This document shows, piece by piece, positions 1-64,000 of a stretch of DNA of 64,000 nucleotides. The notes below the pieces were generated by a model. It worked only from the letters and a program-made list of their open reading frames with translations. It had not been told where the DNA came from and made no database searches. How positions within the stretch are numbered: position 1 is the stretch's first letter; every line of letters begins with the position of its first letter. This DNA is from Intestinibaculum porci (GTDB lineage Bacteria; Bacillota_I; Bacilli_A; Erysipelotrichales; Coprobacillaceae), in NCBI RefSeq assembly GCF_003925875.1, contig NZ_AP019309.1, positions 1,922,001-1,986,000 on the forward strand. The letters run 5' to 3'. The translations under genes and the position numbers were made by a program.

Positions 1-1347
1 GAAATCATTTACCCAAGCAAAGTAATTATCATAATAATCACGTATACGCTTAATTAGCGTCTTCTCGGATCTTCCAAAGTATGCATCATAATCTTTTTTG
101 TTTCTCTTTTCCGCTCGGTTGAGTATATCATTAACTTTTTTGTTAAAGTTTTCAATAAATTCATCACTAAAGCGAGTCTCTCCCTTGTTTATGGCTTCTT
201 TGCGTTTGTGGATGGTATCGGAAATAAGATCTTTCAGTTCCATAAGCTCATCATGTTTTGTATCAATAGCGATTTTTTTGAGGTCACGCTGAAGGTGCTG
301 ATTGCATTCAAGGTTGCCAAACTTGAATTTAGCGTTATAGTTCACTTTATTGTGATCATGCATCGTTTTTTGCTCTTCAGTGAGTAGTGTTAGGACTTTG
401 TCTTCTTCAATCCCTTCAAGATCTTTCTTCTCATGAGCCGTATAATATGAGAGTGTTTCATCTCCGTAAAAGCGCAGGCAGCCTTTCTTTGTATTAATAT
501 TGATAACAGTGTCATCCCAATATACGAGAGTTCTTTGGAGCATTAGATTCTTTAAAACTATACGGAACTCAGATAACTTTTTTGATGCAATCATAGGAAG
601 TTTTGCAAGGTAGCCTTCTGACGGACTTATTTCTCCGTTTGTGATCCCCTCAAAAAAGGTTTTAACCTTGTTAATAGGAACATTGCAGGTATTCATTAGC
701 GATAAGCCAACGGCCTGTACTGCCGTCCCATAGTGACAGGCTGATCTTTCATTAGGCTTCAGGCCAAGAAAAAATGTAGTCCCGCAGCTTCCGCATTTGT
801 ATTGATAGAAAACCTTTTTGAGGTTTATAGGCTTGATGCTAATAGTTTTCTCATATACAGCTTTAGTTTTGCCGGTGAAAACAAGTTCATGAGAACCACA
901 TTTCGGACACTCAGTTGCATCATCTGCCACATATTCAATTTCTTCGTCAATATCATCAGGAATACCGAGTTCACTTTTAGAATGTCCTGGCTGACCTCCA
1001 ATTTTTCTGTCAGTAGGCTCTCTGGAATTGATGCTTGAGTTATATTTTGCTTTTCCTATAGGAGTAGACGCAGTAGGAATACCAACGGTAGTTGAGTCAT
1101 GATTGCTTATGGCATTAAGATATTCAATCTTGTCTTTCAGTCTGTTAATTTCATCATTAAGATTTCTAATCATTTCATCTTTTTCAAGACAAAGCTGCTT
1201 TAATTTTGCGATTCTGTTATCCCTGTATTCAAGCTTCTGTTTTTTGGATTTCAGTTCTTCATTACAATCGTAAAGTCTTGTTTTAAGGTCACCAATCTTT
1301 TTGCATGCTTTATCATATTTTACTGATAGTGTTCCTAAAGAATCCAT
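1..1347 (-). CDS. IS66 family transposase (TnpC-type), C-terminus beyond window edge
   Basis: DDE transposase of the IS66 family; the first 449 of 526 residues are visible. Order: an N-terminal coiled coil (about residues 10-80), a zinc-finger segment (CPKCGSHE, then CGSCG), then the DDE_Tnp_IS66 core with the first catalytic Asp in VYWDDT and a CNQHL motif. The catalytic Glu region (NNCAERGLR, seen in copy B) lies beyond the edge. It starts 14 bp after the 120-residue accessory gene, so the two are one transcription unit. The visible sequence is identical to copy B at 34420-36000. Confidence 0.95.
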   Translation of the reverse strand, partial: MDSLGTLSVKYDKACKKIGDLKTRLYDCNEELKSKKQKLEYRDNRIAKLKQLCLEKDEMIRNLNDEINRLKDKIEYLNAISNHDSTTVGIPTASTPIGKAKYNSSINSREPTDRKIGGQPGHSKSELGIPDDIDEEIEYVADDATECPKCGSHELVFTGKTKAVYEKTISIKPINLKKVFYQYKCGSCGTTFFLGLKPNERSACHYGTAVQAVGLSLMNTCNVPINKVKTFFEGITNGEISPSEGYLAKLPMIASKKLSEFRIVLKNLMLQRTLVYWDDTVININTKKGCLRFYGDETLSYYTAHEKKDLEGIEEDKVLTLLTEEQKTMHDHNKVNYNAKFKFGNLECNQHLQRDLKKIAIDTKHDELMELKDLISDTIHKRKEAINKGETRFSDEFIENFNKKVNDILNRAEKRNKKDYDAYFGRSEKTLIKRIRDYYDNYFAWVNDF

Positions 1348-1361
1348 TGATTTACTCCTTG

Positions 1362-1724
1362 TTAATCATCATTATTAAGAATTGATTCAATTCTATTGAT
1401 CTTGCTGGTAAGCTTTCTATTAGCCGCCTTAAGCTGTTTGATCTCATCATCTCTGCTTGCAATAATTTTTTGCATATCCTCAACCATCTTTTTATAGGTT
1501 CTTCTGCCGCTTGCTTTTTCTTCATTTTCAGCTGTATTTTTATCAGGATTAGGCTTTCTCCCTCGCTTTTTGCTTGAAGGAATAATTTCTCCAGTTTCCT
1601 CGTCTACAACGCCAAGGTATTTGCGTTTTGCTCTAGGCTGTTTGAGCTCAGGATTCCAAACTGAAACAGATTCATAAGCATATTTCTTGCCAGTTTTCTT
1701 GTTTGTCACATAAACAATTGCCAT
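1362..1724 (-). CDS. IS66-element accessory protein (120 aa), copy A
   Basis: Small protein encoded immediately upstream of the IS66 transposase. Residues 1-50 resemble the N-terminal beta-rich domain seen at the start of IS1634-type transposases (compare WNPELKQPRAKRKYLG with the start of the protein at 4917). A basic AT-hook-like patch follows (KKRGRKPNP), then a coiled coil over the last 45 residues. It is not recognisable as the usual IS66 TnpA or TnpB. A DNA-binding or transposase-partner role is inference. The RBS is an AAGGGGGTGAG-like stretch just before the ATG. Identical to the copy at 36015-36377. Confidence 0.75.
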   Translation of the reverse strand: MAIVYVTNKKTGKKYAYESVSVWNPELKQPRAKRKYLGVVDEETGEIIPSSKKRGRKPNPDKNTAENEEKASGRRTYKKMVEDMQKIIASRDDEIKQLKAANRKLTSKINRIESILNNDD

Positions 1725-1926
1725 CTTTTCTCACCCCCTTGTTACTATATACAGTATATCATATAACTAGCTTAAAATAAATAGTAATTTACATATAATT
1801 TAAATTTATTAGAGACTATGTTTGCTGAAATTATCAAGAAAAAGAGAATACTTTTTTGGTTGTCAGGAATAAGACACTTGAATTGTTAATACATGACTAT
1901 AAATCACTTTAAAAGTTATAATAAAA

Positions 1927-1951
1927 GGGTATCCCATATATGGATATACCC
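1927..1951. terminator. Hairpin near the right end of IS66 copy A
   Basis: GGGTAT...ATACCC inverted repeat around a CCATATATGG centre, located between the IS66 promoter region and the IS end. It lies just downstream of the interrupted DDE gene and can stop transcription entering the element from that side. The same hairpin is at 36580-36604. The rest of 1725-1964 is AT-rich leader with an ATATAC/GTATAT palindrome near 1747-1760 overlapping the probable promoter of the 120-aa gene; no other gene is seen. Confidence 0.55.
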
Positions 1952-1964
1952 CTAAATAAAGACA

Positions 1965-3023
1965 TTATTCAATTTTTAATCTTTCAGCACTGTGAATAGT
2001 AACGATCTGATCAATTTCATCCTCGTCCTTATAAATGAAGCGATCTGCATCCCTCAAATATCTTTCACGCGCATTAAGAAGATTTCCTTCATTATCTGTT
2101 TCAGTGGTTCCATGGGATTTTGTGTTATAATCGGTATAGATATACTCGTTGACTCTTAAATTGATATCTTCCAGACTCTTGTACTGACTCCAGTCCTCGC
2201 AGTAATAGATGGAATTCTTCAGCGTGCTAAATGATTTTTCAATTTTACCCTTGGCTGCACCGTCACGGACAGGCGCATGAATAAGCTGAATGCCAAGTCT
2301 CGCGCAAATCATCTGAAGCTGATGATTAGAATATGGTGTTCCATTATCAACAAGAAGCATGGACGGAATGCCATAGGTCTTTACGGCATTTTTAAGCACC
2401 TTCTGGAAATTAACGCCACTATCCGCGAAGAATACCTCAAAGCCAACAGGCATTCTAGAGGCATCATCGATAATCATCATCAGATAAGTCTGACGCCCGT
2501 CAATCTTACTAAGATAAGTGGTATCAGCCTGCCACATCTGATTAGCGAATTCGAACTCAAAAGCCTTTCTGTCCTTGCCGTCATGATATTCATCCTTCTT
2601 AGGGCATTTCTCATGATAGCCTTTCACAAAGCGATCAATAGTGGACTGCGATGTTAAATCATCAATCAGTTTGTTTTCAATCAGTCTTTTTCTGACAATT
2701 GTGTTAAGAATACGGGGATATTTTTCAATCTGTTCAATAATAAACCGCTGTGCATCATCACTCAGCACTCTGAAAGTACCTGCATCAGACCGCTGCCCGG
2801 GCATCAGGCCCTCAATTCCAAATCTGCGGTAAAGGGAGAGCCAGTTTTCAAAGGTTCCTTTGTGGTACGTTCGTACGGAATTAGTGACAGGGTTTCTTAA
2901 GCTCTTGCCCTCCAGCGACTTAAAATAGGCCGCATTGGAGCTGAAACTGTGAGTATTATTATAAGCCGGTGCAATATACCCAAATTTCCAGAGAGCAATC
3001 TTTTCTCTGTCTTCGTATTTCAC
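1965..3023 (-). CDS. DDE-type integrase/transposase, 3' end rewritten by IS66 copy A
   Basis: Transposase with an N-terminal helix-turn-helix region (residues 1-75) and an rve (retroviral integrase-like) core. The triad is D167 (WQADTT), D226 (LVDNGT) and E262 (GKIEKSF), giving the expected D-35-E spacing. It follows the DUF6431-like gene (3108-3899) with an 84-bp gap, and the same gene pair recurs at 58604-60234. The last 12 residues and the stop codon (from VTIHSAERL on) come from the end of the IS66 element, so the native C-terminus is lost. The catalytic core is intact; whether the protein still works is unknown. Confidence 0.88.
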   Translation of the reverse strand: MKYEDREKIALWKFGYIAPAYNNTHSFSSNAAYFKSLEGKSLRNPVTNSVRTYHKGTFENWLSLYRRFGIEGLMPGQRSDAGTFRVLSDDAQRFIIEQIEKYPRILNTIVRKRLIENKLIDDLTSQSTIDRFVKGYHEKCPKKDEYHDGKDRKAFEFEFANQMWQADTTYLSKIDGRQTYLMMIIDDASRMPVGFEVFFADSGVNFQKVLKNAVKTYGIPSMLLVDNGTPYSNHQLQMICARLGIQLIHAPVRDGAAKGKIEKSFSTLKNSIYYCEDWSQYKSLEDINLRVNEYIYTDYNTKSHGTTETDNEGNLLNARERYLRDADRFIYKDEDEIDQIVTIHSAERLKIE

Positions 3024-3107
3024 TTTTTTTCTGCTCCTTTCTCCTTATTCTTCTTTTCATCTTCATGATACCATCGACGCCAGGGACCTTAAATGTCAAT
3101 ATTATTT

Positions 3108-3899
3108 TTACATAAGGGTGAGCAGCTTTCCAAATGTGAACTTTTTGACATGTAAATTATTTTTGTCAGCCTTTGTTCTAGCCGGGATCAGAAACGGCTT
3201 GTCCTCAGCCGCCAGCTTGCATCCCAGAAAAGCAGATAAAAACGCCCTGTATTTAGCAAGGCGTTCTAATAGCTGTCTTCTTATTTGATCAGGATCAGTC
3301 CCAGAAAGGGCATTAGCGGTTTCGTTAAAAACATCAGAAATTCTTTTCTTCATATCATGCAGCGAGGCAACAGAGCCGGACTCGGATTCAAATCTTTTAA
3401 TCCAGTTATGGAGGGTTGATCTGGCAATGCACATTTCTTCAGCTGTTCTTTTCTTGTTTTCGTCATTTTTGAAATAGTAGCTGTAGAGGGCATCAAGCAC
3501 AAAACGGTAAGTAAAGGATGTAAAAGGAATAAAGCCCCAAGGAATAATAGCGTGATAAGTATTACAGTTTTGGCAATACACCACAACAAGTTCAATATTT
3601 AACGGATTATCCAGTTCTTCAACCGTATTAATAACTGAACGTTCATATGTCATTTCAGTATGTTCGAGGACACCAATATGTTCGCAATATGGGCACTGCA
3701 CTAAATTGATATCAATCTCCTCAACCATTTCAAAGTAGGAATCTTGAGTGATTTCATAGTCATCAATATTCATGTTTCGCATAGAATCCAGATACCAGTA
3801 AAATTCATTATCAGAGATCGCAATAAAGTTAATATCATCATTAATTTTTTTGGAAACATTCGAGTTTTTCTTGATTTCGGATACTAAGTGAATTATCAT
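3108..3899 (-). CDS. Zinc-finger/HTH transposon accessory protein (DUF6431-like), 263 aa
   Basis: Two CxxC knuckles (CPYC near residue 70, CQNC near residue 110) frame a zinc-ribbon-like segment, followed by YHAIIP and a helix-turn-helix (AEEMCIARSTLHNWIKRFE). This matches the layout of proteins annotated DUF6431 that accompany DDE transposases in clostridia; the family name is from memory. It probably binds transposon ends or helps target choice (inference). The start at 3899 lacks a strong RBS and sits 12 nt after a hairpin. The homologue in this window is 58604-59221. Confidence 0.7.
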   Translation of the reverse strand: MIIHLVSEIKKNSNVSKKINDDINFIAISDNEFYWYLDSMRNMNIDDYEITQDSYFEMVEEIDINLVQCPYCEHIGVLEHTEMTYERSVINTVEELDNPLNIELVVVYCQNCNTYHAIIPWGFIPFTSFTYRFVLDALYSYYFKNDENKKRTAEEMCIARSTLHNWIKRFESESGSVASLHDMKKRISDVFNETANALSGTDPDQIRRQLLERLAKYRAFLSAFLGCKLAAEDKPFLIPARTKADKNNLHVKKFTFGKLLTLM

Positions 3900-3911
3900 G
3901 AAATTGTAGTG

Positions 3912-3953
3912 AAAGAGAGAACTGATGATGTAGAGGTTGTGGGTTCTCTCTTT
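3912..3953. terminator. Hairpin just upstream of the DUF6431-like gene
   Basis: Perfect 11-bp stem, AAAGAGAGAAC pairing with GTTCTCTCTTT, separated by 20 nt. It lies immediately before the start of the gene at 3899. The second transposon copy also has a strong hairpin before its DUF6431-like gene (58445-58490). It may shield the transposon genes from outside transcription or hold back translation. Confidence 0.55.
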
Positions 3954-4021
3954 TCCTTTCTTAAATATGGTACATCATCACCATCATAATCTCATATACA
4001 TAAAATAATTTGAATCAAAAC

Positions 4022-4080
4022 CGCACTTTATAAAAAAATTGTTCAGGAATTCTGGTCTGACCAACCTATTATAAAGTGCG
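4022..4080. repeat. 12-bp inverted repeat near transposon end
   Basis: CGCACTTTATAA at 4022-4033 is repeated in perfect inverse at 4069-4080. A related copy (CTATAAAGTGACGC) lies at 4103-4116. Such clustered subterminal repeats are expected for transposase-binding sites; as a hairpin it could also terminate the marR transcript. Confidence 0.6.
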
Positions 4081-4102
4081 TTATTATTTAAAAACCATAT
4101 TA

Positions 4103-4495
4103 CTATAAAGTGACGCAATACATTTCTTCCTCTGAAAAACCTTTGTAGTAAATACTGCCCATCTCATCAGATACAGAATCGTACTCGCCCTTTAAGGCAT
4201 GTGCTTTCTCAGTCAGAAACAGGAGTGTTTTTCTTTTGTCCGTTTCAGACTGAACACGGCTTATCAGCCCTTGATTTTCCATTCTTTCCAGCATCGTAGT
4301 AAGAGATGTTATCGCTAATCCGCATTTAGTCGAGAGTGACCTGATTGAGATACCATCCTCCTGCCACAGCACATAAAGAATACGTCCCTGGGCTCCATTA
4401 AACGCATCAATATTCTTTTCACTGAGAATCTTCTCGAAAATCCGGTCTCCAAGCTGTTTTATTTTAGTGACAAGAAATCCTCCATTCATTTCCAT
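4103..4495 (-). pseudogene. MarR family transcriptional regulator, C-terminus cut by transposon
   Basis: 130-residue MarR-type protein with an intact winged-helix core: ISIRSLSTKCGLAITSLT (recognition region) and a wing around SETDKRKTLLFLTEKA. After FSEEE the reading frame ends within six residues, where MarR proteins normally have a further dimerisation helix of about 15-20 residues. The cut coincides with the end of the two-gene transposon. The start at 4495 has AGGAG seven bases upstream. DNA binding needs the dimer, so function is doubtful. Its own promoter and operator are intact. Confidence 0.75.
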
Positions 4496-4502
4496 GCAAA
4501 AT

Positions 4503-4554
4503 CTCCTATATAGTAGTTTATCAAAAACATACTATATAGGAGGTTTATTGTCAA
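4503..4554 (-). promoter_or_regulatory. marR promoter with 13-bp inverted-repeat operator
   Basis: On the minus strand TTGACA (4549-4554) and TATGTT (4526-4531) are 17 bp apart. CTCCTATATAGTA (4503-4515) is inverted exactly as TACTATATAGGAG (4530-4542). One arm fills the promoter spacer and the other covers the ribosome binding site region. This is the classic layout for MarR autorepression. The distal arm and the -35 box were copied to 6751 onward when the IS1634-type element inserted. Confidence 0.75.
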
Positions 4555-4716
4555 CAGTTTATATGTCTTAATAGGTAAATTCCGATTTGTATAACCTCTC
4601 TTAACATCTAATCCACTGTCTCGACGTGGACTGCAACGGCCACTCGGGAGTACCTGTAAAGGCGCTTTCCACGGGGTGACCAAGGTTCTCTTCGAAGGTC
4701 ATATGCTCGTAAAAGT
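4531..4716. repeat. 186-bp direct repeat, left copy (IS1634 target duplication)
   Basis: Identical base for base to 6751-6936. The two copies directly abut the IS1634-type element (4717-6750). Elements of this family are known for long, variable target duplications. The repeat carries half of the marR operator and an rlmD-tail-like sequence at 4613-4629. Confidence 0.9.
4613..4629. other. rlmD-tail-like sequence (possible att remnant), copy at 6833-6849
   Basis: Contains GTCTCGACGTG, identical over 11 bp to the 3' end of the resident rlmD gene (11872-11890). On the minus strand it encodes HVETVD followed by a stop, as in the C-terminal HVETV of RlmD/RumA proteins. It is duplicated at 6833-6849 by the IS1634 insertion. 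The 3' end of rumA-like genes is a known target of integrative elements; an att role here is inference. Confidence 0.45.
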
Positions 4717-6750
4717 CCCGTGTTTAGGATATAGCACCATGTTTTTTAGGTTGATTTTCACTTTCCAAAAAGTTTTTTTCACTAAATGTTGGCTTTACAA
4801 GCCGATTTTTTTATTTTCTGAATAAATTTGACAAACTTTTTTCTAAAGTGTTCTATTCATGGTGCTATGGTGTTATAATAAAATTAACAAAAATCAAGGT
4901 AAAAAGAGGTGAAATTATGGCTTATTTTTTAAAGCAGACACAGAATAAGAAAGGGACATATTTGCAGATCTACAGCAGCTTCTATAACCCTGAAAAGAAG
5001 CAGACTTCTCACAAATCTTTTAAGCCCATCGGCTATGTTGATGATCTGAAAAAACAGGGTATCAGTGATCCTGTCAGCTACTACAAAGAAGAAATTAAAA
5101 AGATGAATGCGGATCGCCAAAGTGAAATAAGGGATAAAAAGTCCCAAAAGGTTTCTGATACTCTGCCTATTAAGTATTATGGCTATTTCCCAATCAGATC
5201 CATTAATAATAGACTTGGTCTCGACAGGGATTTATGCATTTTACAGCTCCCGTATAATTTTAAATTTAATGTTTTTGAGCTTTTATCTTCGCTTGTTTAT
5301 GCGCGAGTAATATCTCCATGCTCTAAACATAAGACATTTTTTGATGTTCTCCCCTATTTAATTGATGAAACATCGTTTTCAAGAGATCAGATGTATGAAG
5401 GCCTACGTTTTTTGGGTATTGAATACGAGCGCATCATTGAAATTTACAACCATAAAATTCAGCTGATTTATGGCAGAAATACCGATCATACATACTTTGA
5501 CTGTACTAACTTTTTCTTTGAAATAGATAAAGAGGATGATCTTCGCAGAAAAGGACCATCCAAAGAGAAGAGAACTGATCCGATTGTCGGGATGGGACTT
5601 CTTCTGGATAATAAGCAGATCCCTATCGGCATGAAAATTTATCCCGGCAACATGAGTGAAAAGCCGATTTACAGAGAGGTTATTCAGGGTCTGAAGGACC
5701 GTAATAATATTAAAGGCAAAACAATCAGAGTGGCTGACAAGGGATTAAACTGTACTGCTAATATCATGGATGCGATACTCTGCGGTGACGGCTATCTTTT
5801 TTCCAAAAGCGTCAAGACCCTTCCAGAAAAAGAGAAAACCTGGGTCCTTCTCGATAATGATTATGTGGAAGTGAAAGACAAGAATGATAATCTTCTCTAT
5901 AAGACAAAATCATGTATAGATGAATTCCCTTATATGATCACTGATAATAATGGAAAGAAGACAAAGGTTATGCTATGTGAGAAGCGAGTTGTCACATATA
6001 ATCCTTCATTAGCCAAAAAACAAATCGCTGAAATTGATAAGGAAGTCAACAAAGCTTTAAATGCATCGTTAAGCTCCGCGAAAAGAGCTGAATATGGCAG
6101 CAAAAGCAAATATATGGATTTTATAACGGTTGATAAGGACGGAAAAGGCACCGATGGCAACATAAAAATCAGTGTTAATATGGAAGCGGTAGAAAAAGCC
6201 AAGCGTCTAGCGGGCTACAATCTTCTTGTGACCTCAGAACTAAAAATGACTGATGAGGAAATCTATAACAATTACCATAATTTATGGAGAATTGAGGAAT
6301 CATTTAGAATGATGAAGTCAGCGTTTGACGCCAGACCAGTATATCTTCAAAGAGAAGACAGTATTATTGGACACTTCCTGATTTGTTACATTGCGGTATT
6401 ACTTATGAGATTACTGCAGATTGAGGAATTAGATGACCAGTTTGGCTATCAGGAGCTGATAGACTATATGCGAAGCGCAACCGCTGTTGATCTGAAGGGA
6501 CAGTATATGGTCAACCTCACCAAGAAATCCGACGTAATGCTTAGACTCAAAAAGAAGATAGGCAGACCAATAGATAATTATTACTTAACGAATAAAGACA
6601 TTAAAAATATTTTAAATTACAAATTCCGTTAAATAAAAAGGTGCAAATATATATGGATATAATCATATTCATACTATTTTGCATCTTTATTTTTAATAAC
6701 ATTTTTTCTCGTTTAGCACCATTTTTTAAAAAATCATCCTAAACCCAGGT
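4717..6750 (+). mobile_element. IS1634-family insertion sequence (2034 bp)
   Basis: Bounded exactly by the 186-bp direct repeats. The ends are imperfect inverted repeats sharing TTTAGGAT (left 4722-4730, right near 6737-6745), with a second inverted motif AGCACCAT a little further in at each side. It holds a single transposase gene on the plus strand. Confidence 0.9.
4917..6632 (+). CDS. IS1634 family transposase, 571 aa
   Basis: Transposase of the IS4 superfamily, IS1634 branch. It has an N-terminal beta-rich domain (residues 1-45), then the DDE core with Asp in YFDCTN, Asp in RVADKGLN, and Glu in WRIEESFRMMKSAF close to the C-terminus. The length is normal for the family. An upstream in-frame ATG at 4848 exists, but the start at 4917 is preferred because it has AAGAGGTG at proper spacing and begins with the conserved MAYFLKQ. 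The gene looks intact. Confidence 0.93.
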   Translation: MAYFLKQTQNKKGTYLQIYSSFYNPEKKQTSHKSFKPIGYVDDLKKQGISDPVSYYKEEIKKMNADRQSEIRDKKSQKVSDTLPIKYYGYFPIRSINNRLGLDRDLCILQLPYNFKFNVFELLSSLVYARVISPCSKHKTFFDVLPYLIDETSFSRDQMYEGLRFLGIEYERIIEIYNHKIQLIYGRNTDHTYFDCTNFFFEIDKEDDLRRKGPSKEKRTDPIVGMGLLLDNKQIPIGMKIYPGNMSEKPIYREVIQGLKDRNNIKGKTIRVADKGLNCTANIMDAILCGDGYLFSKSVKTLPEKEKTWVLLDNDYVEVKDKNDNLLYKTKSCIDEFPYMITDNNGKKTKVMLCEKRVVTYNPSLAKKQIAEIDKEVNKALNASLSSAKRAEYGSKSKYMDFITVDKDGKGTDGNIKISVNMEAVEKAKRLAGYNLLVTSELKMTDEEIYNNYHNLWRIEESFRMMKSAFDARPVYLQREDSIIGHFLICYIAVLLMRLLQIEELDDQFGYQELIDYMRSATAVDLKGQYMVNLTKKSDVMLRLKKKIGRPIDNYYLTNKDIKNILNYKFR

Positions 6751-6936
6751 ACTATATAGGAGGTTTATTGTCAACAGTTTATATGTCTTAATAGGTAAAT
6801 TCCGATTTGTATAACCTCTCTTAACATCTAATCCACTGTCTCGACGTGGACTGCAACGGCCACTCGGGAGTACCTGTAAAGGCGCTTTCCACGGGGTGAC
6901 CAAGGTTCTCTTCGAAGGTCATATGCTCGTAAAAGT
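6751..6936. repeat. 186-bp direct repeat, right copy
   Basis: Exact copy of 4531-4716. The gene-free stretch 6633-7092 consists of the IS1634 right end, this repeat, and a second rlmD-tail-like sequence at 6981-6996. No intact gene is seen in it. Confidence 0.9.
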
Positions 6937-6980
6937 GTTGAAAATAAAGGATTTCTACGAGTCCTGTTTCTTCAGTAAGA

Positions 6981-6996
6981 CCACCGTTTCGACATG
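6981..6996. other. Second rlmD-tail-like sequence (possible att remnant)
   Basis: CCACCGTTTCGACATG resembles the end of rlmD. On the minus strand the frame reads RHVETVVLLKKQDS and stops at 6957, close to the C-terminus of RlmD/RumA proteins but different from the resident copy. It looks like a foreign rumA 3' end carried in by an integrative element. Confidence 0.45.
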
Positions 6997-7092
6997 CCTG
7001 GAGACGCCGGTATGAATGTCGGGGTTCCGTCTGAAATTGTCCGTTATTTTGATTCCAACTAAAATTATCGACCAGATTACAGTGATTGGATT

Positions 7093-7366
7093 ATGAGTAT
7101 GATTCGGAAGATTGAGATTGACGGAAAGCAGGTGCCATTCAAGGCATTTGCCGCCATTCCGCGTATTTATCGCATCAAGTTCCATCGAGATATCTATAAG
7201 GATCTCGATGCGCTTGGAAAAGCTGTCGGAAACGGGGATGAGGGTTCCTCCCACCTCGATATGTTCTCTCTTGAGATGTTTGAGAATATCGCCTACATCA
7301 TGGCAAAGCATGCAGATCTTACCATCCCGGACAGCCCGGAGGAATGGCTTGATGAGTTTAGCACCT
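7093..7366 (+). pseudogene. Phage tail assembly chaperone remnant
   Basis: About 90 residues resembling tail assembly chaperones of Firmicutes siphophages (IRKIEIDGK, FKAFAAIPRIYRIKFHRDIY, then MFSLEMFENIAYIMAKHAD and PEEWLDEF). The homologous part stops at about 7366, where the sequence changes into the tail of a serine recombinase gene in another frame. No other tail genes are nearby, so this is debris. Base composition is richer in G+C than the IS element to its left. Confidence 0.6.
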
Positions 7367-7766
7367 TCTCACCGAGCGGGACTATTTCCTTAAAGCCTTA
7401 CAGCAGAACATCGCCAAGGCTGTGGTCAACGCTGACACACTCTCACCGGACGGCATTCAGGCACGGCTTGAGGAACTGCAAAAGGAGCTCATCAAGAAGG
7501 CAAACAATAAACAGGACTATGATGCCATAGCCGATGAGATTTTCCGGCTCCGCGACCAGAAGGAACAATCCGAGCTCGACAGCCACCGCCGGGAAGAAGT
7601 CATGAACCGAATCAAGGAGCTGCAGGACTTCATCGCCGGTCAGGAAACCGACATCACAAAGTTCGATGAGGCTCTGGTCAAAAAGCTCATCGAGAAAATC
7701 TCCGTCTTCGCCGACCACTTCACCGTGGAATTCAAGTCCGGCATCACAATTGATATCGAAGCATAA
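7362..7766 (+). pseudogene. Large serine recombinase, C-terminal fragment
   Basis: The reading frame entering at about 7362 (LLTERDYFLKALQQNIAKAVV) and ending at 7766 has the long charged coiled coil typical of the C-terminal part of large serine recombinases (FRLRDQKEQSELD, then LVKKLIEKISVFADHF). The catalytic N-terminal domain and zinc-ribbon are missing. It is joined to the phage chaperone remnant, which shows a deletion fusion. It may be the leftover integrase of the element that brought the sirtuin operon. Confidence 0.65.
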
Positions 7767-7770
7767 AACA

Positions 7771-7808
7771 AGGCTCCCTTACTACCGATGATGGCAGTGT
7801 GGGAGCCT
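7771..7808. terminator. Terminator between recombinase remnant and sirtuin operon
   Basis: AGGCTCCC (7771-7778) pairs with GGGAGCCT (7801-7808) and is followed by a T-rich run on the plus strand. It lies between converging genes and probably serves both. Confidence 0.7.
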
Positions 7809-7832
7809 GATTTTTCTTTTAAATCCCTGTTA

Positions 7833-8822
7833 TTATTTTATTTTCGCAAACACATCACCAATATCCCCATCGATGCAAATGCTCCTGTTCGCAATTTCGC
7901 CCGGACAAAACGCCTCGCCATAATTGATACAAGCATACACTGACTTTTCATTTTCCAGTGTCATTTGCCAGAACGGATACTTCACAATGACGGGTGTATT
8001 GGCTCCCACGCCAAGCTCCAGATAAAGCACATGAAGGCTCTCATGTCTGCGCAGGAAATCCGCATATGCCGCAGACGCTCTATGCCACCCTCCATCTTCG
8101 ACAAAGGAATCGTCAGCACGAAGGTTCATGGTAACATCCGATCCGTCATCCGGGCATTTCGGGATGAGGCTTGTCGGAATCCTCATGGTTATATTGCCAT
8201 CTTTTGGCACCTGAAATACACCAGCTTCGTCCTTCACAAAACCCTGCGACTCCATCGCTTTCATGACCCACTCCTCATTATCATAGGTCTTTTGCAGTGA
8301 CGGATTCACGCTCTGGAATAGTCCGTAGTCTCCCTGCGTATAGAAAAGACGCTTTTTATCAAATCCCGCTCTCTGGAATTGGTGATCCACATTGGTGGTA
8401 ATCACAAAATAGTCCTTATCTTTTACAAGATCGTGCAGTTCTTTATAAACAGGTTTAGGAGCATCGATATAGCGATTGTAGTAGATATGCCTTGCCCACC
8501 ATGCCCAGCGCGTCTCATCATCCGGGAACGGGTAGAAACCACCGGAATACATATCTCGGATACCATACTTTTTCGCAAAATCATAAAAATATGTTTCAAA
8601 ACGCTCGCCACTGTATGTCAGCCCTGCGGAAGTGGAAATTCCGGCACCCGCTCCGATCACTATAGCATCTGCTGCTTCGATCTCTTTCTTTAATCTGGCG
8701 ATTCGTTCCTCCTCAGAGCCTGTTTCGAATGACATATTTCTGCTGAAATACCGCACAGCACCGAGTCCCTTCTGAATGCTTTCCTGATAGCCGTTAGGCA
8801 TTTCATCGTATAAGTTCTTCAT
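7833..8822 (-). CDS. Class-M (macrodomain-linked) sirtuin, SirTM-like, 329 aa
   Basis: Sir2-family NAD+-dependent protein ADP-ribosyltransferase. The NAD-binding motif GAGAGISTSAGL is at residues 57-68 and TTNVDHQFQRAG at 142-153. Where ordinary sirtuins have the catalytic His of HG, this protein has Gln163 (YTQGDYG), as reported for the class-M sirtuins that modify rather than deacetylate proteins. The four zinc-binding cysteines are not visible; only PKCPDDG remains. The start at 8822 is preferred over the ATG at 8852 because MKNLYDEMPN follows GAGGACA and overlaps the macrodomain gene by 20 nt. It is the last gene of the operon. GcvH-L and LplA2, the usual partners, are absent here. Confidence 0.85.
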   Translation of the reverse strand: MKNLYDEMPNGYQESIQKGLGAVRYFSRNMSFETGSEEERIARLKKEIEAADAIVIGAGAGISTSAGLTYSGERFETYFYDFAKKYGIRDMYSGGFYPFPDDETRWAWWARHIYYNRYIDAPKPVYKELHDLVKDKDYFVITTNVDHQFQRAGFDKKRLFYTQGDYGLFQSVNPSLQKTYDNEEWVMKAMESQGFVKDEAGVFQVPKDGNITMRIPTSLIPKCPDDGSDVTMNLRADDSFVEDGGWHRASAAYADFLRRHESLHVLYLELGVGANTPVIVKYPFWQMTLENEKSVYACINYGEAFCPGEIANRSICIDGDIGDVFAKIK

Positions 8823-9609
8823 AGTATTTTTTGTCCTCGTCCTTAAAAACATTAAAGATCACCCTTTCCATAGCACCCGGATGTTGTGAGAGCCAGCTGT
8901 CTACGGCGCTGACGGCAATCTGAGCTGCCCGCTTGTTCGGAAAATGAAATACGCCTGTAGAAATACAGCAGAATGCCACGCTTCTCAAATTATTAACAAG
9001 ACACATATCCAAGGTATTCAGGTAACAGTCTGTCAGTTCCTTCTCCAGTTCCGGCGTCAGCTTGTATTGCACAATCGGGCCTACGATATGAATTACCTTT
9101 TTCGCAGGAAGATTATAGGCGTCCGTCAGCATTGGAACAGCAGTCGGCTGCTCATAATCTTTGCCGTATTTGATCCTCAGCTGATTCATCTGCCTGCTGC
9201 ACTCTGCTCGAAGCTGGACTCCGGCAAAAGTGTGAATGCAGTTGTCAATGCAGGTGTGCATCGGGACAAAGCAGCCCAACATCTGGGAGTTGGCGGCGTT
9301 CACGATGGTGTCAACGGCCAGGCGGGTGATGTCGCCCTGCCAGATCGACATGCCATTCCGAATCATGGGAATCTCCGAAAGCGTGACAATGCCGTTTTCG
9401 CTGATACGCTCCCGTAGGTATTCGTCCTGTACGGCCAGTACCGAATCGTCCAGCTTCTTCGGCATACGAATGTTCATAAGGGAACGGAGGATTCTTAGCT
9501 TGCCCTCCGTATCCGCAGGCGTCTGTAAATCCTTATGTTGAACAGAATCAGCCTTGAACGCTTCGACCAATGTGTCAAGCCGCTGCTCCTGTGTCATTTT
9601 CTCATTCAT
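8803..9609 (-). CDS. Zn-macrodomain protein ADP-ribose hydrolase, 268 aa
   Basis: Removes ADP-ribose from proteins, so it reverses the sirtuin encoded next to it. The macrodomain starts near residue 85. NAANSQMLGCF at 104-114 is the ADP-ribose loop, and Cys113, His118 and Cys120 form the C-x4-H-x-C zinc site of Zn-macrodomains. AFCCISTGVFHFP is the second phosphate loop. The start at 9609 has AAGAAGGTAACAGC upstream; an in-frame ATG at 9633 would overlap the preceding gene and lacks an RBS. The overlap with the sirtuin gene suggests translational coupling. Confidence 0.9.
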   Translation of the reverse strand: MNEKMTQEQRLDTLVEAFKADSVQHKDLQTPADTEGKLRILRSLMNIRMPKKLDDSVLAVQDEYLRERISENGIVTLSEIPMIRNGMSIWQGDITRLAVDTIVNAANSQMLGCFVPMHTCIDNCIHTFAGVQLRAECSRQMNQLRIKYGKDYEQPTAVPMLTDAYNLPAKKVIHIVGPIVQYKLTPELEKELTDCYLNTLDMCLVNNLRSVAFCCISTGVFHFPNKRAAQIAVSAVDSWLSQHPGAMERVIFNVFKDEDKKYYEELIR

Positions 9610-9613
9610 GCTG

Positions 9614-10234
9614 TTACCTTCTTTCCACCGCATCTACATGACAAGCCGTCATATAGTTACCACAATGCAAACAGTGTTCCTGTTCAATCACAAACGGCAT
9701 TTCGTCCTGAATGATACAGTTTTGCGGACAAACCGCTACACAGCTTCCGCAGCCGATACATTTGTCTGTGATGAAATATCCCTCTGCCTTTTTCACCACT
9801 CCTCCAAATGTAAAAGAAGCACGCTCTATCGGTTTCTTTGAAAGATCGAACCACTCACCGCTGCCCTCATAAATCTGGAACACCGTCAGAGCCTGCATAG
9901 ACTCCTCTGTGGGATATATCTTGCGCATATACGGATTTTTCTCAAACAGTTCTGGAATCTTATCATATCCAAGCTCCCGAACCTTTCCACGGATAGACAC
10001 AGCCACGCTGCTCATGGTATCCTCACCCTTCATTGCAGTCAGGGCAAGAAACTCTCGTTTCTTCAACCTGTCATAAAAGCCTTTGCCCTTTGCTGTGAGG
10101 AAATACAAACTCTTTTCATCACTGTCCATCATATCGATTGCTGCCGTCACCGGAAGGCCTTCGTCATCAACGGTGGCTACAATCGTTCGATGTATTTCAT
10201 TTGCGATATAGTCAAGATATTCTTTTGTTTCCAT
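9614..10234 (-). CDS. Pyridoxamine-5'-phosphate oxidase-like flavin domain fused to a ferredoxin domain, 206 aa
   Basis: Residues 1-130 match the FMN-binding split-barrel of PNPOx-like proteins (IVATVDDEGLPVTAAIDMMD; LYFLTAKGKGFYDRLKKR). Residues 145-200 are a ferredoxin domain with CIGCGSCVAVCPQNC at 149-163 and CLHCGNYMTAC at 178-188. Tyr184 stands where the third cysteine of the second cluster motif is expected, so one [4Fe-4S] cluster is well supported and the other is uncertain. It is the first structural gene after Rrf2, 4 nt from the macrodomain start, with RBS AAGGAGG. Electron carrier or redox sensor, substrate unknown. Confidence 0.82.
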   Translation of the reverse strand: METKEYLDYIANEIHRTIVATVDDEGLPVTAAIDMMDSDEKSLYFLTAKGKGFYDRLKKREFLALTAMKGEDTMSSVAVSIRGKVRELGYDKIPELFEKNPYMRKIYPTEESMQALTVFQIYEGSGEWFDLSKKPIERASFTFGGVVKKAEGYFITDKCIGCGSCVAVCPQNCIIQDEMPFVIEQEHCLHCGNYMTACHVDAVERR

Positions 10235-10251
10235 GTCAAATGCCTCCTTAG

Positions 10252-10285
10252 AAAAGGACTCCGAAGCAGTCTGCTCCGGAGTCCC
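10252..10285 (-). terminator. Attenuator-like hairpin between rrf2 and the sirtuin operon
   Basis: GGACTCCG...CGGAGTCC forms a 14-bp stem with one mismatch (10256-10284), followed on the minus strand by TTTTCT and then directly by the RBS of the gene starting at 10234. No separate promoter fits in the 57-nt gap, so the downstream genes must be read through this hairpin. Confidence 0.65.
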
Positions 10286-10291
10286 ATTTTG

Positions 10292-10732
10292 TCAGGCTTC
10301 TTTTGCGAGAATATCCTGCATTCCCGTCCTTAAATCCGCTATCGTGTATTTTCTCATTTCATCCTCCATAGCGGTTTGGATGCCTTTCAATTTGTCATCC
10401 AAAAGGGCGTGGATATTTTTACCTACAGGACACTGTGTACTCGGATTCTCGTGGAAATGAAACAGTCCTTCATCATTTACACAGTCAACCGCCTTATAAA
10501 CATCGTAAAAAGTGATTTCATCCAGTTTTTTAGCAAGCGTTATACCGCTTTTACCCTGACTGATGTCGATAATCCCCGCTTCCTTGAGATTGCCCATAAC
10601 ATTCCGGACAATGACAGGATTAGCGCCTACGCTGCCCGCCAGAAAATTGCTCGTCACCTTTTCGTTGTCTTTGAAATAATCGATAGCGGTAATGATATGT
10701 ACAGCTATCGTAAATCTGCTTGTAATCTGCAT
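10292..10732 (-). CDS. Rrf2 family transcriptional regulator, 146 aa
   Basis: Winged-helix Rrf2 protein (MQITSRFTIAVHIITAI start; helix-turn-helix about residues 25-55 with PVIVRNVMGNLKEAG; wing QGKSGITLA). It lacks the three-cysteine iron-sulfur motif of IscR/NsrR. Only Cys83 and Cys101 are seen, the latter in STQCPVGKN, as in YwnA/CymR-like members. The 23-bp palindrome at its own promoter and at the neighbouring promoter (11525-11547) is its likely operator. First gene of the sirtuin operon. Confidence 0.88.
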   Translation of the reverse strand: MQITSRFTIAVHIITAIDYFKDNEKVTSNFLAGSVGANPVIVRNVMGNLKEAGIIDISQGKSGITLAKKLDEITFYDVYKAVDCVNDEGLFHFHENPSTQCPVGKNIHALLDDKLKGIQTAMEDEMRKYTIADLRTGMQDILAKEA

Positions 10733-10799
10733 TGCCTCTTCTCCACTCCGTTCCGGTTCACACTGAACATGCGTCCACTGGACGCATAGTGCCCTCCTG

Positions 10800-10848
10800 C
10801 TTGTAATATAACACTTTACAAGAAGCCTGTCAATGCAGATATTACAAG
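10800..10848 (-). promoter_or_regulatory. Promoter and Rrf2 operator of the sirtuin operon
   Basis: On the minus strand TTGACA (10828-10833), 17 bp, TATATT (10805-10810). The palindrome CTTGTAA-N9-TTACAAG (10800-10822) overlaps the -10 box. A further half site ATTACAAG is at 10841-10848 just upstream of the -35. The same arrangement recurs at 11525-11594. Confidence 0.8.
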
Positions 10849-10858
10849 CTGTCGTAAA

Positions 10859-11491
10859 TTATTCTCTCACTACACTGATACGCTGCTGGATGTGGTCACC
10901 CTTTTCGATCTCATCTACCATAGCGATGGCATAATCCGCATAGCTGATAATGCTCTCGCCCTTGCTGTTCAGTGTAAGCTCCTCGCCAGCAAGGATATAC
11001 TTTCCGCTGCGCTCACCGTCTGCCTGAAAGTCTCCAGCAGGGCTGATGAATGTCCACTTCACGTCATTTCTCTCACGCAGCTTGGCAAGCTCCTCGCCCT
11101 GTGCCTTTGCGAGCGGGAGGAACATAGCCGGGAAGTCTGCACCATCACTGACAACAGCCGTATGCTCCGGATTTACGAAGAGGCTGCCTGCACCACCAAC
11201 GATCAGAAGACGGGTGTCCGTTCCTGCAAGGATGTCGCATAGATGCTGGGAAGTCTTCACATGACCGTCCAACTTATCCTCTTCCCATGCGCCAAAGCCG
11301 TCCACCACTGCATCAAAGCCAGCCAGATCTTCCTTCGTAAGATCCATGATGTCCTTCTGCACATAATCGGAAGCTGCCGTCTTGTTCTCTGCTCCGCGAC
11401 CGAATGCCTTAACCTCGAACCCTCTGTCCAATGCTTCCTTGACAACCTTCTGAGCTACGCGTCCGTTTGCTGCTACTACTGCAATCTTCAT
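10859..11491 (-). CDS. NAD(P)-binding oxidoreductase, atypical SDR/NmrA-like (YwnB-type), 210 aa
   Basis: Rossmann-fold protein with MKIAVVAANGRVAQKVV at the N-terminus (glycine motif in altered form), FDAVVDGFG and LLIVGGAGSLF strands, and an NmrA-like body. No YxxxK catalytic pair is obvious, as in NAD(P)H-binding family members such as B. subtilis YwnB, which is likewise beside an Rrf2 gene (YwnA). The physiological substrate is unknown. RBS AAGGAGG. It has its own promoter with the shared Rrf2 operator. Confidence 0.8.
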   Translation of the reverse strand: MKIAVVAANGRVAQKVVKEALDRGFEVKAFGRGAENKTAASDYVQKDIMDLTKEDLAGFDAVVDGFGAWEEDKLDGHVKTSQHLCDILAGTDTRLLIVGGAGSLFVNPEHTAVVSDGADFPAMFLPLAKAQGEELAKLRERNDVKWTFISPAGDFQADGERSGKYILAGEELTLNSKGESIISYADYAIAMVDEIEKGDHIQQRISVVRE

Positions 11492-11524
11492 GATAAAATC
11501 CTCCTTTTGAATTCTGATTATTAT

Positions 11525-11594
11525 CTTGTAACCTTTTTGATTACAAGCAGATTATATAGGACAGCAACGCACTTGTCAATAGTTTTATTACAAG
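11525..11594 (-). promoter_or_regulatory. Promoter and Rrf2 operator of the NAD(P)-binding oxidoreductase
   Basis: TTGACA (11574-11579), 17 bp, TATAAT (11551-11556) on the minus strand. CTTGTAA-N9-TTACAAG lies at 11525-11547 over the transcription start region, and half site ATTACAAG is at 11587-11594. Spacing and arms match the site at 10800-10822 exactly. Confidence 0.82.
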
Positions 11595-11600
11595 TTTTTC

Positions 11601-11636
11601 AAAAAAATTTCCGGACGCTTTTTGTGCATCCGGAAT
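11601..11636 (-). terminator. Terminator downstream of rlmD
   Basis: TCCGGA-based hairpin (TTCCGGACGC pairing with GCATCCGGAA) followed on the minus strand by seven T. It ends transcripts coming from rlmD before the oxidoreductase promoter. Confidence 0.75.
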
Positions 11637-11649
11637 TTATATTTTATCC

Positions 11650-11730
11650 TGACATCTATCTCACAGCCACAACTCCCCGACATCTAACTCGGCAACTCAA
11701 CTATGTGACATCTATCGTGGCAACTCAACT
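11650..11730. repeat. Three direct repeats, 28-bp period
   Basis: GACATCTA begins at 11651, 11679 and 11707, exactly 28 bp apart, with CAACTC following in each unit (GGCAACTCAACT in the last two). Regularly spaced repeats of this kind mark the ends of IS21-like and similar transposons. No transposase is nearby. The rest of 11637-11842 holds no gene I can support; a short open frame on the minus strand (11765-11843) runs on from the end of rlmD. Confidence 0.5.
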
Positions 11731-11842
11731 CTCACACTTTTTGAGCCAGATTGCCCTTGGATAAGTTACCGAGAAGCGTTTTGTCTGTCCGATGCCGATT
11801 GCCCGATTGTCCGAAAACCGCAGTATTACTGGGCTTTCGCGG

Positions 11843-13201
11843 CTATTTTCCTTCGACTCTTGACATCAATACTACCGTCTCGACGTGATTAGTCTGGGGG
11901 AACATGTCTACTGGAGTGACCTCTTCTACCTGATAGCCATGCTGCTGTAAGATATCAATATCACGAGCCTGGGTTGAGACATTACAGCTGATATAAACGA
12001 TCCGATCTGGAGATAAGGTCACTAACTGGGATAAGAATAATTCTGAACAGCCTTTTCTTGGTGGGTCAACCATCACAACATCAATATGTTTCCCTTCTTT
12101 TGCACATTTAACCATGTAATCACCGGCATCATCACAGGTGAAATAGGCATTGGTAATGCCATTGGCAAGGGCATTCTTTTTAGCATCTTCAATAGCCTGC
12201 GGGACAACTTCGACGCCATAAACTTCTTTCACCTGTGAAGCGAGGGATAAAGCGATGGTCCCAATCCCGCAGTAAGCATCAATAACGATATCTTCTTTTT
12301 GGAAATGGGCATATGCAATTGCTTTTGCATAAAGGACTTCAACCTGTCGTGGATTGATCTGATAAAATGATTTTAAAGAAATAGTGTAGGTATTACCTAA
12401 TAAGGTATCATGAATAACCCCATCACCATATAAAATGATTTCCTGATCTCCTAAAATGACATTATCATGACGGGTATTAATATTTTGAATGACTGTTTTG
12501 ATCTGCGGGAATTCTTCTACTAAGATGCGGACAATGTTTTTAAGATGCGGGATCTTTTTTGTGTATGTGATAAAGACAAGCATACCTTCATCAGTATGCG
12601 TGCCATAACGCGTTAATACATGTTTGATCATCCCCTGCTTTTTTTCTTTATCATAAGGAGTAATGGAATAACGTTCAAAAAGTTCTTTAACCCGCTTTGT
12701 AACGGTATTAGAGAATTCATTTTGAATCATGCAGAAATCATGATCGATGATTTCGTTCGTCCGCGCTCTATAAAAGCCGCTCACTAAGCGTCCTTTATTC
12801 ATGCCAAAGGGAACCTGCACCTTATTACGATAATGATAAGGCGGCAGATCCATCAGACAGTCATTAACCGGGGCATCACAATGACCAATTTTATGCAAGG
12901 TTTCTTTCACCCGATTGGTTTTAAAAGCTTGTTGTCCTTCCTGAGACATATGCATGAGACTGCAGCCGCCGCATTGTTTATAAACGGGGCAAATTGGTTC
13001 TTCTCTCTCTGGTGAAGTTTTAATGAGACGCACAATCCGGCCGACGCAGTAATTCTTAAGCACTTTAATAATTTCAATTTCGGCTTCTTCTCCGACAATC
13101 AGATTTTTCACAAATACTGCTATTCCATCATGATGGACAATGCCTAAGGTATCATGGGTATAATCCGTGCATGTCGCTATAATATGATCTTTCTTTTTCA
13201 T
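11843..13201 (-). CDS. rlmD: 23S rRNA (uracil-5-)-methyltransferase, RlmD/RumA family, 452 aa
   Basis: SAM-dependent enzyme that makes 5-methyluridine in 23S rRNA (in Gram-positives often both U747 and U1939). The TRAM domain is at residues 5-60. Iron-sulfur cysteines are in CPVYKQCGGC plus an upstream or downstream Cys. The SAM site is VIDAYCGIGTIAL, followed by DPPRKGC, catalytic Cys in YISCNVS, and the family C-terminus NHVETVVLM. RBS AAAGGAG. The gene is complete, but its 3' end borders the accessory block and matches the att-like sequences at 4613, 6833 and 6981. Confidence 0.95.
   Translation of the reverse strand: MKKKDHIIATCTDYTHDTLGIVHHDGIAVFVKNLIVGEEAEIEIIKVLKNYCVGRIVRLIKTSPEREEPICPVYKQCGGCSLMHMSQEGQQAFKTNRVKETLHKIGHCDAPVNDCLMDLPPYHYRNKVQVPFGMNKGRLVSGFYRARTNEIIDHDFCMIQNEFSNTVTKRVKELFERYSITPYDKEKKQGMIKHVLTRYGTHTDEGMLVFITYTKKIPHLKNIVRILVEEFPQIKTVIQNINTRHDNVILGDQEIILYGDGVIHDTLLGNTYTISLKSFYQINPRQVEVLYAKAIAYAHFQKEDIVIDAYCGIGTIALSLASQVKEVYGVEVVPQAIEDAKKNALANGITNAYFTCDDAGDYMVKCAKEGKHIDVVMVDPPRKGCSELFLSQLVTLSPDRIVYISCNVSTQARDIDILQQHGYQVEEVTPVDMFPQTNHVETVVLMSRVEGK
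11872..11890. other. rlmD 3'-end core shared with att-like sites
   Basis: CTACCGTCTCGACGTGATT encodes the HVETVV segment of RlmD on the minus strand. It aligns with 4613-4629 and 6981-6996. This is the probable chromosomal attachment core of the integrative element to the left (inference). Confidence 0.45.
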
Positions 13202-13212
13202 TTTAATCTCCT

Positions 13213-13238
13213 TTAAAAAAAAGCGAGTTGCCCCGCTT
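13213..13238 (-). terminator. Terminator of the 13237-14055 gene
   Basis: AAGCG...CGCTT stem with GC-rich loop, followed on the minus strand by eight T. Overlaps the stop codon. Confidence 0.75.
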
Positions 13239-14055
13239 ATTTATTTTTCATCGCATTGTTGTACGATGTTCTATTTTTAATTTTCGCATTACTGAAGTTA
13301 AAGCTGTCAGAGCCAGCCATCTTTGTCCCATAGATTGGCCATGAATCCCCTTTGGCACACGTTAAATAGAAATCACATTCAAACTGTTTCACACCATTGA
13401 CTTTATTCAGTAAGACAGAGTATTTAGAACCTTTATAAGATTTCTGATTAGCATTTTTATCTAACGTTTGAACAGCACTCTTACAAATAGTCTTTGCCTG
13501 CGCTTCGGTCGTTGCATGATTGAAATCAATATCAAACTTAAATTCCTTACACTGAATAGAAATATTGATGGTATTGATTAATTTATTTTTTGCTTTCACT
13601 TCACTGATGGTTTTTGTTAAAACAGACTTATCTACATGAACTAAACCTTTACAGCGATCACCATAAACGGGGCCATCTTCTCTAGCCATATAAATCATCG
13701 ATCCCGTAAAAGCGACGACAGCTGCTAAAATCATCACTAAAACAATCTGCCATTTCTTAATGCCTTTAGCTTTAGGTGCTTTCTGTTTGGGACGCGGCCG
13801 CGAAACGGTTGGTCTTTTCTGCGTGGGCTGCGCTTTAGCGCTCGTTTGTGGTCTTTTTACCGTTGACTGCGCTTTCGCACTGCCGGCGGGACGCGGTTTT
13901 CTTGGTCCTTCATCACCAAAGGAAAAATGTTCTTTTTGACTTGTCTGTTTACTATTTTGTGTTTTGGGACGTGAACTCACTGGTTTGCTGGGACTTTTTT
14001 TCGGAGTCCTATTTGTACTGGGTTCATCATCAAAGCTAAAATGCTTTCTAGCCAC
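13237..14055 (-). CDS. Single-pass membrane protein with basic Pro/Lys-rich cytoplasmic domain, 272 aa
   Basis: Function not recognised. Residues 1-95 are rich in Lys, Pro, Arg and Gln and contain the repeat KHFSFDDE / EHFSFGDE, plus several QTSAKAQPTQKRP-like units. One membrane segment follows (KWQIVLVMILAAVVAFTGSM, about 101-120). The outside part, about 150 residues, has no known motif. GTG start at 14055 with AGGTGAT upstream. The layout suggests a cell-envelope protein with a nucleic-acid- or protein-binding tail inside, but this is a guess. Confidence 0.75.
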   Translation of the reverse strand: MARKHFSFDDEPSTNRTPKKSPSKPVSSRPKTQNSKQTSQKEHFSFGDEGPRKPRPAGSAKAQSTVKRPQTSAKAQPTQKRPTVSRPRPKQKAPKAKGIKKWQIVLVMILAAVVAFTGSMIYMAREDGPVYGDRCKGLVHVDKSVLTKTISEVKAKNKLINTINISIQCKEFKFDIDFNHATTEAQAKTICKSAVQTLDKNANQKSYKGSKYSVLLNKVNGVKQFECDFYLTCAKGDSWPIYGTKMAGSDSFNFSNAKIKNRTSYNNAMKNK

Positions 14056-14122
14056 TGTAAATCACCTACATTCATCCCCATTTTAACAAATTCTCCCCCT
14101 TTTGTATATATTTTATTGATTG

Positions 14123-14148
14123 AAAAATGCACCCATTTCTGGGTGCAT
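14123..14148 (-). terminator. Terminator of the pcrA-ligA-camS operon
   Basis: ATGCACCC...GGGTGCAT stem followed on the minus strand by five T. It lies 5 bp after the camS stop. Confidence 0.8.
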
Positions 14149-14152
14149 GAAT

Positions 14153-17277
<3,125 letters not shown>

Positions 17278-17285
17278 TTACAATG

Positions 17286-19427
17286 TTAACTATGAAGACG
17301 TTTGAGAGCTTTATGTCGACTCATAAGCGTCTTCATGCCATGAGGCACACTAAAAGCGACATCGACATAGTTGCCCTTTACCGCCACAATGACGCCTTTG
17401 CCAAAAACATCATGCACCACTAAGTCTCCCACTTTCCAGTTTTCTTCCTTGTTATCACCAATCTGCTCATCGGCGCTTTCATGGACTTTGACATAGTGAT
17501 CCGTTTTAAAGGCGCTTGGCCGACCCGCATTTTCCACCAGTTTGGTGCCTAATTCCTGCACGAAACGGGAGGTCACTTTCGGTGACTGAGAGACATAGGA
17601 ATAACCCTGGGAATCCGTTAAATACAAACGTTTTTTAGCGCGCGTAAAGGCGACGTATGCTAAACGGCGTTCTTCTTCCAAGCCGCTTTCATGATTATCT
17701 TCCATCGCATGAATCGATGGGAAGATATTTTCTGATAAGCCTGCCACAAAAACATAACTGAACTCTAAGCCTTTAGCCATATGAATACTCATTAAAGAGA
17801 CATAATCTTCATCAGTTTCTTCATCCTGCGTCGTATAGAGAGCGATATCCTGAAGGTAGCTTTCAAAGTTAGCCGTATCCGGATGTTCCTGCATATACGT
17901 CGCAATAGAATTCTTTAATTCCATGATGTTATCAATACGGCTTTCTTCGTGATCTTTCGTTAACATCTCGATATAACCAACACTGCGTAATAAATCTTCA
18001 AAGATCTGCTCTGGCGCTTTATCACTTAAGCGAGCATTTTCCATACTATTGATTAAAGCTTTTAAACCTTTTTTAGCTTTTCCCGTTAAATTGATTTCAT
18101 CCATGTAGAAACATAATGCTTCATATTCATTTAAGCCATGACGCAGCGCGCAAGCCTGAATATTTTCTAAGGTTTTTGCTCCTACTCCACGCGTTGGCAC
18201 ATTGGCAATACGTTCAAAGGCCAAATCATCATTATCTACTAATAAACGGATATAACTTAAAGCATCTTTAATTTCCTTACGATTAAAGAACTTTAAACCG
18301 CCAAAAATCTTATAAGGGATGCCCTTTTGAATAAGCACCTGTTCAATTGGCCGCGACAGATAGTTCGCACGGTAGAGAATGGCAATGTCTTTAAAATTGA
18401 CACCATCTTCATTTTCTAAATTCATAATCGTATTAGCAATATACTCCGCTTCTGCCGCTTCGGAAACTGCTGAATAATGAACAACTTTATCACCGGCTTC
18501 ATGATCGGTAAATAAATCTTTTTCTAAACGATGTTTATTGCGGCGAATTAAATTATTAGAGACATCCAGGATCGTTTTCGTTGAACGATAGTTCTGATTT
18601 AAGAAAACGGTTTTGACGTTTTCATAATCCTGATCAAAGTTCAAAATATAATTGACATCACTGCCACGGAAGGAATAAATGGTCTGATCAGGATCGCCAA
18701 CGACGCAGACAATCGATGCTTTCCCAAAATATTTAATGAGGCGGTATTCAATTTCACCAACATCCTGGAACTCATCAACATGCACATACTGATAACGATG
18801 ACTCCATAATTCGACCACTTCAGTATGATCCTGGAATAAACATAAAGTATTAAGCAGTAAATCATCAAAGTCCATCATCGCATGTTCTTTGGTGTAATTC
18901 TCATATTCTAAATAAATCTTGGCCTTGACCTTTTCAGCTGGCAGAGAAGCCAAATTCGTTGCCTTTTCAGGCGTAATCAGATTCGTTTTACAGGCACTGA
19001 TATAGTGAATCATCGATTTGATCGTAATCCCCTTATCAGACACATTATTATTTTTAAAGAGCTTTTTCATCAGGGACTTCTGATCTTCTTCATCCATAAT
19101 AATAAAATTATGGGGATAGCCAAGCAGCGAGGCATGACGTCTTAAGACTCTTACACATAAGGAGTGAATGGTGCAAATAGTCGTCCCATACGCTTCTTCT
19201 CCTAAAATGTGTTCTACACGCTCTTTCATTTCATTAGCCGCTTTATTAGTAAAGGTAATGGCTAAGATATTTCTTGGCGCAATACCGACATTTTCAATCA
19301 GATAAGCAATACGATAAGTGACCACGCGGGTCTTGCCGCTGCCGGCTCCGGCAATGATGCGTAAATGCCCATCTAAATATGTGGCAGCTTCATACTGCTG
19401 CGGATTTAATAATTCTTTTAAGTTCAT
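17286..19427 (-). CDS. pcrA: ATP-dependent DNA helicase PcrA/UvrD, 713 aa
   Basis: Superfamily 1A helicase in repair and plasmid replication. Walker A AGAGSGKT near residue 26, motif Ia AITFTNKAANEM, Walker B VDEFQDV, motif III GDPDQTIYSFRGS, motif IV QNYRST, motif V SIHMAKGLEFSYVF, motif VI VAFTRAKKRLYL. The C-terminal end has the Tudor-like KVGDLVVHDVFGKGVIV segment that binds RNA polymerase in PcrA. RBS GCGGTGAT. First gene of the operon. Confidence 0.97.
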   Translation of the reverse strand: MNLKELLNPQQYEAATYLDGHLRIIAGAGSGKTRVVTYRIAYLIENVGIAPRNILAITFTNKAANEMKERVEHILGEEAYGTTICTIHSLCVRVLRRHASLLGYPHNFIIMDEEDQKSLMKKLFKNNNVSDKGITIKSMIHYISACKTNLITPEKATNLASLPAEKVKAKIYLEYENYTKEHAMMDFDDLLLNTLCLFQDHTEVVELWSHRYQYVHVDEFQDVGEIEYRLIKYFGKASIVCVVGDPDQTIYSFRGSDVNYILNFDQDYENVKTVFLNQNYRSTKTILDVSNNLIRRNKHRLEKDLFTDHEAGDKVVHYSAVSEAAEAEYIANTIMNLENEDGVNFKDIAILYRANYLSRPIEQVLIQKGIPYKIFGGLKFFNRKEIKDALSYIRLLVDNDDLAFERIANVPTRGVGAKTLENIQACALRHGLNEYEALCFYMDEINLTGKAKKGLKALINSMENARLSDKAPEQIFEDLLRSVGYIEMLTKDHEESRIDNIMELKNSIATYMQEHPDTANFESYLQDIALYTTQDEETDEDYVSLMSIHMAKGLEFSYVFVAGLSENIFPSIHAMEDNHESGLEEERRLAYVAFTRAKKRLYLTDSQGYSYVSQSPKVTSRFVQELGTKLVENAGRPSAFKTDHYVKVHESADEQIGDNKEENWKVGDLVVHDVFGKGVIVAVKGNYVDVAFSVPHGMKTLMSRHKALKRLHS

Positions 19428-19523
19428 TTATATCACCGCTTCTAATTATACCGATATTCTCTTGCACCTCAAGAATATTTACTTCTCTCCCTGATTCCTT
19501 ATAATAAAGATGGAGGTGATCCT

Positions 19524-20483
19524 ATGACAATCTGCTATGGAAAGCAAGTCCCTTTTTTAAACGATTATTTAAAAGTGCCTTGCATGAAAAGATTACAAGG
19601 CGTGGGAATGAACTGCGGCATGAATTATACCCAGTTTCCTATCTTTAAAAATATTTCCTTCTATTCGCGCTATGAACATTCCTTAGGCTGCGCCATCGCC
19701 ACCTATCATTTTACCCATGACAAACGACAGACGCTAGCCTCCTTATTTCATGATGTAGCGACGCCGGTTTTCGCCCATACCATTGATTTTATGACTGGTG
19801 ATTATCTCCACCAGGAAGCGACTGAGAAAAATACCACTACGCTCCTACAAAATGATGCTATCTTAATGGCATTACTGGAAAGAGATCATATTAAACTCTC
19901 ACAAATTGATAACTATCATATTTACCCTATATGTGATAATAAGACTCCTCGTTTAAGCATTGATCGCTTAGAGTATACCTTAGATAATGCCTATTACTAT
20001 GGTTTTGCATCACCAGGGACTCTGCAAGCGTGCTTTGATGATTTGTATGTTGGACATAACGAAGATGGTGAAAAAGAGTTAACCTTCGCTCATGAAGACA
20101 CTGCTTTAACCTTTGCCCTTCTCGCCTTACAATGTGGCCATGTGTACATGTCTGATAATGATCGTTACAGTATGGATCGTTTAGGTCGATTGACAAAAAA
20201 AGCCCTGGAAGAGGGCATCATCACGATGAAGGATCTCTATACGACAGAAGATCTGGTGATCGCGAAATTGAAGGACGCTTATCTTAAAGAGTGGCAGGAT
20301 TTTACGCATTTAGATCACTTAGACGATCATCCCACTAACGGACGAATGATCATCTCTAAGAAACGTTATATCATCCCGTTAGTGGATGGATCACGCTTAA
20401 ACCATCCGCGCTTTTTAGAAGCCTTGGAATCTTTCCAGAACTTTTCTTTTGATCACTTGCTGGCGGCTGAAGATGATCTTTAA
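19524..20483 (+). CDS. HD-domain phosphohydrolase, dGTPase-like, 319 aa
   Basis: HD superfamily metal-dependent phosphohydrolase. The metal-binding residues are in SRYEHSLG and LFHDVATPVFAH (about residues 52 and 75-84). It resembles the N-terminal half of dNTPase-type HD proteins, but the substrate cannot be told. RBS GGAGGTGAT. Transcribed away from pcrA; its 3' end meets the small membrane genes on the other strand. Confidence 0.75.
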   Translation: MTICYGKQVPFLNDYLKVPCMKRLQGVGMNCGMNYTQFPIFKNISFYSRYEHSLGCAIATYHFTHDKRQTLASLFHDVATPVFAHTIDFMTGDYLHQEATEKNTTTLLQNDAILMALLERDHIKLSQIDNYHIYPICDNKTPRLSIDRLEYTLDNAYYYGFASPGTLQACFDDLYVGHNEDGEKELTFAHEDTALTFALLALQCGHVYMSDNDRYSMDRLGRLTKKALEEGIITMKDLYTTEDLVIAKLKDAYLKEWQDFTHLDHLDDHPTNGRMIISKKRYIIPLVDGSRLNHPRFLEALESFQNFSFDHLLAAEDDL

Positions 20484-20674
20484 TGGGGCTTAATAAAGAC
20501 ACTGAGGATTAGCAAAATCAAAGCTGGCAATAAAAAGAGCTTTGATAAATGAAGCAGATGGGACTGAAAAGAGGTCGCTGCATAATGGTCATGATAAGCC
20601 TTAAAATAAACACCAACGCGAATACAGAAAGTCATGACTAAGATCACGACAATAAGCAAAATCAGTTTTCTCAT
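20480..20674 (-). CDS. Small membrane protein, 64 aa, two predicted segments
   Basis: MRKLILLIVVILVMTFCIRV and LFLLPALILLILSVFI are clear hydrophobic stretches joined by a His-rich loop. No family recognised. Start overlaps the stop of the preceding small gene by 4 nt (ATGA), which supports translation. Its end overlaps the HD gene end by 4 bp in convergent orientation. Confidence 0.6.
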   Translation of the reverse strand: MRKLILLIVVILVMTFCIRVGVYFKAYHDHYAATSFQSHLLHLSKLFLLPALILLILSVFIKPH

Positions 20675-20847
20675 CGGTGTTTCCTCACTTTCCTAGGAGT
20701 GCTCATTAACGAAAGAATAAAACCGCATAAAGATGCAATGATATTAAGATAAAGTAATTCCTGCATCCACAAATAGCCATAAAGGACGACAAGCAAATTA
20801 CCGATACCAGCTAATAAAAAGCCCCACTTCATAAAATGTAATTCCAT
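20671..20847 (-). CDS. Small membrane protein, 58 aa
   Basis: Two hydrophobic segments (FLLAGIGNLLVVLYGYLW and YLNIIASLCGFILSL) and a basic tail (STPRKVRKHR). The frame is open further upstream into pyrD, but the start at 20847 has GGTGAG at good spacing and begins a sensible protein. Coupled to the next small gene by a 4-nt overlap. Function unknown. Confidence 0.6.
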   Translation of the reverse strand: MELHFMKWGFLLAGIGNLLVVLYGYLWMQELLYLNIIASLCGFILSLMSTPRKVRKHR

Positions 20848-20911
20848 AATTCTCACCAATTCTACTTTAGCATAGCGATATGGCAATCCTGTGTCATTTT
20901 TGTATTCTATG

Positions 20912-20940
20912 AAAAAAAGAGGACGAATCCTCCTCTTTTT
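20912..20940 (-). terminator. Terminator of the pyrK-pyrD unit
   Basis: AAAAAGAGGA...TCCTCTTTTT stem with a T-run in both directions, at the pyrD stop. Confidence 0.85.
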
Positions 20941-21859
20941 AATCATAGCGATGTGATAAACCAATAATCTCCTTAATATCCGAAATACCATTCTGATCAA
21001 GATAAGTATTCATTTCTTCAATAATCCGTGGGCAGGCATAAGGATCTACTAAGTTAGCGCAGCCCACTTCGACAGCGCTCGCTCCAGCAATCATCATTTC
21101 AATAGCTTCTTCCCCAGTGGAAATACCGCCCATCCCGATGACCGGAATCTTAACAGCCTGAGAAACCTGATAAACCATCCGTAAAGCAATCGGTAAAATG
21201 GCGGGACCGCTATAGCCGCCCGTTTTGTTTTTAATAATCGGTGCTCCGGTATGAATATTAAAACGCATCCCCACTAATGTATTAATCATGGAAATACCAT
21301 CAGCCCCAGCTTCTTCTACCGCTTTCGCAATAGAAACGATATCAGTGACATTAGGTGAGAGTTTAACGTATACCGGTTTCGCGGATACTTTCTTAACTTC
21401 CCTGGTCACTTTAGCAGCCATTTCAGGATCTGTCCCAAACTGCATTCCGCCTTCTTTGACGTTTGGACAGGAAATATTTAATTCCAAAGCCCCAACAATA
21501 TCACTCTGTGATAAAATTTCTGCCGTTTCAATATATTCCTCTAATGAATGACCACCCATATTAGCTAAGACTTTATCATTGTATACCGCTTTTAATTTTG
21601 CAAATTCTTCTTTGACCACCGCTTCGACGCCAGGATTCTGTAAACCGATGGCATTAAGCATGCCGGCTGGTCCTTCCGCAATACGTGGCAAGGGATTGCC
21701 ATAGCGTTCGTAGCGGGTTGTTCCTTTCGTCGCAATCGAACCTAAACAGTTAATATCATAAAATTTAGTAAATTCATAGCCGAAACCAAAAGTACCGCTG
21801 GCTGGAATAACAGGATTTTTTAATTCTAAACCAGGTAATACGATTTTTAAATTAGCCAT
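20939..21859 (-). CDS. pyrD: Dihydroorotate dehydrogenase B, catalytic subunit, 306 aa
   Basis: FMN enzyme of pyrimidine synthesis, class 1B (NAD-linked through PyrK). Seen: NPVIPASGTFGFG at the start, the catalytic Cys loop LNISCPNVKEGG, KLSPNVTDI, NTLVGMRF and IGMGGISTGEEAIEMMIAGA. Start at 21859 (MANLKIV) is preferred over a TTG two codons upstream. Overlaps pyrK by 8 bp. Confidence 0.95.
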   Translation of the reverse strand: MANLKIVLPGLELKNPVIPASGTFGFGYEFTKFYDINCLGSIATKGTTRYERYGNPLPRIAEGPAGMLNAIGLQNPGVEAVVKEEFAKLKAVYNDKVLANMGGHSLEEYIETAEILSQSDIVGALELNISCPNVKEGGMQFGTDPEMAAKVTREVKKVSAKPVYVKLSPNVTDIVSIAKAVEEAGADGISMINTLVGMRFNIHTGAPIIKNKTGGYSGPAILPIALRMVYQVSQAVKIPVIGMGGISTGEEAIEMMIAGASAVEVGCANLVDPYACPRIIEEMNTYLDQNGISDIKEIIGLSHRYD

Positions 21860-22610
21860 TGACAATCACCTCTTCACTTGTAAAGACAGGGCCTTCGACG
21901 CAGACACGTTTGTAGCTGGCGCCTTTCACTTTCATCGAACAGCCCATGCATGCGCCAAAACCGCAGCCCATGCGCGCTTCATAAGATAAATAACCATGCT
22001 CTGGATAGGTCTTTGCTAGCGCATTTAACATTGGTAAAGGACCACAGGCATAATAATGATCAAAAGCAAGACCTTTGTCTTGAATCGCATCAATAACCGT
22101 TCCTTTCACCCCTAAGTCCCCTTTCATTGTCGCGATGTAAGTGGGACAAAGGGCTTCAAATTCTTCTTTATAGAAACAATCAGCAGCACTGTTGAAGCCT
22201 AAAACAGCGGTGACTTCCACGCCTTCACTTAAGAGTTTCTTTGTCAGGTTATACATTGGCGGTACCCCTAAGCCGCCGCCGATGACTAATGCTTTTTTCG
22301 TATCACGTTTGTCAAAGCCATTACCTAAACCAGTTAAGACATCAAGCTCGTCACCAGAGTGCATCTGTGATAACAGTTTAGTGCCCTGACCAACCACTTT
22401 ATAAATCATCTTAATAGAATGATCATCGTAATCACAAACGGACATTGGACGACGCAAATAAGGGGTTTGCCCCTTCGTTAATTTGATGTTGATGAACTGG
22501 CCTGGCTGCTTAATAAAAGAAGCCGCCTCCCCCTCAATAATGAGCTCATAAACATCATGAATAAGTTCTCGCTGTGCGCTAATGCGCATCATACCCTGAT
22601 AATTTTTCAT
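21852..22610 (-). CDS. pyrK: Dihydroorotate dehydrogenase B, electron-transfer subunit PyrK, 252 aa
   Basis: Passes electrons from PyrD to NAD+. FAD-binding barrel (RRPMSVCD), NAD-binding domain (VIGGGLGVPPMYNLTK), and C-terminal [2Fe-2S] motif CGFGACMGC with a later Cys in RVCVEGPVF. RBS GAGGAGG. Overlaps coaD by 4 nt and pyrD by 8 bp, so all belong to one transcript. Confidence 0.95.
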   Translation of the reverse strand: MKNYQGMMRISAQRELIHDVYELIIEGEAASFIKQPGQFINIKLTKGQTPYLRRPMSVCDYDDHSIKMIYKVVGQGTKLLSQMHSGDELDVLTGLGNGFDKRDTKKALVIGGGLGVPPMYNLTKKLLSEGVEVTAVLGFNSAADCFYKEEFEALCPTYIATMKGDLGVKGTVIDAIQDKGLAFDHYYACGPLPMLNALAKTYPEHGYLSYEARMGCGFGACMGCSMKVKGASYKRVCVEGPVFTSEEVIVNG

Positions 22611-23095
22611 AGCTCCTCCTCTAAATATTTCTTCTTTAACGCTTCATCAACGCATGCTGGTACTAAAGAAGAGACATCCCGATGATGGGAGGCGATTTCC
22701 TTGACCGCTGATGATGAAATAAACGTATAAGATAACTGAGTCATCAGAAAAACCATTTCAATATTATGATCGAGATACTGATTGGCATAAGCCATCATCG
22801 ATTCATAATGATAATCCTGGGTGGCGCGTAAACCGCGCACCATCGCGGTTGCACCAACCTTTTCGGCGTATTCCACCGCCAAGGCATCACTGTAATCAAC
22901 ATGGACACCTTGCAAATCTTTGACCGCTTCTTGAATGAGTGCTAGCCGCTCTGCCACGCTAAAGAGTGTCTTCTTATCGGGATTGACAAACATCACGACA
23001 TACACTTCATCAAAAAGCGTCAGTGACCGTTTGATAATATCTAGATGCCCATTAGTAATAGGATCAAAAGTTCCCGCGTAAATAGCTTTACGCAT
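22607..23095 (-). CDS. coaD: Pantetheine-phosphate adenylyltransferase, 162 aa
   Basis: Fourth step of coenzyme A synthesis. The nucleotidyltransferase motif AGTFDPITNGHLDII (T/HxGH) is at the start, RGLRATQDYHYE in the middle, and ISSSAVKEIA (ISSTxxR-like) near residue 128. Start at 23095 (MRKAIYAG, with AGGTGAAGAAC upstream) overlaps rsmD by 8 bp. Confidence 0.96.
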   Translation of the reverse strand: MRKAIYAGTFDPITNGHLDIIKRSLTLFDEVYVVMFVNPDKKTLFSVAERLALIQEAVKDLQGVHVDYSDALAVEYAEKVGATAMVRGLRATQDYHYESMMAYANQYLDHNIEMVFLMTQLSYTFISSSAVKEIASHHRDVSSLVPACVDEALKKKYLEEEL

Positions 23096-23648
23096 GTTCT
23101 TCACCTCGGTATTTCACAATTTGCATAACGGTTATCCCGAAATCTCGTTCTTTGATGCATTCAAATGGCAAAGCAAAGTTTAACCGTTCTTCTTTTAAAT
23201 CTTCTACAACAATCGTAGCGTTCGCCGCCAAGTTTCCCTGCTTAGCCAGCGTTTCAATAATATCCTGATTGATCTTTAAGCCATAAGGCGGATCTAATAA
23301 GACCAAATCAAATATTTGCCTTTCTTCTTTGAATTTTTCTAACGCCTTGCGATAGTCCATTTTTAAGACATGGGCATTTTCAATACCTAAAGAGGCAATA
23401 TTCTCTTTTACCACTGCAAAGGCTTTATAAGCCTTATCGACAGCATAGAGTTCATCCATCCCGCGAGAGATCGCCTCAATGCCTAGAGCGCCGCTGCCGG
23501 CGAAGAGATCGAGCACGACTCCGCCATCAAAATAAGGACCAATCATATTAAAAAGGTTTTCTTTATTTTTATCCGTGGTCGGACGTGTGGATTGTGATTT
23601 CACCGTTTTTAAAGGACGGCTTTTATACTGACCTGCTATGACGCGCAT
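23088..23648 (-). CDS. rsmD: 16S rRNA (guanine-966-N2)-methyltransferase RsmD, 186 aa
   Basis: MRVIAGQYKSRPL start, SAM motif LDLFAGSGALGIEAISRG, and catalytic LLDPPYG. Modifies G966 of 16S rRNA. Order ylbF-rsmD-coaD is as in Bacillus (ylbF-ylbG-ylbH-coaD, with ylbG missing here). Overlaps ylbF by 26 bp. Confidence 0.95.
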   Translation of the reverse strand: MRVIAGQYKSRPLKTVKSQSTRPTTDKNKENLFNMIGPYFDGGVVLDLFAGSGALGIEAISRGMDELYAVDKAYKAFAVVKENIASLGIENAHVLKMDYRKALEKFKEERQIFDLVLLDPPYGLKINQDIIETLAKQGNLAANATIVVEDLKEERLNFALPFECIKERDFGITVMQIVKYRGEEHA

Positions 23649-24003
23649 AAATTTTTCCTATCCTCCCAATGATCAGCTCTTCCGAAATCCCTCCAAAGGT
23701 GATTTGCGAGAGCTCTTCTAATTGTTTGTTTAAAGTATATAAAGCGTTTTGATAATCAATCATCGCCGGAAAGCTTTGTAAGACTTGCTTTTGCGCTTTG
23801 ATTTTTTCATTAATCTCATCTAATGAGATATAAGACTGATATTTGGAAAGATCCTCTTTCTCATCAAGTAAGCGCTGCATAGTATTAAGCTCTTTGGTAA
23901 GCTGAGGATCTTCGGTTACTTTTTGTTTGGCCGCGATAAAGTCTTGATAAGGCGCTTCCGCCTTAATCGCTTCAACGAGGTCATCGATGTAATCATAGAT
24001 CAT
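23623..24003 (-). CDS. ylbF: YlbF/YmcA family regulator, 126 aa
   Basis: All-helical protein of the Com_YlbF family (DDLVEAIKAEAPYQDFIAAKQKV; DPQLTKELNTMQ). In Bacillus, YlbF acts with YmcA and YaaT in RNase Y-dependent mRNA processing. Start overlaps the ftsW stop by 4 nt (ATGA). Family call rests on sequence pattern plus the conserved neighbourhood next to rsmD. Confidence 0.75.
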   Translation of the reverse strand: MIYDYIDDLVEAIKAEAPYQDFIAAKQKVTEDPQLTKELNTMQRLLDEKEDLSKYQSYISLDEINEKIKAQKQVLQSFPAMIDYQNALYTLNKQLEELSQITFGGISEELIIGRIGKIYARHSRSV

Positions 24004-25295
24004 TCACTAATCTCCTTTTCGGCTAAAGCCTGCATTTGTTTGCGGTTATATTTTCCAATAATATTTTGGGCAATGCCTAGAGCAGTTAACGCCGCCAGAG
24101 TCGAAGTCCCGCCAGCACTGACTAATAATAAAGGCACTCCCGTCATTGGAATCAGTCCGGAAACCCCGCCTAAGTTAACGAGTAAGTGGAAAAAGAAATA
24201 CGAAGCCACACCAATGAGAATCAGTTTCGAGCGACGATCTTCCATTTTCATCGCATAACTGAAAAGGCGATAAATGATCACACAGTATGGAATCAATAAC
24301 AGGACCATTCCTAATAATCCGAACTCTTCAGCGATAATAGCCGAAATATAGTCGTTTTGCGCTTCAGGAATATAACCATATTTCATAATCGAATTGCCAA
24401 AGCCGCGACCAATTAACCCGCCATTAGAATAACCAACCATCCCATTGACGATCTGATAGCTGGTCCCAAAGATATATTTATCATTCAAAGGATCTAACCA
24501 GGTAATAAAGCGGGCAATCTGATGCGGCTTCAATAAGCCTGCCCCACCCATTTTGGTTATAAAGTAAATGAAGATCAAGCCGCCAATAATAACCAAAATC
24601 GCAACTCTTTTTAAACGTTTGAAGCCACGCTCTGCCGTCGCAAAAAAAAGCGTCAAACAAATACCAAAAATAATGATTGCGGACCCTAAATCACCCTGGT
24701 AGAAACCACAAGTAAGAAAGGCGAGGATACCATAGCCAAATAAAGGTGCGACAACTTTGCCCACAATTCTCTCTGTGGCACGATCACGAACGGCTTTGCG
24801 TACTAAGGGATCCTTGGCTTGTGGTTTCGAGAGTGCCTCGTTCCGCTTGCGGATAATGCGGGGCAGCTCCGTTCCTAAAATCTGCGCATAAAGCAATATC
24901 AAGGCGATTTTCATAAATTCCGAAGGCTGAATTGTGAAAGGGCCTAATTTAATCCAGGCATGCGAACCGTTGATATTCCATAAACGACATATTCCCATCA
25001 AAATAAGTGCTATATAATAATAGTTTCTCATCCTGACATGACTGCGATTCACCTGAAATTTATGCTGGATCCAAAAATAGATAAAACCACCCGCCAGTAA
25101 AAAGACAAGCTGCTTCCCCATATTGATGATGGCATAATTATCCCCGCGGGTAATCGCCATCCCTACCGAGGCATCACCAATCATGACCATGCCAAAAGCG
25201 CACAAAAGGAAAGCGGAGATACTGATGCCCTTATCAGTGCCCTTGCGCCTGATCCATTTTTGAATATATCTGATGAGTGTCATAATTGTATCCAT
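24000..25295 (-). CDS. ftsW: FtsW/RodA/SpoVE family lipid II polymerase, 431 aa
   Basis: SEDS-family glycosyltransferase with about ten membrane segments. It carries the conserved GRGFGNSIMKYGYIPEAQNDYISAI loop and the EEFGLLGM motif typical of the family. Placed as FtsW (division) by its neighbourhood rather than by a decisive residue; a RodA role is possible. Start at 25295 overlaps the UPF0223 gene by 16 bp. Confidence 0.85.
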   Translation of the reverse strand: MDTIMTLIRYIQKWIRRKGTDKGISISAFLLCAFGMVMIGDASVGMAITRGDNYAIINMGKQLVFLLAGGFIYFWIQHKFQVNRSHVRMRNYYYIALILMGICRLWNINGSHAWIKLGPFTIQPSEFMKIALILLYAQILGTELPRIIRKRNEALSKPQAKDPLVRKAVRDRATERIVGKVVAPLFGYGILAFLTCGFYQGDLGSAIIIFGICLTLFFATAERGFKRLKRVAILVIIGGLIFIYFITKMGGAGLLKPHQIARFITWLDPLNDKYIFGTSYQIVNGMVGYSNGGLIGRGFGNSIMKYGYIPEAQNDYISAIIAEEFGLLGMVLLLIPYCVIIYRLFSYAMKMEDRRSKLILIGVASYFFFHLLVNLGGVSGLIPMTGVPLLLVSAGGTSTLAALTALGIAQNIIGKYNRKQMQALAEKEISE

Positions 25296-25540
25296 TCAAC
25301 TCCCTTTTGTGCTTCTTTAAACACTTTATAAATGGAGTATGAGGAAGCTTTTTCAAAAGCGCGATCCAGCTGTTTCTGCATCGCCTGCGAGTCGACAATC
25401 GCCGTAAAAGCGCGATACGCATTCATAAATTCATGACGGGCAATGCCGCCTTCATAGGCTTTTTCCACGGCATTATAAAGCGCAATTACGGTCGTGATTT
25501 CGTCGATTGACCACGAGGGATCTAATGGATAATCATACAT
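25280..25540 (-). CDS. UPF0223 family protein, 86 aa
   Basis: Small helical protein resembling B. subtilis YktA (YPLDPSWSIDEITTVIALYNAVEKAYE; FMNAYRAF; SSYSIYKVFKEAQ). Function unknown. Overlap with ftsW suggests co-translation. The 150 bp up to def (25541-25690) hold divergent promoter sequence only. Confidence 0.8.
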   Translation of the reverse strand: MYDYPLDPSWSIDEITTVIALYNAVEKAYEGGIARHEFMNAYRAFTAIVDSQAMQKQLDRAFEKASSYSIYKVFKEAQKGVEWIQL

Positions 25541-25690
25541 ACTTATTACCTCCCATTATGTATTCACATTATACATGAATTTCAGGCTTTTGAAAAACAT
25601 AAATCAAATGAATATCTCATTATATATTTTGGGCAATTATCTAGCACAAAAACTTAAGTTTTGTTATAATGGAGCACGAGGTGACATGTA

Positions 25691-26260
25691 ATGATTACAA
25701 TGAAAAACATCATTGATGATAAAAATCCAATGATTAGAGAAATTTCCCAAGAGGTGACCCTTCCATTAAGCGAAGAAGATCAACAGCTTGCTCATGATAT
25801 GATGGAGTATTTGATTGCCTCACAGGATGAAGAAAAAGCCGAAAAATATGATTTACGACCAGGCGTTGGCTTAGCCGCTGTCCAGGTTGGTGTATTAAAG
25901 AGAATGTGTGCCATTCTCGTTCCTTACTATGATAAAGACGGTCATGAAACCCGCGCAGACAAGTGGGTCTTAGTCAATCCAAAGATTGTGGCTTATACCC
26001 CTAAACCAGCTTATTTAGCAAATGGTGAAGGCTGTTTATCCGTGCCTGAGGATCAGCATGGCATTGTCCCAAGACACGCAAAAATTGTGGTTGAAGCTTT
26101 TGATGCCTTAACAAACGAACATGTAAAAATTACCGCCCGTGGCTATACGGCGATTTGTATTCAGCATGAAATGGATCATTTTGATGGTATTTTATACTAT
26201 GATCATTTCAATAAAGAGAATCCTAATGCGCCGATCCCTAATGCCATGGTCATCGAATAA
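25691..26260 (+). CDS. def: Peptide deformylase, 189 aa
   Basis: Removes the formyl group from new proteins. Motifs GVGLAAVQVG, EGCLSVPE (metal Cys) and HEMDH (two His and catalytic Glu) are all present. Length and insertions fit the type 2 enzymes of Gram-positives. RBS GAGGTGA. Confidence 0.97.
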   Translation: MITMKNIIDDKNPMIREISQEVTLPLSEEDQQLAHDMMEYLIASQDEEKAEKYDLRPGVGLAAVQVGVLKRMCAILVPYYDKDGHETRADKWVLVNPKIVAYTPKPAYLANGEGCLSVPEDQHGIVPRHAKIVVEAFDALTNEHVKITARGYTAICIQHEMDHFDGILYYDHFNKENPNAPIPNAMVIE

Positions 26261-26280
26261 GAGTCGCGAGACTCTTTTTT
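26261..26280 (+). terminator. Terminator of def
   Basis: GAGTC...GACTC hairpin and six T, beginning right after the def stop and ending one base before the next ATG. Confidence 0.85.
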
Positions 26281-27042
26281 ATGACCCAGAATCTTATTTT
26301 AGACTTTAACCACATTTATGATCGCCACGATCCCTTGACTTGGCCTTTCACCTATTTAGATTTATCACGTTTACCAGAAACGAATATGTATTGTTCTGAT
26401 CAGGCCAAAAAGGCAATAACGCGTTTATTATCGATTTTCCCAATACAAGGGATCCATTTTCTCGACAATGGCAATTATCATTACTTAACGTATTTCTTTG
26501 TAATGAAAATTCAAAAACCTTTTAACCTGATCGTCTTTGATCATCATACCGATATGCAGGATGCCTTATTTGAAGATATGCTTTCCTGTGGCAACTGGAT
26601 CAAAGAAGTCCTTAAAGCCCAGCCCCATTTACATCAGCTCATTTTAATCGGGCCTGAGAAAAAAGCTTTTGACGCAATGGATCTTCATCACAAATGCATC
26701 TCTATAACCTATGAGGATCTCCTTGCAAAAGATCTTGAGATGCTCAATAGCATTGATTCCCTGCCTTCCTATATTTCGATCGATAAAGACGTTTTATCCG
26801 ATCACTACGCCCTTACCAACTGGAATCAGGGAAAGATGAGTTTACCGACCTTAGAGAAGCTTTTAGCGATCGCTTTTGTCGATCATCCGATTATTGGTTT
26901 AGATATTTGCGGTGAAGCCGATTTAAGTATGCCTTTACCTCTTTTAGAGGAAGCTCATACGATCAACGAAAAGACTGATGCATCCCTCTTACAGTTTATA
27001 AAAACATGGATGCAGTTAAAAAAAATCGAACGTATTCCTTAA
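26281..27042 (+). CDS. Ureohydrolase (arginase)-fold protein, 253 aa
   Basis: Looks like a distant arginase/agmatinase family member. FDHHTDMQD resembles the metal motif DxHxD, SIDKDVL the SxDxDxxDP motif in shortened form, and GLDICGE the last metal strand. Metal ligands appear largely conserved; the substrate is unknown. The ATG abuts the T-run of the def terminator and no RBS is visible, so the start is uncertain, but no better in-frame start exists before residue 37. Confidence 0.6.
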   Translation: MTQNLILDFNHIYDRHDPLTWPFTYLDLSRLPETNMYCSDQAKKAITRLLSIFPIQGIHFLDNGNYHYLTYFFVMKIQKPFNLIVFDHHTDMQDALFEDMLSCGNWIKEVLKAQPHLHQLILIGPEKKAFDAMDLHHKCISITYEDLLAKDLEMLNSIDSLPSYISIDKDVLSDHYALTNWNQGKMSLPTLEKLLAIAFVDHPIIGLDICGEADLSMPLPLLEEAHTINEKTDASLLQFIKTWMQLKKIERIP

Positions 27043-27065
27043 AAGCGAAGCAATGCTTCGCTTTT
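27041..27065 (+). terminator. Terminator of the ureohydrolase-like gene
   Basis: AAGCGAAGC...GCTTCGCTT stem plus T-run. Confidence 0.8.
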
Positions 27066-27071
27066 TCAAAT

Positions 27072-27093
27072 AAAAAACCACCAAATGGTGGTT
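27072..27093 (-). terminator. Terminator of the flavodoxin-like gene
   Basis: AACCACC...GGTGGTT stem followed by T-run on the minus strand. Confidence 0.8.
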
Positions 27094-27514
27094 AGTAATA
27101 ATTATTCACGATGGTGATCATATCATTCACATACACGCGTGCTCCCTGCAGAATGTTATCGGTAATCGCCATTTTCATCGGCACTTTACATTCATACTGA
27201 TCACGTAATAATGGCAAATCCTGTTTCTGAATCTCTTTGATTGTATAATCTAAGAGACCATTTTTGAATGTAAACAAGGAGAACAGCGAGACATTTTTCA
27301 CATGGTCCCGATCGAGCCGAGAAATGAAATCATGAATCTCTTTGCGCTGTTTATGACCATTCGCGAAGCAGCTAAAACCAATTAACAGTAAATCGACCTG
27401 GCTGTCAAAATCATACTCATCAGGAGTTATCGCATGAGTGCGCGCTTCCCGCGCAATATCATCCGCTAAATCAGCCGTGCATTTTTTTCCAAAATAAACA
27501 ACAGCAACATTCAC
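27092..27514 (-). CDS. Flavodoxin-fold protein, 140 aa
   Basis: MNVAVVYFGKKCTADLADDIA resembles the start of a flavodoxin, with KKC in place of the usual T/S-rich FMN phosphate loop. LLLIGFSCF matches the second strand. FMN binding is therefore doubtful. It is similar in layout to proteins annotated flavodoxin-like or menaquinone-dependent protoporphyrinogen oxidase-like. Function unknown. Confidence 0.5.
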   Translation of the reverse strand: MNVAVVYFGKKCTADLADDIAREARTHAITPDEYDFDSQVDLLLIGFSCFANGHKQRKEIHDFISRLDRDHVKNVSLFSLFTFKNGLLDYTIKEIQKQDLPLLRDQYECKVPMKMAITDNILQGARVYVNDMITIVNNYY

Positions 27515-27572
27515 TAGTTCTCACACTCCTTTTCTACTTCATATCATACACGCGAAATATGAACTTAAAATG

Positions 27573-28040
27573 TCATAATGAACGAATATAAGCCACATAC
27601 ATACCAGCTAAAATAAAGAGCCAGCCAATCAAACCAATTGACGCTAAAGCGCCAAAAGCTAAACGTAATACCGTTAAGAAGGAAATGTTCATCAATAAAG
27701 ATGACTGCATCATAATGATGCCAATGACTTCACGTAAGTAGACACAGACAAGCGTCATGACCGCTGAGACGATGCCGACCTGCTTTGAGCGAATATCGGT
27801 TAAACGTTTCATCGTTTCGGCCATTAAATAACCAATTAAGATATAGATAATCGCAAAGCTTACCGGTAACAGATTTTCTAAAAAGGCTAAGATCGCCCCA
27901 ATAATCAGCCCTTCAATAAGGCCCACACCAATCATTAAGGCATAGTCTTTACCTTTTAAAATATAATGATTATGAGAGCGGAAGTAAGCTTTCGCTTCCT
28001 GACGCTGACGATAATCTTGCCATTTTTCTTTGATACTCAT
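27573..28040 (-). CDS. Membrane protein, four predicted segments, 155 aa
   Basis: A basic N-terminal stretch (KEKWQDYRQRQEAKAYF) then hydrophobic segments around residues 33-52, 58-72, 85-105 and 125-150. Family not recognised. RBS TAGGAGTGAG. It lies 12 bp after the rhomboid gene in the same direction. Confidence 0.65.
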   Translation of the reverse strand: MSIKEKWQDYRQRQEAKAYFRSHNHYILKGKDYALMIGVGLIEGLIIGAILAFLENLLPVSFAIIYILIGYLMAETMKRLTDIRSKQVGIVSAVMTLVCVYLREVIGIIMMQSSLLMNISFLTVLRLAFGALASIGLIGWLFILAGMYVAYIRSL

Positions 28041-28052
28041 AATAACTCACTC

Positions 28053-28661
28053 CTAATTTTGAAAATGGGTGAAACGAATTATTACATAAGCACTGAGAAA
28101 ACCGCCAATTAAACCACTGACATGACCAGATAAGGAGATGGATGGCACTAAAAAGGAGATCGCTAACATCATGGCAACGTTGATGGCTAATGCTTTAGCG
28201 ACATCACGAAAGATGTGAGGATACAGTTTATAAAGTGCTCCAACCACGCCAATGAGGCCAAAGATCACTCCACTGATCCCGCCGCTTACGCTGCTCACAC
28301 CATATCCATTCATTAAATATAAAAGATATGGTAAACCGGTGGTCGCTAAGGCGCTGACAAGTAAGATGATCAGATAATCCTTACGGGATAATAAGCGTTC
28401 GATAAAAGTGCCCATGTTATAAAGAGAATAACAGTTAACAGCGAGATGCATAATGCCAAAATGAACAAAATTTGCCGTTAATAAGCGATAATACTGATGT
28501 CCATAGCGGACATACGCAGGATTAAAAGCACCCGCCGCCATGCCTTGGGCGGCGCTCATATTAAAAGAGAATAAAAGCGATGTTCCAATATAATAAATGA
28601 CACATAAAGCAATCAGACTGCAGGTGACAGGATATTTTTGAAAAGATTGTTTAAGCTGCAT
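28053..28661 (-). CDS. Rhomboid family intramembrane serine protease, 202 aa
   Basis: Six or seven membrane segments. The catalytic Ser lies in SGGISGVIFG and the His in SLSGHVSGLIGG; the HLAVNCYSLY segment carries the helper Asn. Cuts membrane proteins; targets unknown. The start at 28661 was chosen because GAGGAGG precedes it; the open frame extends upstream into the DprA-like gene. Overlaps that gene by 11 bp. Confidence 0.88.
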   Translation of the reverse strand: MQLKQSFQKYPVTCSLIALCVIYYIGTSLLFSFNMSAAQGMAAGAFNPAYVRYGHQYYRLLTANFVHFGIMHLAVNCYSLYNMGTFIERLLSRKDYLIILLVSALATTGLPYLLYLMNGYGVSSVSGGISGVIFGLIGVVGALYKLYPHIFRDVAKALAINVAMMLAISFLVPSISLSGHVSGLIGGFLSAYVIIRFTHFQN

Positions 28662-29643
28662 GATCATCCTCCTCAATAAATTCAAAGATGGACATCTGAT
28701 CCGGACGAGCACCCTCTTCAATGGATTCACTCGTTGAAAGATCATCAATCATCGTATCACTCGCTAACTGTGATAAGGTGACTAAATGACCACCCATCTC
28801 CAACAAACGCAGATTGCCATCATACATATCACTTGGCTTCATGACTAAAAGCGGTGTGTAATGATAATGCAGGTTCGTGACACAAGTCGCATAAAGATCA
28901 CTATTAATGGCAGAAGCGGTCACGAACATCGCGGAAGCTAAAGCGCATAATGATAAATCACGCACTTTGATCGCTTCGTCATCATTATAACCATAAGGAT
29001 CACGATGACAGATAATCGTTAAGGTACCTTTATTAAAATAGCGTTTTCGCTTCTTGACGATATCAACCATATGATCAGCCACGAATTCTACGACACGGCC
29101 GCCATGCGATAAAGTATAACGGCGCATATAATCATCGACGTCACGATCACCGATAATAAGCGTTCGATTTTCGATCAGAGCTTTTTGCATGCAGGCCGTC
29201 GTTAACTGCTTTTCACTGGTATCCTGATGGTCACGACCGCCAATGGCGATCATCTTGCCATCAATAAGAGATAAATCACCAACATAATAAAGGATCGGCG
29301 GTTCCTCTTTAAGAACATGTAAACCAGCTGGATAATTATCCTCATAAATGGTGGTGACGCCGATCCCCTCCTTCTCTAAGTTATGTAAGGCATAAAAGAG
29401 AGTTGGCATCAAGGTTTCACGTTTAAGTATCTTGCGCGCTAAAGCATCGCTTAAACCAACAACCTGGGTTAAGCCTTCATAGCTTAAGCCAAAGAGGCTA
29501 TTAATCCCATCTTTATGACTGATCTTTATCGCTTCCGTTACATTTTTCCATTCTTCAATTGTCAGAGCCGGAATATTCGTAGGAATGAGATCCCCACAAA
29601 ATAATAATACGGCATAGCTTTCTAAGTGTAATAATAGTTTCAT
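28651..29643 (-). CDS. Divergent DprA/Smf-like protein, 330 aa
   Basis: YPAGLHVLKEEPPILYYVGDLSLIDGKMIAIGGRDH matches the entry to the DprA Rossmann-like domain (YP..L..I.D.P..LY..G). In place of the usual GSR-x-x-S/T motif it has GGRDH, and the C-terminal part differs. A helix-hairpin-helix-like segment (SYEGLTQVVGLSDALARKILK) precedes it. DprA loads RecA in transformation; here the loss of key residues makes a changed role likely. Confidence 0.6.
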   Translation of the reverse strand: MKLLLHLESYAVLLFCGDLIPTNIPALTIEEWKNVTEAIKISHKDGINSLFGLSYEGLTQVVGLSDALARKILKRETLMPTLFYALHNLEKEGIGVTTIYEDNYPAGLHVLKEEPPILYYVGDLSLIDGKMIAIGGRDHQDTSEKQLTTACMQKALIENRTLIIGDRDVDDYMRRYTLSHGGRVVEFVADHMVDIVKKRKRYFNKGTLTIICHRDPYGYNDDEAIKVRDLSLCALASAMFVTASAINSDLYATCVTNLHYHYTPLLVMKPSDMYDGNLRLLEMGGHLVTLSQLASDTMIDDLSTSESIEEGARPDQMSIFEFIEEDDHAA

Positions 29644-29693
29644 ATTTCATTTCTTCCTTAGAAGGTATTATATCATATTTAGTAATAAGACAA

Positions 29694-29722
29694 AAGAAAA
29701 CACACGTTTCATTGAAACGTGC
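29694..29722 (-). terminator. Terminator of ppdK
   Basis: CACGTTTC...GAAACGTG stem with T-rich run on the minus strand. Confidence 0.8.
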
Positions 29723-29747
29723 ATCTTCCCTAATAAGTTATGTATCT

Positions 29748-32402
29748 CTATTTCGCTAATTTTTCTTTAACAGCAGCCTGAGCAGCAGCTAATCTTGCTA
29801 ATGGTACACGGAATGGTGAGCAAGATACATAAGTTAAACCAACATTATGGCAGAATTCTACAGTCTTAGGATCGCCGCCATGTTCACCACAGATACCTAA
29901 CTTGATATCTGGACGTGTTGCTTTTCCTTTTTCTACAGCCATCTTAACGAGCTGACCAACACCATCAACATCGATTGTTGAGAATGGATCATGTTCGTAG
30001 ATGTTGTTCTTATAGTAATCGCCTAAGAACTTGCCAGCATCATCACGAGAGAAACCGAATGTCATCTGAGTTAAGTCATTTGTACCAAATGAGAAGAATT
30101 CAGCTTCAGTAGCGATCTTGTCGGCTGTTAAAGCAGCTCTTGGGATTTCAATCATAGTACCAACATGGTATTTCATATCAACGCCAGCTTCTTTGATGAT
30201 TTCATCAGCTGTTGCTGTAACAGTCTTCTTAACGAAAGCTAATTCTTTAACTTCACCAACTAATGGGATCATGATTTCTGGTTCAATCATTTCGCCAGTT
30301 TCTTTAGATACGTTGATAGCAGCTTTGATGACAGCTTCTGTCTGCATAGCCGCGATTTCTGGGTAAGTAACAGCTAAACGGCAGCCACGATGACCCATCA
30401 TTGGGTTGAATTCTTTTAATGATTCAACACGCGCTTTTAATGCTTCAAAAGTCATACCTAAAGATTCAGCTAAAGGTTTGATTTCTTCATCTGTATGAGG
30501 TAAGAATTCATGAAGTGGTGGGTCTAAGAAACGGATATTAACACCGTATTTGCCCATTGTTCTATATAATTCTTCGAAGTCAGCCTGCTGATATGGTTCG
30601 ATCTTAGATAATGCTTCTACTCTTTCTTCAACTGTTTCAGCACAGATCATACGACGGAAGTTGAAGATTCTTTCTTCGTCGAAGAACATATGTTCAGTAC
30701 GGCAAAGACCGATACCTTCTGCACCGAAGTCTCTTGCCTGTTTAGCATCTCTTGGGTTATCAGCGTTTGTTCTCACTTTTAATTTACGAGCGGCATCTGC
30801 CCATTCCATGAATGTCGCAAAGTTACCGCCGATTTCAGGATCAACAGTTTTGATCTTTTCTGCGAAGACTTCACCAGTTGAACCATTTAATGACATATAG
30901 TCACCTTCATGTAACTGACGGCCATCTGGTAATGTTAATGTCTTAGTCGCTTCATCAACTTTGATCGCGCCACAGCCAGATACGCAGCAAGTACCCATAC
31001 CACGAGCAACAACGGCAGCGTGAGAAGTCATACCACCACGGACAGTTAAGATACCGTTACATACGACCATCCCTTCGATATCTTCTGGAGATGTTTCGTT
31101 ACGCGCTAAGATTAAGTCAGTGACACCATTGTCATGAGCTGCTTTCGCTTCTTCAGCAGTGAAGTAAACATGACCAGTCGCAGCACCTGGAGAAGCTGCT
31201 AAACCAGTAGCGACAGCTTTGGCAGCTTTGTAGGCATCCTGATCAAAGTTTGGATGTAATAACTGATCTAATGCTTTAGGATCTACTTTTAATAAAGCTT
31301 CTTCCTTGCTTAACATGCCTTCCTGAACCATTTCAACAGCGATTCTTAAGGCAGCCTGAGCAGTTCTCTTACCATTTCTTGTCTGTAACATGAATAATTT
31401 ACCATCTTCAATAGTAAATTCCATATCCTGCATATCTTTATAGTGATCTTCCAAAGTATCACAAATCTTTACAAACTGATCGTAAACTTCTGGCATCTGA
31501 TCAGCTAAAGTAGCGATTGGGCTAGGTGTACGCACACCAGAAACAACGTCTTCGCCCTGCGCATTCATTAAATATTCACCGAATAATTTCTTTTCACCAG
31601 TTGCTGGGTTACGAGTGAAGGCAACACCAGTACCAGATGTTTCAGAACGGTTACCATAAACCATCTGCTGAACGTTAACGGCAGTACCCCAAGAACCAGG
31701 GATATCGTTTAAACGACGATAAGTGATCGCACGATCATTGTTCCATGAACCAAATACGGCCCCTACGGCTGCATATAACTGCGTCATTGGATCCTGTGGG
31801 AAACCAGCTGGATCTAATTTTGCAAATTCTTCTTTATATAATTCAACAACTTCTTTTAAGTCATCAGCTGTTAAATCAGTATCGAATTCATAACCTTTTT
31901 CTTCTTTGATTTTATCGAACTGTAATTCGAATTTTTCTCTTGGGAAGCCTCTTACAACATCCGCAAACATCTGGATGAAACGACGATATGAGTCATAAAC
32001 GAAACGTTCGTTGCCAGTATCTTTCGCAAACTGCGCTGCTACTTCGTCATTTAAACCTAAGTTTAAGACTGTATCCATCATCCCTGGCATTGATTCACGA
32101 GCCCCAGAACGAACAGATACTAATAATGGGTTCTTAGGATCGCCGAATGTACGGCCAGTGATTTTTTCCAGTTCTTTTAAATTATCCTGGATTTCTTTCT
32201 TCATTTCATCGGTTAATTTTGCACCATCTTCATAGTACTGGGTACAAGCTTCAGTTGTAACGGTAAAGCCCTGTGGGACTGGCAAACCAATTCCGGTCAT
32301 TTCTGCCAAGTTGGCACCTTTACCACCAAAGATTTCTTTCTTTTTTGAAAGAGGCATGTCTAATGCTGCACCCTCTTTAAAAAGGTAAACATATTTTTTC
32401 AT
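29748..32402 (-). CDS. ppdK: Pyruvate, phosphate dikinase, 884 aa
   Basis: Interconverts PEP + AMP + PPi and pyruvate + ATP + Pi; in anaerobes it supports PPi-linked glycolysis. N-terminal ATP-grasp domain (GGKGANLAEM), swivelling phosphohistidine domain with TSHAAVVARGMG, and C-terminal PEP barrel (GLCRTEHMFF, GTNDLTQ, CGEHGGDP). Full length. RBS AAGGAGG. A probable CcpA site overlaps the promoter. Confidence 0.97.
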   Translation of the reverse strand: MKKYVYLFKEGAALDMPLSKKKEIFGGKGANLAEMTGIGLPVPQGFTVTTEACTQYYEDGAKLTDEMKKEIQDNLKELEKITGRTFGDPKNPLLVSVRSGARESMPGMMDTVLNLGLNDEVAAQFAKDTGNERFVYDSYRRFIQMFADVVRGFPREKFELQFDKIKEEKGYEFDTDLTADDLKEVVELYKEEFAKLDPAGFPQDPMTQLYAAVGAVFGSWNNDRAITYRRLNDIPGSWGTAVNVQQMVYGNRSETSGTGVAFTRNPATGEKKLFGEYLMNAQGEDVVSGVRTPSPIATLADQMPEVYDQFVKICDTLEDHYKDMQDMEFTIEDGKLFMLQTRNGKRTAQAALRIAVEMVQEGMLSKEEALLKVDPKALDQLLHPNFDQDAYKAAKAVATGLAASPGAATGHVYFTAEEAKAAHDNGVTDLILARNETSPEDIEGMVVCNGILTVRGGMTSHAAVVARGMGTCCVSGCGAIKVDEATKTLTLPDGRQLHEGDYMSLNGSTGEVFAEKIKTVDPEIGGNFATFMEWADAARKLKVRTNADNPRDAKQARDFGAEGIGLCRTEHMFFDEERIFNFRRMICAETVEERVEALSKIEPYQQADFEELYRTMGKYGVNIRFLDPPLHEFLPHTDEEIKPLAESLGMTFEALKARVESLKEFNPMMGHRGCRLAVTYPEIAAMQTEAVIKAAINVSKETGEMIEPEIMIPLVGEVKELAFVKKTVTATADEIIKEAGVDMKYHVGTMIEIPRAALTADKIATEAEFFSFGTNDLTQMTFGFSRDDAGKFLGDYYKNNIYEHDPFSTIDVDGVGQLVKMAVEKGKATRPDIKLGICGEHGGDPKTVEFCHNVGLTYVSCSPFRVPLARLAAAQAAVKEKLAK

Positions 32403-32437
32403 AACTTATTAGTTCCTCCTTGTTAAGTACAAATTCA

Positions 32438-32475
32438 ATTATACTCTTTATGATAATTTGCGCAAGCGTTTTCAC
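32438..32475 (-). promoter_or_regulatory. ppdK promoter with cre-like (CcpA) site
   Basis: On the minus strand TATAAT (32438-32443) with TTGCGC 16 bp upstream (32460-32465). TGAAAACGCTTGCGC at 32460-32474 fits the core of the catabolite-response element (TG-N-AA-N-CG-N-W-N2-C). The site covers the -35 box, which predicts repression by CcpA. Confidence 0.5.
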
Positions 32476-32530
32476 CAACTTTTGTATCCGTTTACAAACA
32501 TTTTAATATAAATTTCACATGTCAAAATGC

Positions 32531-32564
32531 AAAAAAAGAAGAACTTTTCAATAAAAGTTCTTCT
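32531..32564 (-). terminator. Terminator of the DEAD-box helicase gene
   Basis: AGAAGAACTTTT...AAAAGTTCTTCT stem, seven T after it on the minus strand. Confidence 0.85.
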
Positions 32565-34131
32565 ACATCTCCTGGGCAATTTCAATGTTAATTTTTCTTG
32601 AATTGAGCTTCTTGTGATTGCAGGTTGAGAGGATTTTATCCGTGACATCCTTCTTCACATTAACGAAACTGAATTTTCTCTTGATCGTAATTTCCCCAAT
32701 ATCACTTTTTTGAATATGTGCGGTATCACATAAGAACGCTAACAAACGTGACTTGTTGACCTTATCTACCTTACCACGATTGATAAAGAGACGATCATGA
32801 TCAACGCTTTCCTTGACCATCGCATAATCATCCTGGTAGTCATAACCGATACGGCTATCATAATTCATCTTTAATAAAGCGGCTAAGACATCATCCCGCA
32901 TTGATTTTGGCATATCGCGTACAACATTATAGAAATCATGCTGCGCTCCGCGATCTAAGACATCCTGAATATCAAATAACAATTCTTTAATCTTTTCATT
33001 AAAGATATCATCAATGGAAGGAATATCTAATTCCACAAAGTGGGAATTGGTCTTACGTTCAATCTTTCTTAAGATGCCAAGTTCTCTTGGAGAAACGATC
33101 GTATAAGCTTCGCCAGTATTGCCGGCACGGCCGGTACGGCCAATACGATGGACATATAATTCATCTTCCTGAGGTAATTCATAGTTGATGACATGACTGA
33201 CATGATCGACATCAATCCCGCGGGCTGCAACGTCCGTGGCGATTAAATATTTGATCTTATGATCTTTAAAACGTCTTAAGGTATGCATACGCGTGGTCTG
33301 AGAAATATCGCCATGCATCGCTTCGACATTGTAATTATGCGCCTGCAGTTCGCTGGAAATTTCATCAACGCTGCGTTTGGTCTTACAAAAGATAATCGCC
33401 GATTCAATGTCATGGGAATCTAAAATACGACATAACACTTCAAACTTCTGTTTTGGCTTCGCCACATAGAAGAACTGCTTGACCGTCGTCGCGGTCTGCT
33501 GTTTTTCTTTAATGCGGATATGTAAATAATCATGCTTCATATAGTTTGAAGCGATCTTTTTGATGCCATCAGGCATCGTTGCCGAAAATAACACAGTCTG
33601 ACGCGTTTCTGGAACCGTTGATAAAATCGTTTCAATGTCATCCACAAATCCCATGTTTAACATTTCATCTGCTTCATCTAAAACAAAGTAAACCAAATGA
33701 TCTAATTTGACCACTTTCCGACGCATTAAATCCATTACACGTCCCGGTGTCCCAATTAACACATCGACGCCTCTTTTAATGGTGCGAATCTGTTTTTCGA
33801 TTTCACTGCCGCCATAAACGCAGGTAAAACGTAAATCAGTATATTTTCCAATCCGTTTAAACTGTTCATAAATCTGGCTGGCTAATTCGCGGGTTGGCGA
33901 TAATACAATCGCCTGAATATGATCACTATGATGTAACTCTGACAAAAGCGCTGACCCAAAGGCTAAAGTCTTGCCCGTGCCCGTCTGCGCCTGACCGATC
34001 AGGTCGCGTCCCTTAATAATTTCGGGGATCGCTTTCTCCTGAATCTTACTTGGTGTTGTAAAGCCCATTTCATCGATGGCTCTTAACACATCATCCGATA
34101 AAGGTAATTCATTAAATTTAATTTTACTCAT
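32563..34131 (-). CDS. DEAD-box ATP-dependent RNA helicase, 522 aa
   Basis: RNA helicase of the CsdA/CshA/DbpA group. Q motif region, AQTGTGKT (motif I), PTRELASQIYEQ (Ia), DEADEMLNMGF (II), SATMP (III), and HRIGRTGRAGNTG (VI). The C-terminus (about residues 450-522) is a DbpA-type RNA-binding domain (LFINRGKVDKVNKSRLLAFL). Likely role in ribosome assembly or cold RNA unfolding. Its upstream region was split from bglA by IS66 copy B. Confidence 0.93.
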   Translation of the reverse strand: MSKIKFNELPLSDDVLRAIDEMGFTTPSKIQEKAIPEIIKGRDLIGQAQTGTGKTLAFGSALLSELHHSDHIQAIVLSPTRELASQIYEQFKRIGKYTDLRFTCVYGGSEIEKQIRTIKRGVDVLIGTPGRVMDLMRRKVVKLDHLVYFVLDEADEMLNMGFVDDIETILSTVPETRQTVLFSATMPDGIKKIASNYMKHDYLHIRIKEKQQTATTVKQFFYVAKPKQKFEVLCRILDSHDIESAIIFCKTKRSVDEISSELQAHNYNVEAMHGDISQTTRMHTLRRFKDHKIKYLIATDVAARGIDVDHVSHVINYELPQEDELYVHRIGRTGRAGNTGEAYTIVSPRELGILRKIERKTNSHFVELDIPSIDDIFNEKIKELLFDIQDVLDRGAQHDFYNVVRDMPKSMRDDVLAALLKMNYDSRIGYDYQDDYAMVKESVDHDRLFINRGKVDKVNKSRLLAFLCDTAHIQKSDIGEITIKRKFSFVNVKKDVTDKILSTCNHKKLNSRKINIEIAQEM

Positions 34132-34208
34132 GTATGTTCTCTCTTTCTAAGCTTAACTAGGCTACCATAGAAAAAGTAAAAATACAAGGAAAAAAGCGCA
34201 AATTTAAA

Positions 34209-34216
34209 GTTTTTCA
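34209..34216. repeat. Target site duplication of IS66 copy B, left
   Basis: GTTTTTCA here and at 36657-36664, directly next to the element ends. Eight bp is the length made by IS66-family elements. Confidence 0.9.
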
Positions 34217-34419
34217 GTTACTATTCACGGTTAGATATAGTTGATATATAAAGTTGTACCTAAAAAGAGCACGGAACGGTGCCCGTGATACGGCCTTGTT
34301 TTAATTGTAGTAAAGAGGTATGTAAAATGTATACACAGCGAAATGAAGCATGATGTTAAATCTGATTTCAGGTAATGGCTATGATACCTTATTCCACCAT
34401 TATAACGGTTTGTCGATTC

Positions 34420-36000
34420 TCAGGAGAGATCTTCCCCTGAGAATATTTCTTTTACCGTTATTGGATCACCTTCATAAAGTCGTATCATTGCATAGATCTC
34501 ATTTATTCCGTTTTTCCTGCAGGTTTCTATATACGTTTTGGCATCTGCGTAATACTGAGCGTTTTGAATATTTTGGAACTGTCCTGATGATCGCATATGG
34601 CTTTTTACGACTCTAAGTCCGCGTTCTGCGCAATTATTGGTTGTCGGAAGAGTGAAATCATTTACCCAAGCAAAGTAATTATCATAATAATCACGTATAC
34701 GCTTAATTAGCGTCTTCTCGGATCTTCCAAAGTATGCATCATAATCTTTTTTGTTTCTCTTTTCCGCTCGGTTGAGTATATCATTAACTTTTTTGTTAAA
34801 GTTTTCAATAAATTCATCACTAAAGCGAGTCTCTCCCTTGTTTATGGCTTCTTTGCGTTTGTGGATGGTATCGGAAATAAGATCTTTCAGTTCCATAAGC
34901 TCATCATGTTTTGTATCAATAGCGATTTTTTTGAGGTCACGCTGAAGGTGCTGATTGCATTCAAGGTTGCCAAACTTGAATTTAGCGTTATAGTTCACTT
35001 TATTGTGATCATGCATCGTTTTTTGCTCTTCAGTGAGTAGTGTTAGGACTTTGTCTTCTTCAATCCCTTCAAGATCTTTCTTCTCATGAGCCGTATAATA
35101 TGAGAGTGTTTCATCTCCGTAAAAGCGCAGGCAGCCTTTCTTTGTATTAATATTGATAACAGTGTCATCCCAATATACGAGAGTTCTTTGGAGCATTAGA
35201 TTCTTTAAAACTATACGGAACTCAGATAACTTTTTTGATGCAATCATAGGAAGTTTTGCAAGGTAGCCTTCTGACGGACTTATTTCTCCGTTTGTGATCC
35301 CCTCAAAAAAGGTTTTAACCTTGTTAATAGGAACATTGCAGGTATTCATTAGCGATAAGCCAACGGCCTGTACTGCCGTCCCATAGTGACAGGCTGATCT
35401 TTCATTAGGCTTCAGGCCAAGAAAAAATGTAGTCCCGCAGCTTCCGCATTTGTATTGATAGAAAACCTTTTTGAGGTTTATAGGCTTGATGCTAATAGTT
35501 TTCTCATATACAGCTTTAGTTTTGCCGGTGAAAACAAGTTCATGAGAACCACATTTCGGACACTCAGTTGCATCATCTGCCACATATTCAATTTCTTCGT
35601 CAATATCATCAGGAATACCGAGTTCACTTTTAGAATGTCCTGGCTGACCTCCAATTTTTCTGTCAGTAGGCTCTCTGGAATTGATGCTTGAGTTATATTT
35701 TGCTTTTCCTATAGGAGTAGACGCAGTAGGAATACCAACGGTAGTTGAGTCATGATTGCTTATGGCATTAAGATATTCAATCTTGTCTTTCAGTCTGTTA
35801 ATTTCATCATTAAGATTTCTAATCATTTCATCTTTTTCAAGACAAAGCTGCTTTAATTTTGCGATTCTGTTATCCCTGTATTCAAGCTTCTGTTTTTTGG
35901 ATTTCAGTTCTTCATTACAATCGTAAAGTCTTGTTTTAAGGTCACCAATCTTTTTGCATGCTTTATCATATTTTACTGATAGTGTTCCTAAAGAATCCAT
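34420..36000 (-). CDS. IS66 family transposase, complete, 526 aa
   Basis: Full-length copy of the protein cut by the window edge at 1-1347. Coiled coil 10-80, zinc finger around residue 150, DDE core with VYWDDT, CNQHLQRDL, and catalytic Glu in NNCAERGLRVVKSHMRSSG. The short C-terminal extension (YEGDPITVKEIFSG) is a family feature. Probably active, given two indistinguishable copies. Confidence 0.97.
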   Translation of the reverse strand: MDSLGTLSVKYDKACKKIGDLKTRLYDCNEELKSKKQKLEYRDNRIAKLKQLCLEKDEMIRNLNDEINRLKDKIEYLNAISNHDSTTVGIPTASTPIGKAKYNSSINSREPTDRKIGGQPGHSKSELGIPDDIDEEIEYVADDATECPKCGSHELVFTGKTKAVYEKTISIKPINLKKVFYQYKCGSCGTTFFLGLKPNERSACHYGTAVQAVGLSLMNTCNVPINKVKTFFEGITNGEISPSEGYLAKLPMIASKKLSEFRIVLKNLMLQRTLVYWDDTVININTKKGCLRFYGDETLSYYTAHEKKDLEGIEEDKVLTLLTEEQKTMHDHNKVNYNAKFKFGNLECNQHLQRDLKKIAIDTKHDELMELKDLISDTIHKRKEAINKGETRFSDEFIENFNKKVNDILNRAEKRNKKDYDAYFGRSEKTLIKRIRDYYDNYFAWVNDFTLPTTNNCAERGLRVVKSHMRSSGQFQNIQNAQYYADAKTYIETCRKNGINEIYAMIRLYEGDPITVKEIFSGEDLS

Positions 36001-36014
36001 TGATTTACTCCTTG

Positions 36015-36377
36015 TTAATCATCATTATTAAGAATTGATTCAATTCTATTGATCTTGCTGGTAAGCTTTCTATTAGCCGCCTTAAGCTGTTTGATCTCAT
36101 CATCTCTGCTTGCAATAATTTTTTGCATATCCTCAACCATCTTTTTATAGGTTCTTCTGCCGCTTGCTTTTTCTTCATTTTCAGCTGTATTTTTATCAGG
36201 ATTAGGCTTTCTCCCTCGCTTTTTGCTTGAAGGAATAATTTCTCCAGTTTCCTCGTCTACAACGCCAAGGTATTTGCGTTTTGCTCTAGGCTGTTTGAGC
36301 TCAGGATTCCAAACTGAAACAGATTCATAAGCATATTTCTTGCCAGTTTTCTTGTTTGTCACATAAACAATTGCCAT
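36015..36377 (-). CDS. IS66-element accessory protein (120 aa), copy B
   Basis: Same sequence as 1362-1724: beta-rich N-terminal domain like that of IS1634 transposases, KKRGRKPNP basic patch, coiled-coil C-terminus. The stop is 14 bp before the transposase start. Function in transposition inferred from position only. Confidence 0.75.
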   Translation of the reverse strand: MAIVYVTNKKTGKKYAYESVSVWNPELKQPRAKRKYLGVVDEETGEIIPSSKKRGRKPNPDKNTAENEEKASGRRTYKKMVEDMQKIIASRDDEIKQLKAANRKLTSKINRIESILNNDD

Positions 36378-36579
36378 CTTTTCTCACCCCCTTGTTACTA
36401 TATACAGTATATCATATAACTAGCTTAAAATAAATAGTAATTTACATATAATTTAAATTTATTAGAGACTATGTTTGCTGAAATTATCAAGAAAAAGAGA
36501 ATACTTTTTTGGTTGTCAGGAATAAGACACTTGAATTGTTAATACATGACTATAAATCACTTTAAAAGTTATAATAAAA

Positions 36580-36604
36580 GGGTATCCCATATATGGATAT
36601 ACCC
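36580..36604. terminator. Hairpin at right end of IS66 copy B
   Basis: Same GGGTAT/ATACCC hairpin as 1927-1951. Here it lies just downstream of bglA and now serves as its transcription stop. The non-coding stretch 36378-36636 is otherwise the leader of the IS genes. Confidence 0.55.
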
Positions 36605-36636
36605 CTAAATAAAGACATTATTCAATTTTTAATCTT

Positions 36637-37971
36637 TCAGCACTGTGAATAGTAACGTTTTTCACCATTGGAAGCGATCACTTTCTGATACCAGGTGAAA
36701 GATTTCTTTCTATAACGCTTCATATCTTTCAGATCATGATCTTCACGATTGACATAAATGATGCCATAACGTTTAGCCATTTCGCCGTGGCTGCTTAAAA
36801 TATCAATCGGTCCCCACATTAAATAGCCACGACAATCGACGCCATCACTAACCGCCTCCTTGACCGCTTGAATATGTGCACGCATATAGTCAATACGATA
36901 ATCATCATAAACAGTGCCGTTTTCTAAGATATCTTTCGCGCCTAAGCCATTTTCCACCACCATAATTGGTAAACGATAACGATCATAAATATCACGTAAG
37001 CCTAAATATAACCCTGTCGGATCAATCGGCCAGCCCCATTCACTTTCTTTCAGATAAGGGTTCTTACATTCCCCTTCCTGTGCGCTATATGCATGAGAGA
37101 AATAATAGCTTAAGGAAAGCATATCCACAGTATTCTCTTTTAGTAACTGCAGATCCCCTGCTTCCATTTCTGGCAGCTTATCTTCTTTGATCATTTTCTG
37201 GTAAATGTAAGGCAAATATTCACCATGAGTGAACATATAGAGATACTGCTCGGTAATGGCATTATGATCCATCGCCGCTCTCACATCACGAGGATCACAG
37301 GTTTTCGCCTGCACCGGCGCATAGATAATCATTCCTAAAATCTGGGCATCTTTGATCGTATGCACTTTTTTCGCCACTAACGCATGCGCCACAAAGGTAT
37401 TGTGAATGAGCTGATTGACAAAAGTCTGGAAATCAACACCTTCGGGACACTTCGCCCCATAGAGAAATTTCTCATCATTGATAAAGGCAATCCCATTTTG
37501 TTCATTGAAAGAAATCCATTTCTTAACGCGATCGCCATAACGATCAATCATCTTATAAGCATAATTTACAAACATATCGACAACTTTCCGCGAATAAAAA
37601 CCATTGTACTCATCCATTAATACCTGTGGCATTTCAAAATGATAGAGTGAACACATCGGCTCCATCCCATAAGCGATCAGCGCATCAATGAAGCGATCAT
37701 AGTATTCTAAGGCTTCTTCATTGAAATGAATCCCATCGGGAGATACCCGCGACCAGTCAATCGAAAAGCGGTAACAGGTAAAGCCGCATTCTTCAAATAA
37801 GGCAAAGTCTTCTTCATAGCGATGAATTTCATCAATGCCATCTTTAAAGTCACCAAATTCTGGTTGACAAATATTGTCACAAACTGCTCTCACCTTGCCA
37901 TACATCGTGTGGCCGCCTTCACTTTGATGGGCAGTGACAGCCCCGCCCCATAAAAATCCTTCTTTTAACAT
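36637..37971 (-). CDS. bglA: 6-phospho-beta-glucosidase (GH1), last residues from IS66
   Basis: Hydrolyses phosphorylated beta-glucosides after PTS uptake. GH1 fold: FLWGGAVTAHQSEGG at the start, acid/base Glu in SFNEQN, nucleophile Glu in MVVENGLG. Residues after NGEK (RYYSQC) and the stop come from the IS66 end; joining the flanks across the element gives NGEKL and a stop. The change is at the extreme C-terminus, so the enzyme should work. No PTS gene is adjacent. Confidence 0.93.
   Translation of the reverse strand: MLKEGFLWGGAVTAHQSEGGHTMYGKVRAVCDNICQPEFGDFKDGIDEIHRYEEDFALFEECGFTCYRFSIDWSRVSPDGIHFNEEALEYYDRFIDALIAYGMEPMCSLYHFEMPQVLMDEYNGFYSRKVVDMFVNYAYKMIDRYGDRVKKWISFNEQNGIAFINDEKFLYGAKCPEGVDFQTFVNQLIHNTFVAHALVAKKVHTIKDAQILGMIIYAPVQAKTCDPRDVRAAMDHNAITEQYLYMFTHGEYLPYIYQKMIKEDKLPEMEAGDLQLLKENTVDMLSLSYYFSHAYSAQEGECKNPYLKESEWGWPIDPTGLYLGLRDIYDRYRLPIMVVENGLGAKDILENGTVYDDYRIDYMRAHIQAVKEAVSDGVDCRGYLMWGPIDILSSHGEMAKRYGIIYVNREDHDLKDMKRYRKKSFTWYQKVIASNGEKRYYSQC
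36657..36664. repeat. Target site duplication of IS66 copy B, right
   Basis: GTTTTTCA, same as 34209-34216. Confidence 0.9.
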
Positions 37972-38040
37972 ATTTTCGACACCTCTTTACCTCAAGTATA
38001 AGAATCTTATTAAGCACTGTCCGTAAATTTGCATAAACTG

Positions 38041-38070
38041 AAAAGAACCTATCTCTAAGGATAGATTCTT
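38041..38070 (-). terminator. Terminator of folC
   Basis: AAGAACCTATC...GATAGATTCTT imperfect stem at the folC stop, with a TTTTC run after it on the minus strand. Confidence 0.6.
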
Positions 38071-39643
38071 ACTCTTTCGTATGAAGATAGCGACGCACTT
38101 TCGCTAAAAAGTAAAGAGAACCCGTAATAAAGATCGTCCGCTCTTTCATTGTTAAGGCGTCATCAACGGCTTTTTGCCAGTGATCATTGATTTGGACGGG
38201 GAAATCATCTGCTAAAGCTTTAGCCGTGGCAGCGCGGGGATGATCAAACTGCGTGACGACAATATCATCTGTAAGCTTTAATAAGATTTCTAACATATGA
38301 TGGGTATCTTTATCGCCTAAGGCGCTAAAGATAATATGTGGATGCGCATAAGCTTTCGCTGATTCATAAAAAGCTTCCATGCCTTCTTTATTATGGGCGC
38401 CATCAATAATAATCAGTGGATGCTCATGGACTTTTTCAAAGCGGGCAGCCCAATGCGCCTGTTTTAAACCCGTCAGCAAATCATTGGTTGTAAAGGGAAA
38501 ATATTCTTCAATCGTTTCTAAGATGTTAATAGCTAACGCCGCATTTTGCGCCTGATAGCGCGCGGTCGTATCTAAAGTGACATGATAGCCATGATAATCA
38601 AAGTGTAACTGGTCCTCTACTACTTCAATATCGGTAACCGGATCGATGACAATCAGTTCACTGCCATGTTTTTGCGCTTCTTCATAGAAGACATCCAGAC
38701 ATTCTAACCGCGTTTCCCCCGTCATATAAGGAACTCCATCTTTGATAATTCCCGCTTTGGCGCGCGCGATTTCGCTGTACGTATCGCCTAAGTAATTGGT
38801 GTGATCTAAGCCAATGTTCGTATTCACAGCTAGTAATGGACCAATGATATTAGTCGCATCTAAAGTGCCGCCTAAGCCCACTTCAAATAAAGAGACATCA
38901 ACCCCTTTATAAATAAAGTAGAGAATCGCCATAAAGACTTCCATCTCAAATTTAGAGAGTTCACCTTCCACAAAAGAAGACATAAAACGATTGGCTAATT
39001 TAACATAGACCTTTTCAGGAATTGGTTCATCGTTGATTTTGATGATATCTAAACGTTCATCTAATGAAGGCGAAGTGAAGGTGCCAACCTTATAATGGGC
39101 TGTTTTTAAGACTTCTTTAGTGTAATTAACGGTGGACCCCTTGCCATTTGTGCCGCCAATATGCACCGCCTTTAAGACATATTGAATATTAAAATGATTT
39201 CTCGCGAAATCTTTAAAATGATCTAAGCTATAAACCCGCATGGGCTGGCTGTCAATAAAAGCCTGCACTTCTTCGAAGGTTTTAAAATGATGATCTTCAT
39301 TTAAGATCTTTACCATTCGTCCCTGTCCTTCGTGATGATAGCCAAAGTTTGTAAAAAAGGGAATATTCGCTTCACTGGTATGTAAGAGAATCCGCCCATA
39401 ACCGATGCGTTCAACGGCTTGTAATAAGATCGCAAAGACTTCCACCTGGCGAGAGCCAGGCATCGCATAAATCAGTCTGACGTCTTCACATTTATATAAA
39501 TCGACAAAGCCATAAAGAAGGCCATTTTCCATGGCGCATAAAAAGACCTGACCGGGATTATAAAATGAATAATTCATCTGGTAGGTCTTCATGACATCTA
39601 ATACCTGGGCTTCATTACGTTTTGATAATAACTGTATTTCCAT
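38069..39643 (-). CDS. folC: GNAT-like domain fused to folylpolyglutamate/dihydrofolate synthase, 524 aa
   Basis: Residues 1-115 look like a GNAT N-acyltransferase domain (LLYGFVDLYKCEDVRLIYAM; ERIGYGRILLHTSEANIPFFTNFGY). Residues 120-524 are FolC: P-loop HIGGTNGKGSTV, FTSPSLDERLDII, GLGGTLDATNI, the Mur-ligase DHTNYLG motif and DGAHNKEGMEAF. FolC adds glutamate to folates. Fusion is uncommon; a single RBS (AAGGAG before 39643) and no internal start support one protein. Confidence 0.88.
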   Translation of the reverse strand: MEIQLLSKRNEAQVLDVMKTYQMNYSFYNPGQVFLCAMENGLLYGFVDLYKCEDVRLIYAMPGSRQVEVFAILLQAVERIGYGRILLHTSEANIPFFTNFGYHHEGQGRMVKILNEDHHFKTFEEVQAFIDSQPMRVYSLDHFKDFARNHFNIQYVLKAVHIGGTNGKGSTVNYTKEVLKTAHYKVGTFTSPSLDERLDIIKINDEPIPEKVYVKLANRFMSSFVEGELSKFEMEVFMAILYFIYKGVDVSLFEVGLGGTLDATNIIGPLLAVNTNIGLDHTNYLGDTYSEIARAKAGIIKDGVPYMTGETRLECLDVFYEEAQKHGSELIVIDPVTDIEVVEDQLHFDYHGYHVTLDTTARYQAQNAALAINILETIEEYFPFTTNDLLTGLKQAHWAARFEKVHEHPLIIIDGAHNKEGMEAFYESAKAYAHPHIIFSALGDKDTHHMLEILLKLTDDIVVTQFDHPRAATAKALADDFPVQINDHWQKAVDDALTMKERTIFITGSLYFLAKVRRYLHTKE

Positions 39644-39654
39644 GATTGCTCCTT

Positions 39655-39678
39655 AAAAAAAGGGATGTCCCCATCCCT
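39655..39678 (-). terminator. Terminator of darA
   Basis: AGGGATG...CATCCCT stem with T-run on the minus strand. Confidence 0.8.
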
Positions 39679-39679
39679 C

Positions 39680-40006
39680 TTATAATTTTTCAAATCTATC
39701 AATATTTAAGACGAAAACGGTCGCCCCGCCGACTAATACATCGACCATAATTGGGGTAAAGAATTCACCCATTTCTGTTGGTGGAACAGTAGGTTCTTTC
39801 TCAACGCGTTTTTTGGCGTTAGCCTTAATAATTTCAATAGCACCATCCACTTTATCGTCATCAGTTCCGATAAAGAATGTCGTATTCCCTTTCTTCAGGA
39901 ATCCCCCGGAAGTAGCTAATTTTGTGACAAAGTAGCCGCCTTCAGTCAATGCTGACTGAACAGTGCTGCTGTCATCATTGTTTACGATCGCGATTATTAA
40001 CTTCAT
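39680..40006 (-). CDS. darA: Cyclic-di-AMP receptor DarA (PII-like), 108 aa
   Basis: PII-like signal protein (MKLIIAIVNNDDSSTVQSAL; SGGFLKKGNTTFFIG; ATVFVLNIDRFEKL), matching the PstA/DarA family that binds c-di-AMP. The length is exact for the family. Downstream partners are unknown in the family generally. RBS AGGAGG. Confidence 0.92.
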   Translation of the reverse strand: MKLIIAIVNNDDSSTVQSALTEGGYFVTKLATSGGFLKKGNTTFFIGTDDDKVDGAIEIIKANAKKRVEKEPTVPPTEMGEFFTPIMVDVLVGGATVFVLNIDRFEKL

Positions 40007-40148
40007 AACACTCGACCTCCTTTTTTCACCTCTATCATATCATCAAAGTTATCAAGAGTAAATATAGGAAACTCATGGTCTATATAAAGTTTCTTAAATG
40101 CAAAAAGAGGGAATTACTTCCCCTTCTCCTTAAATATATATAAGCCTG

Positions 40149-40364
40149 TTAGGCGAATTCTAATGGTTCAATATTACGATAAATGCGGCCATCTTTAGTC
40201 GTTGCCACATAATAGACTTGATTATGTTCAGGCTTATAATAGATATTTAAGTCTGCGACTGTGTTTAAACGGATATCATTCGCTTTTAATTCATTTTTTA
40301 CGAATGTCTCTACGTCTTTTGCACAGGCCTGATGATTGTTGCACTGAATTTCGATTTTACTCAT
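40149..40364 (-). CDS. DUF6465-like small protein, 71 aa
   Basis: Sequence MSKIEIQC...DLNIYYKPEHNQVYYVATTKDGRI fits small clostridial proteins annotated DUF6465 (LxxYxKPE, YYV). Unknown role. Start at 40364 has GGAGGACG upstream; an ATG ten codons earlier lacks an RBS. A weak GGGAA...TTCCC hairpin with T-run at 40105-40130 probably ends it. Confidence 0.65.
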   Translation of the reverse strand: MSKIEIQCNNHQACAKDVETFVKNELKANDIRLNTVADLNIYYKPEHNQVYYVATTKDGRIYRNIEPLEFA

Positions 40365-40498
40365 AAACGTCCTCCTTTCTGCTTCTCTTTTCATTCATTA
40401 TACACTTGAATATGAAATTTGTGTGAACTGATGCTCACAAATATGCATTTTTATAACTTTTTTCGAGAATCTTGATATAATACGTCCTGGTGATACAA

Positions 40499-41515
40499 AT
40501 GAAATTTCAGGAATTATTAATTAACTGGTATGATACCCATCATCGGGATCTGCCTTTTCGTCATATCGATGACCCTTATGCCATCTGGGTGAGTGAAATT
40601 ATGCTCCAACAGACAACCGTGACTGCGGTTATCCCTTATTTCACGCGCTTTATGCAGCGGTTTCCCACCGTTGAAGCCTTAGCGCAAGCGTCCTTAGATG
40701 AAGTGTATAAATACTGGGAAGGTTTAGGCTACTACCGGCGCTGCAAACATCTTCATGAATCAGCGCAGATAATTATGGCGCAATTTCATGGGATCTTCCC
40801 GCAAACCTATGAGGATGTCCTCTCTTTAAAAGGCGTCGGTCCCTATACAGCAAGTGCGATCTGCTCTTTTGCCTACCATCAGAGCTACGCCGCTATTGAT
40901 GGCAATGCGCTGCGCGTTTTATCGCGGCTAGATCGCCTGCATGATAATATTGCAGAGACGAAAACGGTCAAAGAAATTACGAAACGTTCTAATCGTTATA
41001 TCCAAGGCTACGACTCAGCAAAGTATAATCAGGGACTGATGGATTTGGCTAATGCCATCTGCAAAGTACAAAATCCGCTTTGTGAAGCCTGTCCGCTGCA
41101 AAGCTGCTGTCAGGCATATAAATATCATGAAGAAAAAGTCTTACCGATTAATATCAAAAAGATCAAAAAGCAGGAATTAAGCTTTATTACCGGCGTCATT
41201 ACTTATCAAGATGAGCTGATGCTCATTAAAAATAAAGAAGGCTTATTAGAAAATATGTATGGTCTGATCCAGTATGAAGTAGAATCGCCTTATTCCTTTA
41301 TGGAAGCTTTTGAAAAGGACTATGGCCTTTCTTTAAGCGTCGAAGAAAGCATCAAAGACTTTAAACATGTCTTTACCCACCGAACCTGGCATATGCATGT
41401 TTATCACTTTATTGCCAAAGAAAAAGATGAACATTTTTACGATCAAAAAACGATAGAGACCTTCGCGATCCCTACCGCCCATAAAAAGATATTAACGTAT
41501 CTACAAAACAAGTAA
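40499..41515 (+). CDS. mutY: A/G-specific adenine glycosylase, 338 aa
   Basis: Removes A opposite 8-oxoG. Helix-hairpin-helix LKGVGPYTASAI with catalytic Asp in YAAIDGN, iron-sulfur cluster C-x6-C-x2-C-x5-C (CKVQNPLCEACPLQSCC), and C-terminal NUDIX-like recognition domain. ATG at 40499 has GGTGAT; a GTG at 40490 is possible. Its end overlaps the convergent DUF1304 gene by 15 bp. Confidence 0.94.
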   Translation: MKFQELLINWYDTHHRDLPFRHIDDPYAIWVSEIMLQQTTVTAVIPYFTRFMQRFPTVEALAQASLDEVYKYWEGLGYYRRCKHLHESAQIIMAQFHGIFPQTYEDVLSLKGVGPYTASAICSFAYHQSYAAIDGNALRVLSRLDRLHDNIAETKTVKEITKRSNRYIQGYDSAKYNQGLMDLANAICKVQNPLCEACPLQSCCQAYKYHEEKVLPINIKKIKKQELSFITGVITYQDELMLIKNKEGLLENMYGLIQYEVESPYSFMEAFEKDYGLSLSVEESIKDFKHVFTHRTWHMHVYHFIAKEKDEHFYDQKTIETFAIPTAHKKILTYLQNK

Positions 41516-41860
41516 TGTAATAAGTGTAATAATAGCCAGCCCGCCCTGTTTAAGAATGATATCTTTTGAACTCGTTAATGAACCAAAGGCAGCGACTAAA
41601 ATGATATACCCCATATACAGCATCGTATACGTCTTACTTGGAAAGACAAAGACACTGAAAAGAATCAGGATGGCGATTAAACCGTTATAAACACCCTGGT
41701 TCTTAAAAAGTGTACTGACAGAATCACGCGATAATTCACTTAAATCCATTTTAAAGACACGACTGGTGCTAGCAGATGAAGTCGCAAAGGTTTCTAAATA
41801 CATAATGTAGAAAAACTCTAGAGCGACTAAAGTGGCTAATACTTTTGAAATAATTGACAT
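41501..41860 (-). CDS. DUF1304 family membrane protein, 119 aa
   Basis: Four hydrophobic segments (VLATLVALEFFYIMYLE; LFKNQGVYNGLIAILILFSVF; YTMLYMGYIILVAAFGSL; GGLAIITLITLLVL). NQGVYNG is the family signature. Start at 41860 with GGGAGGAAA upstream, preferred over 41923. Role unknown. Confidence 0.82.
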   Translation of the reverse strand: MSIISKVLATLVALEFFYIMYLETFATSSASTSRVFKMDLSELSRDSVSTLFKNQGVYNGLIAILILFSVFVFPSKTYTMLYMGYIILVAAFGSLTSSKDIILKQGGLAIITLITLLVL

Positions 41861-42062
41861 ACAATTTCCTCCCACCCCATCATAGCATAATGAAGCGGTA
41901 AAGAAAATCAAAACGCATTTCACACAATTCTAAAAAAGTGTGTGAATAAAGCCTCTTTAAGCGGAGAAAACATGGGGAAAGAGGTGATTTTTGTTTTCAT
42001 TTGAGGTTATTTATTGTAATATGGATATGATCAAATGAATTTACAAAGGATTGAGGTAAGTT

Positions 42063-44513
42063 ATGAGAAGAAAAACACATAGAAAACAATATGTACATCG
42101 AAAAAGACCCCCAAAGCGTAAGGGCAAGCTGCCGATGAGCCGCATTCAAAACGGTCATCTGCGACGCTTATCATATGTCGCTTTTGTGGTGGTCATTGTC
42201 ATTGTGCTCTTCTTTGCGGCAGCGAATGCCGTAACGTTAAAGATCGATGGCAAATTTTTACCTTCCTACGCTTCTGAAGCAGCGGAAATTGCGGCGAAAA
42301 GCAAGGAGTCAGATTTCGTTTTGAGTAATCCTTCAAAGATTTATGACTCTACTGGCAAGCTGCTCTATTCTTTCAAAGGTGATACTGGCGGCTCTTATGC
42401 CGACTATGACGAAATTCCTAAGGATGTCGTCAATGCCTTTATCGCCATCGAAGATAAGACCTTCTGGAAAAATAATGGCTTCTCATTACGCGGGACACTG
42501 CGTGCCCTTGTCTCCGTTATTAAAAACGGTTCAATGACACAGGGCGGATCAACGATCACCCAGCAGTTAGTACGTACCATCTACTTGACAAGAGAAAAGA
42601 GCATCGGGCGAAAGATTAAGGAAATCTTTTTAGCAAGGGACATCACGAAGAAATACAGCAAGAAGAAAATTATGGAATACTATGTCAATTCCTGCTGTTT
42701 CTCCAACAATATTTATGGGATTACGGATGCGGCGAGCGTTTACTTTAATAAGAAGCCCAATCAGTTAACGCTAGGTCAGGCGACTTATTTAACAGCCATT
42801 CCTAACCGTCCCGCTTTATACAACCCTTATAAAAACTCACAAGGAATCATCAATCGTCGTAACCGTATTTTAAGTGCGATGTTAGATGACAAGCTCATTA
42901 CCAAAGCGCAGTACACGCAAGCTACAAACGAAAAGATTACAATCGCCAAGAGAAAAACAGCTGAAATCTCTGATTATGCGACAACATATGCGATCCATTC
43001 CACAATTCTTTATTTAATGAAGAAAGATGGCTTTAAGTTCCAGTATAAACGGGCTTCCACAAATGCCTATAACGCTTATAAGAAAAAATATAATAGTGAA
43101 TATGCAGCAATGAAAGAAACCCTTTATACAAAAGGCTATACCATTAAAACAACTTTAAATTCTGCGCGTCAGAAACAGTTACAGATCTTAATGAACGGAC
43201 AGTTAGCCCGTTACTCAACACGTATTTCTAATGGTTCGTTCAAGCTGCAAGGCGCTTTAACCGTCATTGACAACAAAACCCATAAAGTGGTTGGCATCAT
43301 CGGCGGTCGTCAGGACAGTAATACTTCATCGTATTCATTAAACCGTGCTTATCAGTCACCACGTCAGCCAGGTTCGGCCATTAAACCATTAGTTGTCTAT
43401 ACCCCTGCTTTAGAACAAGGGAAAACAGCTTATTCTACATTAAGAAATATTGATGTGCAAACAGCTTATGATCGTAAAAAATCTGGTTACAGCATCCAAA
43501 ATATGGGCGGCTCTTCGATGAGCTTAGCGCAGGCTGTCTTCAAATCTGTCAATGGCTGTGCGATCTATCTTTATGATCAGGTTACACCAACGGTCGGTTT
43601 AAATAAACTCGTAAAAATGAGATTTAATACCGTGATGCCAAGTGATTATGGCTTAGCTTCTGCTTTAGGTGGTTTCACCACTGGGGCCACAACCTATGAA
43701 ATGGCCAATGCTTATTCAACTTTAGCTAACTATGGTTCTTACACGCAGGCTGACTGTTTAACATCTATTAAAGATAAAGATGAAAAAGAAATCTACAAAG
43801 CACCAGCAAGTGAACGTGTTTATAGTGAATCGGCATCACAGAAGATGACTGGTATCTTACGTGGTGTCATTACGAAAGGGACAGCAAGTTCCATGAACTG
43901 GTCAGCTTACTCTTCTACTGACGCAGCTGGTAAAACCGGAACCACAAATAGTAATAAAGATGCTTGGTTCTGTGGTTATACCCCTTACTATTCTATTTCC
44001 GTATGGTGTGGTAATGATGACCCTGAAGATACATCCCTCTACGGCGGCATGGCCCCTGTACAAATCTGGCGTTCGATCCAGTCTTATATGTTAAGAGGAA
44101 AGGAAACGGCACACTTCGAAAACGCCAGCATCCCTTCAGGATATTCTTCATCTTACTCAAGTTCGTCTTATTATCGTCGTCGTAAAACGCAGAATTCCAA
44201 CAATTCGACAACCACTGGTAATACAAACAACGCTGAAAACAACGCGAATACTAATGGTAATACAAATACAGATCAAAACACGTCACAAAACAGTTCAAAT
44301 ACCAATAGTCAGTCTTCAGCGGGCAATTCATCAACAGCTAACAGTTCAAACAATACGCAATCGACAAACAATAGCGCTACGACAAATAAACAGACACAAA
44401 GCAGTGCAGCTTCCGGCACGACAAATAAGTCGACAACCTCTAAGTCATCGACTTCATCAAGTGCTTCACAAGCGGCCTCAAGCAATGCAAACGCTGCCGG
44501 CAATGCGCAATAG
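42063..44513 (+). CDS. Class A penicillin-binding protein (PBP1A type), 816 aa
   Basis: Peptidoglycan glycosyltransferase and transpeptidase. A basic cytoplasmic tail and membrane anchor (residues 37-55), GT51 domain with catalytic Glu130 (IEDKTFW) and GGSTITQQLVR, transpeptidase with Ser438 (SAIK), SVNG and K624TGT. The last 110 residues are a Ser/Asn/Thr-rich, low-complexity extracellular tail. RBS GAGG. Complete. Confidence 0.95.
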   Translation: MRRKTHRKQYVHRKRPPKRKGKLPMSRIQNGHLRRLSYVAFVVVIVIVLFFAAANAVTLKIDGKFLPSYASEAAEIAAKSKESDFVLSNPSKIYDSTGKLLYSFKGDTGGSYADYDEIPKDVVNAFIAIEDKTFWKNNGFSLRGTLRALVSVIKNGSMTQGGSTITQQLVRTIYLTREKSIGRKIKEIFLARDITKKYSKKKIMEYYVNSCCFSNNIYGITDAASVYFNKKPNQLTLGQATYLTAIPNRPALYNPYKNSQGIINRRNRILSAMLDDKLITKAQYTQATNEKITIAKRKTAEISDYATTYAIHSTILYLMKKDGFKFQYKRASTNAYNAYKKKYNSEYAAMKETLYTKGYTIKTTLNSARQKQLQILMNGQLARYSTRISNGSFKLQGALTVIDNKTHKVVGIIGGRQDSNTSSYSLNRAYQSPRQPGSAIKPLVVYTPALEQGKTAYSTLRNIDVQTAYDRKKSGYSIQNMGGSSMSLAQAVFKSVNGCAIYLYDQVTPTVGLNKLVKMRFNTVMPSDYGLASALGGFTTGATTYEMANAYSTLANYGSYTQADCLTSIKDKDEKEIYKAPASERVYSESASQKMTGILRGVITKGTASSMNWSAYSSTDAAGKTGTTNSNKDAWFCGYTPYYSISVWCGNDDPEDTSLYGGMAPVQIWRSIQSYMLRGKETAHFENASIPSGYSSSYSSSSYYRRRKTQNSNNSTTTGNTNNAENNANTNGNTNTDQNTSQNSSNTNSQSSAGNSSTANSSNNTQSTNNSATTNKQTQSSAASGTTNKSTTSKSSTSSSASQAASSNANAAGNAQ

Positions 44514-44540
44514 AGAAAGGTTCACGCCTTTCTCTTTTCT
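44513..44540 (+). terminator. Terminator of the PBP gene
   Basis: GAGAAAGG...CCTTTCTC stem, T-rich run after it. Confidence 0.85.
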
Positions 44541-44544
44541 ATTT

Positions 44545-44569
44545 AAAAAGGGCTTTTTAGCCCTTTTTT
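44545..44569. terminator. Second hairpin, bidirectional
   Basis: AAAAGGGCT...AGCCCTTTT stem with T-runs on both strands, at the stop of the convergent membrane gene. Confidence 0.8.
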
Positions 44570-45195
44570 GATCGCAAGACAATGACGGCTAGCTGACGTC
44601 CTAAAAAGTGATCGAGCACACTGATCGTTGTCCCCGTTAACATCGCTGCCAGGATTGTTCCAAGACCTAAGCCATAAATATGCCCAGCTAAAGATAATGA
44701 TAAAACCAGAGTGATCGTAATCATGATACAATCGGTGATCAGTTTGACCTTGCCAAAAGGTTTCCCGGTTACTTTCGCAAAGGCATTGACATAGCCATCG
44801 CCGGGATTCACGATGAGTTCCATATTGACCATCAGAAAGGCCCCTAAAGCGGTGCAGAAGATGGCAAGCAGTAAAATGAAAAACGCGACGATAAAAGAAG
44901 GATGAGAAATTGGTAGCAACGCATTGTAAAAATCGATTAATAAACCAAAGAGATAGGAAAAGGGAATCTGTAAGAGGACACTTAAAGTGATCTTACGATA
45001 AACAAGTAATTGAATGATTACCAAAACGATATAAGCGATGCTCGTACACCTGCCAAACGATAAGCTGCTCATCTGTGAGCAAGCAAAAGGCACGGAAATA
45101 ATAGGTGAAACCCCTAAGCCTGTTTTCGAGTTGAGGACTAAGCCTAAACCAAGGATGAAAATACCTAAGATATAAATACAAATTCTTTTAAACAC
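44557..45195 (-). CDS. YczE/YyaS/YitT-type membrane protein, 212 aa
   Basis: Five or six hydrophobic segments with the family pattern GLVLNSKTGLGVSPI near the start and LIVNPGDGYV in the middle. Role unknown. GTG at 45195 (VFKRICIYILG) follows GGGAGGCG and is preferred to an ATG 16 codons upstream that overlaps the HAD gene. Confidence 0.7.
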   Translation of the reverse strand: MFKRICIYILGIFILGLGLVLNSKTGLGVSPIISVPFACSQMSSLSFGRCTSIAYIVLVIIQLLVYRKITLSVLLQIPFSYLFGLLIDFYNALLPISHPSFIVAFFILLLAIFCTALGAFLMVNMELIVNPGDGYVNAFAKVTGKPFGKVKLITDCIMITITLVLSLSLAGHIYGLGLGTILAAMLTGTTISVLDHFLGRQLAVIVLRSKKG

Positions 45196-45239
45196 ACAAA
45201 CGCCTCCCTTCCCTATTATAAGAGAAGAAAGGCGTGATT

Positions 45240-45683
45240 TCATGAGATTTTCAAAATTTCTAAAGCTTTAGCCACATCATGACTCGTCAAGCCGTACTTA
45301 AAGTCGGTGTTCACGAAATGATGATCTAACCGCATGGTATAGAAGTCTTCAAAAGGATAATCATCTAAAATGACATAATTTGTAATCCCATGTTCTAAGA
45401 TATACTTTTTAATTGTCGCACCGCGATAAATTGTTTTTTCATGGGTGACATCAATAATTTTCATCTGATAGTGATGTAATTTGACTTTCAGATATTCAAA
45501 CATCAACGGATCATTCTGCCAGGTACTTGATAAGATAATTGTAGCCTGGCTCTTTTTCACTAAGCGATATAACTGTAAGAGATTATGGGTATCCACGCCA
45601 ATAAAGCCCGTTGCTTCCACGACTTCCTGCGTTGTCGCATTATTGAGGACACCATCACAATCTAAAAAGATTACATTGTCCAT
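45240..45683 (-). CDS. HAD-like phosphatase/hydrolase, 147 aa
   Basis: Begins with the HAD motif FLDCDGVLNN (residues 5-14) and has ILSSTWQND (motif II) and VILDDYPFED (motif IV-like). Resembles the short HAD domain linked to RNA-repair or unknown hydrolases. Start 45683 has AAAGGAAA; it is one base after the stop of the GGDEF gene, so co-transcribed with it. Confidence 0.78.
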   Translation of the reverse strand: MDNVIFLDCDGVLNNATTQEVVEATGFIGVDTHNLLQLYRLVKKSQATIILSSTWQNDPLMFEYLKVKLHHYQMKIIDVTHEKTIYRGATIKKYILEHGITNYVILDDYPFEDFYTMRLDHHFVNTDFKYGLTSHDVAKALEILKIS

Positions 45684-45684
45684 A

Positions 45685-47310
45685 CTATTTCCTTTCTGCA
45701 TGCAGGGCTTTCTTGCATGCATACATTTTTGCATCCGCTCTTTGGAAAACATCTTTATAATGATTGTCAACCCCTGGGATATAGTGCGATGCCCCCATAG
45801 AAAACGCCACTTGCAGCCAAGGACTTTCTAAAGAAAAATCACGATCTACTAAATAAGGATCTAACTGTGTAAGCAATTCATGCATGTGGGCTAAATCATC
45901 ATTTTCTAAGATGACGACGAATTCATCCCCGCCAACGCGGTAAACCGGTGAATGTTTAAATATATCACAAATGACTTTTGACATCAGTTTAATAGCTAAG
46001 GAACCTTTTTCATGACCATACTCATCATTGATCTGTTTGAGCCTGTTCATATCACACATCACAATCGCGAAATTCGCAAAATGTAAATCAATCGCATCAT
46101 TAAGGGTTTCGATCTTCCGCTTATAGGCATTATAGTTTTTCACTTTTGTAAGCTCATCCTGGTAAGCCTGATTAGAGACATAGCTGACATTTTTAAAGAC
46201 GGATTCCGTGGCTCTATTCAGAGCTTTCGTTAACTGGGCGATTTCGTCATCCCCCTTAACATCTAACTGCGTATGGTAATCTCCTTCACAAATACTTTGA
46301 GCAGCCTGCGTCAAACGATGCAGCGGCCGCGTGATCCGGTAAGCATATATGAAACCGATGATGATAAAAAGCAGCCATAAACTGCCGGCGATGAATGCGG
46401 TGTCTAAAAGTGCCTGATCTCTTTTCGCAAAGATTTCCTTTTGCGGCACTAACATCACGACCCGCAAACCATTTTTAAGCGTCGTATAAGCCATAACACT
46501 CTTTTTCGCATGGAACTGACAATCAATCACATCATTTTTAGTGGACGTCTTCTTTAGTTTTTGCAGATCAATGCCTTTAATTTCCGTTACTGAACTGATT
46601 GTGACAGATTCTGATAAGGTATTGAACTGATGATCCGTGAGCAATGCCTTGCCGCTTTGATAAACAGAGGTATGATTAAAGTAATGGGCTAAGGTTTCAA
46701 AACTCAAATCAATACCAATAATAGCGCAAAATTCACCCTCAATATAAACTGGCATCCCATAACTAATCAAATTCATTGTCGCATTGGCATTATAGTAAGG
46801 TTTCACCCAGGTACCTTTTTTTGCCTTTAATGGAGCATAATACCAGGCATTCCATTTGGTTTGATTAGCTTTATAATCCGTCGCACTGGTAATCGCTTTA
46901 GGGATGTAACGATCGTGACTTTTGACATACCAGAATCCTTCTTTCCCGTGGACGAGATCTTCATTATAGTGTACATAATAACCAGCCACAACAGGTATTT
47001 GACTGATATTTTCTGCCATCATCTTTTTTAATAATGATAATTCCCATTGACGTTTGTCCGCATTGTGGCAATCATTTTTTGTCATGGTACTCTTAAGCAC
47101 GCTGGCGCTGCCATTGACAAAGTCTTCACAACGCACAAGCAGCTGATCGACTTCATTTTTCTTCAAACGACATTTTGCGTTAAGCGTTTCTTTGGCACTG
47201 CTGGTTTCCATTTTTTCAATATTACGAAAATTCATAAGCGTTAATGGTAAGGCCATGGTTACCATCGCACTTAAGATGAGTAAGATGATTTTACTTTTTA
47301 TTGAATGCAT
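45685..47310 (-). CDS. Cache-HAMP-GGDEF diguanylate cyclase, 541 aa
   Basis: N-terminal membrane segment (residues 7-25), extracellular double Cache domain (about 40-300, with AGYYVHYN and IIGIDLSFE), second membrane segment (about 310-335), HAMP, and C-terminal GGDEF at about 460-464 (RVGGDEFVVILEN). Makes c-di-GMP in response to an external small molecule. The inhibitory I-site (RxxD) is replaced by FKHS, so product inhibition is probably lost. No EAL protein in the window. Confidence 0.9.
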   Translation of the reverse strand: MHSIKSKIILLILSAMVTMALPLTLMNFRNIEKMETSSAKETLNAKCRLKKNEVDQLLVRCEDFVNGSASVLKSTMTKNDCHNADKRQWELSLLKKMMAENISQIPVVAGYYVHYNEDLVHGKEGFWYVKSHDRYIPKAITSATDYKANQTKWNAWYYAPLKAKKGTWVKPYYNANATMNLISYGMPVYIEGEFCAIIGIDLSFETLAHYFNHTSVYQSGKALLTDHQFNTLSESVTISSVTEIKGIDLQKLKKTSTKNDVIDCQFHAKKSVMAYTTLKNGLRVVMLVPQKEIFAKRDQALLDTAFIAGSLWLLFIIIGFIYAYRITRPLHRLTQAAQSICEGDYHTQLDVKGDDEIAQLTKALNRATESVFKNVSYVSNQAYQDELTKVKNYNAYKRKIETLNDAIDLHFANFAIVMCDMNRLKQINDEYGHEKGSLAIKLMSKVICDIFKHSPVYRVGGDEFVVILENDDLAHMHELLTQLDPYLVDRDFSLESPWLQVAFSMGASHYIPGVDNHYKDVFQRADAKMYACKKALHAERK

Positions 47311-47398
47311 ATAAAAGCCCCTATTTCTAGTTTTATGTTAACGCTTTCTATGCATAATTGAAATAGTTTCTTGAATATTTGATATAAAAGACTTTAAT

Positions 47399-47504
47399 TT
47401 TATATGTGACCTTAATTATTGACGCATTTTTATCTTATTACGGAGATCTTTCCGAATACTGTTCTTAAATTGTTTCATATTATTTTCATTTTGGTCACAT
47501 AAAA
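47399..47504. repeat. Inverted repeat in the gap between the GGDEF and SPFH genes
   Basis: TATATGTGACC near 47401 and GGTCACATA at 47493-47501 are inverse copies about 80 bp apart. Between them lies ACGGAGATCTTTCCG near 47440. This is the promoter side of the GGDEF gene. A related palindrome GGAGAATTCTCC is at 48614-48625, upstream of the SPFH gene. Function unknown. Confidence 0.4.
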
Positions 47505-47524
47505 GGAGAATCCTTAGATTCTCC
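47501..47524 (-). terminator. Terminator of the SPFH-domain gene
   Basis: GGAGAATC...GATTCTCC stem at the stop codon, T-run on the minus strand. Confidence 0.8.
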
Positions 47525-48522
47525 TACTTGGTTTGCTGGTCATAGCGATGGGTTTTTGGATCATGCTCAGTCCGTAAGTGCGCATAAGGATCCGGCTCTG
47601 GTGATTCGACATCGACATTGACATTGAGTGGATCACCTTTGATCAATTCGCTTGCACTGGTAATGGTACTCGCTAAGGATGCCATATTACTTGGGATAAT
47701 AATCTTCGTAGCCTGGCCATTAGCTAAGTCTTTCAGATACTTGAAGCCTTCTAACTGAACATATGCCGGGGATGGATTCGCATTATTGATTTCCTGAATC
47801 CCTTTTGCCTGCGCTTCATACATCAGTTTAATCGCTTCCGCCTGTCCTTGCGCTTTCGCAATGGCTGCTTCTTTTTCCGCTTCGGCGCGTAAGACTAAGG
47901 AAGCTTTTTCCCCTTCAGCCTTAAGGATTTCCGCCTGTTTACGCCCTTCGGATTCCGTTACTAAGGCACGTCTTTCACGCTCTGCACGCATCTGACGTTC
48001 CATCGCATTTTGAATATCCTTTGGCGGAATAATATTCTTGACTTCTACGCGGCTGACTTTAATGCCCCAGGCATCAGTCGCCTCATCTAAGATCACACGC
48101 ATTTTAGAGTTGATTTCATCTCTTGAAGTCAAGGATTCATCCAATTCTAAATCCCCAATCAGGTTACGCAGGGTTGTCGCAGTTAATGTCTCTAAAGCGA
48201 CTTCTGGGTTAACAACCCCATAAGTATAAAGATGCGAATCAAAAATGTGATAGTAAATAACCGAGTCAATTTGAATCGTAACGTTATCTTTCGTAATAAC
48301 TGGCTGTGGTTCATAGTCTCCCGTCTTCTCACGGGTATCCACTTTTCGACGGACACTGTCAATAAATGGAATCAGAATATTGATCCCCGCTTTAAGCGTG
48401 CGAGAATACTTTCCTAACCTTTCCACCACGTACTCTTTTTCCTGCGGCACAATTTTAATGGTGGATGCCAGGAGTAAAAGCACAATGATGACCAAAACAA
48501 CTTTCAAAATGATTGAAAACAT
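47524..48522 (-). CDS. SPFH/band 7 (stomatin-like, QmcA-type) membrane protein, 332 aa
   Basis: One N-terminal membrane segment, then the SPFH domain (VVERLGKYSRTLKAGINILIPF; DNVTIQIDSVIYYHI; LRNLIGDLELDE; GIKVSRVEVKNIIPP), a long Ala/Glu/Lys coiled coil and a short tail. Forms membrane scaffolds. Not paired with a NfeD gene here. Start at 48522 (ATG with GGAGGG) rather than a TTG two codons earlier. Confidence 0.9.
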   Translation of the reverse strand: MFSIILKVVLVIIVLLLLASTIKIVPQEKEYVVERLGKYSRTLKAGINILIPFIDSVRRKVDTREKTGDYEPQPVITKDNVTIQIDSVIYYHIFDSHLYTYGVVNPEVALETLTATTLRNLIGDLELDESLTSRDEINSKMRVILDEATDAWGIKVSRVEVKNIIPPKDIQNAMERQMRAERERRALVTESEGRKQAEILKAEGEKASLVLRAEAEKEAAIAKAQGQAEAIKLMYEAQAKGIQEINNANPSPAYVQLEGFKYLKDLANGQATKIIIPSNMASLASTITSASELIKGDPLNVNVDVESPEPDPYAHLRTEHDPKTHRYDQQTK

Positions 48523-48613
48523 AGTCAATCCCTCCTTCTGTCTATAAATATAATTGATTTGATATCATTATGCAAAACATTTAGACATATTTTATAATTT
48601 ATCTAAATAATAC

Positions 48614-48625
48614 GGAGAATTCTCC
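48614..48625. promoter_or_regulatory. Perfect 12-bp palindrome upstream of the SPFH gene
   Basis: GGAGAATTCTCC, placed upstream of an AT-rich promoter region for the gene starting at 48522. Possible regulator site; the regulator is not identified. Confidence 0.35.
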
Positions 48626-48630
48626 AATTT

Positions 48631-48652
48631 AAAAGGCAGCATTTGGCTGCCT
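48631..48652 (-). terminator. Terminator of the solute-binding protein operon
   Basis: AGGCAGC...GCTGCCT stem followed by TTTTAAAT on the minus strand. Confidence 0.8.
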
Positions 48653-48657
48653 GGAAT

Positions 48658-50280
48658 CTATTTTAAATAAGCGTAGTTGAAGATTGTCCCAACCATTGGT
48701 TTTGTATAAATACCGCCAAACTTAGGATTGATCATCTGAGCTCCGCCCTGGTTAAAGACAGGAATAACAGCTAAATCATTCATGGCCACTTTTTCAGCGC
48801 TGACTAACGCTTTCCAGCGTTTATTGACATTGCGACTGTTATAGGCTTTATTCATTTTTGCATCATAAGCTTTCGATGCATAATGACCATAGTTATCACC
48901 ATTGCTTGAGACAAGTAAATTCAAATAGGTTGTTGGATCGGCATAATCAGGGCCCCAACGGGTACATGAGAGATCAAAATCACCATTTTTCTGACGATTG
49001 TTGACACGATCCTGTTTCGTTGTGGCAACGACTTCAACTTTTAAGCCTTTCAGTTTGCTTAAACTATTTTGGACATATGTCGCAAACTGATTCATGAGTG
49101 TTTCATCGGTTCCATAGAGTACTCTTAAAGTGATGACTTTCTTTCCTAACTGTTTGAGCCCTTTATTGAGCGCCTTCTGAGCTTTTGCCTGATTGTAGGT
49201 GAATACTTTATAATCACCGGCATCCTTACGGAAATCGACTTTCTTTGGTGACGTTGCGACGCCGCTAGGGACAAAGCCCGTCGCCGCTGTCGAACCGTCT
49301 TTGAAAATGGACTTCGCAAAGTCATCACGATTAATAGCATAAGAGACAGCTTGACGAATATTCTTATTGGCTAAGGCTTTATTCTTTAAATTCGGTAATA
49401 AGTAATATTCAAAGCCGGTATTATAAGAACTGAAGCCTTTCTTATTCTTATATTTGTCTAAGACAGAAGAAGTTGGGAAGAACATATCAACTTTTCCGTT
49501 TTCATAGCCCGCTGCCGCTGCTTGCGCAGTTTGCGCTAAATTAATCGTTAAATGATCAATTTTAATATTTTTCGCATTGTAATAAGTATTATTCTTTTCA
49601 AATTCAGCTTTCGATCCTTTGACCCATGAGACTAACTTAAATGGACCATTTGACAAATAAGCTTTAGGATTTTGGCCATAGTTTTTGCCTTGCTTTAGGG
49701 CAAAAGCACGATTAATAGGTCTAAAGCACGTAAAGGTCATTAACTGTTTAAAGTAAGGGACTGGTTTGGTTAACTTAATGACAACGGTCTTGTCATCTTT
49801 CGCGGTAATACCTAAGGTCTTCAAATCTTTGTCAGTCAGTTTCTTACTTAAGGCTTCCCCCATGAGTTTATCTGCATTGACAATATTAGCGCCAGCAGAA
49901 CCAAACATATAAATATAAGGGCCGCTTACTTTAAAGATACGCTGAAACCCATAAACAAAGTCATCGGCTTTAATCACTGTGCCATTGGACCACTTGGCAT
50001 CACGTAAATGGAAGGTATAAGTTTTTCCATCTTTACTGGTCTCAACGCTTTCTGCTAAGCCATTGATGGTTTCACCATTTTTGCCATGACTCATCAGCCC
50101 TTCCGTGGCCGCTTTGATCACCTGGATGGAGCCGCCATCAGCGATGCTGGCGCTATCGAAAGAAGAAATATCTTCTCCCATCGCCATTGTAAAATCCGTT
50201 TGACTCTTGTTAGTGTTGCCGCAGGCGGTTAAACTGCCTGCTAATGCTAAACTTAATAAACTTAAAGATAATCGTTTCAT
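48658..50280 (-). CDS. Oligopeptide-type ABC transporter substrate-binding lipoprotein, 540 aa
   Basis: Family 5 solute-binding protein (OppA/DppA type) with lipobox LTAC (Cys20) and body motifs LSNGPFKLVSW, ADPTTYL and AVSYAINRDDF. The permease and ATPase genes are not in the window, so it must share a transporter encoded elsewhere. It begins directly at the stop of a glutathionyl-hydroquinone reductase gene, which hints at a sulfur-peptide or glutathione ligand (inference only). Confidence 0.9.
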   Translation of the reverse strand: MKRLSLSLLSLALAGSLTACGNTNKSQTDFTMAMGEDISSFDSASIADGGSIQVIKAATEGLMSHGKNGETINGLAESVETSKDGKTYTFHLRDAKWSNGTVIKADDFVYGFQRIFKVSGPYIYMFGSAGANIVNADKLMGEALSKKLTDKDLKTLGITAKDDKTVVIKLTKPVPYFKQLMTFTCFRPINRAFALKQGKNYGQNPKAYLSNGPFKLVSWVKGSKAEFEKNNTYYNAKNIKIDHLTINLAQTAQAAAAGYENGKVDMFFPTSSVLDKYKNKKGFSSYNTGFEYYLLPNLKNKALANKNIRQAVSYAINRDDFAKSIFKDGSTAATGFVPSGVATSPKKVDFRKDAGDYKVFTYNQAKAQKALNKGLKQLGKKVITLRVLYGTDETLMNQFATYVQNSLSKLKGLKVEVVATTKQDRVNNRQKNGDFDLSCTRWGPDYADPTTYLNLLVSSNGDNYGHYASKAYDAKMNKAYNSRNVNKRWKALVSAEKVAMNDLAVIPVFNQGGAQMINPKFGGIYTKPMVGTIFNYAYLK

Positions 50281-51255
50281 TTACTTTCCTCCAAACTTTT
50301 CCGCGCGATCATTGGGCTCTTCCCATAAAGAAAGATCAGGTCCCTTTGGCAGAATGCCAAATTCATTGTGATGATAATATTTGATCGCATCAAAATGCGT
50401 TGTATTTTTAAATGCCGGAATACTATATAAGTCTTTGGCATAATTCCAAAGGTTAGGATAATCGATCAGCCGTCTTTGATTACATAAGAAAACGGGATAA
50501 TAAGCGATATCAAAACGAGCTAAAGTAACATAGAGACGAATATCACTATCGGTTAAGCGATCACCAAAAAGATAACGCGAATGCGATAAGCGTTCTTCTA
50601 ATTCATCTAAACGGGCAAATAAAGCATCAAAAGCTTCTTCATATGCTTCCTGACTTTCCGCAAAGCCTGCTTTATAAACACCATTATTGACATCATTGAA
50701 GATCACATCGTTGAGTGCTTTAATATCTTCACGTAAATCTTTGGGGAAAAGATCAGGAGCCCCCTTTTTATGGAATGGTTTCCAGGCTGTTTCCCAATAG
50801 TACGTTAAATTAAAGTAATCATTATTCACGACTTTTCGGGTCTTCACATCCACGATGCATGGCACTGTAGCTCGGCCGGTATAATTAGGATCCGTTTCCG
50901 CATAAATCTCTGGCAAGTAATGAATCTTTAAAACTGGATCCACCCCACCTGGATTGTTCGCAAAAGACCACCCTTTTTCACTGCGGTGAGGATGGGCTGT
51001 CCCGGTTGAGATGACATCATCGAGTCCTAAAAGGGCAAAGGCAATCTTTTGACGATGCGCCCAGGGACAAAGCGGTGTCCATAAAAGACGATAGCGGTGC
51101 GCTTCCACCGGCAGTTGCCCTTCCTGATCACCAAAAGGTGTGGTAAATCTATTTTTCTGACGGACAAACTGTCCCGTTTCATGATTAATTTCATGCACCG
51201 ATTCACTCGTTGCAATATTCCCATTATGGGTCTGTTCAAAACTCTTTTCACGCAT
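50281..51255 (-). CDS. Glutathionyl-hydroquinone reductase (YqjG/ECM4 type), 324 aa
   Basis: Glutathione S-transferase fold with the active-site Cys63 in CPWAHR, N-terminal QKNRFTTPFGD and C-terminal helical domain (YLFGDRLTDSDIRLYVTLARFD). Reduces glutathionyl-hydroquinones. Tandem paralogue of the gene at 51257-52249. Gap to the neighbours is one base or none, so one operon. Confidence 0.9.
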   Translation of the reverse strand: MREKSFEQTHNGNIATSESVHEINHETGQFVRQKNRFTTPFGDQEGQLPVEAHRYRLLWTPLCPWAHRQKIAFALLGLDDVISTGTAHPHRSEKGWSFANNPGGVDPVLKIHYLPEIYAETDPNYTGRATVPCIVDVKTRKVVNNDYFNLTYYWETAWKPFHKKGAPDLFPKDLREDIKALNDVIFNDVNNGVYKAGFAESQEAYEEAFDALFARLDELEERLSHSRYLFGDRLTDSDIRLYVTLARFDIAYYPVFLCNQRRLIDYPNLWNYAKDLYSIPAFKNTTHFDAIKYYHHNEFGILPKGPDLSLWEEPNDRAEKFGGK

Positions 51256-51256
51256 C

Positions 51257-52249
51257 TCACTTTTCCTCCTTGAATTTTCTTTCCGGTGTCTGACTTAAGG
51301 CTTTACGGTTTTGCGGTGTTGACCATAAGCCCTCAAAATCATAGGTTTTCCAGAATCTCGCATTAAAAGACTGGAAGATCGTGTTAGGCACCTTATCTTC
51401 TTCAGCGTAGTAATGGAAATACGTATTATGCTTGAAAGCCGGAATCTCATAGAGATCACGGGCATAAGCCCAAATGTTTGGATAATCGACAATACGATGC
51501 TTGATTGGTCCTAAGTTACGATAATAATGGGCATCAAAACGCGCTAAGGTAACGTAAAAGCGAATATCACTATCAGTGACATAATCACCAAAGAGGAAAC
51601 GCTTTTGACTAAGACGCTCTTCTAAGACATCTAAGCCATTAAAGAAATCATTGTAGGCTTCTTCATAAGCTTCAACGCTTTGCGCAAAGAAACAGCGATA
51701 TACCCCGTTATTGATATTATGGAAAAGCCATTCATTAAAAGTATCAATTTCATCTCTTAATTCTTCCGGATACAAATCAATTTTGTTTTTATGGAAGGCT
51801 TTGAAATCTTTTTCAAAATAATTGCTTAAATGATGATAATCATTATTAACTACTTTCTTAGTTTTAATATCCACTAATGCCGGCACTGTGCAGCGACCTT
51901 GATAATTGGGATCGGTATTGTAATAGAGTTCACTTAAATACTTGACTCCTAAAATAGGATCCTTGCCCCCTTCATCATAATCAAAGGCCCAGCCATACTT
52001 TGCAAAGTGATCGCCGCCATCGACTAAATTGACGCTCACGACATCTTCTAAACCTAAGAGCTCAATAGCGATGGATGAACGATTCGACCAGTTACATCCT
52101 TTCGCCCAAATCAGACGATAGCGTCCCGCTTCCACTGGTAACTCTCCTTCTTTATCTCCAAATGGCGTTGTAAATCTGTTTTTCTGTCTAACGAAGGCGC
52201 CATGAGCATCTACTTCATTTTCTGTCTCTACTGGTCTTTCTCTTACCAT
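51257..52249 (-). CDS. Glutathionyl-hydroquinone reductase paralogue, 330 aa
   Basis: Same fold as the next gene, but the active-site loop is CNWSNR (Cys52). FLFGDYVTDSDIRFYVTLARFD and the N-terminal RQKNRFTTPFGDKEGELPVE are shared. Start at 52249 (RBS-like GGGGGAA) is preferred over 52285, which overlaps the GNAT gene. The changed loop may alter substrate range. Confidence 0.88.
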   Translation of the reverse strand: MVRERPVETENEVDAHGAFVRQKNRFTTPFGDKEGELPVEAGRYRLIWAKGCNWSNRSSIAIELLGLEDVVSVNLVDGGDHFAKYGWAFDYDEGGKDPILGVKYLSELYYNTDPNYQGRCTVPALVDIKTKKVVNNDYHHLSNYFEKDFKAFHKNKIDLYPEELRDEIDTFNEWLFHNINNGVYRCFFAQSVEAYEEAYNDFFNGLDVLEERLSQKRFLFGDYVTDSDIRFYVTLARFDAHYYRNLGPIKHRIVDYPNIWAYARDLYEIPAFKHNTYFHYYAEEDKVPNTIFQSFNARFWKTYDFEGLWSTPQNRKALSQTPERKFKEEK

Positions 52250-52251
52250 TT

Positions 52252-52686
52252 TTATTCCCCCAATTCTTTTTCCACATAAATGCAAACAAATAATCCCGCG
52301 TCAAGCGGCGCTTTGTCCATGCGCTTATAACCATTTTTTTCATAGAAACCAACAGCTTCATCACGAGAAGTGATGACAATATGATAATATCCTAATTCCT
52401 TCAGCCAGGCTTCCGCTTCTTGTAATAGCTTTGACCCTAAACCCTGATGCTGATAAGCGGGTAAAACGCTCACCCGCTCAATCTTTGCTTCATTTTCCAA
52501 ATGGAGGCGACAGGTCGCGACGGGCAGCGTATCATCTAATAAAAGGATATAGCGGGTTTCTAGTCCATCTTGATCATCGAATTCCTGATCAAGGGTAATA
52601 TCATAATGTCTGACCATCGTTTCGATGCGGACATCACCAACTCCGGCAAACCCCGCCGGATCCTGAAAAACTCTTCTTACACTCAT
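52252..52686 (-). CDS. GNAT family N-acetyltransferase, 144 aa
   Basis: GNAT fold: LPAYQHQGLGSKLLQEAEAW is the acetyl-CoA pyrophosphate loop (QxxGxG), and YHIVITSRDEAVGFYEKNGY the C-terminal strand pair. Substrate unknown. First gene of the four-gene operon ending with the solute-binding protein. RBS GAGGG. The gap 52687-52814 holds the terminator of the next unit and a promoter region. Confidence 0.88.
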   Translation of the reverse strand: MSVRRVFQDPAGFAGVGDVRIETMVRHYDITLDQEFDDQDGLETRYILLLDDTLPVATCRLHLENEAKIERVSVLPAYQHQGLGSKLLQEAEAWLKELGYYHIVITSRDEAVGFYEKNGYKRMDKAPLDAGLFVCIYVEKELGE

Positions 52687-52783
52687 TAACCCTCAATTCC
52701 TATCTGTTTGATAGGTTTATACTAATGCAATGTGAACAAGATGTCAATAAATGTAATAATCGTAAAAGCTATAGCCAGCCATC

Positions 52784-52808
52784 AAAAAAACCGGGGGGTT
52801 ACCCGGTT
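52784..52808 (-). terminator. Terminator of the DAPDH-like gene
   Basis: AACCGGG...CCCGGTT stem followed by seven T-equivalents on the minus strand. Confidence 0.8.
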
Positions 52809-52814
52809 ACGTCA

Positions 52815-53840
52815 TTATAAGTAATATTCCATTGGATAAGTGAGATAATCCATATCTTCTAATTCATCCATTGTAACAACACCTGCTGGTGCTAATAAGA
52901 CACTAGGGATACGGTTAACGATGGTGGCACATGTATGTTCAACAGTTGCTGGTTTCACCACATGCCACTCTGTATCAGGTTCACCTGTGATCTTCCAGTC
53001 ACACATATCGCCATCATCAGGACCATACACTTTCCCAATACACTGTGTTTCAATCACTGGTCCCTGATAGGTTTCACTCGTGACAACGGCAGCCATACCA
53101 ATACAGTTTCCTTTAGGAATCGTCGCCTGCATCGTTTCAGAGTAGAGATCTTTGTCTTCAAAATATGGTACACATTTCTGGGTCTGTTTCTTGATCGTCC
53201 AGCCCATCTTCTGCGCTAAAGCTTCATTAGAGTTCCAGACATACGATGGTTCAATGGTTTCTGGATGAGCTATCTGAGCTTCAAATTCTTCTGGTGTTAA
53301 ACCAACACCATGTGCTTTTGCTAAAGCTAAACCGTAATCTTCGACATTATAGGAAACGGCACCTTCAATTTTATCAATCTTATGGCAGGCACTTGCCACC
53401 ATACCAACCATATTAACCCAGAAGACATCTTCCATCCCCGTTCCTAAAAACGTGCAGTTATGTTCTTTCGCAATGGTGTCTAACTTGTTGGTTAAAGCCG
53501 CACTGGTGGTCCAGGAATACGTCGTTTCCTCACATGTAGAAACAACATTAATACCTCTTGATAAGCATTTGACATAATGATCATAGCAGTCGCTTACTAA
53601 AGAGAATAAAGTAACAACAGCAATATCAGCTTTGCAGGTATCTAACACTTCATCTGCCTGATCACTGATCTTAACGCCTAGTTCAACATCTAAGCCGGCA
53701 AAGGTTCCTACATCCATGCCGACAACGGCTGGATTGACATCAATCGCGCCAACAATCTGGCATCCTGATTCATATAAATAACGTAAGATATATTTGGCCA
53801 TCTTACCACAGCCATACTGTACAACTCTTATTTTTCTCAT
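52815..53840 (-). CDS. 2,4-diaminopentanoate dehydrogenase-like oxidoreductase, 341 aa
   Basis: Dihydrodipicolinate-reductase-like Rossmann protein: [18 protein letters not shown] (NAD(P) motif), [15 protein letters not shown] and [11 protein letters not shown]. This is the pattern of Ord/2,4-diaminopentanoate dehydrogenase from ornithine fermentation. No other ornithine genes are near, so the substrate is open. RBS AGAGGTGAT. Its promoter has the 19-bp spacer of MerR-activated genes and lies at the end of the merR gene. Confidence 0.7.
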
Positions 53841-53861
53841 GTCATATCACCTCTTGCATAT

Positions 53862-53892
53862 AGTCTAAACCCTCATCTAAGATGAGAGTCAA
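53862..53892 (-). promoter_or_regulatory. MerR-type promoter of the DAPDH-like gene
   Basis: TTGACT (53887-53892) and TAGACT (53862-53867) are 19 bp apart on the minus strand. The spacer contains CTCATCTTAGATGAG, a palindrome. Long spacers with the operator inside are typical of promoters untwisted by MerR proteins. The same ACTCTCAT...ATGAG motif precedes the merR gene at about 54766-54787. Confidence 0.7.
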
Positions 53893-54737
53893 GCCTCTTT
53901 TGGAAAAGCAATAGGAACTTGTAAACGTAAGTACATATTACGTGATTCGTGGTTAAAAAATAACATTTCAATGAGCACTTCACAAAGATAATCACCAATG
54001 ATTTCATAGTGATTATCCTGACAATACTGTAACAGTTTTTTCGCATAATCACGTTCATTATTGAAATCATCCATATAAATGCAGGCATACATGCCGGACT
54101 CTAATGTTTTCACATTTTGTTGATCGGGGAAGTTTTCATCGACAAAAATAAAACTCTGATAGGTCTCAAACTTCTGTTTCAAAAAGTTCTCCCGCGAGAG
54201 AAATGTTCCCACGTTACAGTAATACACCTGTGGCAGCTTGGACTGTAATAACTGATCTTTGAATTCTTTTAAGATCTCTTCATAGGTATCGGAATCATAA
54301 TCATAGAAATTCTTAGAAACCGTTTTTTCATAATAATGGCGTTCATCAATAAACTCCGTCGTCAGTGTGCCAGCTATAGGAGATTTCCGATACCTTTCTA
54401 GGGAATAAATCGTTCGGCTCACGGCTGCCTTTTGCCTTTTGAGATCGGAAAGCTCCTGATCTATCGCTCTTCTTTTTTTGATCAGCACCGCTTCAATCAG
54501 ATTTAAGTCTTCCTGATCTAAAACTTCTTTGATCTCTTTTAAACTCATCCCTAATTCTTTCATATAAGTAATCAGATCAAGACGGGCATTCTGTCTCATC
54601 GTATAATAGCGATAGTTAGTTTCTTGATCCACATAGCTAGGGGTCAGAAGCCCCCATTGATCATATAAACGCAAAGTATTGACACTGATATGATTGATTT
54701 TCGCAAATTTTCCAATATTCATATACTTATTTTCCAT
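53889..54737 (-). CDS. MerR family regulator with effector-binding-like C-terminus, 282 aa
   Basis: N-terminal MerR helix-turn-helix (MNIGKFAKINHISVNTLRLY), wing TNYRYYTMRQNARL, dimerisation coiled coil about 75-115, and a C-terminal domain of about 150 residues like BmrR/GyrI ligand-binding domains. Likely activates the DAPDH-like gene. Start at 54737 has GTGGTGAG. Ends inside the -35 region of the next gene's promoter. Confidence 0.85.
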   Translation of the reverse strand: MENKYMNIGKFAKINHISVNTLRLYDQWGLLTPSYVDQETNYRYYTMRQNARLDLITYMKELGMSLKEIKEVLDQEDLNLIEAVLIKKRRAIDQELSDLKRQKAAVSRTIYSLERYRKSPIAGTLTTEFIDERHYYEKTVSKNFYDYDSDTYEEILKEFKDQLLQSKLPQVYYCNVGTFLSRENFLKQKFETYQSFIFVDENFPDQQNVKTLESGMYACIYMDDFNNERDYAKKLLQYCQDNHYEIIGDYLCEVLIEMLFFNHESRNMYLRLQVPIAFPKEA

Positions 54738-54765
54738 ATTTCTCACCACTTCTATTATATCAAAA

Positions 54766-54787
54766 AAGTCTCATCCAAAATGAGAGT
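54766..54787 (-). promoter_or_regulatory. Probable MerR operator at the merR promoter
   Basis: Inverted repeat CTCAT-N5-ATGAG, with ACTCTCAT arm as at 53868-53887, just upstream of a GATATAAT -10 box. Suggests autoregulation. End coordinates are approximate. Confidence 0.5.
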
Positions 54788-54848
54788 TTGTGAAAAAGCA
54801 TTCAAAAAGCCATCATAATGACAATGTCATTCAGTTAAGCATTTTTTG

Positions 54849-54894
54849 AGCCAGTTCACTCAATTCTACTTGAGTGGCCTGGCTTTTTTATTTT
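54849..54894 (+). terminator. Terminator upstream of the IS4 transposase
   Basis: Long stem AGCCAG-CACTCAA / TTGAGTG-CTGGCT followed by six T. It lies inside the IS before the transposase promoter and blocks outside transcription from reaching it. Confidence 0.8.
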
Positions 54895-54977
54895 TAAAAT
54901 AATGCAAAAAAGACTTGACAAGCAAAATTCCGGAATAAATTCATAATCCGAAGGAAATTGTAGGAGGATTTTTACTT

Positions 54978-56363
54978 ATGATTTCTAAACAAGATAAAGA
55001 ACGAAATTTTGATTATGAAACGGAGGCTTGTGCTTTTAATACTACCCCCGAAGGGGTGAATTTGGCATTGGAAAAATCGATTAAGATGGTTACAGACAAT
55101 ATTGCATGTTATGTTATTGATCCTGTATCTGATATGACAAGAAGCCGTAAAGTTCCAGCTGATATGATTATTAGATTTCTCATTCACAAGGAAGGAAAAT
55201 CCATCAGATCTGAGATTTGTGAGCAGATGCCTGAAGGTATGGAGTTTCAAGCTTCAGCTTTCTGCATGCAGAGATATAAAATAAAGCCTAATGCATTTAA
55301 CAGAGTAATGACGCTTTTCAATCAGACTATCAAACCTAAGAACACATTTAATGGCTACTATATCATTGCCTGCGATGGCTCCGACTTGAACATTCCTTTT
55401 ATGAAGGATCATCCTGAGTTAATCGTTAAAAGCAAAAAAGGAAGGGATTTTTGTCAGATCCACCTCAATGCTCTTTATGACTGCCTTAATGGAGTCTATT
55501 GGGACGCAGAAATGACAACACCTAACAAAAAAAGAGAACCTGGTGCTTTGATTACTATGACTGAAAGAAAGTATTACCCAGAAAAATCAATTATTGTATG
55601 TGATAGAGGATATGTTTCATACAAACTGATGGCTGATTTTATTGAGAAAGGACAAAAATTTGTGATTAGGTCTAAGGATATTAATATCCGTAGTTCAATC
55701 CTAAAAAGATTTGATTTGCCAGATGAGGAATTAGACCAGGAAGTCAGCGTTACACTGACAAGAAGCAATAAACGTTATAATAGCGATCGAAAAAAATATG
55801 CATTGGTCAATTCAAATATCGATTTCCCACAAATTGATACATGGAGTAATGATGATTACGTAATAAGCTACAGAGTTGTCCGCATAAAGCTTGATGATGA
55901 AAACTTTGTAACTCTTGTCACTAATTTAAGCAAGGAAGAAATACCGTTTGAGTATATGAAAGAGCTCTACCATTTAAGATGGTCTCAAGAACAATCATTT
56001 TTTAATTTGAAATATAGAATAGGTTTAAAATATTTCAATTCAAAGAAAGTTGATGGCATACTGCAAGAAGTATATTCGAAACTTATCATGTTTAACGTAA
56101 CAAGTGTTATTACGAATAGTGTTGATATTCCTGATATGAAAGCTGAAGAGTATGAGAAAAACAAAAAAAGAGTTGCACACAAAACGAAGGCAAACTTTGC
56201 CGTCGCAATCACCAATGTACATCTCTTTCTTAAGGGAACTATTTCTGAAAAAGGACTCATAAATAGAATCAAGAAATTTGTAATCCCAATCAGACCTGGA
56301 AGATCATTCACTCGAAAAATAAGACCCCAGTCACTAGCTCCTCTGAACACTAGGGTATCATAA
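54978..56363 (+). CDS. IS4 family transposase, 461 aa
   Basis: DDE transposase with Asp133 (ACDGSD), Asp209 (VCDRGYVSY) and Glu338 in YHLRWSQEQSFFNLKYRIGL (the Y-x2-R-W-x2-E region of the family). RBS TAGGAGG. Complete; C-terminus basic (RSFTRKIRPQ). Confidence 0.93.
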   Translation: MISKQDKERNFDYETEACAFNTTPEGVNLALEKSIKMVTDNIACYVIDPVSDMTRSRKVPADMIIRFLIHKEGKSIRSEICEQMPEGMEFQASAFCMQRYKIKPNAFNRVMTLFNQTIKPKNTFNGYYIIACDGSDLNIPFMKDHPELIVKSKKGRDFCQIHLNALYDCLNGVYWDAEMTTPNKKREPGALITMTERKYYPEKSIIVCDRGYVSYKLMADFIEKGQKFVIRSKDINIRSSILKRFDLPDEELDQEVSVTLTRSNKRYNSDRKKYALVNSNIDFPQIDTWSNDDYVISYRVVRIKLDDENFVTLVTNLSKEEIPFEYMKELYHLRWSQEQSFFNLKYRIGLKYFNSKKVDGILQEVYSKLIMFNVTSVITNSVDIPDMKAEEYEKNKKRVAHKTKANFAVAITNVHLFLKGTISEKGLINRIKKFVIPIRPGRSFTRKIRPQSLAPLNTRVS

Positions 56364-56651
56364 TTTTTCAAAATCTCAAGAATAATTAGGAAATTAATAA
56401 ATATAGGGATATTATGCCAAATTACATCAATTTACTTAGGATAAAGCTAAATGAGCAAAATCAAAAAAACAGACCATGAGAATTGGATCATGTTTCGCAT
56501 TCTCACAGTCTGAAACTTTGGTTAACTGAATAGCCGGTCTCAGCTTTTTCAGATCATTCGTCGCAATTTCAGCTTAATTGAATGACATTGTCATAATGAT
56601 GGCCTTTTGAAAATACATGGAAGTTTATTAAGTGAATGAGTCATAAGCGAG

Positions 56652-57206
56652 TTAGATGAGGACATCAGCGAGATCACATCCGTGAGATAGTTTATATTTC
56701 AGATAAGTTTTTGCGCAGTCATATTTATTAAAGGTTTTAAGAGCATTTCTCAAATGGCCATACACCTTCCAGTAGCCAATGTAAATTGCTTCTTCACGCT
56801 TCATGAAATGGATCACATCATCAAGCGGATAACCAAGAAAAAGACCTATTTCGTGTGGGAATTGATTACTATTAATTTTTCTTTTGAGGATACCGAGTGT
56901 CTGGGGGACAGTCTCTAACGGATATCCTAAGGAGTGCAATACGTCTTTCACTTGATTTCTTTGTAATAGCTTATATAATTGATCATATCGATAAACATAG
57001 ATCAGCAAGCGGTCACCTGTATTTTTAAGTATCATCATGTGTAATCGGAAGTTATGTAAGTATTGGTTAAAGTATTTGATACAGGCTTGATAATTCTGGA
57101 TTTCTGTCTTATTGATTGAAAAAAGCGAAGCTATTTTAATGGCACAAAGAGTCGGTGCAGCATTATTGGTTAACTTTTCCTGAAATAATAAACCATCAGT
57201 GGGCAT
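56652..57206 (-). CDS. DUF3793 family protein, 184 aa
   Basis: Matches proteins annotated DUF3793 (PTLCAIKIASLF; YPLETVPQTLGILKRKI; FPHEIGLFLGYPLDDVIHFM), which in Firmicutes sit next to flavodoxin genes. Here it is 3 bp after the NrdI-like gene. Possibly part of iron or redox metabolism; function unknown. RBS weak. Confidence 0.78.
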   Translation of the reverse strand: MPTDGLLFQEKLTNNAAPTLCAIKIASLFSINKTEIQNYQACIKYFNQYLHNFRLHMMILKNTGDRLLIYVYRYDQLYKLLQRNQVKDVLHSLGYPLETVPQTLGILKRKINSNQFPHEIGLFLGYPLDDVIHFMKREEAIYIGYWKVYGHLRNALKTFNKYDCAKTYLKYKLSHGCDLADVLI

Positions 57207-57209
57207 AAA

Positions 57210-57560
57210 CTAAGCGATCACTTTCTTGATTTGCGCAATATCATCATCGCTGCCCTCGTTTTCTACTTTGTATAAAACAGGGACACCATATTGCTCTGCA
57301 ATCACACTGCCGGCACCACAGAAGGCTTCACCATAGGAAGTATCTCCAGACACCACAACACCTTTCAGATTTTTCGCATTAGCGGCTAAAAAATCATCTA
57401 CTTCAACAGGTACATCTCCATACCCATCAGTATAAGTGAATAAGATATAGTCTTCATGGACTTCTTCTCCACCTGTTTCAATTTGAATCGGATCAGCAAC
57501 GCCTAAACGATTGACAATCGATTCAACGTTTCCAGTTCTTGATGCATAGACAACTTTCAT
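57210..57560 (-). CDS. NrdI-like flavodoxin, 116 aa
   Basis: Short flavodoxin: VYASRTGNVESIVNRL (FMN phosphate loop), FTYTDGYGDVPVEVDDFLAANAKNLKGVVVSGDTSYG. This pattern is NrdI, which activates the manganese cofactor of class Ib ribonucleotide reductase. nrdE/nrdF are not in the window, so an ordinary flavodoxin role is possible. Start at 57560 with AAGGAGG. Confidence 0.8.
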   Translation of the reverse strand: MKVVYASRTGNVESIVNRLGVADPIQIETGGEEVHEDYILFTYTDGYGDVPVEVDDFLAANAKNLKGVVVSGDTSYGEAFCGAGSVIAEQYGVPVLYKVENEGSDDDIAQIKKVIA

Positions 57561-57630
57561 GTTTTTCCTCCTTCTTAAGTTAGCTTTATCTAACTCAATA
57601 TGCAAACAAAACTATAAATAATTAATTTGA

Positions 57631-57661
57631 AAAAAGAGAAATGTCTCTCATGACATTTCTC
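57631..57661 (-). terminator. Terminator of the truncated gene at 57662
   Basis: GAGAAATGTC...GACATTTCTC stem, then six T on the minus strand. Confidence 0.85.
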
Positions 57662-58385
57662 CTATTCTTCATCGATGATCGTTTCTTCTTCATCCGTATT
57701 CATATGCAAGGTTTCTTTGATTTCATTGAGCGTCCGTTCTGGATTTCCCTCTCGACTCACAATATTGCCATTGATATCAAAGACATATTCAACACGATAA
57801 TTGCTGTATTCTTCATAATTGAGTCTAAGCGTCAAGCGTGTTGATCCATTCCAGTCATTAAGATGATCAATGATCAAAGTGACATCATCATCAGGACTGT
57901 GATGTTCAGCCGTTACGGATTTATAGAGGTTCACAGCTTCATTAAACTGGGCAAGTTCGCTGCTATTTTTCTGGGCAAAAAGCTGCACGGTCGTTTGCCA
58001 TTGTGTACCTAATTTTTGATAAGACGCCGCAAAAGCACTCTTACCCTTTGATGACATCAGTTTAAAATACCCCTGGAAATAGGACAACGCATCATTATAC
58101 GTAGCCGCATCGACAGACCCCCAATTAAGCAGATACATGTTTGCATATTCATCATCATATCCTTTATAGGTGGGCTCAACATGAGGAATATGTTGCACTT
58201 TGATGCTTGTATCTACATTCACCTTCTCTTTTTTTACAGCTTTTTCAAACGCATCTTTATAAACCCATTTTCCTTTCTTATTCACTTTTGATAACCAGTC
58301 TCCGTCTTCAAACTCAAGGGTTCCATCTTCCGCATCTACTTCGTACCATTTTCCCTGATATTGTGGACCCGCAGAGTGTGCAATT
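57662..58385 (-). pseudogene. Gene fragment cut at its 5' end by the two-gene transposon
   Basis: The frame continues upstream past the first ATG (58285) through QGKWYEVD...DGTLEFEDGDW to about 58385, then ends where transposon sequence starts. The visible 240 residues have no signal peptide and no family I can name; the pattern DGDWLSKVNKKGKWVYKD and an acidic C-terminus suggest an exported or surface protein whose start is lost. Probably not translated normally. Confidence 0.65.
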
Positions 58386-58444
58386 TACTTTTAGCTCGTA
58401 AACCGCAAATTGAAACAACTTAATAGCAAGCTAATAATATAAAA

Positions 58445-58490
58445 AAGGTTATCATTCATGCGGTTAAGAACCGCAAATTGTGATAACCTT
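58445..58490. terminator. Nested hairpin before the DUF6431-like gene
   Basis: Outer stem AAGGTTATCA/TGATAACCTT (10 bp) around an inner stem TGCGGTT/AACCGCA. It corresponds in position to the hairpin at 3912-3953. Confidence 0.65.
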
Positions 58491-58603
58491 TAATTATTTC
58501 ACTATGATATGTGATAGAATAAACATATCAATTTTTTAGAAAGGCACAGATCCTCAAAGCCTATGAGTTTGGCCGCTCAACTTTGAAGATCTAGCACACG
58601 TAC

Positions 58604-59221
58604 ATGCTACAGGAAAATAAGATTTTATTCAAGTTCTATATTCAAATTCTTAAAAATAAATCATTTAATCTTCTGGATGCTGGTATTAAAGATGTAAATA
58701 AGCTGATCTCTTTAATGGCTACTGAACCCTCATGCACCAGCGAACACAAGAGAAAACCCAGAAGAAAAAAGAAGTGCAAATGCCGTAAGCTTTCCGCAAG
58801 CTCAAAAAGATACCAAAGAAACTTAATAATGCTCGAAAATAGCAAGCAGGAACTGTATAGAATTTCAGTTCCTCTTTTGCGTTGCAAACAATGCGGATAT
58901 CATGCTGTCCTGCCTTATCTTTTTATCATACCATATGAACAATATTCCATTCAGTTTATCCTTCATGTTCTGATTGATCGAATTAAATATAAGATGAAGC
59001 TTTCTGAGCTTTTTAAAAAGTATCAGATCCCTCAGACCACATTTTACAGATGGCTAAAGCAATATAAAGCCTATTACAACATTTATATACATGTAATGGA
59101 TTCCTATGAGATGGACTTCCTAGATCGTGCATCATCTGATCTGTATGAACTTATGAGCAGAATTTATGCAGCTACATCATGTGCACTATTTGAAGATACT
59201 AACGCAAATTACTTCACCTGA
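58604..59221 (+). CDS. DUF6431-like transposon accessory protein, 205 aa
   Basis: A basic Cys-rich segment (RRKKKCKCRKL), LRCKQCGYHAVLP (CxxC and HAVLP as in the protein at 3108), then helix-turn-helix LSELFKKYQIPQTTFYRWLKQY. The N-terminal CxxC knuckle is reduced. Shares the transcript with the transposase 134 bp downstream. Confidence 0.68.
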   Translation: MLQENKILFKFYIQILKNKSFNLLDAGIKDVNKLISLMATEPSCTSEHKRKPRRKKKCKCRKLSASSKRYQRNLIMLENSKQELYRISVPLLRCKQCGYHAVLPYLFIIPYEQYSIQFILHVLIDRIKYKMKLSELFKKYQIPQTTFYRWLKQYKAYYNIYIHVMDSYEMDFLDRASSDLYELMSRIYAATSCALFEDTNANYFT

Positions 59222-59355
59222 TAAAAAATCGACAATAATTTCAAAATAAATTAATAATGATATGTTTTCTACCTGCAATACCGTGGCAATAACATCCTTC
59301 TGGCAACACATATAAAATATAGATGTATTAAAAATATGAGAAGGAGGAATATATT

Positions 59356-60234
59356 TTGAGCGAAACAGATAAACCAAGAGGCATTTCTGCCTTGCAAGTG
59401 AGCAATGATAGTGATGTCTATCTGAGAAACAAAAGGATTGCAGAGGTTAAGTATGCCCTTATTGCGCCTGTAATCACAGAAACATTAAACGGTGAAAACC
59501 ATTCGGAATATTATAAGCGCATTGAAAATCATGAGGTTGTATTTCCTGACGGAAGCGTTCATAAATTTAAGGCCGAAACTTATAAATACTGGGCATTTCT
59601 TTACAGAAAACATGGCATAGAAGGACTTATGCCAAAGCAAAGAAGTGACTTTGGAAAAACAAGAAGACTTAATAATGAAGCTAAGCTTTTTATTACTGAC
59701 CAGATTGTAAAGCATCCTAAGATTACTGGACAGCTGATCTACGATCGAATGATAGAGGCAGGCATTATGTCTGAAGGCGATGTGTCTGTTGATACAGTTC
59801 AGCGATATATCAAAAAGAATGGCATTCGTGAAGATTTAAATCCGGCTAAGACGGAAAGAAGAGCCTGGGAATATGAACATGCCTGTGATGGTTATGAAGC
59901 TGATACAGCCTATACTCTTTATGTCAAAGATGAGAACGGCAAGGTGCGGAGAACCTATCTGATAGCGATTATCGATGATGCCTCCCGATTAATAGTTGGT
60001 GCTGAATTTTTCTTTAATGATAACGCCGTCAATTTTCACAAAGTGTGGAAATTAGCTGTTAAGCGCTACGGGAGAAGCAAGGTAATGATACTTGATAATG
60101 GATCAAGCTACAAGAACGCGGCGACAAAGTCTATTAGCGCACGTTTGGGAACGAAGCTTGTTTACTGCAAGCCATACACTCCCCAAGGGAAAGCGAAAAT
60201 CTTATGTGGAACTTTTAATTATGTGGAAGTTTAG
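59356..60234 (+). pseudogene. rve-type DDE transposase, truncated before its catalytic Glu
   Basis: TTG start with GAAGGAGG upstream. Catalytic Asp183 (YEADTAYT) and Asp247 (ILDNGSS) are present. The third residue, Glu, is expected at position 283, 35 residues on, but codon 283 is the first codon of inserted DNA and encodes Leu. The frame then runs 10 residues in foreign sequence to a stop. Inactive. Related to 1965-3023. Confidence 0.85.
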
Positions 60235-60363
60235 TGCTATGCCTGTATAGCACTGAATAATCGCTTTTTTTCTTCTGCATAATTAATAATCAGTTCATAC
60301 TTATATGTTATTTAGGGACTAGATAATAATTTAAACTAAATAATATGAAAGGAGCTTTAACAC

Positions 60364-60554
60364 ATGAGCGATGACTATACACTCAAATCATAAATGAAAT
60401 CAAACAAATTATAATAACATATTCTGCAAGCAGTCCTGGGCGTGTCAAGAAATATATAAGAGCAGCTGATCATATAATTATTTTCATTAATTCTGGAGGA
60501 TCTCTGGATAAAGAAGGAGTAAATTCAATTCTCAAGTGCATTTCCTCTAATGAT
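60364..60554 (+). other. Frame-shifted N-terminal extension of the first recombinase
   Basis: ATG at 60364 after GAAAGGAGC starts MSDDYTLKS and stops at 60391-60393. A -1 shift after codon 8 reads IINEIKQIIITYSASS and runs openly into the recombinase frame. No canonical slippery heptamer is seen, so a one-base deletion or sequence error is more likely than programmed frameshifting. Confidence 0.55.
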
Positions 60555-62273
60555 GTGATTGACTGCATCAAAAGAATCATGGGGTTCTTCTACGCATATC
60601 AGGAATACGGCTTTATTTTTCCAACCGTCATGCGTAATATTTTACAGTTTTATGAGGATCATATAACTGATCATGACGTCATGATTGTTGATGAATATTT
60701 TGAACAAAAAAATTTAACTGAACCAAGGTATAAGACTACTAAGACTAGGATTCTTGAGATGCTGTATGTTCTCAAGAATAAGTCCTGCAAATCTCTTGCC
60801 AATCTTGATTACTATGATTTTTACGATTACTATAATATGATATTTGAAATCCACAATAATACATCAGACCCTTATGACTATTTTCGGACAATCAGATTGT
60901 TTCTTGAGTACTGTGAATGCAATAATATTTTAGCTATAAAACCTTCTGTTATTTTTGATTCATATGGTCACTTATATTTCGAATTCCTTTTGAAGTTTAT
61001 GAACACTAATACAATACCAAATTTCAGTCCGGATGAAGCACTTGACCCTCAGGATTATATTTCATCAGATAAAATCAAGAAACTTGCTTTGCTCTATAAA
61101 TCAAACGGTTATAAAGACCATTCGCACAAATATGAATATATTTATAAATCAATCACAAGGTTCTTAGTGTTCTGTGACATGAATGACCTGTCATTTACTA
61201 AAGACGCTGCATATTACTGGGCCTACACGATCATTAGAGAATATATGTATAGCTACTCAGGTGTTGTTTATGGACTTTTATCCAAATACATTGATCTTAT
61301 AAAAACAGGAAATGTTAGTTTCTCATCCCGGAAATTCATCAGGAAAAAGGCACTTGAATCATTACCTGTATGGGCAAAAGAATATGCGGAAAGCTTTATC
61401 AGATACAGAAAACGGCTTGGATATGCAGAAAATACTATTAATATGGATCGTCGCTGTATTATAAGGCTTATTGAACATGCAGTATCATATGGGATATCAT
61501 CCTATGATCAAATGGATGACTCATTTCTGAAATATTTTAGCGAGAATGATCACCATCAGACTGGAGAAGGAAAAAATGCTTATCTATGCAGAACAAGAAC
61601 TTTTTTCCGGTATTTAAGCGACACATTTTCATTCAAGCCTCTTTATGCGTCTGTATTCTTAAGAAACACAAGGACGGTTAAATCTCAGCCAAAGGTGCTT
61701 GATGAAGCCTTTATAAGAGCGATGGATTCCTACCAGGAAAAGCATCATGAAAGCAAGGACCTCAGAGACTATGCAATGTACCTTATTGCATTCAGAACAG
61801 GACTTAGAATTACGGACATAGTTAATTTAAAATTCAGTTCCGTATCACTTAAGGATATGACCATTTCGGTCATGCAGAAAAAAACAAAGAGAGAGATTAT
61901 TACACATTTGCCTGTTGAGGTGGCTAATGCGATTTACAGATACGTAAAGATGGGACGTCCCAAATCAGATTCAGAGTATATATTTTTGTCATGTTCAGCC
62001 CCTCACAATCCATTAACCAGATCAGTAGCCGTTGGAATACTAAGAAGAATTTCCAAAAATATTGGAATGAAAAGTCCAAACGGATTCCACGTTATCAGAA
62101 AGACATTCGCTACGGATCGAATCAAGAGTGGCGTTGGTTTAAATAATACTGCGGCGGTGCTTGGGCATTCAGATACTGAGAACGTCAAAAAATATGTATC
62201 ACTTGACGAAAAGAATATGAAAAAATGCCCCCTTTCGCTTGATGGCATAGAAATGGAGGAAATAATGAAATGA
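60555..62273 (+). CDS. Tyrosine recombinase, first of trio, 572 aa from GTG
   Basis: SAM-like core-binding domain then catalytic domain: Arg in RTGLRITDIVNL, H-x-x-R in HVIRKTFATD, His in VLGHSDTENV, nucleophile Tyr in KKYVSLD. No RBS precedes the GTG. The same frame continues 60 codons upstream, and an ATG with GAAAGGAG at 60364 leads into it if one base is shifted near 60389, giving about 637 residues. The annotated start is therefore a stand-in. Stop overlaps the next start by 4 nt. Confidence 0.85.
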   Translation: MIDCIKRIMGFFYAYQEYGFIFPTVMRNILQFYEDHITDHDVMIVDEYFEQKNLTEPRYKTTKTRILEMLYVLKNKSCKSLANLDYYDFYDYYNMIFEIHNNTSDPYDYFRTIRLFLEYCECNNILAIKPSVIFDSYGHLYFEFLLKFMNTNTIPNFSPDEALDPQDYISSDKIKKLALLYKSNGYKDHSHKYEYIYKSITRFLVFCDMNDLSFTKDAAYYWAYTIIREYMYSYSGVVYGLLSKYIDLIKTGNVSFSSRKFIRKKALESLPVWAKEYAESFIRYRKRLGYAENTINMDRRCIIRLIEHAVSYGISSYDQMDDSFLKYFSENDHHQTGEGKNAYLCRTRTFFRYLSDTFSFKPLYASVFLRNTRTVKSQPKVLDEAFIRAMDSYQEKHHESKDLRDYAMYLIAFRTGLRITDIVNLKFSSVSLKDMTISVMQKKTKREIITHLPVEVANAIYRYVKMGRPKSDSEYIFLSCSAPHNPLTRSVAVGILRRISKNIGMKSPNGFHVIRKTFATDRIKSGVGLNNTAAVLGHSDTENVKKYVSLDEKNMKKCPLSLDGIEMEEIMK

Positions 62274-63211
62274 AAGAGACATTAAGCATTTATGGAGCAT
62301 ACATCAGTGAGTACATCAGCTACCGGATAAGCAACGGATTTTCAGCCTCAACTTTTGATAAGCTTTACATGTTTGACAGATTTCTTGCGGAAAAAAATTA
62401 TAATCAAAAGATTCTGACTAAAGAAATAATAGATGAGTGGGATAAAAGAAGAGAAACGGAATCAAACGTGACCCAGCTTAAAAGAATATCTACAGTGCGC
62501 ATCTTTTGCATCTATTTGAATTCGATTGGTGTCCAGGCACATGTATCCAGAACCTCGATAAAAGTAGTTAAGACTGTTCCTTTTGTGTTTACCCGAAAAG
62601 AAATCATTAATCTTTTTAAAGAACTGGACAAGTATTTCCGTACGAAATCACATCATTACAGATACATGATGCCAGTTTTGTTTCGGCTTATGTATACGAC
62701 TGGAATGAGAGTCGGCGAAGCAGTAAGTCTTAGGCATGAACATATTGATTTAAAGAGGAATGTAATAGTTGTAGAAAATGGAAAAAACAAGCTTACCCGT
62801 CTTGTTTACATGAGCGATGATGTCAGTTCAATGATGAGTGATTACATGAAAAAAATCTTTAATGAAAAGTCCCTCTCTCAATGGCTTTTCCCAAGCACAA
62901 AGGCTGATAAGCATATCGTGAGCTCAACTGTCGCTGATTACTTCAGCAGAGTTATCCGTAAAATGGGTTACACGAACCCTGACTATCATCCTGTGCCGCA
63001 TTCCTTGCGTCATTCATATTGTGTACATGTGATTGACGGATGGATCAAAAACGGCGAAAACCTCAATGAACTAATGCCATATCTTGAAAAGCAAATGGGC
63101 CACAAGAACCATAAGTCCACATGGTACTATTATCATATGGTTTATGACAGCTATGAGTGTGTTGTCACGAAGACACGCGATATCTATCCGGAGGTGAGCG
63201 ATGATGGCTAA
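62270..63211 (+). CDS. Tyrosine recombinase, second of trio, 313 aa
   Basis: Arg in TTGMRVGEAVSL, H-x-x-R in HSLRHSYCVH, His in MGHKNHKST, Tyr in WYYYHM. All catalytic residues present. Length fits the middle RIT recombinase. Overlaps both neighbours, so the three are translated together. Confidence 0.92.
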   Translation: MKETLSIYGAYISEYISYRISNGFSASTFDKLYMFDRFLAEKNYNQKILTKEIIDEWDKRRETESNVTQLKRISTVRIFCIYLNSIGVQAHVSRTSIKVVKTVPFVFTRKEIINLFKELDKYFRTKSHHYRYMMPVLFRLMYTTGMRVGEAVSLRHEHIDLKRNVIVVENGKNKLTRLVYMSDDVSSMMSDYMKKIFNEKSLSQWLFPSTKADKHIVSSTVADYFSRVIRKMGYTNPDYHPVPHSLRHSYCVHVIDGWIKNGENLNELMPYLEKQMGHKNHKSTWYYYHMVYDSYECVVTKTRDIYPEVSDDG

Positions 63212-64000
63212 GCCTTCTCTTTCTGAACTGTTTTTTGCATATGCTACGGATTTTTTGACCGCATATCTGACAGAAAAGCTCTCAAGAAGCAGTAAGACTG
63301 CTGAAAGCTACCGTGATGCCCTAACCATCTTTCGAAGATACATCAACAGTGAATTACAAATTAGTCTTCTTAAATTCAAAACAGAAGATATAACTGTTGA
63401 TCTTATTCTTGACTATAGAGATTATCTCCAAAAAAAATATGCAATTACTACGGTTAACCAGCGCATCGCTGCAATTAAGACTTATCTCAAATACATTGCT
63501 GAATGTGATACAAAATACGTGAGCATAAGCATAAAAATAGATCGCATACCATCTCTGAAAGCACCGGTTAGAATCAGACCGGTCCTTGATGATGATCTTA
63601 TCAGGCGGATTATTGACGAAGCATCAAAGACAAGAAAGTCATCAAGAAATGTAATGATCATCATTCTTTTATATGATACTGCAATGAGGATTTCTGAGCT
63701 CACAAACCTGAAAATGTGCGATTTGTTTTTAAGCAATGAAGATCTTCCATATATTCATGTTCGCGGAAAGGGAGATAAGGAAAGAATTATTGTTTTGAGT
63801 GAGAGAGCAGCACAGTATCTTAATAAGTACATTAGAAAATATCATTCCAGAGGTGAGTGTGAATACCTGTTTTATACCTGTATCAAAGGAAATAATGATA
63901 AGATTTCAAATTCAACAGTTGAAAAAATGCTCGATGAAATCACTGCCCGACTGAAGGCTCAAAGAATAACTGATCTAACTTCCATACATCCTCATATGTT
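63201..64000 (+). CDS. Tyrosine recombinase, third of trio, partial (runs off window)
   Basis: Starts at 63201 (ATG, GGAGGTGAG upstream), 11 nt before the stop of the second recombinase. 266 residues are visible: N-terminal SAM-like domain, then Arg in DTAMRISELTNL and GKGDKERIIVL. The frame is open to the edge and breaks at IHPHM, just before the expected H-x-x-R motif. Confidence 0.9.
   Translation, partial: MMAKPSLSELFFAYATDFLTAYLTEKLSRSSKTAESYRDALTIFRRYINSELQISLLKFKTEDITVDLILDYRDYLQKKYAITTVNQRIAAIKTYLKYIAECDTKYVSISIKIDRIPSLKAPVRIRPVLDDDLIRRIIDEASKTRKSSRNVMIIILLYDTAMRISELTNLKMCDLFLSNEDLPYIHVRGKGDKERIIVLSERAAQYLNKYIRKYHSRGECEYLFYTCIKGNNDKISNSTVEKMLDEITARLKAQRITDLTSIHPHM

Follow-up and report, generated by a model that had tools for sequence, protein, structure and literature searches.

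We found that, in a window of 64,000 nucleotides of Intestinibaculum porci (the whole stretch analysed here), the promoters of an rrf2 gene and of the adjacent ywnB gene each carry a pair of dyads, which are probably the operators of a YwnA/SifR-type Rrf2 repressor. This repressor would control rrf2 itself, ywnB and a set of effector genes, encoding a PNPOx-ferredoxin fusion, a zinc-type macrodomain hydrolase and a macrodomain-linked sirtuin (SirTM), and would be released by quinones. An earlier note on this DNA had proposed a single regulon joining the oxidoreductase to the sirtuin genes, and this proposal gains support at the sequence level from the sites found in relatives and from core sites at the two other SirTM loci of the genome. 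All together, the data suggest that one thiol-based sensor switches the regulator, YwnB and the sirtuin/macrodomain genes on together.

The perfect dyads CTTGTAA-N9-TTACAAG are exact at both promoters, as the earlier note had described, and they are the only two copies in the 3,212,924-base genome, where the reversed control pattern has none. The 17-bp spacing of both promoters was also confirmed. Each promoter had further been credited with a half site upstream of the -35 box. Indeed, ATTACAAG occupies 10841-10848 and 11587-11594, but neither copy is a lone half site: each forms one arm of a second N9 dyad, the other arm of which contains the -35 hexamer (TTGACAAG or TTGACAGG). Likewise, the two perfect dyads had been considered the same; their arms are identical, whereas their 9-bp spacers differ in sequence. 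Their positions are also unequal, the perfect dyad (O2) covering the -10 box at rrf2 and beginning just downstream of it at ywnB. The starts of O2 and of the second dyad (O1) are 26 bp apart at rrf2 versus 47 bp at ywnB, the difference of 21 bp corresponding to about two helical turns. The rrf2 leader additionally holds, at window positions 10758-10787, a 19-bp palindrome (ATGCGTCCA-G-TGGACGCAT) overlapping a reading frame of nine codons (MRPVDACSV) that has a ribosome-binding site of its own; the same leader is found in two related loci, L007 and L008.

Table 1. Cassette genes, promoter elements and core operator sites. Coordinates are window positions, except for core sites, which are genome positions.
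Feature	Position	Strand	Basis or remark
SirTM, macrodomain-linked (class M) sirtuin	7833..8852	-	5a3a, E 1.7e-51
Zinc-type macrodomain protein-ADP-ribose hydrolase	8803..9633	-	NF003163 over cutoff; 8rsi and 5kiv relatives
PNPOx-ferredoxin fusion (PNPOx_N + 4Fe-4S ferredoxin)	9614..10234	-	domain matches
Hairpin, 14 bp, then UUUUC, between rrf2 and next gene	10255..10285	-	z -5.3
rrf2, YwnA/SifR-type Rrf2 regulator	10292..10732	-	Rrf2 domain; solved relatives; C101
O2, rrf2 promoter: perfect dyad over -10 box	10800..10822	-	exact match
rrf2 promoter, TTGACA-17-TATATT	10805..10833	-	consensus match 11/12
O1, rrf2 promoter: second dyad, 2 mismatches, holds -35 TTGACA	10826..10848	-	dyad search
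ywnB, NAD(P)H-binding protein	10859..11491	-	NAD_binding_10; homologue of pneumococcal YwnB, PDB 4R01
O2, ywnB promoter: perfect dyad just past -10 box	11525..11547	-	exact match
ywnB promoter, TTGACA-17-TATAAT	11551..11579	-	consensus match 12/12
O1, ywnB promoter: second dyad, 1 mismatch, holds -35 box	11572..11594	-	dyad search
Core site before SirTM-macrodomain pair	506925		~20 bp from start codon; O1 26 bp upstream
Core site before solo PNPOx-ferredoxin gene	1537092		
Core site before second PNPOx-ferredoxin-macrodomain-SirTM operon	1879390		second operator form
Core site, rrf2	1932802		window site
Core site, ywnB	1933527		window site

Genome-wide, the exact core TGTAA-N9-TTACA occurs at five places, against nine for the reversed control. 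The number of sites is thus uninformative and the evidence lies in their location: all five precede one gene set, namely rrf2, ywnB, PNPOx-ferredoxin loci and SirTM/macrodomain genes (Table 1). The genome contains three SirTM genes, each in a SirTM/macrodomain pair, and a core site covers all three loci. One of its four PNPOx-ferredoxin genes, at 1590069, has no exact core site nearby. The earlier note had raised the possibility that the motif is frequent in unrelated intergenic regions; across the genome, it is not. A looser search, allowing up to two mismatches, returned 20 places versus 34 for the control, which carries no information, and was discarded as evidence. A one-mismatch site at 3018307 was also dropped, as it lies inside a histidine-kinase-like reading frame.

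The window Rrf2 protein matched the Rrf2 domain (PF02082) with 100.6 bits, and its best structural relatives were 1ylf (E 1.5e-32) and 1xd7 (YwnA, E 4e-24), YwnA being the nearest solved structure that bears a gene name. Membership of the HypR family was rejected, the protein scoring 47.5 bits against an NCBIfam HypR cutoff of 180. The genome encodes three paralogs of this regulator, and all four proteins retain the sensing cysteine. The closest paralog, at 1554599, is 50% identical and has a nearly identical reading helix (SIGSNPVIIRNLM versus SVGANPVIVRNVM), so more than one protein may use the operators. Since three of the five core-site promoters also lie away from the window's rrf2, it is conceivable, if rather doubtful, that the regulon is real but that its operators are occupied in the cell by another Rrf2 protein, with the 1554599 paralog as the first candidate, or by several of them. 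However, of the four genes only the window's rrf2 is preceded within 300 bp by a core site, at its own promoter, the 1554599 gene having only a one-mismatch core 223 bp upstream, and the operator travels together with the window-type rrf2 in relatives (see below). We thus favour the window Rrf2 protein as the probable repressor.

The ywnB product has as its best solved relative 4R01 (E 6.5e-68), which is pneumococcal YwnB, a quinone reductase according to the available text of PMC9218516; by homology, it is likely a quinone-detoxifying enzyme. The sirtuin falls into the SirTM class both by homology to a solved SirTM and by the adjoining Zn-macrodomain gene, and is predicted to be a protein ADP-ribosyltransferase. 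The effector genes are separated from rrf2 by a 57-bp gap and by a hairpin (Table 1). Hairpins are found at the same place in many relatives, their shape kept and their sequence changed. If this hairpin ended the rrf2 transcript, the window's sirtuin genes would be outside the regulon, a reading favoured by its 14-bp stem followed by uridines and by its recurrence in relatives. We nevertheless regard it as improbable: the minus strand of the gap contains no promoter-like site, so that effector expression would need read-through past the hairpin, a terminator scan did not call the short U-tract a terminator, and macrodomain/SirTM pairs elsewhere have their own operators. The hairpin would then be a candidate leaky terminator or attenuator within a regulon that includes the sirtuin genes. 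As to the sirtuin substrate, GcvH-L is the only known SirTM target in the available text of PMC11490716. PF01597 (GcvH) had no match in the whole I. porci genome, while 13 of 14 genomes gave a match in a control search. Nor do the five annotated genes of the cassette include one for a lipoate ligase. Gene linkage alone makes the PNPOx-ferredoxin protein a candidate SirTM substrate.

We aligned 107 of the 108 extracted Rrf2 sequences, those that were long enough. C101, at the start of helix 5, is invariant in all 107, and C84 is found in 42. The SifR signature HxxPNPxC, present in full in many of these relatives, reads HENPSTQC in the window protein, with H94, P97 and C101 kept and NP replaced by ST. 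The Pfam name of the domain, iron-dependent, would fit a protein that, like NsrR or IscR, senses NO or oxidative stress through an Fe-S cluster. We consider this very unlikely: such Rrf2 proteins use three cysteine ligands, whereas C84 and C101 are the only cysteines of the window protein and only C101 is invariant, which argues against a nitrosative Fe-S sensor, as does the proximity to YwnA.

Conservation of the operators was assessed in 78 related loci gathered by a scan with the Rrf2 protein, from named bacteria and metagenome bins, mainly of gut or rumen; these loci were picked by similarity and are not independent. Upstream regions of 200 bp were searched, 41 for ywnB and 78 for rrf2. 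N9 dyads with at most two mismatches were present in 32/41 ywnB and 37/78 rrf2 regions, while spacers of 5-8 and 10-13 gave at most 1/41 and 2/78 and the reversed control gave 0, showing that the N9 spacing is specific. Sites with at most one mismatch numbered 56 in 650,781 bases, 53 of them inside the ywnB and rrf2 upstream regions. When only the 5-base core was required, with at most one mismatch, the counts rose to 38/41 and 61/78 (reversed control, 3/41 and 2/78), 17 of the 78 rrf2 regions lacking even a one-mismatch core. The paired arrangement is also found in relatives, with a 47-bp dyad pair at 24 ywnB promoters and a 26-bp pair at 8 rrf2 promoters. A constant spacing between the -35 box and the second dyad was rejected as a rule: it fits the 47-bp and 42-bp arrangements but fails for those of 26 and 49 bp. 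Sixteen genomes with the regulator were selected from the loci; 12 of them contained the exact 23-bp dyad, at 14 places, 12 of which are at this locus. In Catonella morbi, two exact sites are remote from the locus, and one of these lies inside a reading frame (L087).

A second operator form, TGTAAC(T)ATTGACATTACA, with the -35 box at the dyad centre, is frequent in relatives of the window's phylum, and in many cases a further dyad follows 42 bp on. Pairs of this form stand between rrf2 and the macrodomain/SirTM genes (L102, L103), before a cupin gene followed by the macrodomain/SirTM pair (L127/L140, L128), and, 113 kb from that genome's rrf2, directly before macrodomain-SirTM (L137). Further genes with second-form sites encode PNPOx-type (L133, L146) and SnoaL-like proteins (L144 by Pfam, L135 by resemblance). 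The regulator (E 1e-20 or better) was found in 24 of 392 genomes of the phylum. The pattern TGTAANNATTGACATTACA, in which the operator is fused with the -35 box, occurs in 13 of the 392, and 12 of these are among the 24 (hypergeometric 1.5e-15, ignoring phylogeny); in the sole pattern-bearing genome without the regulator (G244), the site lies inside a reading frame (L139). SirTM was found in 51/392 genomes. At SirTM loci (32 loci out of 55 matches), an exact core was present in 9/19 from regulator-bearing genomes versus 0/13 from the others (control 0/32, Fisher 0.004). The 9/19 is a lower bound because some positives, among them two of the three from the window genome, have their operon start beyond the sequence covered at the locus; the same may be true of some of the 13 loci from genomes without the regulator.

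The arms of the dyads also covary. In 116 unique exact-core sites, the two base pairs just outside the core were complementary in 79 and 67 sites, compared with 39.7 and 46.1 expected by shuffling, and none of 5000 shuffles reached either value, the statistic being computed without correction for shared ancestry. Covariation of the outer arms is a prediction of a two-fold symmetric dimer site; the spacer positions of the same 116 sites show no excess complementarity. That the dyads arose by chance in AT-rich promoters, as could be argued from core matches no commoner than the control, is barely credible given the location of all five sites at promoters of one gene set, the N9 specificity and the arm covariation.

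The cassette, at 7422-11890 of the window, looks horizontally acquired. Its G+C content is 0.45-0.49 versus about 0.40 in its surroundings, and loci of other families match the region at 90-96% DNA identity, L008 at 90% over 4.2 kb. Homology to L007, L008 and L011 starts at the 3' end of a gene resembling 23S rRNA methyltransferases (11843-11890), the upstream part of which differs among these loci; on the opposite side lies the C-terminal remnant of a recombinase (7422-7766). The cassette thus looks like the cargo of an integrative element; we take the methyltransferase gene to be rum and the insertion site to be, presumably, a rum site. A reading frame matching phage family phrog_709 (7093-7530) adjoins the recombinase remnant. 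In L021, identity to the window proteins is 93-97% for PNPOx-ferredoxin, the macrodomain protein and SirTM but only 70% for Rrf2, which points to exchange of regulator and effectors as modules; upstream, in place of ywnB, this locus has a SnoaL-like gene preceded by an operator pair of its own. Elsewhere in the window, a 2,004-bp perfect direct repeat (1-2004 and 34654-36657) overlaps an rve-type transposase gene.

We propose that the reduced Rrf2 dimer would bind both dyads of a promoter, O1 over the -35 box and O2 over the -10 box or the transcription start, and would block RNA polymerase. The repressor would thereby also silence its own gene. An electrophile, most likely a quinone, would modify Cys101 and release the repressor from DNA, inducing ywnB and the rrf2-PNPOx/ferredoxin-macrodomain-SirTM transcript, on which the leaky hairpin may hold effector levels below those of the regulator. 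The predicted regulon would take in the other SirTM/macrodomain loci of the genome and the solo PNPOx-ferredoxin gene.

According to the available text of PMC11490716, it is unknown which targets SirTM/Zn-macrodomain systems have outside the GcvH-L operon and what physiological role they play. For such systems, the present analysis suggests which regulator may control them and through which operator sequence, which compounds may induce them (quinones or related electrophiles) and which protein may be their substrate. In the genome studied here, which has no detectable GcvH, all three SirTM/macrodomain pairs have the operator. A broader reading, which we offer tentatively, is that gut anaerobes place reversible protein ADP-ribosylation under the command of a quinone/electrophile sensor that works through a thiol. 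SirTM/Zn-macrodomain pairs that lie outside the GcvH-L operon might then serve as the output of a YwnA/SifR-type regulon and have as substrate, instead of GcvH, a redox protein belonging to that regulon, with PNPOx-ferredoxin as the candidate, and the unit might spread between families as cargo of an integrative element at the presumed rum site.

The closest known system is SifR of Streptococcus pneumoniae, as far as the available text of PMC9218516 describes it. The published SifR/HypR operator is TGTAA-N9-TTACA, and SifR Cys102, the equivalent of the window's C101, reacts with quinones, upon which the protein leaves DNA. The two systems share a single-cysteine Rrf2 repressor, this operator and ywnB as a target. 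The SifR regulon comprises catE, ywnB, yhdA, fre and piu, and the same text mentions neither sirtuin nor macrodomain, whereas the window's predicted targets also include SirTM, the Zn-macrodomain and PNPOx-ferredoxin. Unlike SifR, the window's rrf2 lies beside ywnB with an operator at its own promoter, and two dyads are present per promoter. In the same source, the catechol-induced ywnAB of Bacillus subtilis likewise has a YwnA-type regulator beside ywnB, but sirtuin/macrodomain genes are not described with it. HypR of Staphylococcus aureus has the same core operator; HypR and SaiR of Bacillus anthracis are dithiol sensors, unlike the single-cysteine window protein.

On the sirtuin side, the extended SirTM operon of S. 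aureus and S. pyogenes (PMC4518038, PMC11490716) also places SirTM next to a Zn-type macrodomain hydrolase, but with GcvH-L and LplA where the window cassette has PNPOx-ferredoxin; the available texts of both sources make no mention of Rrf2. Our literature search pairing YwnB with sirtuin found no paper, and in the one pairing sirtuin, macrodomain and Rrf2, Rrf2 appeared only in a cited title. A 2026 preprint (PMC13404960) notes a SifR-like Rrf2 in Lachnospiraceae, sirtuins being unmentioned in its available text. The operator, the regulator type and the ywnB target are thus already known from SifR. What is new with respect to the literature found is the extension of this operator to all SirTM/macrodomain loci of a gut bacterium with no detectable GcvH, and the presence of two promoter-fused dyads per promoter.

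Follow-up and report, generated by a model that had tools for sequence, protein, structure and literature searches.

RITs have been known since about 2009. They have been described as overlapping ritA-ritB-ritC tyrosine recombinase genes, with active-site residues in all three, in elements of about 3.5 kb that end in terminal inverted repeats (PMC3414803, PMC2864759), and RitA has been found to contain two core-binding domains and RitC an extra helix (PMC8138268). Earlier insertions were recorded in an IS66 tnpA, a Tn6049-type transposase and radC; the ends appeared to vary and to offer no convincing binding sites beyond one inverted repeat or palindrome, mobility was regarded as unproven, and the need for three enzymes was considered hard to explain (PMC3414803, PMC2864759).

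The window analysed here is a stretch of 64,000 nucleotides (C1:1922001-1986000 of a 3.21-Mb genome in one contig), and such an element crosses its right-hand end. It shares with the described RITs the ordered trio, the active-site residues and the terminal inverted repeats. The element and its host gene comprise the following features, with C1 coordinates given for those that lie beyond the window:

59356..60201, forward strand: N-terminal 282 codons of the host DDE transposase, IS481-like (rve and Mu-transpos_C once joined)
60196..60201, no strand: left target hexamer AAAATC (codons K-I), a direct repeat of the right hexamer
60202..60283, forward strand: left terminal inverted repeat, 82 bp, ~95% identical to the right copy, with a doubled TTATGTGGAA, a hairpin and an inverted arm copy
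60375..62273, forward strand: ritA as a long frame without an ATG (GTG at 60555), 632 aa
62270..63211, forward strand: ritB, 313 aa, with an ATGA overlap with ritA
63201..64000 and on to 64214 (C1:1986214), forward strand: ritC, 337 aa, running past the window end
C1:1986272-1986353: right inverted repeat
C1:1986354-1986359: inner hexamer AATTTT, the reverse complement of AAAATT
C1:1986360-1986379: 20-bp module, the near-palindrome TTATGTGGAAGTCTACATAA
C1:1986380-1986385: right target hexamer AAAATC, followed by the Glu codon
C1:1986386-1986874: C-terminal part of the host transposase, beginning with the catalytic Glu codon GAA

The first-pass annotation had called three overlapping, RIT-like recombinases, and this identification stands: the genes share one orientation, overlap by 4 nt (ritA/ritB) and 11 nt (ritB/ritC), and all match PF00589 (E 1e-16 to 1e-28). 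Using RitA, RitB and RitC profiles built from seven trios of this genome to classify genes, we found the A-B-C order again in RIT loci of relatives, plasmids and virome scaffolds; the family relatives include [Clostridium] spiroforme, and contigs G017:C88 and JACJKV010000031 carry the same RIT. Across about 55 trios, the R, K, H, R, H and Y active-site columns are conserved in RitA, RitB and RitC, except for the HxxR motif of RitB, whose first His falls below our 85% reporting line, and the catalytic Tyr is present in 55/56, 55/55 and 52/55 proteins of the three subfamilies. The closest relatives start ritA with a normal ATG behind a Shine-Dalgarno sequence; the Shine-Dalgarno-preceded ATG of the window copy, at 60365, opens a different frame that stops after 9 codons. 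The window ritA is probably damaged, its frame broken near the start, and this copy may therefore be immobile. RitA is long throughout the RIT clade of the window (L044, L045, L087, L004; about 630-645 aa vs. about 415 aa; L numbers denote loci), which makes the window element somewhat longer than the typical ~3.5 kb.

The left boundary had been placed at codon 283 of a DDE transposase, where the catalytic Glu should stand, and the insertion had been taken to have killed the host transposon. Codon 283 is indeed the first codon at 60202, where the foreign end starts; codons 1-282 lie left of the element, and the remainder, from the Glu codon onwards, lies to its right. The missing C-terminus had been expected on the far side of the trio, and it is found there: the transposase frame picks up again 386 bp beyond the window as IERFFLRVRQQW..., its first codons at C1:1986386 being GAA AGG TTC (E-R-F), and the two parts join through the AAAATC repeat. 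The rejoined transposase forms one open frame of 443 aa with Pfam matches to rve, rve_3 and Mu-transpos_C, of which rve_3 spans the junction. The Glu column is invariant in 18/18 aligned sequences (17 homologues, some interrupted by other RITs, plus the transposase of the window), and homologues in relatives run uninterrupted across the insertion site. We call the host only ‘IS481-like’ because its truncated N-terminal part scores 99.9 against the NCBIfam IS481 equivalog (cut-off 224) and the rejoined protein was given a Pfam scan only.

The host transposon is broken twice, since its transposase is split by the RIT and its neighbouring AAA ATPase gene (AAA_22) by a 519-aa IS transposase gene. 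The latter (L004 9256-11027; C1:1987255-1989026), which by eye we take to be IS1634-like, has near-identical copies at C1:846 kb and 263 kb. Just upstream of the host transposase lies a gene for a 205-aa DUF6431 protein (window 58604-59221), possibly the third gene of the host transposon. Two homologues of the host transposase were also seen, one truncated and diverged (about 37%; window 2046-3017, C1:1924046-1925017) and one full-length (33%; C1:47682).

The RIT itself measures 4,152 bp (window 60202 to C1:1986353). When we searched the genome with its left end, an inverted match was returned at C1:1986272-1986359 (95% over 88 bp including the hexamers), which supplies the other end that had been expected to the right of the trio. 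The doubled left-end sequence and the hairpin that had been singled out in the first-pass annotation are both present, as direct copies at 60202 and 60219 and as GTGCTAT..ATAGCAC; they form part of the 82-bp inverted repeat and are likely, though still putative, recombinase sites. Read from left to right, the locus thus consists of target hexamer, inverted repeat, ritABC, inverted repeat, inner hexamer, 20-bp palindrome and target hexamer, and we infer that the crossover spacer is the 6-bp AAAATC (Lys-Ile) immediately before the Glu codon. There is no fourth gene between the element ends, so the four-gene core of GInt/SE elements is absent, and no cargo was seen in the window RIT besides the three recombinase genes and the short ends.

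A RitB search of the genome revealed one trio type in an ISL3 transposase, in three identical copies, and a second type in an IS66 transposase, also in three copies. Other trios occur once each: in an IS1182-type transposase, in an IS30-type transposase, in a group II intron and in an AT-rich stretch where no interrupted gene was seen. Those RITs of this genome that have both ends intact carry an extra 26 bp (hexamer plus 20-bp palindromic module) at the right or the left end, and a 6-bp direct repeat encloses element and module together; in ISL3 this target hexamer, GATGAG, codes for the catalytic Asp and the Glu that follows it. In the two families whose modules we searched for, there is one module per element, adjoining it, and none elsewhere in the genome. 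On these comparisons, the 20-bp module is part of the element and is found at either element end.

The ISL3-targeting copies are 100% identical over 4,122 bp, one of the three being reversed relative to its host, and their flanks differ by 1-2% (L028 vs. L030), so that dozens of differences would be expected in the element at equal rates; likewise, no difference is seen over 3,346 bp between two of the three IS66-targeting copies, whose flanks are 98.2-98.9% identical. Identical elements in differing flanks imply that the RIT entered IS copies that had already diverged, at the same codon and in either orientation, gene conversion confined to the element being a less simple alternative. Each of the ISL3 copies found in the genome (3/3) is occupied, and G026 and G033 hold related ISL3 elements (65-68% identity) whose alignment passes through the junction without interruption; we found no strain pair with and without an insertion. 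It could be argued that each RIT inserted only once and then hitchhiked, the host transposon copying the composite, such that its constant position reflects descent instead of targeting. Multi-copy IS::RIT composites with several-kb shared flanks do exist in this genome, and a trans-acting transposase could move them; however, copying of a composite accounts neither for elements that are identical where their flanks are not, nor for opposite orientations at one codon.

Two further loci of this genome have a more complex structure. At L032 (4193-13632; C1:1225192-1234631) the insertions are nested, a RIT-bearing IS66 element sitting in the ritC end of another RIT, and L037 is the matching site without this IS66 insertion. 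At L034 (3049-8460; C1:477048-482459) luxS looks truncated: a group II intron on the opposite strand seems to have split it, and this intron itself contains a RIT just after domain V.

We extended the comparison to loci from the same order and class and to plasmids of alpha-, beta- and gamma-proteobacteria, actinobacteria, Bacillota and Bacteroidota, part of which were gathered after the pattern had been seen in earlier loci. A script that scores hexamers, inverted ends and the palindromic module gave most RIT loci with both flanks a score of 28-36.5, vs. a mean best score of 24.3 and a maximum of 27.5 in shuffled DNA (n=120) and a maximum of 28 in non-RIT intervals (n=20). The same end architecture recurs in RITs of four phyla. 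Seen in the window copy alone, the 20-bp module resembles a stray inverted end, and one might regard it as the remnant of a second, nearly deleted element or as a feature of the host gene. We consider this barely credible, since the module occupies the same place in the RITs of all four phyla, does not occur away from an element in the families searched in this genome, and is missing from intact host homologues. Moreover, its arms match the element arms at 7.8/10 positions, whereas host arms match them at only 2.6/10 (chance 2.5), from which it also follows that recognition of the host must use something else than the element’s own arm sequence.

In total, 37 RITs were located within the reading frame of a host gene, and about one third of the fetched loci remained unplaced owing to short contigs, low scores or rearranged flanks (including L057, L070, L072, L076, L077, L086, L131, L133, L138, L139, L141-L143, L147, L148, L150 and L151). 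Most of the interrupted genes encode transposases, IstA/IstB, reverse transcriptases, integrases or ArdC-type proteins, and the break point lies at, or a few codons from, a catalytic or otherwise conserved motif. Beyond these placements, another four RITs adjoin group II intron domain V. The catalytic residues below follow the usual assignments for these families:

Catalytic Glu of IS481-like or IS66 transposases: window, L044, L045, L087
A few codons from the catalytic Glu of IS481-like or IS66 transposases: L083, L121-L123, L145
Asp of ISL3: L028, L030
Second Asp of IS3: L130, L132, L152
Second Asp of IstA: L080, L153
First Asp of IstA: L144
Walker A Gly-Lys of IstB or AAA_14: L061, L065, L088
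PQ/GG or LPI/GN motif of reverse transcriptases: L053, L055, L069, L075, L134
Catalytic-Tyr motif of an integrase annotated on pHG1: L078 (C-terminal fragment without a Pfam match)
HExxH of zincins: L081, L082
PD-(D/E)XK Asp of YhcG: L079
DPFxGSG of a methylase: L084
Just 3' of group II intron domain V: L034, L064, L066
Two group II intron domain V halves, inverted: L067
Conserved site whose catalytic role is not known: L032, L036, L068, L071, L090, L146

Pfam matches span most of the rejoined host junctions, and solved group II reverse transcriptases align across the reverse-transcriptase junction. A few placements count against a strict rule: those in IS200 (DGYF/VATVG), IS1182, IS66 TnpB, L073 and L089 are off any known catalytic residue, and two hosts are not obviously genes of mobile elements (the AAA_14 gene at L065 and a helicase gene at L085). 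Because some sites have no known catalytic role, the targets are most safely described as codons of conserved motifs, which for the most part are catalytic and belong to genes of mobile elements. Whether catalysis as such matters can be asked, as RITs may prefer any conserved and common DNA, of which catalytic codons are merely the best conserved. We regard this possibility as evenly poised: it is favoured by several targets that are conserved without being catalytic (IS66 TnpB at DLRK, IS1182 at HMK and IS200 at DGYF) and by the four RITs beside group II intron domain V, which is an RNA, but most placements, on our knowledge of the motifs, lie within four codons (<=4) of a catalytic or nucleotide-binding residue, and the proposal would in any case refine motif targeting and hardly contradict it. 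The conservation percentile of the junction window was computed for host proteins (nine in all) and fell between the 79th and 94th in seven and at the 50th in L080 (that of L028, with three sequences, was not computable); given this outcome, the argument for motif targeting rests mainly on the placement list, the hexamer footprint and the tree.

When reverse-complemented, the inner hexamer equals the target hexamer or is a variant of it. The two differ in 18 coding cases, and in 13/18 the difference is synonymous in the host frame, vs. 2.6 expected for equal numbers of base changes (P = 1.6e-9; 10/15 and P = 7e-7 in an earlier subset without sister copies). Synonymy is no component of the end-finder score, and although that score rewards hexamer agreement and so biases the frequency of agreement upward, this bias opposes the test of synonymous differences. 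In the window, target AAAATC and inner AAAATT both encode Lys-Ile; CTTGAC vs. TTAGAC (L044) and CTTGAC vs. TTGGAT (L045) all encode Leu-Asp; and at L130, His-Ser-Asp is coded in three different ways. We reasoned that, as the host gene is dead once a RIT has inserted, later drift would ignore codons, and that the inner hexamer must therefore derive from a different, functional gene that shares the motif. We accordingly read it as the footprint of the previous landing, and the combinations of left, inner and right hexamers, as read, fit a 6-bp heteroduplex resolved by replication or repair. That inner hexamers carry the synonymous codons of another homologue also speaks against copying of a composite after a single insertion.

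In 22 of the 37 placements the module adjoins the RitC end and in the other 15 the RitA end; both trio orientations occur, yet the side of the module is constant for a given target motif (16/16 comparisons, judged by reading): the Glu-Arg side, the Gln side of PQGG, the Thr/Ser side of the P-loop and the domain V side. The RitB tree puts the window RIT in a clade of 4 (100/99) that targets the E-R codons of both IS481-like and IS66 transposases, and the insertions at the second Asp of IS3 and IS30 form one clade (100/96); the target labels require 23 changes vs. 31.6 when shuffled (0/200 as low). On this tree, RIT clades follow the motif, not the host gene family. With a single RIT clade at the corresponding motif of non-homologous host families, we find hitchhiking after a single insertion very improbable. 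We hold it to be very likely that the RIT is a mobile element whose integration site is the DNA that codes for a conserved protein motif, which for the window copy is the catalytic Glu-Arg of a DDE transposase.

Both orientations at one target would also be produced by a local DNA invertase, if the trio had inserted once and flipped between an outer and an inner site, thereby switching the host gene; the mutual inversion of outer and inner hexamers has precisely the geometry of inversion sites. Four RITs (L035, 1440-8000; L048; L049; L067) lie between same-side halves of homologous targets, inverted relative to each other, an arrangement expected from recombination between target copies. L048, L049 and L067 have a module at each end and L035 has none, and all four are probable products of RIT-driven inversion between two target copies. 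Inversion alone, however, explains neither identical elements in diverged targets nor synonymous inner hexamers, and the host gene is broken in either orientation. A dedicated invertase is thus unlikely, and inversion could be a side reaction of a mobile element.

The ends, target repeat, module, footprints, orientation freedom with fixed target polarity and independent insertions, each established by comparing sequences, together suggest how RITs may move; mobility itself is supported indirectly, by identical copies in diverged hosts and by synonymous footprints. Recombination between the two outer hexamers would circularise the element, yielding a joint of the form end-x6-[module]-y6-end with two symmetric core sites, either of which could recombine with a target across the 6-bp spacer. 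Since either core site would be usable, the trio could enter in either orientation, and one hexamer of the previous site would remain as the inner hexamer, which would encode the amino acids of the new target because it was left from an earlier site with the same motif. Inversion or one-ended recombination (L035, L048, L049 and L067) would be side reactions, and the three arm types (element end, module and host) may provide separate places for the three recombinases. No circle or joint was observed: the virome scaffolds (L048-L052; 4.3-5.8 kb), four with a complete trio and one with ritB/ritC only, are linear with flanks, and the RITs of L048 and L049 carry a module at each end and lie between halves of homologous genes that are inverted to each other. 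A target made of codons whose change would kill the host gene would be common among mobile elements and hard to escape, at the price of inactivating the host element. We think it likely, if somewhat less so than the integration rule itself, that RITs as a class are homing hyperparasites of mobile elements, each clade recognising the DNA of one conserved catalytic motif across unrelated gene families and using a 6-bp spacer and a circular joint with two symmetric sites around the 20-bp palindromic module, with the hexamer of the previous host retained as a readable jump history.

If this is true, the history of RIT jumps can be read from inner hexamers. Occupation of 3/3 ISL3 copies, at an active-site target that is hard to mutate away, suggests a natural brake on insertion sequences, and if the recombinases of each clade read a different motif, RITs would be a source of tyrosine recombinases with diverse natural targets.

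Tn554 and Tn916-type elements resemble RITs in using tyrosine recombinases and a short spacer and in moving spacer sequence between sites; they differ in gene content, and they use single defined genes or AT-rich targets, unlike the many catalytic motifs used by RITs. Inteins and homing introns likewise occupy the codons of active-site motifs, a conserved target being their presumed benefit, but they splice out and leave a working host gene, whereas a RIT breaks it. Strand-biased circularizing elements (SE) and GInts, as far as the accessible parts of their descriptions go, also employ several recombinases and carry a 6-bp piece from beside the donor end to the new site; unlike RITs, they have a fourth gene beside the recombinases (intA, CDS2, intB, CDS4 or ginABCD), form cargo-carrying islands, and show no 20-bp palindromic module in those parts (PMC10214605, PMC5385486). 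In the portions of the RIT literature that our search covered, we did not find the 6-bp/20-bp end architecture, motif-level targeting, synonymous footprint or fixed polarity. The RIT family itself is known; what the sequence comparisons appear to add are its exact ends, a target rule, a footprint of past jumps and a predicted circular joint.
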